From: a virus
Strand: one strand, 5' to 3'
IMG/VR virus record: IMGVR_UViG_3300037041_000414
Location: 1-33,571 of that record
DNA length: 33,571 nucleotides
Positions 1 through 33,571 of the stretch are shown in pieces; positions within the stretch are counted from its first letter, which is position 1; each line of letters begins with the position of its first letter. Both the position numbers and the translations under genes were made by a program. The notes under the pieces were generated by a model, which worked only from the letters and a program-made list of their open reading frames with translations, was not told the origin of the DNA and searched no databases.

Positions 1-127
1 ATTTGACGAAACCGATCGTTTGCGGGGGCGTTTGCTTTCAAATATTCGTGAATATCGGTTGACGATATTTCGGAATACTTTGTTGTGTGTGCGAACGCCC
101 GTTGGACAAAAAAATCGAAAACCTGGG
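1..127. repeat. Terminal overlap, left copy (circular closure)
   Basis: Bases 1-127 are identical to 33445-33571. An exact 127-base overlap matches a common assembly k-mer size, so this is best read as the overlap of a circular contig and not as a biological terminal repeat. The unique genome is then 33,444 bp, either truly circular or circularly permuted inside the particle. The overlap falls inside a gene that runs across the junction. Confidence 0.9.
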
Positions 128-557
128 GGTTTGATTTGATTCGATCCAATTTGATTTGTTTCCACACGTCGGAAAATTCGGTTTCGTTTTCCCCGTTGAT
201 CACGAAATAACACGCGGCCAATTCGACCATGGTTTGTTCCTCCCCAATGAATTCCAATCGGAATTCCATTTCGGCCAATACATGGAACATTTCGACAATG
301 TTCCCCGCGTTGGCGGATCGTTTCATGGATTCGATCAACGTTTTCAATTGATCGTTGGTCATGTTCATTTCGGCGAATCGGGTCGCCACCTCTGCGGCGA
401 TCGCACGTTTCGCGGGGATCGTCATGGCGTTTTGATATTCGAACCAATCGGTTCCGTCGGGTTCGGTGAATATTTTCACCAATGGAATTTTTGATCCCGT
501 CACATGATTGTCAACGGGCGGTGGTTGTGTTGTCGGTTTTCGTTTGAACCAATTCAT
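1..557 (-). CDS. Putative tail assembly chaperone (gpG-like), 5' part; continues across the junction
   Basis: Starting at the ATG at 557 and reading leftward through base 1 into 33444-33369, this is one uninterrupted 210-residue frame on the circle. I do not recognise a signature domain. The call rests on position (next gene but one before the tape measure), size, a mostly helical acidic composition, and an overlapping -1 frame reaching almost to the tape measure start. That is the arrangement of lambda G/GT chaperones, which bind the tape measure and tail tube subunits during assembly. A T_TTT_TTT heptamer lies in frame at 114-108 (codons for residues 149-150). The start overlaps the stop of the preceding 45-residue gene. 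In this window the gene is split, with its 3' part at the other end. It could be an unrelated structural protein, but the layout argues for a chaperone. Confidence 0.6.
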   Translation of the reverse strand, partial: MNWFKRKPTTQPPPVDNHVTGSKIPLVKIFTEPDGTDWFEYQNAMTIPAKRAIAAEVATRFAEMNMTNDQLKTLIESMKRSANAGNIVEMFHVLAEMEFRLEFIGEEQTMVELAACYFVINGENETEFSDVWKQIKLDRIKSNPQVFDFFVQRAFAHTTKYSEISSTDIHEYLKANAPANDRFRQ

Positions 558-691
558 TTTGTTGATGTTTTTTTGGGTTTGTTTGCTTTCCTTGCGGCGT
601 TGATTGACGCGTTGCAAATGGCGAACGCGGACGATTCGGATTTCCCCGATCGCATAACCTGGGCCACGCAACGATCCAATTTTTTCGACAT
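554..691 (-). CDS. Small conserved-looking protein, 45 aa
   Basis: A 45-residue frame from the ATG at 691 to a TGA at 554-556. It begins MSKKLDRCVAQVMRSGKSES, then has an AFAICNASI stretch and a Lys-rich tail. The pattern LDRCVxxVMxxGKxESxAxAIC is, from memory, one seen in very short phage proteins near terminase or portal genes; their function is unknown. It starts 22 bases after the large terminase stop, and its TGA overlaps the ATG of the next gene, so it fits the operon exactly. It was chosen over longer alternatives because it fills an otherwise empty gap and its codon use matches its neighbours. Confidence 0.6.
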   Translation of the reverse strand: MSKKLDRCVAQVMRSGKSESSAFAICNASINAARKANKPKKTSTK

Positions 692-712
692 GTTTCAAAA
701 GTACGTCAAAAA

Positions 713-1978
713 TCAATTCCTCCAACGAATGAAATCGTTGTGGAACGTCCACAAATAATATCGGAAACAATCCAACAAATGGGTCAACGACGCGTCGCGA
801 CCTTTGTCAATGTCACCGTTGGGTGTGGTTTCGACGTTCTGCAAATCGTGGATCAAAAAATGACACGACGGATCAATGATCAAATCGGGGTGTTTTTCCA
901 ACATTGAATTCAACAACACCCGCGAATTTTTGATCGACGGGTTCACGCTTGGAACCTTGAACGCGGATTTGGGGATCGCCAATTCGTCCCGAATGATCAT
1001 GTAATAATTCAACGCCCCTTTGGTCATGGCGGAACGGTTGGCCCCCGACGCGTCACCCGTGACAATGAACAATTGATCCCCGAACGTCACGCGTATCGTT
1101 TCGCACAATTGGAAAATGTCCGAATTCCTCAATCGGAATTCCCGAATGATTCGGATTTTGCCGTCGAACGATTGTCCCGCGATACATGTGATTGGATCCA
1201 CGTTGAAATCGAACGACAAAATGATCGGTTCCTTTGGGTTCACCTCCGCATGTTTGACCGTTTTGAACTTGTTGAACGCATACGCGAACGGACGATCCAC
1301 GTCAACCACGTCCCAATCCCCATTGACGAACACGGCGCGGGTCACGTCGTCCAAATTTTCCATGGCGGCCAAATATTCGGGCGGCAACGTGGGATTGTCG
1401 ATCATTAACGAACGCTTGTAAAAATACGACGGTGGCAACGTTCCCGACATGGCGGGTTCATGGAATTCGGTTTTGGTCCATGTCTGCGACGGGTTGCATG
1501 TCAACAATATCAATCGGGGCGGTTGGTTCGGAATGATGTGACGTCCCACCCTCAATTTGCATTTTTCAAACGTTTTTTTTTGGACCTCCTGGGATTCCTC
1601 AATCAAAAAAAAATTGGTTTCCAATCCGTCGAATCGGGTCAAATCTTTGTCCATGTTGAAATTTTCGGGGAAAAATTCCAATGTGGACCCGTTGGTGAAC
1701 GTCACAATGTGATCCGTTTGGTGATACGACCGAATGAATGATTTGGGGCAAAGTTTGAAAAACGTGGGGATCGTGGTCCGCTTCAATGACGGCAACGATT
1801 CACGGATCACATGCGATTTCGAATTGGGGAACACCTTGGCCAACAAAATCAATGTGGCCAACGACACGAATGATTTCCCACCACCCGCCGCGCCTCCAAA
1901 CAACAACGATTCGTATTTTCCCGAAAACACGGCCTCCATGAATTCCAATTGTTTCGGGTGTGGTTCAAATTTGACCAT
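713..1978 (-). CDS. terL: Terminase large subunit (TerL)
   Basis: The ATP-driven motor that packages phage DNA through the portal and cuts the concatemer. The 421-residue protein has both expected domains. The N-terminal ATPase has a Walker A GGAAGGGKS at residues 28-36, a Walker B FFLIEE at 123-128 and a coupling motif LTCNP at 159-163. The C-terminal RNase H-like nuclease has acidic residues in LSFDFNVDP (D257), VTGDASG (D309) and the DASLTHLLDCFRYYLW segment (D395, D403). The ATG at 1978 lies three bases after the stop of the preceding 96-residue gene. The small subunit lies upstream on the same strand with two small genes between. Unusually, tail genes follow and not the portal gene, which is about 11 kb further along the circle. 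Confidence 0.96.
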   Translation of the reverse strand: MVKFEPHPKQLEFMEAVFSGKYESLLFGGAAGGGKSFVSLATLILLAKVFPNSKSHVIRESLPSLKRTTIPTFFKLCPKSFIRSYHQTDHIVTFTNGSTLEFFPENFNMDKDLTRFDGLETNFFLIEESQEVQKKTFEKCKLRVGRHIIPNQPPRLILLTCNPSQTWTKTEFHEPAMSGTLPPSYFYKRSLMIDNPTLPPEYLAAMENLDDVTRAVFVNGDWDVVDVDRPFAYAFNKFKTVKHAEVNPKEPIILSFDFNVDPITCIAGQSFDGKIRIIREFRLRNSDIFQLCETIRVTFGDQLFIVTGDASGANRSAMTKGALNYYMIIRDELAIPKSAFKVPSVNPSIKNSRVLLNSMLEKHPDLIIDPSCHFLIHDLQNVETTPNGDIDKGRDASLTHLLDCFRYYLWTFHNDFIRWRN

Positions 1979-1981
1979 GGA

Positions 1982-2272
1982 TCAATGGGGCCAAAATTTG
2001 TTTGGGGTTGTCTGCGATCGGACGATTTCGTTTCGTCGGGTTTTGAAATACCGTTGGACCAACAACCATTCGTCCCGTTGTTGGGTTGTGAACTCGTTCA
2101 ATCCCTCGGTCATGATGTCGTGGTGAACCTGGGTCACTTTGCGTTCAATCCATTTTTCCGCACGATCCACGGTTCCCGTGTCGTCGATCACCGATTGAAT
2201 GATCATTTGGATTTCGGGTTCCGAAACCGTGGTCAAACATGTGGCCGTTGTCATTTTTGTGAATTCCTCCAT
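1982..2272 (-). CDS. Hypothetical protein, 96 aa, between terminase subunits
   Basis: I do not recognise this acidic, probably helical 96-residue protein. It starts at the ATG at 2272, after an AATAAAACAACAACACA leader of the kind seen before many genes here, and ends three bases before terL. The C-terminal half has a repeated R/E pattern (RDEWLLVQRYFKTRRNEIV) that could form a helix or a short coiled coil. Position between the terminase genes suggests a packaging-related or simply co-transcribed role; nothing in the sequence decides which. Confidence 0.75.
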   Translation of the reverse strand: MEEFTKMTTATCLTTVSEPEIQMIIQSVIDDTGTVDRAEKWIERKVTQVHHDIMTEGLNEFTTQQRDEWLLVQRYFKTRRNEIVRSQTTPNKFWPH

Positions 2273-2292
2273 TGTGTTGTTGTTTTATTGTA

Positions 2293-2505
2293 TCAATTCA
2301 AATCGATCCGAAAATTCAATTCGTCCCAAACGTCCGTCCAAAACCCCAATGATTCGGTTGGATCGTCAAACGATTGTCCATTCAAAAATGAAAAACCGTC
2401 GGCCATTTGTTGGATCTTGTTGTTCACGAATTCCATGGCGGGTTCGATCCCTCGGTGTTTGTGGATCAAATCACCCACGAATTCGTCAAATTGTTCACGC
2501 GTCAT
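2293..2505 (-). CDS. Hypothetical protein, 70 aa
   Basis: A 70-residue frame from the ATG at 2505, two bases after the terminase small subunit stop. It is acidic (MTREQFDEFVGDLIHKHRGI at the start, FWTDVWDELNFRID near the end) with no Cys and no membrane segment. Upstream in-frame extension would run into the small terminase gene and has no good start, so the internal ATG was chosen. Function unknown; the tight spacing on both sides shows it belongs to the packaging operon. Confidence 0.7.
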   Translation of the reverse strand: MTREQFDEFVGDLIHKHRGIEPAMEFVNNKIQQMADGFSFLNGQSFDDPTESLGFWTDVWDELNFRIDLN

Positions 2506-2507
2506 TT

Positions 2508-3074
2508 TTACGAAAATTTGATTGTTTGGTCGCCAATTTTGAACACTTGTTCGTCCCCAACCACGTCGATCGTCATGTTGTCCGCCCAATTCAATGGATC
2601 GGTATTTTTCAACGCAAAGATCACCGCGGTGGCGTTGGGGCCAATGAATCGGTTTTTTTTCTTTACTCTGCGACCCGCCAATTGTCCCGTTTTGGAAAAC
2701 AATTCCTCCGTTTCGGATTCCTCGATCCAATATCCCGTCAACAATCGGGTCAACCCGTCGATCGCCTTTTCACGGATTGATTCCTTTCCGATCCGTCCGT
2801 GTTTTTCCTTGGCTTTTTTGTAACGGTCGGAAATTTCGGAATCGGTGTTTGTCCAATTCCAAAACGTTCGGACGGTGATTCCGTTTTCGCCACAACACGA
2901 TTCGATCGTGACGTCGCCCGATTCATACAATTCACAAATTCGTTCGGCCTTGGCCCGACGTTCAATTGTCGGATCCTGGGTCGGCTTCGATTTGGATTTC
3001 ACCGATTTCGGGTTCGGTTTCAACCCCGTTTTTTTCTTTGTCATTTGGCGCGATGTTTTGACCATGGCCAACAT
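2508..3074 (-). CDS. terS: Putative terminase small subunit (TerS)
   Basis: The DNA-recognition subunit of the packaging motor. After a Lys/Pro-rich basic N-terminus (residues 1-35) there is a helix-turn-helix-like region at about 44-76 (AERICELYESGDVTIESCCG, then ITVRTFWNW), as in many small terminases. A Lys/Arg-rich middle follows, then an FIGPNATAVIFALKNTDPLNWAD-type C-terminal segment; the pattern of Ala, Lys and N-x-DP-x-xW is common in TerS proteins. The ATG at 3074 follows CAACAACAACAACGACGGACC and gives 188 residues; another ATG at 3044 is possible. The 5' end overlaps the previous gene by 113 bases in another frame. Large terminase lies two genes downstream. Confidence 0.8.
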   Translation of the reverse strand: MLAMVKTSRQMTKKKTGLKPNPKSVKSKSKPTQDPTIERRAKAERICELYESGDVTIESCCGENGITVRTFWNWTNTDSEISDRYKKAKEKHGRIGKESIREKAIDGLTRLLTGYWIEESETEELFSKTGQLAGRRVKKKNRFIGPNATAVIFALKNTDPLNWADNMTIDVVGDEQVFKIGDQTIKFS

Positions 3075-3345
3075 GGTCCGTCGTTGTTGTTGTTGCGTCG
3101 TTCCCCGTGACAAAATTCAAAAACGCCATTCGGTCGGGTTTGATCAAATGGTTTTTGGTTTTGGACCAATGGTCACAAAATCGATTCCACACGTCGTTGT
3201 ATTTTTTGGTGATCAAATGATCCCCCAATGTTGGATCGGGAAAATCGTTCCCAACGTATCGGGAAAACGAATTGATCACCGTCCAAAACTCGGTGTGAAT
3301 TTTTATTTGTTCGCGCCCCGCGGCGCGGCGAATTGATCGGTTCAT
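2962..3345 (-). CDS. Hypothetical protein, 127 aa, overlapping terS
   Basis: A 127-residue frame from the ATG at 3345. The first 90 residues are mixed helical and aromatic-rich (EFWTVINSFSRYVGN, YNDVWNRFCDHWSK). The last 40 are Thr-rich then acidic (EKNGVETEPEIGEIQIEAD) and share DNA with the basic N-terminus of TerS in another frame. I recognise no domain. The stop of the 60-residue gene upstream is 10 bases before this ATG. The Thr run comes from the AAC-repeat that also serves as the leader of terS. Confidence 0.65.
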   Translation of the reverse strand: MNRSIRRAAGREQIKIHTEFWTVINSFSRYVGNDFPDPTLGDHLITKKYNDVWNRFCDHWSKTKNHLIKPDRMAFLNFVTGNDATTTTTDHVGHGQNIAPNDKEKNGVETEPEIGEIQIEADPGSDN

Positions 3346-3355
3346 TTTTTCAAAT

Positions 3356-3538
3356 TTACAACAAATGATTGAAAAACGATTCAAACAATCCGATCATGTC
3401 CATGGCCTGGGATCTTGCGGATTCGATCGCGGACGTTTTCATTTGGAATTCCTCCAATGAAATTTGATCGTTGGTCGCCATGTCTGCGATCATGTCGTCA
3501 AACATGGCGTTCAAATTGGTTTTGATTTCCTCGTTCAT
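3356..3538 (-). CDS. Hypothetical protein, 60 aa
   Basis: A 60-residue acidic, strongly helical protein (MNEEIKTNLNAMFDDMIADM at the start, SARSQAMDMIGLFESFFNHLL at the end). The ATG at 3538 lies one base after the TAG stop of the winged-helix gene, suggesting translational coupling. Amphipathic helices suggest an oligomerising or adaptor protein. No known family recognised. Confidence 0.7.
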   Translation of the reverse strand: MNEEIKTNLNAMFDDMIADMATNDQISLEEFQMKTSAIESARSQAMDMIGLFESFFNHLL

Positions 3539-3539
3539 G

Positions 3540-3938
3540 CTAAAATTCAAATGTGGTTTGGACGGGTTGGTTGGTGATCTTCATGATCGCGATTTGACGT
3601 TCCGCCATTTCCCGAATGGATCGGATCGCGTTTTCCCTGGATTTCAATGAATCGATCCAATCCTCGATTTCCTCGATTGAATCCGCGACGAAATAACCCT
3701 TGGACGTTGCGATCAATCCCACGACCAAATTGTTCAATCGAATGTATTGGATCATTTTTCGGACCCTGGATTCCTTGAATTCAATGTTGAAATGGGTTTT
3801 CAATCCGTCAATGATCGCGTCGGCGGTGACGATGTGTTGTTTTCCTTTTTTGGTGTTGAACCTCTGCACGATCACACCAACGAATTTTTGTTCGTCGGGT
3901 GACAATTCAACGGTGTGTTCCTCGAATGTTTTGATCAT
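3540..3938 (-). CDS. Putative winged-helix DNA-binding protein, 132 aa
   Basis: The region at about residues 35-95 reads as a winged helix: TADAIIDGLKTHFNIEFKES, RVRKMIQYIRLNNLV, then a wing around ATSKGYFVADSIEEIEDWID and a closing SLKSRENAIRS helix. Proteins with the pattern 'R-x(2)-I-x(2)-IR ... GYFVA ... EEIxxWIxSLKSR' are common in phages and are usually called DNA-binding or replication-associated proteins. The gene starts at 3938 after AACAACAAC. It lies at the end of the early block just before the packaging genes, so it could be a transcriptional regulator of the early-to-late switch. That role is inferred. Confidence 0.65.
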   Translation of the reverse strand: MIKTFEEHTVELSPDEQKFVGVIVQRFNTKKGKQHIVTADAIIDGLKTHFNIEFKESRVRKMIQYIRLNNLVVGLIATSKGYFVADSIEEIEDWIDSLKSRENAIRSIREMAERQIAIMKITNQPVQTTFEF

Positions 3939-4080
3939 GTTGTTGTTGTTTTTCGATCAATGATTGTTTCCTTTGTTCCCACGATTGGATCATTCGATCA
4001 ATCATTTGGCGTTGTTGTTTCAATTGGGCCAACGTTCGGTCACACATGGCGACGCCGTCGTCAAAATTTCGGTTGATCAT
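3907..4080 (-). CDS. Small Gln/Arg-rich coiled-coil protein, 57 aa
   Basis: A 57-residue frame from the ATG at 4080, which overlaps the stop of the membrane-protein gene (ATGA), to a TGA at 3907. The body is a charged helix (LAQLKQQRQMIDRMIQSWEQ, then RKQSLIEK), fitting a short coiled coil. The C-terminal QQQ run is the AAC-repeat leader of the next gene read in another frame, so the two genes overlap by 32 bases. Function unknown; the start overlap and gap-filling position support it as real. Confidence 0.6.
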   Translation of the reverse strand: MINRNFDDGVAMCDRTLAQLKQQRQMIDRMIQSWEQRKQSLIEKQQQHDQNIRGTHR

Positions 4081-4337
4081 GATTTCACGATGTTGTCAAC
4101 CTCTGCGATTTGTTGATCGCGTCGGCGCAAATTTGACCATTGTTTGGCGTTCCATTTTTCGCGGATTTGGGAAATGATCCAAATGGCGGATCCCGCCGTT
4201 CCCGAATAAACGAAAACGACGCGGGTCAAAAACACGGCGATCGAAATGACGATCAAAATGGCGGACACGACGATCGCCAACGGCAACGTCCAAATCATGG
4301 CGATTTTTTCCATGACGTTCAATTTTTCATTTTTCAT
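4077..4337 (-). CDS. Small single-span membrane protein, 86 aa
   Basis: An 86-residue protein with one long hydrophobic stretch at about residues 12-43 (MIWTLPLAIVVSAILIVISI and beyond) followed by a cytoplasmic-looking basic tail (REKWNAKQWSNLRRRDQQ). The ATG at 4337 overlaps the end of the upstream gene by 11 bases. It lies in the early block away from the lysis genes, so it is less likely to be a holin and more likely an early inner-membrane protein such as a superinfection-exclusion or host-takeover factor; this is inference only. Confidence 0.7.
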   Translation of the reverse strand: MKNEKLNVMEKIAMIWTLPLAIVVSAILIVISIAVFLTRVVFVYSGTAGSAIWIISQIREKWNAKQWSNLRRRDQQIAEVDNIVKS

Positions 4338-4800
4338 TGTGAAATTTCATTTTGGTGATTGATTCGAAATCGGTTCGGCGGATCCATGTTCGGAAAAATG
4401 TTCCGCGTTGAAAATTGGCCTCCATTCGGGCCATGTCGTCGGGTTCCATGAACATTTCCGACAAAACGTTTTTGGTGGTGAACTTGAATTGACCGTCACC
4501 CAATTCGTTTTCGAACACTCGGACGGACAAATTTCCGTCGGCCATGTCTTGGGCCTCAATCAAAACGTCGGATTGGTTTGTCACCCCGATCAATTTGAAT
4601 TGGGATTCGTCGGTTGGCATGGCGGCCAAATACGCGTTCAATTCGGATTCGGTTCCGTGGAATTCAATGACCCCGTATTTGGTTTTGGTTTGACACCCTT
4701 GGGTGTATTGTTTGAACGTGTCGTCCCAATGAATGGTTCCGACGTATTGTTTCAACTGAATGTGAAACGTGTGTTGTTCGTTTGGATCGATTTTTTTCAT
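4327..4800 (-). CDS. Hypothetical protein, 157 aa
   Basis: A 157-residue soluble protein with no recognised domain. It mixes beta-rich segments (HTFHIQLKQYVGTIHWDD, KYGVIEFHGTESELNAYL) with an acidic loop and an aromatic C-terminal third (RGTFFRTWIRRTDFESITKM). It is the first gene after the 93-base intergenic region that holds an inverted repeat and an early-promoter-like upstream element, and it is preceded directly by a five-fold AAC repeat. It may therefore start a separate early transcript. Confidence 0.75.
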   Translation of the reverse strand: MKKIDPNEQHTFHIQLKQYVGTIHWDDTFKQYTQGCQTKTKYGVIEFHGTESELNAYLAAMPTDESQFKLIGVTNQSDVLIEAQDMADGNLSVRVFENELGDGQFKFTTKNVLSEMFMEPDDMARMEANFQRGTFFRTWIRRTDFESITKMKFHNEK

Positions 4801-4817
4801 GTTGTTGTTGTTGTTGT

Positions 4818-4851
4818 GGGACGAATATCGTTCAAAATCGACATTCGTCCC
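4818..4851. promoter_or_regulatory. Inverted repeat upstream of the 157-aa gene
   Basis: Arms gggacgaatatcg (4818-4830) and cgacattcgtccc (4839-4851) pair at 12 of 13 positions around an 8-base loop (ttcaaaat). There is no T-tract on either side, so it is not a typical terminator. It lies where the -7 to start region of a promoter would be, 18 bases from the ATG at 4800. It could be an operator or an mRNA 5' hairpin. Confidence 0.6.
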
Positions 4852-4876
4852 AATGTTTGTTCAATTGGTTTTCAAC
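4852..4876 (-). promoter_or_regulatory. Early-promoter-like upstream element (degenerate copy)
   Basis: The minus-strand element GTTGAAAACCAATTGAAC (plus 4859-4876), followed by ACAAACATTGGGACGAA, aligns with the dyad and -33 region of the promoter at 11128-11180 (GTTGAAAATAATTCAAC, then AAATTTGTGGGAACGAA). The -33 core is ATTG and not TTTG, and the -7 box is poor, so promoter activity here is less certain than at the other three sites. Confidence 0.4.
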
Positions 4877-4893
4877 ATTTTTTTGTTGATGTG

Positions 4894-5295
4894 TTAAAAT
4901 GGCAAATCGTCACCGTCGTCATTTGGACCCGTGGTTTGATTCTGCGGTTGTGCCTGGGTGTTTGATCCCGATCGGTTTGGATCCGCTAAAATTTCCACGT
5001 TGTCGGCCACGATTTGGGGATCCTTGCGGATCATTCCATTCGAATCGGTCCATTCACGGATTTCCAATCGACCGTCCACGGCGATTTTTTGTCCTTTGCG
5101 AACGTATTGGGCGGAAAATTCCGCGCCACGGCCAAATTGGGAAACGTTGAACCAGGTGGTTTTTTCCTCCTTTGTTCCGTTGCGGGACCATTTTTCCGTG
5201 ACGGCCACCGAAAAATTGGTGACGTTTGTTCCTTGTCCGATTGTTTTGGTTTGGGGATCCTGGCCCACACGCCCGATCACAATGATTTTGTTCAT
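4894..5295 (-). CDS. ssb: Single-stranded DNA-binding protein
   Basis: Coats single-stranded DNA during replication and recombination and recruits partners through its C-terminal tip. The 133-residue protein starts MNKIIVIGRVGQDP, has the OB-fold strand pattern (TNFSVAVTEKW, TTWFNVSQFGRGAEF, GQKIAVDGRLEIREW) up to about residue 105, then a Gln/Asn/Pro-rich linker and the acidic tip DDGDDLPF, typical of bacterial SSBs. The size is slightly shorter than cellular SSBs. It lies in the early block downstream of the replication proteins and the RecT-type recombinase, its natural partners. The ATG at 5295 is preceded by AAAAACAAC. Confidence 0.95.
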   Translation of the reverse strand: MNKIIVIGRVGQDPQTKTIGQGTNVTNFSVAVTEKWSRNGTKEEKTTWFNVSQFGRGAEFSAQYVRKGQKIAVDGRLEIREWTDSNGMIRKDPQIVADNVEILADPNRSGSNTQAQPQNQTTGPNDDGDDLPF

Positions 5296-5304
5296 GTTGT
5301 TTTT

Positions 5305-5559
5305 TTATGGTTTGATAATTGAAAACGGTTTGTTCGGTTGAATGATCCCTTGGGGGTCGGCGATCAATTTGTTGTTGTCCAACCACATTTCGAACGACCA
5401 CCCCATTGGGTGAACGGCGCGATCCATTGGTTCCCCATTTTTGTCCAATTGTTGGACGCCATTTTCGTCCATGGCGGGTTCGATTTTACACTCGGAAATG
5501 TATTCCCGTTGCAACAAAAACAACGTGGCGTTCCCGAAATGAATTTGTTTTTTACTCAT
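5305..5559 (-). CDS. Hypothetical protein, 84 aa
   Basis: An 84-residue soluble protein, unrecognised, starting at 5559 and overlapping the end of the upstream replication-type gene by eight bases. It contains an acidic loop (EPAMDENGVQQLDKNGEPMD) and a Trp-containing region (HPMGWSFEMWLDNNKLIAD). Its place between a replication gene and ssb suggests a role in early DNA metabolism, but no motif supports a specific one. Confidence 0.75.
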   Translation of the reverse strand: MSKKQIHFGNATLFLLQREYISECKIEPAMDENGVQQLDKNGEPMDRAVHPMGWSFEMWLDNNKLIADPQGIIQPNKPFSIIKP

Positions 5560-6403
5560 ATTGGTTTGATTTGATTGATTGAATGGTTTCGCGGAAATCG
5601 ATGTTCGATTCCAACATTGATTGGAACAATCGTTCCACGGCGATTTGACGGGCGCGGGTGACGAATTGTTGTTGAATTGATTGTGGTGTCAATCCGTCGG
5701 ACAACGCGTCGCGGATTTGACGGATTTCACGGGCGCGATCACGGGATTCGGGACGTTCGGATTCCAAACGTTGTTTGACCTGGGGTTCGGCGATCTTCAT
5801 GATTTCGTTTTTGTCTGCGATCGACAATTGGATCAACCCCATTTTTTCCAATGTCAAAAACATGTGATCGGATCCGAACACGTTGATCCAATCGATCCGT
5901 TTGGTTTTGGTGAATTGATCCCAACGTGGTCCAATGTAATTTTCAACGTAATCCCAAAACGACGCGATCCGTTCGGCCTCCGTTGGTTCGGTTTTGGGTT
6001 CCAACGCTTTCAATTTGTTGTTCATTTCGATCAACGCGGCCCCGCGTTTTTCTTTGTACGCGTTCATGACGTTGGCCAAATACATGGCGTTGAAATTTTG
6101 GAAATGTGACAATTCCACGTCCAATTCCCCCGCGACCGCCATTCGGAACGCCAATTTGATTTCGGCGGGTGTGAATTGTTTCAACTCGGTTTGAATGAAT
6201 TCCAACAAAACCATTTTTTGAATGTCCGTTGGTAAATTTTCCGCTTTCAAACCGATCAACGCGAACACATACCGCAACGATTGACGGATCGGTTCGTCGT
6301 CGGTCAATTGACGGATTGGGGTGTCCTGGGTTGCGGCCTCTGCGATTTCGCGTCCCTTAAAACTTGCGAATTGAATCGTCGAAATCGGGTTTCGAACGAC
6401 CAT
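5552..6403 (-). CDS. Putative replication-associated protein, 283 aa
   Basis: A helical 283-residue protein. The most family-like stretch is residues 60-120 (ELKQFTPAEIKLAFRMAVAG, then a FNAMYLANVMNAYKEKR motif), a layout of phage proteins next to replication initiators that are usually annotated only as hypothetical or replication proteins. A C-terminal part rich in Arg, Glu and Gln may bind DNA or a helicase. I place the start at the ATG at 6403: the run of Asn codons before it is the AACAACAACAACAAA leader found before many starts here, so the longer form starting at 6424 is unlikely. The 5' end overlaps the previous gene by 47 bases. Confidence 0.6.
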   Translation of the reverse strand: MVVRNPISTIQFASFKGREIAEAATQDTPIRQLTDDEPIRQSLRYVFALIGLKAENLPTDIQKMVLLEFIQTELKQFTPAEIKLAFRMAVAGELDVELSHFQNFNAMYLANVMNAYKEKRGAALIEMNNKLKALEPKTEPTEAERIASFWDYVENYIGPRWDQFTKTKRIDWINVFGSDHMFLTLEKMGLIQLSIADKNEIMKIAEPQVKQRLESERPESRDRAREIRQIRDALSDGLTPQSIQQQFVTRARQIAVERLFQSMLESNIDFRETIQSIKSNQYE

Positions 6404-7166
6404 TTTGTTGTTGTTGTTTTCCATTTTGTTTTCGAATTTTGATCCAATTTTTCAAAGTTAGGGAAACCGACATGTATTTTTTCGACACCTGGGAATGGTT
6501 TTCCATGGCCTCCAAAACCTCAATGATTTCCGCGCGGGAAAATTCCGCCTCCAATTTTTCACATTGATCGTTTGTCAATTGGTTTTTGATTTTTGCGACA
6601 TTTGGGAAATTTTTCACCACATGATCAATCAAAAAATGAACATGTCCATGATCAACCAATTCATGGTCCGACACACAAACAACATTGTTGTTTGTATTAT
6701 TTGAAATTGAATTTGAAATTGAAATTGTAGGGGTTGGAATTTGGTTGTCCTTTTGCTTATCCAAACGACCAACCGATTTTGTCAAATTTGGATTCCCTCC
6801 CAATTTGCCAACCTCCCGTCGGACTTGGCGAATCCGTTCGTCACCGACCATTCGTTTGGAAAAAAACCGACCGTTTTCGTCACACTTTAAGATTCCGAAA
6901 TTTGTCAATTCATTCCACACTTTTTTGAATTTTTTCGGCGACATTCCGACCAATTTTCGGACACCGTTTTCGTCTAAAATTTGATTTCCAATTTTCAAAA
7001 CTCCGATTTCGTCGGACAAAAACATGACACACAACAAATCAATCCAAACACCGCGGGTTTCGAATGAACACATTCGCAACGACGGATCCGTCAACCAATC
7101 CCCCGCGTAAAATTGAAACGCGGGTTGGCGATCCCTGGAATTTTGTTTGATCTTGTTGTCGTTCAT
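6357..7166 (-). CDS. Putative replication initiator / helicase-loader protein (DUF1376-like)
   Basis: The N-terminus at residues 16-49 (AFQFYAGDWLTDPSLRMCS, TRGVWIDLLCVMF) is the hallmark of DUF1376-like phage replication proteins, where an FYxGDWLxDP start and a TRGxWxxLL helix form a winged-helix domain. A Lys-rich central segment (GMSPKKFKKVWNELTNFGI), an Asn/Ser linker around residues 150-165 and a C-terminal helical domain (EIIEVLEAMENHSQVSKKYM) follow, fitting an origin-binding or loader protein of 269 residues. The ATG at 7166 overlaps the upstream stop. The C-terminal QQQQ run coincides with the AAC-repeat leader of the next gene. The phage has no helicase or polymerase of its own that I can see, so this protein probably recruits the host replisome. 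Confidence 0.75.
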   Translation of the reverse strand: MNDNKIKQNSRDRQPAFQFYAGDWLTDPSLRMCSFETRGVWIDLLCVMFLSDEIGVLKIGNQILDENGVRKLVGMSPKKFKKVWNELTNFGILKCDENGRFFSKRMVGDERIRQVRREVGKLGGNPNLTKSVGRLDKQKDNQIPTPTISISNSISNNTNNNVVCVSDHELVDHGHVHFLIDHVVKNFPNVAKIKNQLTNDQCEKLEAEFSRAEIIEVLEAMENHSQVSKKYMSVSLTLKNWIKIRKQNGKQQQQNGRSKPDFDDSIRKF

Positions 7167-7558
7167 GATTTCACCGTTTCAATCAATTGGTTGAATCGTT
7201 GGTCGCGGATCTTGCGTTTCCCCGCGATCACATTGTGAACAAAGGTCATTGAAAATTGTGGATTGTTGTCCACGAACTTTTGAATTGATTTCCAACGTGT
7301 AATCAACGCGACACGAACAAATTCGCGGTCCTGGGTGTTGATACATTCCGCACATGGTGGAACGGGTGTCGTCACGATCAAACGTTCGATGTCGGTCAAC
7401 ACGTCCAACATGTGATCGTTTTCCATGCGACCATTGAACGCATTGGTCGCGGTCCAATAATTGAACCGCGCCAACGCGCAAAATTGACGAATGGATCCGA
7501 AACGCGATTTGATGTTGGTTTTGATCCGTTGGATCCTTTTGTGGGTCACTTGTTTCAT
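7163..7558 (-). CDS. Tandem helix-turn-helix-like protein, 131 aa
   Basis: Two similar halves can be aligned by eye: residues 12-60 (IKSRFGSIRQFCALARFN with a following TNAFNGR) and 81-130 (ITRWKSIQKFVDNNPQFS with a following HNVIAGKRK). Each has the layout 'xxRFgSIxxF ... F ... xxxxxGxxx', reminiscent of Xre-type HTH units in Bacteroidota phages. A CAEC pair (69-72) joins the halves. A protein carrying two HTH units in one chain could bind an inverted repeat such as the dyads upstream of the early promoters. The start ATG at 7558 overlaps the recombinase stop by ATGA. Regulatory function is inferred. Confidence 0.6.
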   Translation of the reverse strand: MKQVTHKRIQRIKTNIKSRFGSIRQFCALARFNYWTATNAFNGRMENDHMLDVLTDIERLIVTTPVPPCAECINTQDREFVRVALITRWKSIQKFVDNNPQFSMTFVHNVIAGKRKIRDQRFNQLIETVKS

Positions 7559-8556
7559 TTGTTGCCTCCGTTTTGATCTTCAAACATTTCGATTTGTTCC
7601 CCATTTTGAATTTTCACCACGCGTTCGATCGCCGCGTCCAACACGTCACGACGTTTTTCGTCCAACGTTAATTCCAACACCTCGGATTCGGTTGAACAAT
7701 CATTGATCAATGTGATCATTTCGTCGGGTGATTTCAAATCGGATTGGGGTTCCTCTGCGGGGGGTGATTCCAAACGTTTGCGTTTGTTCGTCAACGATTG
7801 TTTGAAATCGGGGTTTCCATGCAAATCGGAATTGTTTTTCCAAATGATCACCAAATCGTCCACGGTTGTCGCCGCGGCGATGTTTTCCAACAATGATTTG
7901 ATCCGATTGATTTCGTCGGCGAATGTCTGCGGTTTTGGTGGTTCGATTTGGGCCACCTGGATCACGGGTTGTTTTTTGGATTGTTTTGGTTTCGGATCTT
8001 CAACCGTCACATGATCCACGTCCATGGTGTTCAATTCCTCCGCGGTGTATGGCATGCCACCCAATTCGTCCGAAAAACACAATCGGAAACCCTGGGCCAT
8101 GGCGACTTTTTTGATCATGGTCATGGGTTTGGATCCCCAAAATTTGTTCAACGCGCCCTCCTTTGTGGTTCCGAAATACTCGGAAAAATAAACCTCATGA
8201 ATGAATGGGTGTTGAAAATCACGACGGTGGATCGTGATTTCGGCCCTCAATGTTGATTCCTTTGGTTTTTGGAAATTGACGGATCCGTCGGTTTTCACCG
8301 ACCAACCCGACAACAAACCCGAACGTTCCGCCCGTTTGATGTATGTTTCATATCCGACAATGACGGAAAATTGGTTCCCGTATTTGTTCGCGTAAATTTC
8401 ACGCTTAAATGGGTTCAATCCGAAACCTTGGGCGATTTCCACGAATTGTTCGAATTCGCCCTTGGTCAAATTGTTCGCCATTCCCATGGCGTTCAAATAC
8501 GTTTGTAATTTGCCCACGTCAATCGTGTGGACTTGGTTTTTTTGAATCTCGTTCAT
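7555..8556 (-). CDS. bet: RecT/Bet-family single-strand annealing recombinase
   Basis: Anneals complementary single strands in phage recombination-dependent replication. The 333-residue protein has the RecT/Redbeta core at about 1-175: a GLNPFKREIYANKYGNQFSV region with the following VGYETYIKRAERSG (47-80), and the closing FWGSKPMTMIKKVAMAQGFR with FSDELGGMPYTAEE (139-174). The remainder is a charged, Pro-rich tail with no known fold. I chose the ATG at 8556 because it is preceded by AACAACAACAAA and a well-formed promoter; a longer frame would cross the promoter. No exonuclease partner was recognised nearby, though the 160-residue gene just upstream often accompanies such recombinases. SSB is encoded further down the same block. 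Confidence 0.93.
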   Translation of the reverse strand: MNEIQKNQVHTIDVGKLQTYLNAMGMANNLTKGEFEQFVEIAQGFGLNPFKREIYANKYGNQFSVIVGYETYIKRAERSGLLSGWSVKTDGSVNFQKPKESTLRAEITIHRRDFQHPFIHEVYFSEYFGTTKEGALNKFWGSKPMTMIKKVAMAQGFRLCFSDELGGMPYTAEELNTMDVDHVTVEDPKPKQSKKQPVIQVAQIEPPKPQTFADEINRIKSLLENIAAATTVDDLVIIWKNNSDLHGNPDFKQSLTNKRKRLESPPAEEPQSDLKSPDEMITLINDCSTESEVLELTLDEKRRDVLDAAIERVVKIQNGEQIEMFEDQNGGNK

Positions 8557-8580
8557 TTTGTTGTTGTTTTTGGGTTTCTG

Positions 8581-8633
8581 CGAATATACAATCGAATGAT
8601 CGTTCCAACAAATTTTGTTGAAATCATTTCGAC
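8581..8633 (-). promoter_or_regulatory. Early promoter with upstream dyad, before the recombinase gene
   Basis: On the minus strand: a dyad GTCGAAATGATTTCAAC (plus 8617-8633), a -33 box TTTG (8609-8612), a 20-base spacer, and a -7 box TATATTCG (8581-8588). Known Bacteroidota promoters have TTTG/TTG at -33 and TAnnTTTG at -7. A leader with AACAACAACAAA follows and then the ATG at 8556. The dyad overlaps the end of the upstream gene. Confidence 0.75.
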
Positions 8634-9106
8634 AATGTGATTTCAACGGTTGTTTTGGACGTTTTCATTGGCGGGTTGAATTCCACCATTTCACCCGTTT
8701 CGGGATCCACGTTCACGGTTGATTTGTTCAACGTTTTCAATTGGGCCTCCAATTGTTTGCGATTGTCTGCGGCGGTGTCCTCGATCGCTTTCAATTCGTT
8801 CCATTTGGCCGTTTTCGAAAAATCGTATTTCACCGCGGTTTCCTTATGTTTGAACGTGACGCCCAAAATTTTGACGCCCGTTTTGGCCTCGGATCCGTAC
8901 AAATACAAATCGTCGGTCGCGGTTTCGCGCAACCTGGAAATGGCGTTGTCGATCACCTGGGACATGAATTCCAATCGGGCCAACGCGGTCAACGTGTCAA
9001 CGCGTCCGTCGTCATTGGCGTCAATGATCATTTGTGTGAATTGTTCCGCGCGGGATTTGGTCAATGATGTTTCCGCGTTCACCATTTGGAGGAAATTTTG
9101 TTCCAT
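8624..9106 (-). CDS. Hypothetical protein, 160 aa, recombination neighbour
   Basis: A 160-residue protein whose first half is helical (SRAEQFTQMIIDANDDGRVD, ALARLEFMSQVIDNAISRLR) and whose second half alternates Lys-rich helix and strand, ending KTSKTTVEITLSK. I know of no named domain; genes of this type are frequent beside RecT-like recombinases in Bacteroidota phages. The ATG at 9106 is five bases from the preceding stop. The longer in-frame extension lacks a good start and would cover the preceding gene. The stop lies inside the dyad of the recombinase promoter. Confidence 0.75.
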   Translation of the reverse strand: MEQNFLQMVNAETSLTKSRAEQFTQMIIDANDDGRVDTLTALARLEFMSQVIDNAISRLRETATDDLYLYGSEAKTGVKILGVTFKHKETAVKYDFSKTAKWNELKAIEDTAADNRKQLEAQLKTLNKSTVNVDPETGEMVEFNPPMKTSKTTVEITLSK

Positions 9107-9110
9107 TGTT

Positions 9111-9452
9111 TTATGGGTTTTGATTGTTGGACAATTTTGATAATATACACGCGACGACGGATTGTCCGATTGAACCGACGTTGATGTTGTCAATGAATTC
9201 ACGAACCGCGTCCACCTCCATGAACTGAATGGATTGGCGGTCGATTTTGATCCCGAACGCGTTTTCCTTGTTCATGTGGTGGATCATGAACGAAATTTCC
9301 AAATCACAAAACCGATCAAAAATCCACGACAACATTGTGATTTCGTTTGTATCTTTGACCTCGTTGTTGTTGTTCGGCGTTTTTCGTTGAACATTGGGTC
9401 GGGCGGGGATCACTTGGTTGTGGTTCCCGCTTGGCTTTTTTGGTTGTTGCAT
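9111..9452 (-). CDS. Hypothetical protein, 113 aa
   Basis: The first 35 residues are polar and probably disordered (QQPKKPSGNHNQVIPARPN and an NNNN run); the rest is a compact domain with helices (ITMLSWIFDRFCDLEISFMI, HHMNKENAFGIKI, VGSIGQSVVACILSKL). The true ATG is at 9452, just after the stop of the upstream gene. Unrecognised family; an early gene by position. Confidence 0.7.
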   Translation of the reverse strand: MQQPKKPSGNHNQVIPARPNVQRKTPNNNNEVKDTNEITMLSWIFDRFCDLEISFMIHHMNKENAFGIKIDRQSIQFMEVDAVREFIDNINVGSIGQSVVACILSKLSNNQNP

Positions 9453-9454
9453 GA

Positions 9455-9757
9455 TCAAAAATCGACGTTTGGGATTCGGAAAAATTTGTCAATGGCGTCC
9501 AACGCCGTGTCCAATGTGTCGAAATCGATCGACGTGAACAATCGGAAAAAATCCCCGTCCCGTTGGATCACGAAAACGCGGTTGTCCTTGGTCCAAAACT
9601 CCGCGCCAACTTCATGGTTGACGGCGAAACGTCGGGCGTTGATTTTGATCAAATGGTGACGAACGATCGCGATCGCTTCATTTGGTTCGTTTGGCGTTGT
9701 GTAACGGGCCACCATTTCAAATTGTGGCGTTTCCTGGGTGTTGTTGTTTGGGAACAT
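9455..9757 (-). CDS. Hypothetical protein, 100 aa
   Basis: A 100-residue soluble protein starting at the ATG at 9757, with beta-rich middle segments (NEAIAIVRHHLIKINARRF, FWTKDNRVFVIQRDGDFF) and a short C-terminal helix. No known motif. It is transcribed with the early block; a 25-base gap separates it from the zinc-finger-like gene upstream. Confidence 0.72.
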   Translation of the reverse strand: MFPNNNTQETPQFEMVARYTTPNEPNEAIAIVRHHLIKINARRFAVNHEVGAEFWTKDNRVFVIQRDGDFFRLFTSIDFDTLDTALDAIDKFFRIPNVDF

Positions 9758-9782
9758 TTGATTTTGATTTTTATGGTTGAAA

Positions 9783-10085
9783 TTAAATTTCGTATGTGAT
9801 TATGAATTCGGGACCGACTTTTTTCGCACATTCGGAACCGATTGGAAAACAACCTTGGGATTCCAAATCATGTTGGCCCAAATCGGATTCGTCAATGTTG
9901 GCGGGGATCAAAAATCCGTCGGTTGTGAAATGAACAAACGATCGTTTGGCGGTTGATTTTCCGCAAATGAAACATGTGTTTGAATGTTCGCCATATCGTT
10001 CGACGTTGTCGTCGTATTTGGCGGAACGTACCGAATCCAATTCGATCACGTTGATCCCGTTGTGGGGGGTTGTTTTGATTTTCAT
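9783..10085 (-). CDS. Small putative zinc-binding protein, 100 aa
   Basis: Four cysteines are placed like a zinc knuckle: C38-x2-C41 (CFICGKSTAKRS) and, after about 37 residues, C79 and C86 (GCFPIGSECAKKVG). The second half resembles the closing 'G-x-ECAKKV' of small phage zinc-ribbon proteins that bind nucleic acid. It is the first gene behind a promoter with an upstream dyad and an AACAACAACAAA leader, so it is expressed early. A role in host takeover or regulation is possible but unproven. Confidence 0.7.
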   Translation of the reverse strand: MKIKTTPHNGINVIELDSVRSAKYDDNVERYGEHSNTCFICGKSTAKRSFVHFTTDGFLIPANIDESDLGQHDLESQGCFPIGSECAKKVGPEFIITYEI

Positions 10086-10105
10086 TTTGTTGTTGTTTTG
10101 TTTGG

Positions 10106-10158
10106 CTAATTTACACCGATTTTTGATTCAAACAAATTTTGTTTGTGAAATATTCAAC
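10106..10158 (-). promoter_or_regulatory. Early promoter with upstream dyad, before the zinc-binding gene
   Basis: Minus strand: dyad-like GTTGAATATTTCAC (plus 10145-10158), -33 TTTG (10133-10136), a 19-base spacer, -7 TAAATTAG (10106-10113), then a leader with AACAACAACAAA before the ATG at 10085. Spacing and boxes match the Bacteroidota consensus; the right arm of the dyad has one mismatch. Confidence 0.75.
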
Positions 10159-10357
10159 AATTGATTGTTGATTCGATCGAACAACGGATCGTCAAATCCT
10201 CGTTGTGGGCGTAACGATACCCCGACGGATCGGGATCGAACGCGATCAAATCGAAATGTTGGACGATTTTGTTGAACATTGTTTCGGCTTGTTCCTGGGT
10301 TTCGAATTGAATCGATCCCGAACACGAATCCAATGAAATGATCAATGTTTTTTTCAT
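10154..10357 (-). CDS. Hypothetical protein, 67 aa
   Basis: A 67-residue protein from the ATG at 10357 (ATGA overlap with the upstream stop): MKKTLIISLDSCSGSIQFET, a helix with ETMFNKIVQHFDL, then an aromatic and Cys-containing C-terminus. Unrecognised. Part of a run of three tightly coupled small early genes. Confidence 0.68.
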   Translation of the reverse strand: MKKTLIISLDSCSGSIQFETQEQAETMFNKIVQHFDLIAFDPDPSGYRYAHNEDLTIRCSIESTINC

Positions 10358-10626
10358 GATTGAAAAATGGTTTGGTTGTTTCCCCATTTGTTGATCACCT
10401 GGATCGCATGATCCAACGATTGGCGATCCATGTCGTTGTGGCCAAATTCATGACCGCGGAACGACACCCCAAAATATATTGGCGAAATGAATGGTTTGGA
10501 TCCGACGGCGATTGTTCGTCGATAAACGGTCAAAATGATTTCAAAACCATTTGACGTTTTTGTCGTGAACGACTTGGAAATGGTCGTTGTTTGACTGAAT
10601 TTTTCGGTTGTTGTTGTGATCTTCAT
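10354..10626 (-). CDS. Hypothetical protein, 90 aa
   Basis: A 90-residue, Thr-rich protein beginning MKITTTTEKFSQTTTISKSF, followed by strands (GFEIILTVYRRTIAVG) and a helix (RQSLDHAIQVINKW). Both ends overlap neighbours by ATGA, a clear sign of a translationally coupled operon. No known domain. Confidence 0.7.
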   Translation of the reverse strand: MKITTTTEKFSQTTTISKSFTTKTSNGFEIILTVYRRTIAVGSKPFISPIYFGVSFRGHEFGHNDMDRQSLDHAIQVINKWGNNQTIFQS

Positions 10627-10847
10627 GATTCAATTGTTTCGATTTCCATTGTGATTTGAACGTCGGACATTCCGATCGTTGTGAATGATCCGTCCATTTG
10701 CTCGGTCCAATCCAAACCGTGGTGATCACATTGTTCATTGAACGCGTTTTCCGCTTTGATTGGATCCACAAATTCACGACGTGAAAATTTGGTGGTGACA
10801 TGTTCAAACCTGGGTTGAATTGTCAAAATGTAGGTGGTCAATTCCAT
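10623..10847 (-). CDS. Hypothetical protein, 74 aa
   Basis: A 74-residue acidic protein starting at the ATG at 10847, after AATAAAACAACAAC, with a beta-type N-terminus (ELTTYILTIQPRFEHVTTKF) and an acidic C-terminus (SDVQITMEIETIES). It follows a strong GC-rich hairpin that separates it from the first early gene. Function unknown. Confidence 0.7.
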   Translation of the reverse strand: MELTTYILTIQPRFEHVTTKFSRREFVDPIKAENAFNEQCDHHGLDWTEQMDGSFTTIGMSDVQITMEIETIES

Positions 10848-10863
10848 GTTGTTGTTTTATTGT

Positions 10864-10885
10864 GGGCGGGGTGTGATCCCCGCCC
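10864..10885. terminator. GC-rich hairpin with the T-tract on the plus side
   Basis: Perfect 8-bp arms gggcgggg (10864-10871) and ccccgccc (10878-10885) around a 6-base loop. A T-rich stretch (TTATTTTTT) follows on the plus strand, which would make a rho-independent terminator for plus-strand RNA, although no plus-strand gene is visible. On the minus strand the hairpin is followed by ACAATAAAAC, so it would act there only as a structured element between two early genes, or as a stabiliser of the upstream message. Confidence 0.55.
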
Positions 10886-10895
10886 GTGTTATTTT

Positions 10896-11102
10896 TTAAC
10901 GAATGAACCACCCGATTTTGGCGTTCAAAATTTGAATGAACAATGGGTGATTTTCGGACATTACAATCCAAAATTCGCCATTTTGCAACCACGCCCCCGT
11001 TCCAAACTCGGAACGTGGTGACGCGTTTTCCCACGCGTCGTTCAATGTTGTAAATGCGGGAACCTGGGTTCCAAAAAATTCGATTGTGAATTGATTTTCC
11101 AT
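10896..11102 (-). CDS. Hypothetical protein, 68 aa, first early gene
   Basis: A 68-residue protein from the ATG at 11102, directly after AACAACAACAAC. The sequence is ordered and slightly hydrophobic (MENQFTIEFFGTQVPAFTTL, WLQNGEFWIVMSENHPLFIQ). The in-frame extension upstream would translate the promoter leader and was rejected. It is the first gene after the late terminator and a strong early promoter, so it is probably among the first expressed after infection; a host-interaction role is possible. Confidence 0.7.
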   Translation of the reverse strand: MENQFTIEFFGTQVPAFTTLNDAWENASPRSEFGTGAWLQNGEFWIVMSENHPLFIQILNAKIGWFIR

Positions 11103-11127
11103 GTTGTTGTTGTTTTGTTTCATGTGG

Positions 11128-11180
11128 TAAAAGTACACCAAAATTTCGTTCCCACAAATTTTTGTTGAATTATTTTCAAC
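11128..11180 (-). promoter_or_regulatory. Early promoter with upstream dyad, before the first early gene
   Basis: Minus strand: perfect inverted repeat GTTGAA-AATAA-TTCAAC (plus 11164-11180), -33 TTTG (11155-11158), a 19-base spacer, -7 TACTTTTA (11128-11135), then an AAC-repeat leader and the ATG at 11102. It lies between the late terminator and the first early gene. Confidence 0.75.
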
Positions 11181-11204
11181 AATGTTTTGTTGATCGTGGA
11201 CAAA

Positions 11205-11236
11205 ATAAACGGGAACCCGTTGGCCCCCGTTGTTTT
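11205..11236 (-). terminator. Probable rho-independent terminator of the late operon
   Basis: Read on the minus strand, AACGGGGGCCAACGGG is followed by TTCCCGTT and then TATTTTG. AACGGG pairs with CCCGTT to form a stem with a T-rich 3' side. It lies about 50 bases after the last late gene (stop at 11287) and just before the first early promoter, where a terminator is expected. Alternative pairings exist, so the exact stem is uncertain. The 11237-11286 stretch holds only AT-rich spacer and a short CCCAATTGGG palindrome. Confidence 0.5.
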
Positions 11237-11286
11237 GCTTTAACTTAAACTAATTTATCAACCAAACACCCAATTGGGGTTTTTCT

Positions 11287-11709
11287 TTATGCGTTGACCT
11301 TGCGTTCCATGATCGCCAAAACCACGTGTGAAATGGCCGCCGTGGGGATCAAATACCACCACGACATTCCGATCCCGTTTTTGGCCAAAATAAACGATCC
11401 AAATGTCACCCAAACATTCATACAATATAAACACCCGCCCAATGGTTTGTACATGGAACGGAATGGGTTTTTTGGGTGATTGAACCAATTCAAAAATTTG
11501 GTCCAAAAACCAAATATTTGTCCTGGCTGAATGACGAAATCAATGAAAATTGAAACCATGGCGGCGGTGATCGCAACGATCGCGGCCCATGAAACCATGG
11601 TGAATTGTGTGGGGATTGTGATCAAATTGGCGACCATGAATCCGATCATGATTCCGATCCCGACCAAAAATGTCGTGTTGATCGAATTGACGATTTTGTT
11701 GTTGTTCAT
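11287..11709 (-). CDS. Multi-span membrane protein with a CxxC motif, 140 aa
   Basis: Hydrophobic segments at about residues 12-32, 40-60, 98-110 and 116-134 predict three or four membrane spans. A conserved-looking motif KPLGGCLYCMNVWVT (88-102) carries a C93-x2-C96 pair; KPLGxCxxCxxxW is found in small membrane proteins of Bacteroidota and their phages (DUF1360-like), function unknown. It is the last gene before the late terminator. The AAC repeat lies inside the coding region here (MNNNK), unlike other genes where it precedes the ATG. It could be a second holin or antiholin, but nothing confirms that. Confidence 0.75.
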   Translation of the reverse strand: MNNNKIVNSINTTFLVGIGIMIGFMVANLITIPTQFTMVSWAAIVAITAAMVSIFIDFVIQPGQIFGFWTKFLNWFNHPKNPFRSMYKPLGGCLYCMNVWVTFGSFILAKNGIGMSWWYLIPTAAISHVVLAIMERKVNA

Positions 11710-11728
11710 TTTTATTTGGGTTTTGAAA

Positions 11729-12037
11729 TTAACAATGTGGGATCATTCCCGAAACCGACCATGAACACGCCCCGTCGTTGGTGGTAAAATATCCCCAACC
11801 TGGGACCGCCGCACAATCGGGAACGCGGATTTTGATAATGGTGTCGGCGTTCTCGTTGAACGTGAACGGCAATGTCAACGGATCGCCCGTTTCAAATTCG
11901 CCCTCAATCGTTTGGAACGATCCGTTGGAATTGAATATTTCAAACGTGATTGTCGCGTCACATGGCGCAACCAACCCGAAATCAATGGTGTCGTTCGGAA
12001 CGAAACACCCTAAATGTTTGACACAACCACAATTCAT
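11729..12037 (-). CDS. Small Cys-rich virion-type protein, 102 aa
   Basis: A 102-residue protein starting MNCGCVKHLGCF, with further cysteines at residue 26 (APCDA), in VPDCAAVPG, near GACSW and at the very C-terminus. The middle is beta-rich (SFQTIEGEFETGDPLTLPFT). The layout suggests a secreted or virion-exposed beta domain, perhaps a fibre or head decoration. It lies in the late region after the neck-type genes. Upstream (12054-12061) is a perfect TAnnTTTG box on the minus strand. Family not recognised. Confidence 0.7.
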   Translation of the reverse strand: MNCGCVKHLGCFVPNDTIDFGLVAPCDATITFEIFNSNGSFQTIEGEFETGDPLTLPFTFNENADTIIKIRVPDCAAVPGWGYFTTNDGACSWSVSGMIPHC

Positions 12038-12053
12038 TGTTCAATGTTTTTTT

Positions 12054-12066
12054 CAAATATACGTCA
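12054..12066 (-). promoter_or_regulatory. Candidate -7 box (TATATTTG), repeated element copy 1
   Basis: Minus strand TGACGTATATTTG, in which TGA is the stop codon of the preceding short gene and TATATTTG (12054-12061) is a perfect Bacteroidota -7 box, 16 bases before the next ATG. The same 13 bases occur at 19738-19750 in the same gene context. No clear -33 TTG at the right distance, hence low confidence. Confidence 0.35.
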
Positions 12067-12159
12067 AAATTTTCCGAATGGCGATTTGGATCGGATTTCG
12101 TTCACCGCTTGTTGAACCTCTGCGATCCAGGTGAACCAATATTTGATCCGTTGGATCAT
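12064..12159 (-). CDS. Micro-protein, 31 aa
   Basis: A 31-residue frame from the ATG at 12159, which overlaps the stop of the neck-type gene (ATGA), to a TGA at 12064. It is a single amphipathic helix rich in Trp and Ile (MIQRIKYWFTWIAEVQQAVN) followed by a short SKSPFGKF end. The start overlap, fitting codon use and absence of any alternative in the gap support it. Function unknown. Confidence 0.5.
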   Translation of the reverse strand: MIQRIKYWFTWIAEVQQAVNEIRSKSPFGKF

Positions 12160-12722
12160 GGACAATTTCCTCCGATGTTTAGGGTGTCACAATATTCCTC
12201 CAACGACATGTCGCGATCCCCAATCAAATCAAAATCAAACGCCACAAACGTCAATTTTTTGTCGAATGGTTTGTTTTTGTTTGGTGATTCCCTTTTGACA
12301 ACGGCGATTGGATCGATCCATGATTCCACGGGTTCAACGAAAACATTCGTGAATGTAGCGGTGGACGGCAACGACGCCGTCATGATCGCAAATCGCAACC
12401 GTTCCTCCAAACAATGGGGTTCGACACCGCGAACACATGCGACAACGGTCAATTGGTATTTGATCCGAAAAAATTGTTGGAACGCCGTGAACCGTTTGTT
12501 GTTTGGTGATTCCGAAAATTGGATCCGACCGTCGTTTCGAAACCTCAAATAAAAATACAAATCGTCGTGATCATGAACACCCGCGAACGAATATTCGTTT
12601 TCGTTTTCGTTTTTGATCAACACACGACCGTCGTCGTCAATGGTGGCCAAATACACCGATTTTTTCATTTCGGGGATCCATTGGTGGATCGAATCCGCTA
12701 ATATTTTGACAATGTTCAACAT
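12156..12722 (-). CDS. Putative head-tail connector / tail completion protein, 188 aa
   Basis: A 188-residue protein: MLNIVKILADSIHQWIPEMK at the start, an acidic loop (DDDGRVLIKNENENEYSF), long strands (KYQLTVVACVRG, KKLTFVAFDFDLIG) and an acidic end. The length, the alternating strands and the position right after a gp10-like gene suggest a tail-terminator or connector protein. I recognise no diagnostic motif. The ATG at 12722 is used; the in-frame TTG six bases upstream is less likely. Confidence 0.5.
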   Translation of the reverse strand: MLNIVKILADSIHQWIPEMKKSVYLATIDDDGRVLIKNENENEYSFAGVHDHDDLYFYLRFRNDGRIQFSESPNNKRFTAFQQFFRIKYQLTVVACVRGVEPHCLEERLRFAIMTASLPSTATFTNVFVEPVESWIDPIAVVKRESPNKNKPFDKKLTFVAFDFDLIGDRDMSLEEYCDTLNIGGNCP

Positions 12723-12724
12723 GA

Positions 12725-13165
12725 TCAAATGAATTTTGTGAAATCCTCCATGAACAAATCCGTGATGTATTTTTCAACGGATTCACGTTCGGACGATGTC
12801 GGGGTGAAAATTTCCTTTTTTCTGCGGTCCTCCTGGCCTTTTGCCTTGGCGAAATCGCGATCATTCGCGACAACCAAAAAAACGTCACGGCCCGATTTGA
12901 CGGGTTTGATTGAATTCCTCAAATCACCCGTGAATTCCAAATCGACGTTGTCCGTTTGGCGACCGTTTTCCGATCGCTTGGTGATCCATGATTTGGATTT
13001 GTATTTTCCAATTTTTGACCCATTGGACGCGCCGCCGTCGTTGAAAATCCGTTGTTTCATTTCACCCTCCAACAATTTAGCACCCAAAAACAAAAATGTC
13101 ACTTGGTTGGACGACGCCGCGCGGACCGCTTGGTCAATGTTTTTTTTGAATTCGTCGGGCGTCAT
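12725..13165 (-). CDS. Putative neck protein (HK97 gp10-like), 146 aa
   Basis: Starts MTPDEFKKNIDQAVRAASSN and carries the GDLRNSIKP-type segment around residues 83-90 that is typical of HK97 gp10-like head-closure proteins ('tGxLrxSI'). The C-terminal half is strongly charged (DFAKAKGQEDRRKKEIFTPT, EKYITDLFMEDF). Such proteins sit at the portal-tail junction and help complete or seal the head. The ATG at 13165 overlaps the spanin gene stop. A longer in-frame reading upstream would overlap the spanin gene and is rejected. The location far from the portal is part of the unusual gene order. Confidence 0.6.
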   Translation of the reverse strand: MTPDEFKKNIDQAVRAASSNQVTFLFLGAKLLEGEMKQRIFNDGGASNGSKIGKYKSKSWITKRSENGRQTDNVDLEFTGDLRNSIKPVKSGRDVFLVVANDRDFAKAKGQEDRRKKEIFTPTSSERESVEKYITDLFMEDFTKFI

Positions 13166-13611
13166 GGTTTGGTGGGTTTGATTGATTTGACAAAATATCC
13201 CGCCGCGATCAACGCAACAATTCCCAACACGGTCCAAATCCACCATTTCCATGGTAATATGTTCGACGGTTCGGGTTCCATTGTGGTCACGGACGTTTGA
13301 ATGATTTTTTCGACGCGGATCGTGTCGGGCGGACATGTTGTTTTCACAAACACGGAATCCCCTGGCAACCAAACAATTTTTGTTTCGATGTTGGTTTTTT
13401 GATCTTTGACGAAAATGGTGTCACGGGACGACCAACGGACAATGGTGTCGAACGATGTTCGATTGGTCACGATCGTGGTGTCACGGATCACGGTTTTCAC
13501 CTCGGTCCGTGTTGGACATGGGAACCGATCATGACAACGTTCCGCCGTGATACATGACGACATGGTCATGATCATGATCGCCAATCCGATCCATTCAATT
13601 CGGGATTTCAT
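13162..13611 (-). CDS. Putative single-gene spanin (u-spanin), 149 aa
   Basis: Spanins fuse inner and outer membranes in the last step of lysis of Gram-negative hosts. This protein has an N-terminal hydrophobic signal ending in a lipobox-like M-S-S-C (C20), which would anchor it in the outer membrane, and a C-terminal membrane span at about 123-141 (WWIWTVLGIVALIAAGYFV) with a basic KSIKPTKP end. Between them lie about 100 residues of beta-type sequence (DTTIVTNRTSFDTIVRW, SSRDTIFVKD, DSVFVKTTC). A lipoprotein plus a C-terminal span in one chain is the topology of phage T1 gp11, the known u-spanin. It lies directly after the holin, overlapping it by 17 bases. Confidence 0.7.
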   Translation of the reverse strand: MKSRIEWIGLAIMIMTMSSCITAERCHDRFPCPTRTEVKTVIRDTTIVTNRTSFDTIVRWSSRDTIFVKDQKTNIETKIVWLPGDSVFVKTTCPPDTIRVEKIIQTSVTTMEPEPSNILPWKWWIWTVLGIVALIAAGYFVKSIKPTKP

Positions 13612-14113
13612 TTTTTTCAATGAATTGGTTTTTGTATGTGTCGATTTTTCGATAAAAAAATTCTGCGATCCCTCGTTTGATCCAACCCAACAATGACAAA
13701 TTTTTGATCAACGACAACAAATTCACGATCACCAACGGAACGAAAACACCCTCGTTCAACCAAAACAACGCGGCGGATCCTTTGGACAAATTGGTGGCGA
13801 ACACCAACAACCCCGTGTGGGACAATATCGTCCAAAATATTCGCAACGCTTTTTTGGTTTCGAATCGATTGTGACGCCATGCCAACGAAACACCCGTGAC
13901 ATGATCCGCGCAAATCAAACCGATCAACGCAAAATAAGAAACCGACGGGGAAAAAATCCAATCGTCGATCAACGCGGACAACCCCCCAATGGTGAATCCT
14001 CCAACAACGGCAAAAAACAATGTTTTCATTTTCAATTTTAACGAACACACCGATTCGATAATTTCGAACAATTCGGTTTGAATCCTGGGTGTGTGTGTGT
14101 GATACGATTCCAT
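13595..14113 (-). CDS. Holin (phage_holin_4-like), 172 aa
   Basis: Forms the inner-membrane lesion that releases or activates the endolysin. Predicted spans lie at about residues 31-50, 58-78, 93-110 and 118-136. The ADHVTGV segment at 69-75 and the ETKKALR loop at 85-91 match the 'D-x-x-TG ... K' pattern of the phage_holin_4 family, whose members have three or four spans. The start ATG at 14113 follows AACAACAAAACAAAATCGATC. A longer reading from a TTG at 14206 would overlap the micro-gene upstream and is rejected. The spanin follows immediately, and the amidase is two genes upstream, giving a compact lysis cassette. Confidence 0.8.
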   Translation of the reverse strand: MESYHTHTPRIQTELFEIIESVCSLKLKMKTLFFAVVGGFTIGGLSALIDDWIFSPSVSYFALIGLICADHVTGVSLAWRHNRFETKKALRIFWTILSHTGLLVFATNLSKGSAALFWLNEGVFVPLVIVNLLSLIKNLSLLGWIKRGIAEFFYRKIDTYKNQFIEKNEIPN

Positions 14114-14133
14114 GATCGATTTTGTTTTGTTGT

Positions 14134-14217
14134 TCAATACCTTGGACGTGGTTTCGACGTTGGACGTGAAACGGGACGTGACGCGGGTCGGCTTGGCTTG
14201 TTGCAATTACATTTCAT
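14134..14217 (-). CDS. Micro-protein, 27 aa, basic
   Basis: A 27-residue frame in the gap between the 313-residue gene and the holin: MKCNCNKPSRPASRPVSRPT, then SKPRPRY. It is Pro, Arg and Ser rich with a repeated (S/A)RP unit and a CNC start, a layout like other tiny 'CNC' peptides in Bacteroidota phages (from memory). The stop comes 21 bases before the holin ATG. No function known; it may be a translated leader of the holin. Confidence 0.42.
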   Translation of the reverse strand: MKCNCNKPSRPASRPVSRPTSKPRPRY

Positions 14218-14228
14218 GATGGTGTTGT

Positions 14229-15170
14229 TTATGGCGTCCCGTACACATACCGCGATTGATTGCAAACGACACAAATGTCGTCGATCCTGGAAAACAATTC
14301 GGGCAATGTTTGGACGGTGGTTTCAAATTGTTGTTTGTATTGACGTTCGAATTCCCCCAACAAAAATTCACATTTGTCGGAATCCAACAACGTCACCGAA
14401 TTCAAACGGTCGGTTGTGATCGCTTCCTTTATTATTTCAATCCCCGCACGATACAACACCGCGAAACGAATTTTTTGGGCCAACACACAACCGATTTCGT
14501 CGGTTGAACATTCGGCGTTGGCGTTCACGATCAACCCGAACGACGTTGTGGTGGTTGACAAACCATTCCAACCGTTTGCGATCATGAATTCCGATTTTTT
14601 TGACGAACATGAACAACCACCTTTGACAACGGTGTTGTTTGGTGTGATCGCCGTGTTGTCGGTGACAACATAAATTTCCGCCGTTTCCGACAAATAATTC
14701 GGGAACACCTCGGCGTTTCCATTGGCGTCGGTTTCAAAATCAAATGTCGCGACCTGGGTCCCGTCCACAATTTTGATTTGGCCAATGAAATTTGGTTCAA
14801 CGATCCGAATTTTCACGGATTGAACGCGAACGCGCAACAATCGGGATTCGCGGGTCATGATTCGAACGCCTCGATCGCTTGGATCGGGTGTCAAAAATGT
14901 GGATTGGAATTCGCCAACGGCCAATTCGTCCACGATTGAATTCATTCGAAAAAATGGAATGGTAAAACGGGCGATGTCGTTCAACACCAATTGGGTCGCG
15001 AATCGGATTTTCGATTCGATCAATTGGACGCCCGACGAAAAACCCGAATCCGCCATGTCTGCGGCGAATCTTAAATTGATTCCCTCCAAATCGTCAATGA
15101 ACAACCCCGATTTCGGGGTGGTTTGGGAAACACAACGGATCCCAATGAAATTTTCAAAACATGCGGCCAT
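14229..15170 (-). CDS. Structural protein of unknown function, 313 aa
   Basis: A 313-residue protein starting MAACFENFIGIRCVSQT. The segment SGLFIDDLEGINLRFAADMA, followed by a long helix with LIESKIRFATQLV, is a pattern I associate with a conserved virion protein of Bacteroidota phages. The middle is beta-rich (VKIRIVEPNFIGQIKIVDG), then a GCSCSSKK cluster, and the last 40 residues hold a helix and a paired Cys end (DDICVVCNQSRYV). The ATG at 15170 overlaps the amidase 3' end by 17 bases; earlier ATG choices would overlap it further. Perhaps a tail-associated or fibre protein. Confidence 0.65.
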   Translation of the reverse strand: MAACFENFIGIRCVSQTTPKSGLFIDDLEGINLRFAADMADSGFSSGVQLIESKIRFATQLVLNDIARFTIPFFRMNSIVDELAVGEFQSTFLTPDPSDRGVRIMTRESRLLRVRVQSVKIRIVEPNFIGQIKIVDGTQVATFDFETDANGNAEVFPNYLSETAEIYVVTDNTAITPNNTVVKGGCSCSSKKSEFMIANGWNGLSTTTTSFGLIVNANAECSTDEIGCVLAQKIRFAVLYRAGIEIIKEAITTDRLNSVTLLDSDKCEFLLGEFERQYKQQFETTVQTLPELFSRIDDICVVCNQSRYVYGTP

Positions 15171-15675
15171 ATCCAAACGGGTCGTTTTTGTAAATATTTT
15201 TTTCGGGAACGCCAATTGATTCCAAAAATTTCGGAACCCAAAATGACGGACACGCTTTGTTGTCGAATTGATTGTGGCCTCCAATGATCACGTCGGGTTG
15301 ATACGCCAACACTTCATGAATGATTCCAATCAACGTTTGTTTTTGATCTTTGGTCAATGTGTTTTTGGCTTTTTTTCCCTTGGGTGATCCCTTGGGTTCC
15401 AATCCTCCAACATAAACAACATGACGTGAAATTGAATTGATCCCTTTGACGCCATTGGTGATTTCTTTCGAATCGATCCATTTGTCACCATTGTGTTCGA
15501 CAAATTTGTGACGTGATCCATTCAACAAAATCATGTCCGAATATCCCACACGGGACCAACCACGACCATTTGGTGGTGGCGCGGTGTGCCAACGAACAAT
15601 TGTTTCGGGATCAATGTCCACGTTTTCATGTGTCGCGGAACAATGAATGATCAAATATTTGAACGATTTTTTCAT
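15154..15675 (-). CDS. Endolysin, N-acetylmuramoyl-L-alanine amidase (Amidase_2 / T7 lysozyme type)
   Basis: Cleaves the bond between N-acetylmuramic acid and L-alanine in peptidoglycan to release progeny. The 173-residue protein is a single catalytic domain with no wall-binding part, typical for phages of Gram-negative hosts. It begins FKYLIIHCSAT with zinc ligand H11. The RGWSRVGYSDMI region provides Y45. GGHNQFDNKACPSF gives H134, K140 and C142, matching the H17/Y46/H122/K128/C130 set of T7 lysozyme. No signal peptide, so it depends on the holin. The start overlaps the previous stop (ATGA). Confidence 0.92.
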   Translation of the reverse strand: MKKSFKYLIIHCSATHENVDIDPETIVRWHTAPPPNGRGWSRVGYSDMILLNGSRHKFVEHNGDKWIDSKEITNGVKGINSISRHVVYVGGLEPKGSPKGKKAKNTLTKDQKQTLIGIIHEVLAYQPDVIIGGHNQFDNKACPSFWVPKFLESIGVPEKNIYKNDPFGYGRMF

Positions 15676-16091
15676 TCCTGGGATTCGGGTTTGGGATCCT
15701 CTGCGATCGGTTCCTCGGTTTTTTCTTTTTTCGGTTTGATTCCGACGAAATACGCCGTGAATTTTGAATGATCAAACGATTCCAATGTCAACCCCTCGAT
15801 TTCCTTTTTTGCGGCCTCCATGACCTCCAAAATCGGTTTGGTTCCTCTGCGGCGAAATTGATTCGATGTCACGAAAAAAATGACCCCGTTGGATTTGGTG
15901 GTCATTTTGGTCCATGACGGTTTGGTGAATTGTCCCTTGGCGACAACCTCCATTCGTTCAATGCGATCGGTTGATTCACGATCGGACGCCACAACGAAAA
16001 CGTCAAATGGCGCGACATTTTTGTGGATCAATTCAACGGCGAATTTCACCATTGGATCCACGTTGTTCAATTGTTGTTGGTGGAAAATCAT
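15672..16091 (-). CDS. Hypothetical protein, 139 aa
   Basis: A 139-residue protein with an ordered core (VKFAVELIHKNVAPFDVFVV, GVIFFVTSNQFRRRGTKPIL, KFTAYFVGIKPKK) and an acidic Pro/Glu tail. Alternating strands and helices suggest a small alpha/beta fold. ATGA overlaps with both neighbours place it in a coupled set of three genes ending in the endolysin. Unrecognised; possibly a virion or lysis accessory protein. Confidence 0.72.
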   Translation of the reverse strand: MIFHQQQLNNVDPMVKFAVELIHKNVAPFDVFVVASDRESTDRIERMEVVAKGQFTKPSWTKMTTKSNGVIFFVTSNQFRRRGTKPILEVMEAAKKEIEGLTLESFDHSKFTAYFVGIKPKKEKTEEPIAEDPKPESQE

Positions 16092-16660
16092 TTGTTTCGT
16101 TTTTTGAAATCCGTTCCCGATCCCGCGCCACCTTTGCCCAATGTGATTTGGGCGGATTTTGCGACGGCCTGGGTGAAATTGGTTTGGCGTCCACGGTGAT
16201 CCATTTGGATCAATGGAACAACATTCCCCGCGGGGATCCCGTTTCGGTCAACCTTGGTTGGTGAAAACGCGTTCGCCGTATCAACGACAACCGATCCACC
16301 ACCGTTTGATCCTCCGCCGTTTGATCCTCCGCCATTGTTTGGATCAACGGGATCCGTTCCTCCGCCACCACCGTCACCGTTTGGATCCTTTCCTCCGCCA
16401 CCATTTGTTTTTCCGTATGGTGAACCGTTGACCAATATTTGACCCGATTTCGGATCAATGGTCACACGGGCGGGTTTTCCCTTGGCGTCAACCAATTCAC
16501 CGTCCTTTTGGATTGTCAAAACAATTTCGCCCGATCCCGTGTCAATGACGTCGGTTCCTTTGATTTCAAATGTTTCAATGACAACGATTTCACCCGTTGC
16601 GCGATCAACAAAATTTGTTTCACCCGTTTTTGGGTCGATTTGTGAAATGATTTCGGCCAT
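16088..16660 (-). CDS. Gly-rich linker protein, 190 aa, probable virion component
   Basis: The first 85 residues are beta-rich (MAEIISQIDPKTGETNFVDR, GEIVLTIQKDGELVDAKGKP). Then comes a Gly/Asn/Asp-rich linker (about 86-125) with GGGSN repeats, and a basic C-terminal part (FTQAVAKSAQITLGKGGAGS). A beta domain tethered by a flexible Gly-rich linker suggests a display or fibre-type protein. I place the start at the ATG at 16660: the longer reading from 16738 would cross the terminator. Function not known. Confidence 0.65.
   Translation of the reverse strand: MAEIISQIDPKTGETNFVDRATGEIVVIETFEIKGTDVIDTGSGEIVLTIQKDGELVDAKGKPARVTIDPKSGQILVNGSPYGKTNGGGGKDPNGDGGGGGTDPVDPNNGGGSNGGGSNGGGSVVVDTANAFSPTKVDRNGIPAGNVVPLIQMDHRGRQTNFTQAVAKSAQITLGKGGAGSGTDFKKRNK
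16300..16335. repeat. Short tandem DNA repeat encoding the GGGSN linker
   Basis: A 15-base unit reading ccgccgtttgatcct on the plus strand occurs in near-perfect tandem, continuing with degenerate copies to about 16400. On the coding strand it gives GGGSN repeats. Such repeats can change copy number by slippage and so vary linker length. Confidence 0.7.
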
Positions 16661-16690
16661 TTTTTTTTGGTTTATGTTTTCAAAAATAAG

Positions 16691-16728
16691 AAAAAAAACC
16701 CCATGGCGAACAAACACCACGGGGTTTT
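16691..16728 (-). terminator. Strong rho-independent terminator
   Basis: Minus strand: AACCCCGTGG (16726-16717), loop TGTTTGTTCG, CCATGGGGTT (16706-16697) with one G-T pair, followed by an eight-T tract (16698-16691). It lies 24 bases after the stop of the 180-residue gene, so it ends the capsid/tail-tube transcript or lowers read-through into the lysis genes. The next ATG is at 16660; no good promoter is visible between. Confidence 0.85.
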
Positions 16729-16751
16729 CAATGAACAAAGATTCGGACGAA

Positions 16752-17294
16752 TTAAATTCCGTCCAAATTCACCGCAACGCCACACGGAATTGTGGTCGTG
16801 TTCCATGTCACGGTTCCGTCAAAATAAATTGATCCCGTGTTGTTGTCCTCGATCACTTGATCGACTTCAATTTGGAACGATTCAATCAATCCGTAAAAAT
16901 AACCGTCACATGTGTAATATCCGAACTGAAAATTGGTCGCGTTCGCTTGGATCGTGTTCCAAAAATCAATGTCCAAACATTCGTCGGGATTCGAATTGTA
17001 ATCCTGGAACGTCACGGATTTTTCACCGCCCACAATCGCTTCGGGACCACATGACGAAATTCGTTTTTTGGTGAATGATCCCTTTGGTTTTTGACCCAAA
17101 ATCAAACCCGTCAAAACAACATTTCCCGCCGCGATCGCCGCGATCCATTCGGTTCGGTCTTTGATGTCGGTGAATGTGTAATCACATTTCACGAACGCCA
17201 ATTTTGAAATTCCACCGTTTCGTGTGGAAACGCCACACCCACCCGAATAACTTTCGGGCAAATCGGGGGCGCAAGTACTTGGACACAATGCCAT
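16752..17294 (-). CDS. Putative major tail (tube) protein, 180 aa
   Basis: A 180-residue beta-rich protein with eight or nine cysteines, beginning MALCPSTCAPDLPESYSGGC. Strands such as YTFTDIKDRTEWIAAIAAGN, TNFQFGYYTCDGYFYGLIES and FDGTVTWNTTTIP fit a tail-tube or similar beta-barrel protein. It lies directly after the capsid gene between two hairpins, as an isolated and probably highly expressed transcript unit, which suits a major structural protein. Size (20 kDa) suits a tail tube monomer. Alternative: a head decoration protein. No diagnostic motif seen. Confidence 0.5.
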   Translation of the reverse strand: MALCPSTCAPDLPESYSGGCGVSTRNGGISKLAFVKCDYTFTDIKDRTEWIAAIAAGNVVLTGLILGQKPKGSFTKKRISSCGPEAIVGGEKSVTFQDYNSNPDECLDIDFWNTIQANATNFQFGYYTCDGYFYGLIESFQIEVDQVIEDNNTGSIYFDGTVTWNTTTIPCGVAVNLDGI

Positions 17295-17331
17295 ATTTTT
17301 TTGATTTTTTTGTTTAACTTAAATGAATTAA

Positions 17332-17358
17332 ACCGTCCCAACCTGGGATTGGGACGGT
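17332..17358. terminator. Hairpin after the capsid gene, possibly bidirectional
   Basis: A perfect 10-bp stem (accgtcccaa, 17332-17341, with ttgggacggt, 17349-17358) around the loop cctggga. On the plus side a TGTTTTTTTTT tract follows; on the minus side the stem is followed by TTTAATTCATTT. It starts nine bases after the capsid stop. It could terminate, or attenuate, the capsid transcript while also stopping antisense RNA. Confidence 0.65.
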
Positions 17359-17366
17359 GTTTTTTT

Positions 17367-18392
17367 TTATGGACACGCCACGATTGTCGAACAATCTTTG
17401 AAATTGAACGTGTAATTGACACCCGCGTTTGGATCGCCAACTTTGAACGCGTTCGACGGAATGAAAAACAATTCCCAATTCAACAACAATTTGATCGACC
17501 ATTCGTCGGCGCAATCGTCGTAATGAACTTTCAAATCGTAGGTCAAACCCGTGAATGGATCCGTGATTGTTCCGTGTTCGAAAACGTCGTTTCGTTTTGC
17601 GTAATCGCCAACGTATTTGTTCCACGTCAACAATTGAACCGCGTTCGGGGCCAAAACCACGAATTCGTTCGCACCAACAACGCTTTCAACGAAACGGTCG
17701 TTGAAATACATGTAATCGGTCCAACGTGACAAATCCGTTCCCGTGTTGGCGTTACAACATGCGATTTGTTGCGTTTTTGCGTACAAATCGAAATTCCCGC
17801 CTCCAATGATCATTGGCGCACCACTCGCACCAACCAGGTCGTATTCGTGACGGATTTGGGCCGACGCGATCGCACGGGGGGCGTTTGTTGTTGCTTCGAA
17901 CAATTTGATCGACTTTTGGGTTGTACCGTCGCCGAACTTTCCAAAATTCGCGGTTTGATCCGCCAACAATTGTTTGTTCAATGCGGTGTTGATCGCGTTC
18001 ATTTGTGACATGATCACGTTCGACACATAAACCGAATCCGCTTCGCACAATTTTCTCATTTGGTCCTCGGAAAATTTCATTCCTTTGGTTTCCAAACAAT
18101 TCGTGATTGAAACGTTTGTTTCAAATGGGGCGATCTCTTGTTCGGTGTCGCATGAATTTGTACATGTCAAATTCACGTCCGCGTCCGTTCCGCGCTGAAT
18201 GTAGTTCACTTGAACGGTTCGGTTTTTTCCGTTTGTTGGGATCGGAATCGCTTCAAACCCCATTCGGTTTTCCTCGGACATTAACGCGTCCAAATATCCA
18301 ACGCGATCGCGTTTCAATGCGGGGGCGTTCATTCCCGCCACGGAATTCAAATCCGTTTGTAATTTTTGACACAATCCTTGTGTAAATGCCAT
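17367..18392 (-). CDS. Major capsid protein
   Basis: The 341-residue protein follows a scaffold-like gene and lies between two non-coding regions with hairpins, as expected for the most abundant virion protein. Mixed alpha/beta sequence fits an HK97-type fold: a helical N-terminus (MAFTQGLCQKLQTDLNSVAG), a long central helix around KLCEADSVYVSNVIMSQMNA, then a strand-rich C-terminal part (DLKVHYDDCADEWSIKLLLN). No motif is diagnostic, so the call is by position, length and composition. It has ten cysteines, unusual for a capsid protein. The ATG at 18392 follows an A/T-rich leader. Confidence 0.75.
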   Translation of the reverse strand: MAFTQGLCQKLQTDLNSVAGMNAPALKRDRVGYLDALMSEENRMGFEAIPIPTNGKNRTVQVNYIQRGTDADVNLTCTNSCDTEQEIAPFETNVSITNCLETKGMKFSEDQMRKLCEADSVYVSNVIMSQMNAINTALNKQLLADQTANFGKFGDGTTQKSIKLFEATTNAPRAIASAQIRHEYDLVGASGAPMIIGGGNFDLYAKTQQIACCNANTGTDLSRWTDYMYFNDRFVESVVGANEFVVLAPNAVQLLTWNKYVGDYAKRNDVFEHGTITDPFTGLTYDLKVHYDDCADEWSIKLLLNWELFFIPSNAFKVGDPNAGVNYTFNFKDCSTIVACP

Positions 18393-18565
18393 TTTTTTAA
18401 TTTTTTATTGTTTGACTTTTTTGATTTGTGGGGGTGTATAAAACACGAAACCCATGACGTCACAACCACCAATTGGTGATCATTCCGAAATGGGTCGGTT
18501 CCCCGTTGTTTGCCATTTTGGTTTGGCGAACCCGTGGAATTCGTTTTCGGCCCGACGGCCCGTTT
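18393..18565 (-). promoter_or_regulatory. 173-base structured leader before the capsid gene
   Basis: The longest clearly non-coding gap besides the one at 11103-11286. It holds two perfect palindromes, CACCAATTGGTG (18468-18479) and TGACGTCA (18455-18462), and a GTGTTTTATACAC-type short repeat near 18435. An 18-residue frame starting MANNGEPTHF (18516-18460) may be only a chance reading. No consensus Bacteroidota promoter was found. It may hold an atypical promoter or an mRNA-stabilising 5' structure for the capsid message. Confidence 0.4.
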
Positions 18566-19408
18566 TTATTCTGCGGATCCTTGGCCGAACACTTTCATGT
18601 TTGCCAAACTTTCCGCGTTTTGTTGGGCCTTTTTTAGACCCGCCAATTGAAATTTTGGTCCGTCGTTCCCTCCGTTGTTTGCGGGGTTGGGCGGTGTTCC
18701 TTTTGGATTGGCGTTTTGATTGTTGGGTGAACCATTTGATTGTTTCACCACACCCAATTGTGTCAAATGCGAATCCAATATTTCGTCAAAGGTAACGATT
18801 TTTGTCCCGTCTTGGTTCAATGGGTTCAAATTATTTTTGGTTTTGACAACCAATTGACCATTGTCGTCAACGTCCACGTTGAAATTTTGGTCCAAATACG
18901 AACGAACCGCGGGTGATACCACGTCGGCGGAAACGATCAATTGACGTTTGGCGATCGCCTGGGAAATGATCGATTCACGTTTGAATGTTGTGATTTGTTT
19001 TTTGGCCTCCAATTCCTTGGCGGGGATCACGTCCTCCAACAATCGTTTGTTTTCATTCGACAATTCGATCAATCGTTGTTGGATTTCCTCCGCACCCTGG
19101 GCCGTGGCCTTGGACGCGCGGTCGTATGCGATCGAAATGATTTCGTCGAATTTTTTGTCCTTTATTTCCTCGGACGGCAAATTGAACGTTTTTTTCAATT
19201 TGTGTTCGATCTTGGACAATTCGGATCCGCGGATTTCGTCCTTTATCGGTTGAATGAATTCGGGATCATTTTTCAACACGTCACGTTGGACGGCCTTGAA
19301 TGATGTCGCGATTTCCTCGATTGGTGTTGTGTCGTCGTCGGCGGTCAATTTTGAAATCGCGTCACCTGGGACACCGATTTTTTTCAAAAATGTTTCAATC
19401 TTTGACAT
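18566..19408 (-). CDS. Putative capsid scaffold protein, 280 aa
   Basis: Guides procapsid assembly and then leaves or is degraded. The 280-residue protein has the typical composition: almost no Cys, long charged helices (KSELSKIEHKLKKTF-like region, ASKATAQGAEEIQQRLIELS, then ENKRLLEDVIPAKELEAKKQ) and a Pro/Asn/Gly-rich C-terminus (NPKGTPPNPANNGGNDGP) before a short basic end. It lies directly upstream of the capsid gene, as scaffolds do (GP20-like layout). The ATG at 19408 follows 14 bases after the preceding stop. Confidence 0.8.
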   Translation of the reverse strand: MSKIETFLKKIGVPGDAISKLTADDDTTPIEEIATSFKAVQRDVLKNDPEFIQPIKDEIRGSELSKIEHKLKKTFNLPSEEIKDKKFDEIISIAYDRASKATAQGAEEIQQRLIELSNENKRLLEDVIPAKELEAKKQITTFKRESIISQAIAKRQLIVSADVVSPAVRSYLDQNFNVDVDDNGQLVVKTKNNLNPLNQDGTKIVTFDEILDSHLTQLGVVKQSNGSPNNQNANPKGTPPNPANNGGNDGPKFQLAGLKKAQQNAESLANMKVFGQGSAE

Positions 19409-19422
19409 GGGTCGTTGTTTTT

Positions 19423-19722
19423 TTATTTGTTAGATTTGGGACCACGTTTTTTTGGGGCGGTGTCCTCGGTTGTTTCCTCTGCGGTTGGTTGATCAATGTC
19501 AACAAATTCCGTTTGTGGTTCCTCTGCGATCGGTGATTCGACAACCGTTTCAACGATTGTTGTTTTTTCCTCTGCGGGAATGACAAATTTCACGGGTTCG
19601 TTTTGGGTTGGGATCACGTCAAAAACTTTTGATCGTCCGCCTTTCTTTAACAAATCCCACGCGGTTTTGGTTATTTCGGAAACCTGGCCCGTTTTCATGT
19701 TTTGAATTCGAATTTTTTCCAT
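19423..19722 (-). CDS. Hypothetical protein, 99 aa, acidic C-terminus
   Basis: The N-terminal 40 residues form a small domain (MEKIRIQNMKTGQVSEITKT, AWDLLKKGGRSKVFDVIPTQ); such 'xxG.xxxxxxxAWxxLxxGGR' starts are common in phage proteins next to the capsid module. The rest is a Glu/Thr-rich disordered tail (VESPIAEEPQTEFVDI, then APKKRGPKSNK). The ATG at 19722 was chosen over the longer form because it follows AAAACAACAAAAA. Function unknown, perhaps a head-completion accessory. Confidence 0.7.
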   Translation of the reverse strand: MEKIRIQNMKTGQVSEITKTAWDLLKKGGRSKVFDVIPTQNEPVKFVIPAEEKTTIVETVVESPIAEEPQTEFVDIDQPTAEETTEDTAPKKRGPKSNK

Positions 19723-19737
19723 TTTTTGTTGTTTTGC

Positions 19738-19750
19738 CAAATATACGTCA
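19738..19750 (-). promoter_or_regulatory. Candidate -7 box (TATATTTG), repeated element copy 2
   Basis: Minus strand TGACGTATATTTG, identical to 12054-12066 and again starting with the TGA stop of the preceding short gene. The perfect TAnnTTTG box ends 16 bases before the ATG at 19722. The nearest TTTG upstream is 25 bases away, longer than usual spacing. Confidence 0.38.
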
Positions 19751-19945
19751 TTTTTTTGATGTGATCGCGTCAAATTGATCCGTTGAAATCAACGCCATGA
19801 ACCATTCCGCGCCCTCCTCATTTGGACCATTTTCAATTTCGTCCGTTTGAATTATCGTCCAAATTTTTTTCAATGTGTCGATGTCGTTGTTTGTCGCCGC
19901 GATTTCCGTCGCGTCGGACAATTTGATCATTTGTTCAATTGTCAT
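19748..19945 (-). CDS. Hypothetical protein, 65 aa
   Basis: A 65-residue acidic, helical protein (MTIEQMIKLSDATEIAATNN, DTLKKIWTIIQTDEIENGPN) starting with an ATGA overlap at the stop of the minor head gene. No recognised family. The Ala/Asp/Ile composition suggests a small helical bundle. Confidence 0.7.
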   Translation of the reverse strand: MTIEQMIKLSDATEIAATNNDIDTLKKIWTIIQTDEIENGPNEEGAEWFMALISTDQFDAITSKK

Positions 19946-21624
19946 TTTCGAAAATATTGTTTGATTGTTGATTTTTCGATTTGATATTCGTCCAACAACG
20001 CTTCGACCAATTTGTGGACCTTTGGGTGTGTTTCAATCAACCATTCGGGGGCGTACACATACGCGGTCAACGATTCCGCCCAAAATTCGGAAAAATTGGT
20101 TTGTCCGTATTGGGTCGGGGCGTCCCGTTTTGCCACCTTTAATTTCCTCATGATCGATTTCATTTTGGGGTGTAAATTTGGATCGACTTGGTTGTGGATC
20201 AAATGGGCGAATTCATGGGTGATTGTTGGGGCGATGTTTTGATCAACCGCACGGGAAACCGACGACATTGACCAAAATTTCCCGCCATTGTATCGTGTCG
20301 CCGAAACGTTGGAACATTCGTTCGAATAATTTCGACCCTCAATTTTTTGTCCCTCGTTGTAAAGTATTGACAACCGTTTGTTGTTTGTCCAACATGCCCC
20401 GTTTGCGTTTTTTGGAACATAGGGAATCCGTTGGGGATCGATTTGTGGTTTGTTTTGCCACAACGCCGAATTTTTGTTTGACGACGGATCCGCCCGTTGT
20501 GAATCGTCCAACAATGAAATGATCGTTTGATTTTGATTTGTAATTTTTGCGGCCCCGTCTTGGTTTTCAATCAATTCAAAAAATGATTTTTGAACCGATT
20601 CGGGCGCGGTGGTTGCCACAAAATTCGGATTGATTTTGTCAATGGATTGTTTCGCTTGTTCCTTTGACGTTTTGTTGGCGTCATTTGTGACCTCTGCGAT
20701 TTGATCGTCAATTTTTGATGTTTGTGTGGCCGCGTTTTTGGCCGCGTCAATTCCCAATTGTTCACGTTGGGATTTGGTCAATTTGAACGGGATCGCCGAA
20801 TGTCTGCAATTGTAACCGCCACGGAACACCGCGAAATTTTCCTCGTTCGTTCCTGGGATCATTCCCGTCCCGTTGTTGGTGGCCCAACTTATTTGTTCGG
20901 CCAAATCGGATTTTTGGATCACCCGCATGTTCACCCAACGACGACATTGGGGTCGTGAATCGTCGATCAACGAACCGACGTATCGAAACGCGTCCAATCC
21001 GAATTCCTCCGCGATTTTGGCGTTCACCTGGCCGTCGTATTGGTTCAACGCGTCCCGACTTATTTGTTTGACGTAACGGGAAAACAATCCGTCCACGTTT
21101 GGATTCCCCAAAATGTACGTCGTCAAATATTTTTCCAAATCGGTGATCGTCGTTCCCGCGACAACGTTTTGAAAAATCCCCGTTCGAATGGGTTCAATGA
21201 AATTTGTGTTGACACCCGATCCCGTCAAACCCGTCAACGTTTGTTCGGTCATTTGTTTTTGGATCGGGGTGATCAAATCCTCCAATTCCTTTTTTGACAA
21301 TTCATTCACGTCGCGGTGGACGTCAAAATTGAATTTGTTGATCGTGTTCCAATCGGACAAATAACTCGAAACGGCGACGGGATATTTGGAACGTTTGATC
21401 GCGTTGGCGATTATTTGGTCCACCTCGTTCACCATTTCCGTGTTGGAATCGTCAAAAATGATTTTTCCGTCCTGGGTTTTCATTTTGGCGATGTGTTTTT
21501 TCACCGCCTCAAATATGGTTTGTTGGGTCGGATCCAATGATTCAAACAAATCGTTGTTGATTGTTGAAATGGTCCGATCCTTTTTTTCAATGATCCGAAT
21601 GATTTCGTCCGTGAATTCCGCCAT
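19942..21624 (-). CDS. MuF-type minor head protein with C-terminal HExxH metallopeptidase-like domain
   Basis: Residues 1-300 are a MuF/SPP1 gp7-like minor head protein: a long helical part, then FRYVGSLIDDSRPQCRRWVN (213-232) and FRGGYNCRHSAIPF (267-280), the DxRpxC...nCRHxaIP signature. After a polar linker (300-380) comes a second domain of about 170 residues with THEFAHLIHNQ (HExxH at 470-474) and, about 40 residues later, FSEFWAESLTAYVY (511-524), which provides a Glu as likely third zinc ligand. MuF proteins ejected with DNA are known to carry toxin-like C-terminal domains, so this may act inside the host, or be a prohead-processing protease. Length (560) is about twice the MuF core. 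It follows the portal gene, as usual. Confidence 0.85.
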   Translation of the reverse strand: MAEFTDEIIRIIEKKDRTISTINNDLFESLDPTQQTIFEAVKKHIAKMKTQDGKIIFDDSNTEMVNEVDQIIANAIKRSKYPVAVSSYLSDWNTINKFNFDVHRDVNELSKKELEDLITPIQKQMTEQTLTGLTGSGVNTNFIEPIRTGIFQNVVAGTTITDLEKYLTTYILGNPNVDGLFSRYVKQISRDALNQYDGQVNAKIAEEFGLDAFRYVGSLIDDSRPQCRRWVNMRVIQKSDLAEQISWATNNGTGMIPGTNEENFAVFRGGYNCRHSAIPFKLTKSQREQLGIDAAKNAATQTSKIDDQIAEVTNDANKTSKEQAKQSIDKINPNFVATTAPESVQKSFFELIENQDGAAKITNQNQTIISLLDDSQRADPSSNKNSALWQNKPQIDPQRIPYVPKNANGACWTNNKRLSILYNEGQKIEGRNYSNECSNVSATRYNGGKFWSMSSVSRAVDQNIAPTITHEFAHLIHNQVDPNLHPKMKSIMRKLKVAKRDAPTQYGQTNFSEFWAESLTAYVYAPEWLIETHPKVHKLVEALLDEYQIEKSTIKQYFRK

Positions 21625-21674
21625 GTCGTTTTTGTTGTTGTGGTTTGATCATTTTGTTGACGTCAACGAAATGG

Positions 21675-23597
21675 TCACGCGGTTGGTGGTGTTTGAATTG
21701 GATCGCCCAACAAACGATTGGCCGTGTCCGAATCGAAACCATAAATGGTTTCCAACAACGAAATCGCGGCGTCGCGTTTGGTGATCCCCTCGGCCACCGA
21801 TTGTTGAATTTGCAAAATTCCTTGAACACCACCCACGGTTCCTTTCAAATTCGCTTGGGCCTCGGCACGTTGACGCGCCAATTCGGTGTCCTGGGTTCCC
21901 GTTTCAACGGAATCCGCGTTGATGTCGATCACCGTTTTCGGAATGTATGTCGCAATGATCGGGGCCATTTGGCGGTCCAACTCTGCAAAGATCACCGACA
22001 ACGGTTGTTCCAAAAATTCGGTTCCATTGTCTGCGACCATGGCCGTCAATGTTTTGTACGCGAACAATGATTTCAACAAATCCTCCTTTCGGATCGTTCC
22101 CGACGCCAACAACATTTGTTTGTCCTTGGTGTTCAAATGATATATTGGATCGAACGAAACCAAAATTTCCACCATGCGGGAAACCGATTTGTTGCCCGAA
22201 AAACGTTTCCGCGCCAAATCCTTGGTGGATTCAACCAAAAACGCAATTGGGGCGTTTTTGTCCGTCAACTTGTTCAATTCGTCAATCAAATCGTTTTCGG
22301 TTTTCATTGAAAACGAAATCGGTTTCACGATCACTGGATCCATTGGATTGGTCACGTTCCGATATTTTTCAATGAACACCAACGATTTGAAAATGATTTC
22401 GTCGAATAAATTGTTTGAAATCTTGGTCAATTGGGAAAACGAATCCTCCCGATCGATTTGTTTCGCGGTTCCGCTTTGCGCCTCGTCGATCGTGTTCAAA
22501 TGCAACGATTCCTCCGCTTTTTTCAACAACGTTTCCCACGCTTCGCCCGAATATTTGATAATGTCAACGGCGGGTGAAATGAATCGAACCATTGGTTCAT
22601 TGGATCCCGAATCGGTCCCCAATGCGGCGTTTCCCTTTTCGCGTAAAAAAACACCGAACGGTGATCGTGAAATCACGCGTCCCGTTCCTTTACATTTTGA
22701 ACATGTGTCATGTTCGTCACGGTCGGAATTGTACACCACACCGTCGCGGCAACCTTTCGCGTCACACGTTTCCGCGGTTTCCTCCCGATACGGGAACGCG
22801 GACGTGGTCATGACGGCGGTCCAATCCGAATATTGGCGGATCGCCTCATTTGCGAATGGAACAAACGCGGAAAAATATGAATCGAAAAAATGATCGTCGG
22901 TCAAATCACCGCCCAAAATAATGGCGGGACAAACACCCATGTCATGTTGGTAAATGATCACCGTGTCGAATTTTTTGTCGATCGAATTCCCGAATTGTGA
23001 ATGGCGGAAAAATCCCGTGTCGGTCAATGTGTAATACACCCGACCGTGTTCAACGGTTTTTCCGTTTTCACGGATCATTGATCGTTCGTCCTCTGCGATC
23101 CATGTGATCGTTGTGTGATCCAAATATTTGATTTGGTCCGACATGATCAACAACGGTTCCACGTCAACTTTGACCGTGGGATCGGTCAATCCAGGCCCCA
23201 CGGGGATCCAAACCAAAAAACCGTTCGGATCTTCGATCATGCGACGAACCACGAATTTTTGAATGTACGAATAAAAAAATTGACCGTCGAATTTGTGTTC
23301 GGACAAATATGTGTTCAATTCGTCCGACACCTGGATCGAAAAATTGGCGTTTTGAAAAATACGAAACAACTTGTCGATCGCCCGATTCATTGAACCCTTT
23401 GTGATCGGTTCATAAATGGACAAACGGTATTTTTGGACGTCGGGATCCTCGTTCGGACGTCGTTGGGTCAAAATGTGTTCGGGGTTTTTTCCACGGGTGT
23501 GGACGAACATGGTTTCCCGAACCTTGTTCCAATGTTCGGATTTCTTTGGGTGAAATTTGTCGTCACCCAATATTTGCGGGATTTGTTCAATGGTCAT
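21675..23597 (-). CDS. Portal protein with Cys4 insertion
   Basis: Forms the ring at the head vertex through which DNA is packed and ejected. The 640-residue protein has the usual layout: N-terminal helices, a long middle with YEPITKGSMNRAIDKLFRIF (62-81) and a FNP-type portal body, a helical region (SGEAWETLLKKAEESLHLNT) and a helical C-terminus ending in a Gln/Ala coiled region. It sits next to a MuF protein, a standard pair. Unusual: a Cys insertion around residues 278-302 (C278-x4-C283, C299-x2-C302, CSKCKGTG), like half of a DnaJ zinc finger. The ATG at 23597 overlaps the previous stop by ATGA and is preferred over start codons 12-24 bases earlier. Confidence 0.85.
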   Translation of the reverse strand: MTIEQIPQILGDDKFHPKKSEHWNKVRETMFVHTRGKNPEHILTQRRPNEDPDVQKYRLSIYEPITKGSMNRAIDKLFRIFQNANFSIQVSDELNTYLSEHKFDGQFFYSYIQKFVVRRMIEDPNGFLVWIPVGPGLTDPTVKVDVEPLLIMSDQIKYLDHTTITWIAEDERSMIRENGKTVEHGRVYYTLTDTGFFRHSQFGNSIDKKFDTVIIYQHDMGVCPAIILGGDLTDDHFFDSYFSAFVPFANEAIRQYSDWTAVMTTSAFPYREETAETCDAKGCRDGVVYNSDRDEHDTCSKCKGTGRVISRSPFGVFLREKGNAALGTDSGSNEPMVRFISPAVDIIKYSGEAWETLLKKAEESLHLNTIDEAQSGTAKQIDREDSFSQLTKISNNLFDEIIFKSLVFIEKYRNVTNPMDPVIVKPISFSMKTENDLIDELNKLTDKNAPIAFLVESTKDLARKRFSGNKSVSRMVEILVSFDPIYHLNTKDKQMLLASGTIRKEDLLKSLFAYKTLTAMVADNGTEFLEQPLSVIFAELDRQMAPIIATYIPKTVIDINADSVETGTQDTELARQRAEAQANLKGTVGGVQGILQIQQSVAEGITKRDAAISLLETIYGFDSDTANRLLGDPIQTPPTA

Positions 23598-24646
23598 AAA
23601 CATGTCAAAGATTTGGAACATTCACAATGTTCGAATTTGATTGTGATCCACCAACGGGATCCGATTTCGTTGTTCTTTGGGATTTCCCCGCTTGTTTGAT
23701 ATTCAACGCCGTCGATCATGATGTCCGCACCCGCAACGATCGACGCCAACAATTTGGCGAACCTCTGCGGTATCGGGAACGTGTTCATTTCCCAATTTTC
23801 GCAAACCTGGGAATTCGTCGTTTTCTGCGACGTGTCAATGATCGATTTCGTGATGTTGAAATTGGTTTGTTCAAACGCGCACGGGATCCGAATTTGGTTT
23901 GAATAAGGAAACGGCAAACCACCAAACGTTTGTGTGAAATTGGTTCCGTAATACAAACCAAAACAATCCGTTCCCGAATATTCCGATTCGATCAAAACCG
24001 ATTGTTTTTTGTCCGCGCAAACCTCCAATTTGAACGGTTCCGAACAAAAACATTCTTTGTCCCGTCCCTTGGTTTCAAAACAAAAATTGAACATGAAACA
24101 CGGTTCCAATCCTTGTTGGATCAAAAATTCCGCGATCATGTACAAATCAAATTGAATTTGTTGGATCGGTGAAATGGTGGCGTTTCCTCCGACTTGGGTC
24201 GTTTGGAATTCACCAACGAATTGATTCACCACGATCCGATCGAAAACATTGTCGTCAACGATCACGTCGGTCCCACAACATGTTGTGATTGTGAATTGTG
24301 CGGATCCCGTTTCCGTTGATCCATTTGACGACCAACCAACCGTTGATCCCAAAATTGTTTGTGGTTGCTGAAATTGGAACGTGTATGTGTCACCATTTTG
24401 GAATGGAATCCAAAACGGGGTGTCGTTTCCGCACAAATTACAATTCCACGAATCCCCACAATCGCACAAAACCAAACCATTCCCCACGATCAACCCCGAA
24501 CAAAACGTGTTGGATCCACAAAAAATTTGCAATGTCCCACACAACAATCGGGTGTTGGGTTCCGCACAATCGGGGATCACCGTCAAATCACAAAACACCT
24601 CCGACGGGTTGTTTGGGTTGATATATGAATCGAACAATTCGGCCAT
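23594..24646 (-). CDS. Cys-rich tail protein, 350 aa
   Basis: About 22 cysteines in 350 residues, many paired (VLCDCGDSWNCNLCG, ITTCCG, KECFCS, HCECS). The sequence is beta-rich (TYTFQFQQPQTILGSTVGW, NRIRIPCAFE-like strands) with a more helical stretch QIQFDLYMIAEFLIQQGLEP. It follows the 1,084-residue gene and precedes the portal, so it belongs to the tail or adhesion module; a distal tail or receptor-binding protein is likely. Disulfide stabilisation outside the cell is suggested by the Cys content. The start is the ATG at 24646, after the upstream stop; earlier in-frame starts would overlap it. Confidence 0.65.
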   Translation of the reverse strand: MAELFDSYINPNNPSEVFCDLTVIPDCAEPNTRLLCGTLQIFCGSNTFCSGLIVGNGLVLCDCGDSWNCNLCGNDTPFWIPFQNGDTYTFQFQQPQTILGSTVGWSSNGSTETGSAQFTITTCCGTDVIVDDNVFDRIVVNQFVGEFQTTQVGGNATISPIQQIQFDLYMIAEFLIQQGLEPCFMFNFCFETKGRDKECFCSEPFKLEVCADKKQSVLIESEYSGTDCFGLYYGTNFTQTFGGLPFPYSNQIRIPCAFEQTNFNITKSIIDTSQKTTNSQVCENWEMNTFPIPQRFAKLLASIVAGADIMIDGVEYQTSGEIPKNNEIGSRWWITIKFEHCECSKSLTCL

Positions 24647-24671
24647 GGTTTCAAATTTACGTTGTTTTTGT

Positions 24672-27600
24672 TTACGGACACGCCGTGTTTCCAATTTTTA
24701 TTTCCATGGTTCCCGTCCAATTCGGGTTGGCGTTTGCTTTCAATTGAAAATAACAACGTCCCAATGTATCGGTTCCACCCCACACGAATGTGATTGTTCC
24801 GCTTGTCGCCCCGATCGGAATGAATCCGTCGGACGGTCTTGAACCTGGGACGAAAAATCCTCCATTCATTCCCGCCCAAAAATGGATTTCCTTTGTTGGC
24901 GCGGATCCGCCCGTCAAATTGTAGGTCATTACATACGTTTGGCCAATTATTGGTGGTCCAACCGTGACGTCCGAAAATACGATTTGACGGTATCGTCCAT
25001 TGTGGGCGTTCACCGCGACCAAATTCGCAACACCAACCGACGGAACCGCACAACCCAACGTTGTCGAACCCCCTTGACAAATAACTTGGTCGAAATATTT
25101 ACACACAAAAACCGCGGGGGGAATGGAAATCAATCCACACAATTCCCACGATCCGTTGGTCAACAACGCGGGGTTCAACTCTGCGGTCGCCACGCCTCCG
25201 TTGCTGAAATCGGGATCGATTGAAATGGTGTTGTTCAATGTTGGAAATCCAAATGGCGAATCGTTGAATTCGGATTCGGACAATTGGGGGATCCCTCCGC
25301 CCAATGGGTTCATGAACAAAATGAAATCACCGTTTTGATTCGCTTCATATTTCACGCGGATCCCGTCCCAATCCGACGGACAAATTGGTCCGTCAATGGT
25401 TTCCCACGATCCCGACGACGGGTTCAACCCCTCGATCCACATGTTGGTCAAAATATTGTCAAAACCCGAATTGTCGGGTTCGTTCGCGATTGGTTGGATC
25501 TTGAACGCAATGATTTGGTTTTGAATGTATGGTTGACCAAACAACGACGAAAAATCAAATTGGAATTTGTACTCCATGAAAATTTCCTCGTCACGCCAAT
25601 CGTTGGTGATCCCCAATGTCCCAACGTAAATTGGCCCCATTGGACCCGCCGACGTTCGGTTCATATACGTCGGGGTGTTTGCGGTCATGATCGACGTCCC
25701 GTCAAACGGGGTTGATTCCCAACGAACACGCGTCGCGAAATTGATGTCAATCAATGATCCGTCGTCCGCGACGATCATGTCACCCAAATTTTGCCAATTG
25801 TTTGGGAACCCAACGATCCGATTGGATTGGTGTGTTTGCCAAATGAAAAATGTCGTTTGTCCTGGGTTTGGGAAATCTTGAACGCGTCGGTAAATGTTCA
25901 ACGTGATATTGGTCAAAAAATCGTACCATGTCCACGATCCCGTCGCGCCCCAATCCCCAATACAATCTTTGATCCCGTCGTTGTCAATTGTCAAATGGTG
26001 GTTGATCCGTTCCTTTGCCACGGGTTGGACACACCTCGTTTCGTTGCTTTGAAAATATTGTTGGAATTCGGACGTTTTCGCCCCAATCCCACAACCGTCA
26101 CAATTCAAATCGGGCGTTTGCGTCACCGTGAACGGATCCGAAATAAATGTGTTGACCGTGGCCAAATCTGCGGCGTAAACAATCGCCGCGACACGATACA
26201 CCCCCGACGGGTTGATCCCCGTTCCAATGTTTGCGGAAATTTGATAATTGCCACCACCCAATGAAATTTTGGCCGACGGTGATTCCAAATCGTTGTTCAA
26301 AATTGTCGTTCCTGGGATCGTCGTGATTTCGGATCGACTTGAACCGTAATTGGTCAAAAAATCGATCGCGTTGTTGGTTTGGGTTTCGTCAAACACTTGG
26401 AAAATGACGCCATTCAAACCATTGTACAATGACGAATCGATGTTGATTCCAAAATATATTTTTGTGGGTGAAACCGTGGACAATGTTGTCACGGGGACAC
26501 CACTCCGTTCCAATGCGAACGCGTGATTTGTGAATTCCGACGGTCCACCATACAATCCCGAATTGTACCAACGACCCGTCCATGAAATCGAATGTTCCTC
26601 AAAACATTCAAATGGTTGATCGTCAACCAAAAAATTGGTGTCGCGAATGTAAAACAACGAACACAATTTTTTCGGCATATTGTACGCCGACGGGATCATG
26701 TTGGTCAACAACGAACCACCAATCGGTGGATTGGTTGACGCAACGTCGGAACGCCTCCATTTGGGATTGTTCGGAACCAAATTCGCCGTGGTCCAATCCT
26801 CCAAATCCTCGATCATGAAAAACGTGAATCGGATCCGAAAATCGGTTGTCGATGTTGCTTCAAATGTCACATTGAAATTTTTGGCCGCCAATGTATTGGC
26901 CCCCGCCCCGATCAACGCCATGTTGAATTCACCACCACCGATTGGGGTGACGGCGTTGTTGAATGTAATGAACCAACCAACGGGCGGTGGACCGTCAATT
27001 GATCCCGAACCGTATTTGGACGGGAAATCACACCAAAACGACCACAACCATGGGTTGAACCATATTTGGACGCCGTCGTTGAATCCGTTGGTATATGAAA
27101 ACGCGAACACAATGGTTTTTTGTTCACACACCGCGGAACGATCCCACAATTCGTTTGTCCCACAAAACCCATTGATCGCCCTCAACAAATTGTTTTCGGT
27201 TTGAATTTCCACTTGGTTGCAACACAAACAATCACAATCCTGGGCCGAAACCCCCATGATGTCCAATTTGGTGGTGACACCGTCACAATCAACAATGACC
27301 TCAATCGAACATTCCAAAATTTCACCCAATGTTTGGGGTGTCCATTCAATTGGAACGGATTCCGTGACATTTGCGCCAATGGTGACGGGATTTGTCGGTG
27401 TGTGAATGTCGAAAATTTCGGAACATGACCCAAAATTGATTGAAAAATCCATTGGCCCAATGGTTGGGTTGGTAATGTCCAAAAATGCGATCCCCGTTGT
27501 TCCAAAAATTACCGATCCAAAATCCAATGGATTCGGGTCAACGTATGGGGACAAATTGTTGATGTTTCCAAAATTGAAAAAATTGTTTTCGACCGCATGT

Positions 27601-27926
27601 TCAACGGTGTCGATTGAAATGTTCAATGTTCCCGTTTCCAAATTTGTGGTTCCCGCGTGACAAATTTCCAATTCAAATTGAAATGTTCCTCCAACGGGAA
27701 TTGATATTGGCAAATTGGACAACCACGGCGTCACACCATTGATTGAAATTCCCGCGGCGGTGTAGTTATCACCTGGGGCAAATCCCACTTTGATGTTGCT
27801 CAATGTCAACGTTGTGTTGTGTACGTTTGTAACGGTACAAACCAATTGTTGACAACATTTCCACCAAACAAAATTTCGACTTGGTTGGGGGACCAAACAT
27901 GTCCCGATTTGTAATTTTTGCGGCAT
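24672..27926 (-). CDS. Large Cys-rich tail fibre / adhesin-like protein, 1,084 aa
   Basis: The largest gene after the tape measure. Residues about 25-110 and 125-235 read as two Ig-like (ASH/HYDIN or DUF1573-like) repeats: 'NPLDFGSVIFGTTGIAFLDI ... IGANVTESVPIEWTP ... CSIEVIVDC', ending in DCDCLCC. The rest is long beta-rich sequence with many aromatic, Asn and Gly residues and scattered Cys, as in receptor-binding fibres or tip proteins. No peptidase or glycosidase motif was recognised. Position after the tape measure and distal tail genes supports a tail-tip or fibre role; the exact class is inferred. Confidence 0.65.
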   Translation of the reverse strand: MPQKLQIGTCLVPQPSRNFVWWKCCQQLVCTVTNVHNTTLTLSNIKVGFAPGDNYTAAGISINGVTPWLSNLPISIPVGGTFQFELEICHAGTTNLETGTLNISIDTVEHAVENNFFNFGNINNLSPYVDPNPLDFGSVIFGTTGIAFLDITNPTIGPMDFSINFGSCSEIFDIHTPTNPVTIGANVTESVPIEWTPQTLGEILECSIEVIVDCDGVTTKLDIMGVSAQDCDCLCCNQVEIQTENNLLRAINGFCGTNELWDRSAVCEQKTIVFAFSYTNGFNDGVQIWFNPWLWSFWCDFPSKYGSGSIDGPPPVGWFITFNNAVTPIGGGEFNMALIGAGANTLAAKNFNVTFEATSTTDFRIRFTFFMIEDLEDWTTANLVPNNPKWRRSDVASTNPPIGGSLLTNMIPSAYNMPKKLCSLFYIRDTNFLVDDQPFECFEEHSISWTGRWYNSGLYGGPSEFTNHAFALERSGVPVTTLSTVSPTKIYFGINIDSSLYNGLNGVIFQVFDETQTNNAIDFLTNYGSSRSEITTIPGTTILNNDLESPSAKISLGGGNYQISANIGTGINPSGVYRVAAIVYAADLATVNTFISDPFTVTQTPDLNCDGCGIGAKTSEFQQYFQSNETRCVQPVAKERINHHLTIDNDGIKDCIGDWGATGSWTWYDFLTNITLNIYRRVQDFPNPGQTTFFIWQTHQSNRIVGFPNNWQNLGDMIVADDGSLIDINFATRVRWESTPFDGTSIMTANTPTYMNRTSAGPMGPIYVGTLGITNDWRDEEIFMEYKFQFDFSSLFGQPYIQNQIIAFKIQPIANEPDNSGFDNILTNMWIEGLNPSSGSWETIDGPICPSDWDGIRVKYEANQNGDFILFMNPLGGGIPQLSESEFNDSPFGFPTLNNTISIDPDFSNGGVATAELNPALLTNGSWELCGLISIPPAVFVCKYFDQVICQGGSTTLGCAVPSVGVANLVAVNAHNGRYRQIVFSDVTVGPPIIGQTYVMTYNLTGGSAPTKEIHFWAGMNGGFFVPGSRPSDGFIPIGATSGTITFVWGGTDTLGRCYFQLKANANPNWTGTMEIKIGNTACP

Positions 27927-27937
27927 ATTCTACAAAA

Positions 27938-29695
27938 TTAAACAATTCCCGACACGGTGGCCAATCGCGTCACAAAATTCAATTTGACCTCCGTGATTTG
28001 GCCGAAAACCACGGATCCGTTTTTGTACATGCGGACCGTCTTGGACCAATCGAAATTGGTCAAATCGGAACACGAAAATTCGAATGAAAAATCGAATTGG
28101 AATTGGGTCGCCGTTGGGTTCCTCGGATCGTCAATGTAATGAAACAACGTGTACAAATTGTTGGCGTTGTTTTCCTTGAACCAAAACGGATAATTTTGAC
28201 GGGCCGACGGTGGAACGTTGTTTCCGTTCACGATCACGGGTCCACCCGTGAACGAATCGGGATAATTGTCACGGACGGATCCGCTTGTCATGGACGCCCC
28301 GTCCCAAATCAACAATTTGTAATTGAACCCCGTGTCGTCATTGACCAACATGGCGGACGTGTAATCGGACAACGCCCCACCAAAAAAAACATTCACAATT
28401 CCACCCGCCCAATTTTCGAAATACTCATAAAAATTTTGACGGATTTGATCCTCCCGTGTTCGAACGGGTGACAATGGCAACGAAACCGTATATTGTCCCG
28501 ATTGGGCGGGATTGAATGGAACGTTCCAATCAACGATGTCGTTGAATCTTGGCGCGGCCTCGTTCCCGATATATTCCTGGGCGTCGGGTTGATATTCAAA
28601 ACGGCCAAACGCCCAACGTTCGCGATCGATCCATGAAAAACAAATTTTGTTTTCCTCGATCTTGTTGTCGTTCAACAATTGTTCGGTGTCGATCCATGTG
28701 GTGGTCCCTTGGAAAAAATCCTTTCGTTCAAACACCAATGTGTTCCCGAACAACCGCCAATCCGCGTTGAATGTTGGTTTCAATATGTTGTCCAAAAACG
28801 AACCCAATGTTTCCACGGGCAAATTTTCGGAAATCAACATGAAATTGGTTTCGTCTTTTTTGAATCCCTTTCGAACCTGGGCGGACCACAACACGGTGTT
28901 CCAATACGGTGACGCGGGATTGTTCAAAATGGACGATTGGAATGTCAATCCACATTTCCCGCACACGTTCAAAATGTAATCGCGGACCAATGCGGACGGG
29001 TGATAAAAACCGCACGGGATCACCCATTCGGCGATTTCGCCATTGATGTCACCGATCAATTGAAACGCGCCCCATGGGGACAAATTGGATTCGTTGCAAT
29101 CGCTTTGTGTGCAATCGGTCCCAGGTAACGCGCAAACGATCGAACACACAATGAAAAACACCACGAACAACGGCAACAACACCACGAACAACGGGATCAA
29201 AATAATGTCCACCAAATACACCAACAAAAACGCGACCCACAAAATCACCAATTGAATGAACGCGGGACGGTGGTCGATACAATATCGCATGGCGGGACGG
29301 TTTTGATACAAAAACCCGTTCCAATTGTCCCACAAAATGGTGGATTGGACACAATTCAAATCGGGGGTTGTTTCGATCGCGTTGGCTGAAATCCAACATT
29401 CGGGTTCACACCAATCAATGGCGTCCCCTTTGATCACCCCAACGAATTGTGGGGTCCCACAACAATCGTCCCACACCTCGATCGGAACCTCGTTCGCGAA
29501 TCCGTTGGGATTATCGATCAACGCCGTTTTCAAAATTTGATACCCGTCGTCGAAAAACGTCAACTCCGACGAAAACGATTTCGCGGTTTGACCCTCTGCG
29601 TCGGATCGTCGCAACGTGACCTCAAATGTGGACGTCCCGTCCATTCGGCCCGTGATCCAAACGCCGTTCAACTTTATTTTGATTGATGAATTCAT
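27938..29695 (-). CDS. Distal tail / baseplate protein with internal hydrophobic segment, 585 aa
   Basis: The gene directly after the tape measure (ATGA overlap), the place of distal-tail or hub proteins. The N-terminus is beta-type (MNSSIKIKLNGVWITGRMDG, STFEVTLRRSDAEG), as in such proteins. Residues 145-190 are an almost uninterrupted hydrophobic run (LVILWVAFLLVYLVDIILIP, then LFVVLLPLFVVFFIVCSIVC), long enough for two membrane spans and flanked by Cys clusters (CIDHRP, DCTQSDC). The rest is beta/aromatic tail-like sequence. A membrane-crossing hairpin in a tail protein suggests a role in penetrating host membranes during DNA entry. Confidence 0.7.
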   Translation of the reverse strand: MNSSIKIKLNGVWITGRMDGTSTFEVTLRRSDAEGQTAKSFSSELTFFDDGYQILKTALIDNPNGFANEVPIEVWDDCCGTPQFVGVIKGDAIDWCEPECWISANAIETTPDLNCVQSTILWDNWNGFLYQNRPAMRYCIDHRPAFIQLVILWVAFLLVYLVDIILIPLFVVLLPLFVVFFIVCSIVCALPGTDCTQSDCNESNLSPWGAFQLIGDINGEIAEWVIPCGFYHPSALVRDYILNVCGKCGLTFQSSILNNPASPYWNTVLWSAQVRKGFKKDETNFMLISENLPVETLGSFLDNILKPTFNADWRLFGNTLVFERKDFFQGTTTWIDTEQLLNDNKIEENKICFSWIDRERWAFGRFEYQPDAQEYIGNEAAPRFNDIVDWNVPFNPAQSGQYTVSLPLSPVRTREDQIRQNFYEYFENWAGGIVNVFFGGALSDYTSAMLVNDDTGFNYKLLIWDGASMTSGSVRDNYPDSFTGGPVIVNGNNVPPSARQNYPFWFKENNANNLYTLFHYIDDPRNPTATQFQFDFSFEFSCSDLTNFDWSKTVRMYKNGSVVFGQITEVKLNFVTRLATVSGIV

Positions 29696-32600
29696 TTCGC
29701 TTTGTTTCGGATTCGTTGGTTTTTGTAATCCAAACGGGACACGATCCCGTGGATCCCCCGTTCGTCAATCGACAACGCCAATCCCTTTTGATCACGGATC
29801 GCCGTTTCAATTCGTTCCAATTTGGATTCCATGGCCTTGTTGTTCATGGCCACCATTCGTTCGTTGATTCCTTTGGTCAACATTGGATCACGACCCGCAT
29901 GGATCGCCTCCAATACGGGACGCCATTGACGGGTTTTTTCCTTGGTGATCACGAATTCGCCACGGTGAACAACCCCCGCGGGTTGATATTTTCCACCGTC
30001 GCCCGTATATCCACCCTCTGCGAACGATCCCGCGGCGGCCCTGGCTTGGGCACGGGCGGAAACCAATCCCGCGGCCAATGCGATCAACGTGGCGGCGATC
30101 GTGAACGGCGCGGCGGCCCCACCCTCGGCGGCGGCCTTGGCGATCGCGACCGCTGAATTTGCGACCAACTCAATCGCGGCCAACGCTTGTTGTGCGCGGA
30201 CGAACTTGGCCTTTTGTTCATTCAACTTTGTCAACCTTTGTTCCTCGATTTGCAACAACTCCGCGTTTCCCTTTTCTGCGATCTCTGCGGCGGCGTCCAC
30301 ACGACGTTGTTGGGCGGAAATGGCCGTTTCGGTTTGTTGAATTTGGGCGTTGATCACCGCGTTGGCCAAATCCAACGTCGCTTTCAAAACGTCCTCAATT
30401 CCTTGTTGGATCGCTTTTTTTCGGTCCTCCGCTTGTTTTTTGGTTTGTTCGGTTTCGTCCTCCAACAATTCGATCGATCGGTCGTGATATTCTTGTTTGG
30501 TTTTCAAAATGTCCAAATCCGCTTTTTTCACAATCAATTCCCGTTCCTCGGTGGTCAATTCGACATTCCTCAATTCGGCGTCCCTTTCGGCTTCAATGGC
30601 GGCGATCTTGGCCTCCCTTTCGCGATCCAATGATTGTTGGATCAACGCCAAATTCGCGTTCAATTGTTGACGGATTTGATTTTGTTCCTCGGTTCCCCTG
30701 GCTTCGCCCAATTGTTTGATCAACTTGGATCGTTCGGCCTCCAATTTTTGGGTGTTTTTTTCCTCCAATGTGATCCGTTTTTCCGCTTCAACCTCTGCGA
30801 TCGCCTCCAATGTTTGTTGGCGTTTTTTTTCGGCCTCGGTTCTCAAATCGGTGATTTTGTCCTCGGTTTCGCTTTCAATCAACAACAAACCGTTTTGTTT
30901 GATTTGCGCGAATTGTGTCGCCACCTCGGTCGTATATGTTCCCTCCTTTCGTGAATCTTCGATTCGATTGGCGATTTCGTTTTCCCAAATTTCGCGTTCC
31001 TTTTGTGCCAATCCACGAATTTGGGCGATCCGTTCGTCCAATGTTTTGGGGTTCGCCAAAACGGTGGGTTGAAAATTCAATTCAATTTTTTGTTTGGCCA
31101 ATTCCCGATCCAATGACAATTTCAATTTGGCGATCGCGTCGCGAATTTTTTCCGCCTCCTTTGGATCGATTCCGCCCAATTTGATCGGTTCCTTTGCGGC
31201 CTTGGTGAAATTGGTGACGGTTTGTTGGACCTTGTTGATCGCGTCGTCGGTTTGACCCACGATCCCCAAAAAATAATCGAATCCCGATTGTCCCGATTCG
31301 TCAATCAATTTTTGTTGTTCCTCGTTCAAAACCAAAAACGGGTTGTTGGTTTCGAATTGATTGGCGGCGTTTGAAACCGTTTCGTTCAATCGGTTGATCG
31401 CACCGTTCGCGCCCTCGGTTTCCTCTCGGACTTGGCGGATTTGTGCGGATTGTTGATTGTACAATGTTTCGCCCTGGGCCGCGTTCCCCGTTTCGATCCA
31501 ATCCTCGGTGGCCTTGGCGGCTTTCTCGGTTTGTTCTGCGATCGCTTTGACCGCGGCCAATTGTTGGGCCGACAAATTTTTCAATGATTCGGCGACAACT
31601 TTATTTCCTCCGACCAACTTGGACGGATCCGCCGTCAACACGATCGGGTTTTTGGCCACATACGCGCCCAAATCCGTGATCGAATTTTCAATGAATGTTT
31701 GGGCTTGGATTTGTTTGGACAACAAATCGGTGATCACCTTTTGACCCGCCTCCGCGGCGGCCTTGGCTTTGATCGAATTGACCAAATTTTGATACGCAAT
31801 GTCCAATTGTTCGACGAATTTTTTTTCGTCGGAAATGTTTTTCAACGTGATCCCGTATTTGGAATTGATTTCATTGATCAATTTCGAACGTTCCGCGGAT
31901 CCCGCGTTTGTTTTCTTTAACGCCCCAAACAATTGATCCAATTCGCGTTGTTCCTGGGCGACGGATTGATTCATTTGATCCGTGAAATCCGCCATGGCTT
32001 GTTGTTCAATGGACAATTTTTTTGTTTCTGCGGCGGCGTCGTCAACCCCGAAAATGTAATCGGAAAACAACGCCAACAATGTGGTGATCGCCCCAATGAT
32101 AAAACCAATCGGATTTGATTTCAACGCCGTGTTGAACGCTTTGGTTGCGCCCGTCGCGACGCTTGTCGCAACCGCTTGGGCCGACGTGGCCCCCGTCAAT
32201 AAATTGGTCGCGGACGCGGCGGCCCGTGTGAAAAACGCCTTGGCCTTGGTCAACGCCAAACCCAATTGTTCACGGACCAACAATATTTTGAATCGGGCCT
32301 CATAAAGTATTTCCGCTTGGATCGCGGCCTTTCGTTGGCCAACATAAAACGCAACAACACCCGCCAACAACAACAACGTTCGGCGATTATCTTCAATGAA
32401 TTTTGGAATTGATCCCAACACTTGGATCAAACGGGACGCCCCATTGACGAACAATTCGAAAACGGGCAACAACCCCTCCCCAATGGTTCGTTTCAATTCG
32501 GTCCAATTTCCCTCCAATGTGGACAAACGTCCCGACGTTGATTGTGACAACTTATCGGTCAAACCAAAAAACCGTCCACCCTCGGACGTCAATGATTTGA

Positions 32601-33249
32601 AACCCTCCTCCAAATTGGCGAATGAAATCCGACCCTCCGATCCTAATTTTTTGACCTGGCCCTCGGTGACACCCAATTGTTTGGCGAATTCCCCAATGAT
32701 CGGGACACCCGCCTCGGTCAATTGGTTGATGTCCTCCGCGAACAATGTCCCTTGGACACGGGCCTTTCCGTAAATGACCGCCAATTCATTGAAATCCTTT
32801 CCCGTGGCCGACGCAACGTCACCGATCCGTCCCAACGTGGTTTGTAATGATTCAACGGGTTCACCAAACGCCAACAACGATTTCCCCGCTTGGTTGACTT
32901 GTTCGGGGGTGAATGGCGTTTTGATTGAAAATTGTTCCAAATCCGCGAAAACTTCCTTGGCTTTGTCTGCGGATCCCAAAAATGTTTCCAATGAAATTTG
33001 GACGCTTTCGTAATCTGCGACGGCTTGGATCGCACCCTTTCCGAAATCAATGGCGGACGCGGCGATCGAAATCCCCCCAAACGCGGCGGCGGCCCCCGCC
33101 AATGTTTTTTTCAATCCCGAAACGGCGGTTTCGGTTTGTTTGGTTGCGGTTCCCACATTGGTGATCCCCGATTTGATCGCGTCCAATTCGCGGCGCATTT
33201 GTGACGTGTCCGCTTGTAATTTGAACAAAATGTTTTTGACCTCGGCCAT
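29692..33249 (-). CDS. Tape measure protein, 1,185 aa
   Basis: Sets tail length and is ejected ahead of the DNA. The N-terminus (MAEVKNILFKLQADTSQMRR) and the segment around FSIKTPFTPEQVNQAGKSLL with AEDINQLTEAGVPIIGEFAK (residues about 110-195) match the tape measure N-terminal domain. Hydrophobic stretches lie at about 289-302, 377-400 and 1043-1063. Long Glu/Lys/Gln-rich coiled coil fills about 700-1000. The C-terminus has the frequent FAEGGYTG-x-GG ... AGVVHRGEFV signature (about 1075-1100). At roughly 1.5 angstrom per residue, the tail would be near 180 nm. It starts nine bases after the stop of the chaperone extension frame. Confidence 0.95.
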   Translation of the reverse strand: MAEVKNILFKLQADTSQMRRELDAIKSGITNVGTATKQTETAVSGLKKTLAGAAAAFGGISIAASAIDFGKGAIQAVADYESVQISLETFLGSADKAKEVFADLEQFSIKTPFTPEQVNQAGKSLLAFGEPVESLQTTLGRIGDVASATGKDFNELAVIYGKARVQGTLFAEDINQLTEAGVPIIGEFAKQLGVTEGQVKKLGSEGRISFANLEEGFKSLTSEGGRFFGLTDKLSQSTSGRLSTLEGNWTELKRTIGEGLLPVFELFVNGASRLIQVLGSIPKFIEDNRRTLLLLAGVVAFYVGQRKAAIQAEILYEARFKILLVREQLGLALTKAKAFFTRAAASATNLLTGATSAQAVATSVATGATKAFNTALKSNPIGFIIGAITTLLALFSDYIFGVDDAAAETKKLSIEQQAMADFTDQMNQSVAQEQRELDQLFGALKKTNAGSAERSKLINEINSKYGITLKNISDEKKFVEQLDIAYQNLVNSIKAKAAAEAGQKVITDLLSKQIQAQTFIENSITDLGAYVAKNPIVLTADPSKLVGGNKVVAESLKNLSAQQLAAVKAIAEQTEKAAKATEDWIETGNAAQGETLYNQQSAQIRQVREETEGANGAINRLNETVSNAANQFETNNPFLVLNEEQQKLIDESGQSGFDYFLGIVGQTDDAINKVQQTVTNFTKAAKEPIKLGGIDPKEAEKIRDAIAKLKLSLDRELAKQKIELNFQPTVLANPKTLDERIAQIRGLAQKEREIWENEIANRIEDSRKEGTYTTEVATQFAQIKQNGLLLIESETEDKITDLRTEAEKKRQQTLEAIAEVEAEKRITLEEKNTQKLEAERSKLIKQLGEARGTEEQNQIRQQLNANLALIQQSLDREREAKIAAIEAERDAELRNVELTTEERELIVKKADLDILKTKQEYHDRSIELLEDETEQTKKQAEDRKKAIQQGIEDVLKATLDLANAVINAQIQQTETAISAQQRRVDAAAEIAEKGNAELLQIEEQRLTKLNEQKAKFVRAQQALAAIELVANSAVAIAKAAAEGGAAAPFTIAATLIALAAGLVSARAQARAAAGSFAEGGYTGDGGKYQPAGVVHRGEFVITKEKTRQWRPVLEAIHAGRDPMLTKGINERMVAMNNKAMESKLERIETAIRDQKGLALSIDERGIHGIVSRLDYKNQRIRNKAK

Positions 33250-33258
33250 GGTGATGTT

Positions 33259-33372
33259 TTATTTGTTTTTTTCCATTGCTTCATTCCGTTCGTCCACAAT
33301 CTTGAAAAACGTGTTGATCGTTTGATAATATTCGTCAATTGACAACGATTCCAACGCTTTCATTTCGGTCAC
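33259..33372 (-). CDS. Putative -1 frame extension of the tail chaperone (gpT-like)
   Basis: A frame ending in TAA at 33259 that is -1 relative to the chaperone gene and is open upstream through the whole end of that gene, back past the T_TTT_TTT heptamer. The readable protein has ATIEIGRYIDEIQYVNQIIC, then SLSIDEYYQTINTFFKIVDE and a Lys/Asn end. Alone, it could start at a GTG (33372) or ATG (33363). More likely it is made as the C-terminal part of a fusion of about 247 residues, as gpGT in lambda. Confidence 0.55.
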   Translation of the reverse strand: MTEMKALESLSIDEYYQTINTFFKIVDERNEAMEKNK

Positions 33373-33571
33373 GCGGTTTTCACAAATGATTTGGTTGACA
33401 TATTGGATTTCGTCAATGTATCGCCCGATTTCAATCGTTGCAAAATTTGACGAAACCGATCGTTTGCGGGGGCGTTTGCTTTCAAATATTCGTGAATATC
33501 GGTTGACGATATTTCGGAATACTTTGTTGTGTGTGCGAACGCCCGTTGGACAAAAAAATCGAAAACCTGGG
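33369..33571 (-). CDS. Putative tail assembly chaperone, 3' part (second end of the split gene)
   Basis: The right end of the gene described at 1-557, repeated here through the 127-base overlap. On the circle, the frame passes from base 1 into 33444 and ends at a TGA at 33369-33371 with the C-terminus KSNMSTKSFVKTA. The stop overlaps a GTG of the extension frame. The last 25 residues in this frame look less protein-like than the -1 frame over the same bases, a further sign of a frameshift. Confidence 0.55.
   Translation of the reverse strand, partial: QVFDFFVQRAFAHTTKYSEISSTDIHEYLKANAPANDRFRQILQRLKSGDTLTKSNMSTKSFVKTA
33445..33571. repeat. Terminal overlap, right copy (circular closure)
   Basis: Identical to bases 1-127. 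The start of the overlap falls at the A-run/T-run boundary caaaatttg (33441-33449), inside the region where the chaperone gene changes its apparent coding frame, so this junction deserves checking against raw reads. Confidence 0.9.

Follow-up and report, generated by a model that had tools for sequence, protein, structure and literature searches.

A palindromic operator overlapping the early promoters of a probable Bacteroidota-type phage, with a candidate Cro-like regulator

Early promoters with a shared operator

Three early promoter-like sites of this virus share a 20-bp palindrome, TTCAACAAA-NN-TTTGTTGAA; in each, the -33 TTTG lies within its right arm. We consider with good confidence that this palindromic operator is real. 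It may serve a Cro-like early shut-off by the protein encoded at 7163-7558, which carries two predicted helix-turn-helix (HTH) domains in tandem; this reading is tentative, with a probability of roughly 0.45, and the identity of the binder, the repressive sign and the timing are the parts of it that we infer. Early gene control appears to be little described in Bacteroidota phages, and a limited search of the open-access literature found no description of an operator at their early promoters. As operator, promoters and candidate binder can all be named from the sequence, the circuit is directly testable.

Genome layout

The window, i.e., the whole stretch of 33,571 nucleotides analysed here, starts and ends with the same 127 bases, which gives a circular unit of 33,444 bp. 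All recognisable genes are located on the minus strand. The structural and lysis genes (tape measure, portal, amidase) run towards 11.3 kb; below ~11.1 kb are small unknown genes and those for a RecT-like protein, a replisome-organiser-like protein, SSB and terminase. The label "early" for the region from 11.1 kb to 3.5 kb was assigned from this gene content. Among the proteins scanned, neither an integrase nor a match to a repressor family was found, and most early proteins match no family at all.

The sequence probably belongs to a small tailed virus of a Bacteroidota-type host. The host is deduced only from the promoter and leader type, since searches of genome contigs yielded no relatives for TerL and only distant ones for RecT (in Xanthovirga, Spirochaetes and other MAGs). 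INPHARED contains no near-identical phage: its TerL relatives are all below 60% identity, the best among those listed at ~27%. The phage group is uncharacterised; the switch itself is of a known kind. For comparison, relatives were gathered as 62 loci by TerL, and more by RecT.

A palindrome over the -33 region

The original prediction described an inverted repeat of the type GTTGAA-n-TTCAAC at four sites, 4 to 8 bases upstream of the -33 box. In this register, the repeat is exact only at 11164-11180, once in the window with 0.21 expected by chance in a gapped search. If one mismatch is allowed and the spacer runs from 3 to 7, it occurs seven times versus 3.1 in shuffles, so that it was rejected as the conserved unit, its count being near chance except at one site. 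The repeat at 11164-11180 bridges two neighbouring palindromes: its halves are the right arm of one and the left arm of the other. The conserved unit is the 20-bp palindrome, which was found at six places in the window with up to three mismatches, versus 0.15 in shuffles, the consensus being drawn partly from the window's own sites. Five of these places correspond to the four sites proposed earlier (minus-strand starts 11194, 11169, 10172, 8622 and 4890); the sixth, starting at 20594, is coding. The idea that the early promoters share an element for a regulator to bind is supported, in a corrected register. The palindrome overlaps the TTTG rather than preceding it, and this points to occlusion more than to activation from an upstream site.

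At the first early promoter (A), the proximal operator TTCAACAAAAATTTGTGGGA (11150-11169, minus strand; TTTG at 11155-11158) is orthologous in G001, G002 and G004. A distal copy, ATCAACAAAACATTGTTGAA (11175-11194, minus strand), is situated 25 bp upstream, and the tandem pair is present in the same three genomes. At promoter B, the proximal operator ACAAACAAAaTTTGTTTGA (10128-10146, minus strand; TTTG at 10133-10136) has an arm match of 8/9 and is the best genome-wide match of matrices trained on relatives. Its distal companion ATCAACAATCAATTGTTGAA (10153-10172, minus strand) is weaker in G001 and absent in G002. Both promoters thus have a second palindrome ~25 bp upstream (11.15-11.19 kb and 10.13-10.17 kb). 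Operator C, TTCAACAAAATTTGTTGGAA (8603-8622, minus strand; TTTG at 8609-8612), lies at the recT promoter; the first gene after it encodes the recT-like annealing protein (7555-8556, minus strand), with the tandem-HTH gene directly next. The left arm of operator C, TCAACAAA, falls outside the core promoter and is invariant in the window and L003-L007 (six genomes), while the spacer between -33 and -7 varies among them.

When 9-bp arms were taken from the -33 NTTG, eight sense-strand promoter-like sites of the window and its relatives matched at 8-9 of 9 positions, compared to none on the antisense strand and 0.2 in shuffles; in L014, the match is perfect (9/9). These controls, together with the invariant recT arm and the excess of palindromes over shuffles, make it improbable that there is no operator and that an A-rich upstream element beside the TTTG box produces palindromes by composition. 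Composition does find some support in the abundance of AACAA and TTGTT leaders in the genome and in the scores of a stricter matrix, built solely from relatives that lie outside the clade of the window and compared with 20 shuffles. In the window, this matrix ranks the palindrome at 10146 (site B) first, above all 20 shuffles; the recT palindrome (C) comes fourth and the 11169 palindrome (A) is outside the top eight, the scores of A and C being within the shuffle range. In G004, the same matrix places the three early sites first to third, yet below the best shuffle.

Promoter elements

The three promoter-like sites, as originally proposed, are present on the minus strand, each upstream of an early gene: TTTG-N19-TACTTTTA for A (11158-11128), TTTG-N19-TAAATTAG for B (10136-10106) and TTTG-N20-TATATTCG for the recT promoter C (8612-8581). 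Their spacings of 19, 19 and 20 bases agree with the ~19-20 bases of promoters of the Bacteroidota sigma-ABfr type, in which transcription is expected to start 4-5 bases after the -7 box. Bacteroidota primary-sigma promoters consist of a -33 TTTG and a -7 TAnnTTTG (PMC6847099). The latter consensus is found at none of the three sites. The boxes of A (11128-11135, minus strand), B (10106-10113, minus strand) and C (8581-8588, minus strand) are near matches only; that of A is a poor match and misfits even TAnnTTnG. Since the -33 signal of F. johnsoniae promoters is weak (PMC6847099), the TTTG here may be an operator feature more than a part of the promoter. In the phage family, a TTG at that spacing accompanies only 12 of 34 distinct -7 boxes, and most of these 12 are of the palindrome class.

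Within the -33 to -7 spacer of the recT promoter lies a small inverted repeat, GAAY-N4-RTTC (8587-8610, minus strand), with one mismatch in the window; its fourth pair changes jointly in L003-L006. The first early gene (10896-11123) may start at an inner ATG at 11102 (MENQFTIEFF), which comes after the leader AACAACAACAACATG, instead of at 11123. A second promoter-like class has TGACG directly followed by TAnnTTTG, without a -33 TTTG (19738-19750, 12054-12066 and 696-708, minus strand). It counts three sense-strand copies and no antisense copy in the window, and three copies each in G001 and G002; these are possibly late promoters.

The fourth site and the hairpins

The fourth site of the original prediction (4859-4876, a dyad with a weaker core) does contain a palindrome, but no convincing promoter. 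Palindrome D, ATCAACAAAAAAATGTTGAA (4871-4890, minus strand), lies just 3' of the ssb stop codon and is operator-like; it is kept in G001 and G003, and partly in G004. The supposed core is one arm of a stable 14-bp RNA hairpin (4817-4852, minus strand; -23.1 kcal/mol, z -6.7), directly before ACAACAACAACAACATG. Hairpins occupy the same place in G001, G003 and G004, with a different sequence in G004, and the search of Rfam gave no match. The fourth site does not fall into the promoter type of A-C.

Strong hairpins at 4817-4852 and 10864-10885 (minus strand) directly precede the A-rich leaders ACAACAACAACATG and AATAAAACAACAACATG, which belong to the genes at 4800 and 10847. In relatives, hairpins of other sequence are found in such pre-leader places, and a leader or processing element is a possible role.

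Conservation in related phages

Lack of conservation in relatives, which the original prediction named as grounds for refutation, counts against the earlier register at the recT promoter, as its upstream GTTGAA half is missing there in L004-L006. The corrected palindrome, in contrast, is kept in related phages. In G002, G005, G010 and G011, it is present at the first early promoter and at the recT promoter, and these are the top two matches there, a ranking that is partly circular because sites from most of these lineages had gone into the matrix. In G007-G009, the first early promoter carries a weaker variant, and the recT promoter lacks the palindrome. In G012, no operator was seen; a high-scoring match at 7110 was discarded, being in a coding region.

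The position of the operator is not fixed. In the recT upstream alignments, its distance to the -7 box varies from ~8 to 25 bp: in L014 and L015, it adjoins the -7 box, ~15 bp closer. This shift fits a blocker better than an activator, as a blocker better tolerates such a displacement. It bears on the alternative that the operator is an activator site, where a phage protein bound over and upstream of the -33 box would recruit the polymerase to poor -7 boxes. Such a role would account for the off-consensus -7 boxes of the window and for the distal palindromes upstream of -40, and the weak -33 signal in F. johnsoniae (PMC6847099) allows the TTTG to be operator rather than core. Activation is nevertheless unlikely: besides the variable distance, the palindrome covers the -33 region even in relatives whose boxes are a perfect TATATTTG or TACATTTG, and an activator that acts early but is encoded downstream of the promoter it serves would need another start.

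The gap between the TTCAA and TTGAA half-sites, as read from alignments, also differs by lineage: N10 in the window clade, N11 in G005, G006, G010 and G011, and N9 in G007-G009. Such drift between phage lineages suits a co-evolving phage protein better than a host regulator or nucleoid protein. Binding of the palindrome by a host factor, which would be there from the onset of infection, thus seems quite improbable.

Candidate binding proteins

Both proteins originally put forward as HTH-like are indeed predicted HTH proteins. The product of 7163-7558 (minus strand, 131 aa) is modelled by AlphaFold2, with high confidence, as two four-helix domains (pLDDT 92.7), both resembling the lambda-repressor-like (XRE/POU-specific) fold. 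Residues 1-66 match the POU-specific domain of Pit-1 (Z 9.1, 2.1 Å over 64 residues), and residues 67-131 match the folds of MBF1, BldD and C-protein (Z about 6-7). Values of about 6-9 are modest for helical proteins, and the Pfam XRE model does not match this protein; therefore, the XRE assignment rests on the predicted fold. The gene is part of the recT gene run, and an orthologue is present in every operator-bearing genome examined.

The second candidate (3540-3938, minus strand, 132 aa, phrog_2113) is predicted to adopt a winged-helix fold, with a long helix at the C-terminus (pLDDT 85.8). That it is the binder, rather than the tandem-HTH protein, is rather unlikely. The modelled long helix could dimerise and the protein is conserved in the phage family, but its predicted recognition helix, RIRKMIQ, is near-invariant also in relatives lacking the operator, and the protein is encoded close to the terminase genes.

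A PDB sequence search with both proteins gave no meaningful relative. Operator-lacking relatives (G007-G009 at recT, L040 and L049) possess both HTH genes, so their presence alone does not name the binder. The operator-bearing genomes share a helix motif of the first domain, NY(W/F/Y)TxTN, which G012 has as well. Covariation of helix and operator was not retained as proof of the binder: operator presence requires only two changes on the RecT tree, which leaves it little power, and G012 is an exception.

Proposed mechanism

Cro-like repression by the tandem-HTH protein is favoured because of the overlap with the -33 region, the -7-adjacent site of L014 and L015, the tandem copies and the location of the HTH gene in the recT run. 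The product of 7163-7558 would bind the palindrome, either dimeric or as a two-headed chain, cover the -33 region and exclude the RNA polymerase. At the two promoters with a second operator ~25 bp upstream, binding could be cooperative. The protein would build up and eventually turn off its own gene along with the other early genes, as this gene belongs to the recT run, which has its own operator. An early shut-off protein is likelier than a lysogeny repressor, since one strand holds the recognisable genes and the proteins scanned yielded no integrase.

A wider version of this reading is doubtful, albeit possible: a single-chain, two-headed lambda-fold regulator would act as the common early switch of an undescribed phage group, in which the half-site spacing (N9, N10 or N11) changes between lineages along with the DNA-reading helix. 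The lineages that differ in this spacing form natural test pairs.

Comparison with known systems

In phage lambda, the palindromic operators of OR and OL cover early promoter elements, are arranged in tandem ~24-25 bp apart and are bound by Cro and CI; Cro shuts off the early genes and itself. The arrangement read from the window is similar, with early promoters that are overlapped by palindromic operators, in two cases as tandem copies (~25 bp), and a phage-encoded candidate of predicted lambda-repressor fold in the regulated early region. In contrast to lambda, the window phage has no divergent promoter pair, its candidate has two HTH domains in one chain, and the promoters are of the Bacteroidota type; no lysogeny module came to light among the proteins scanned, where most of the early ones match no family.

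With the Bacteroidota primary-sigma promoters (PMC6847099), the window shares a TTTG and TAnnTTxG-like boxes 19-20 bases apart, as well as A-rich leaders with no obvious Shine-Dalgarno sequence. It differs in its imperfect -7 boxes and in the location of the TTTG inside a palindrome arm, so that this TTTG need not be a sigma contact. SPP1 offers a further comparison: this virulent siphovirus has several early promoters, and gp34 is its putative small repressor (PMC6316719). In the sections of that source considered here, no shared operator is described, and the host belongs to another phylum. SPP1 resembles the window phage in having several early units on host-type promoters, together with a candidate small DNA-binding protein.
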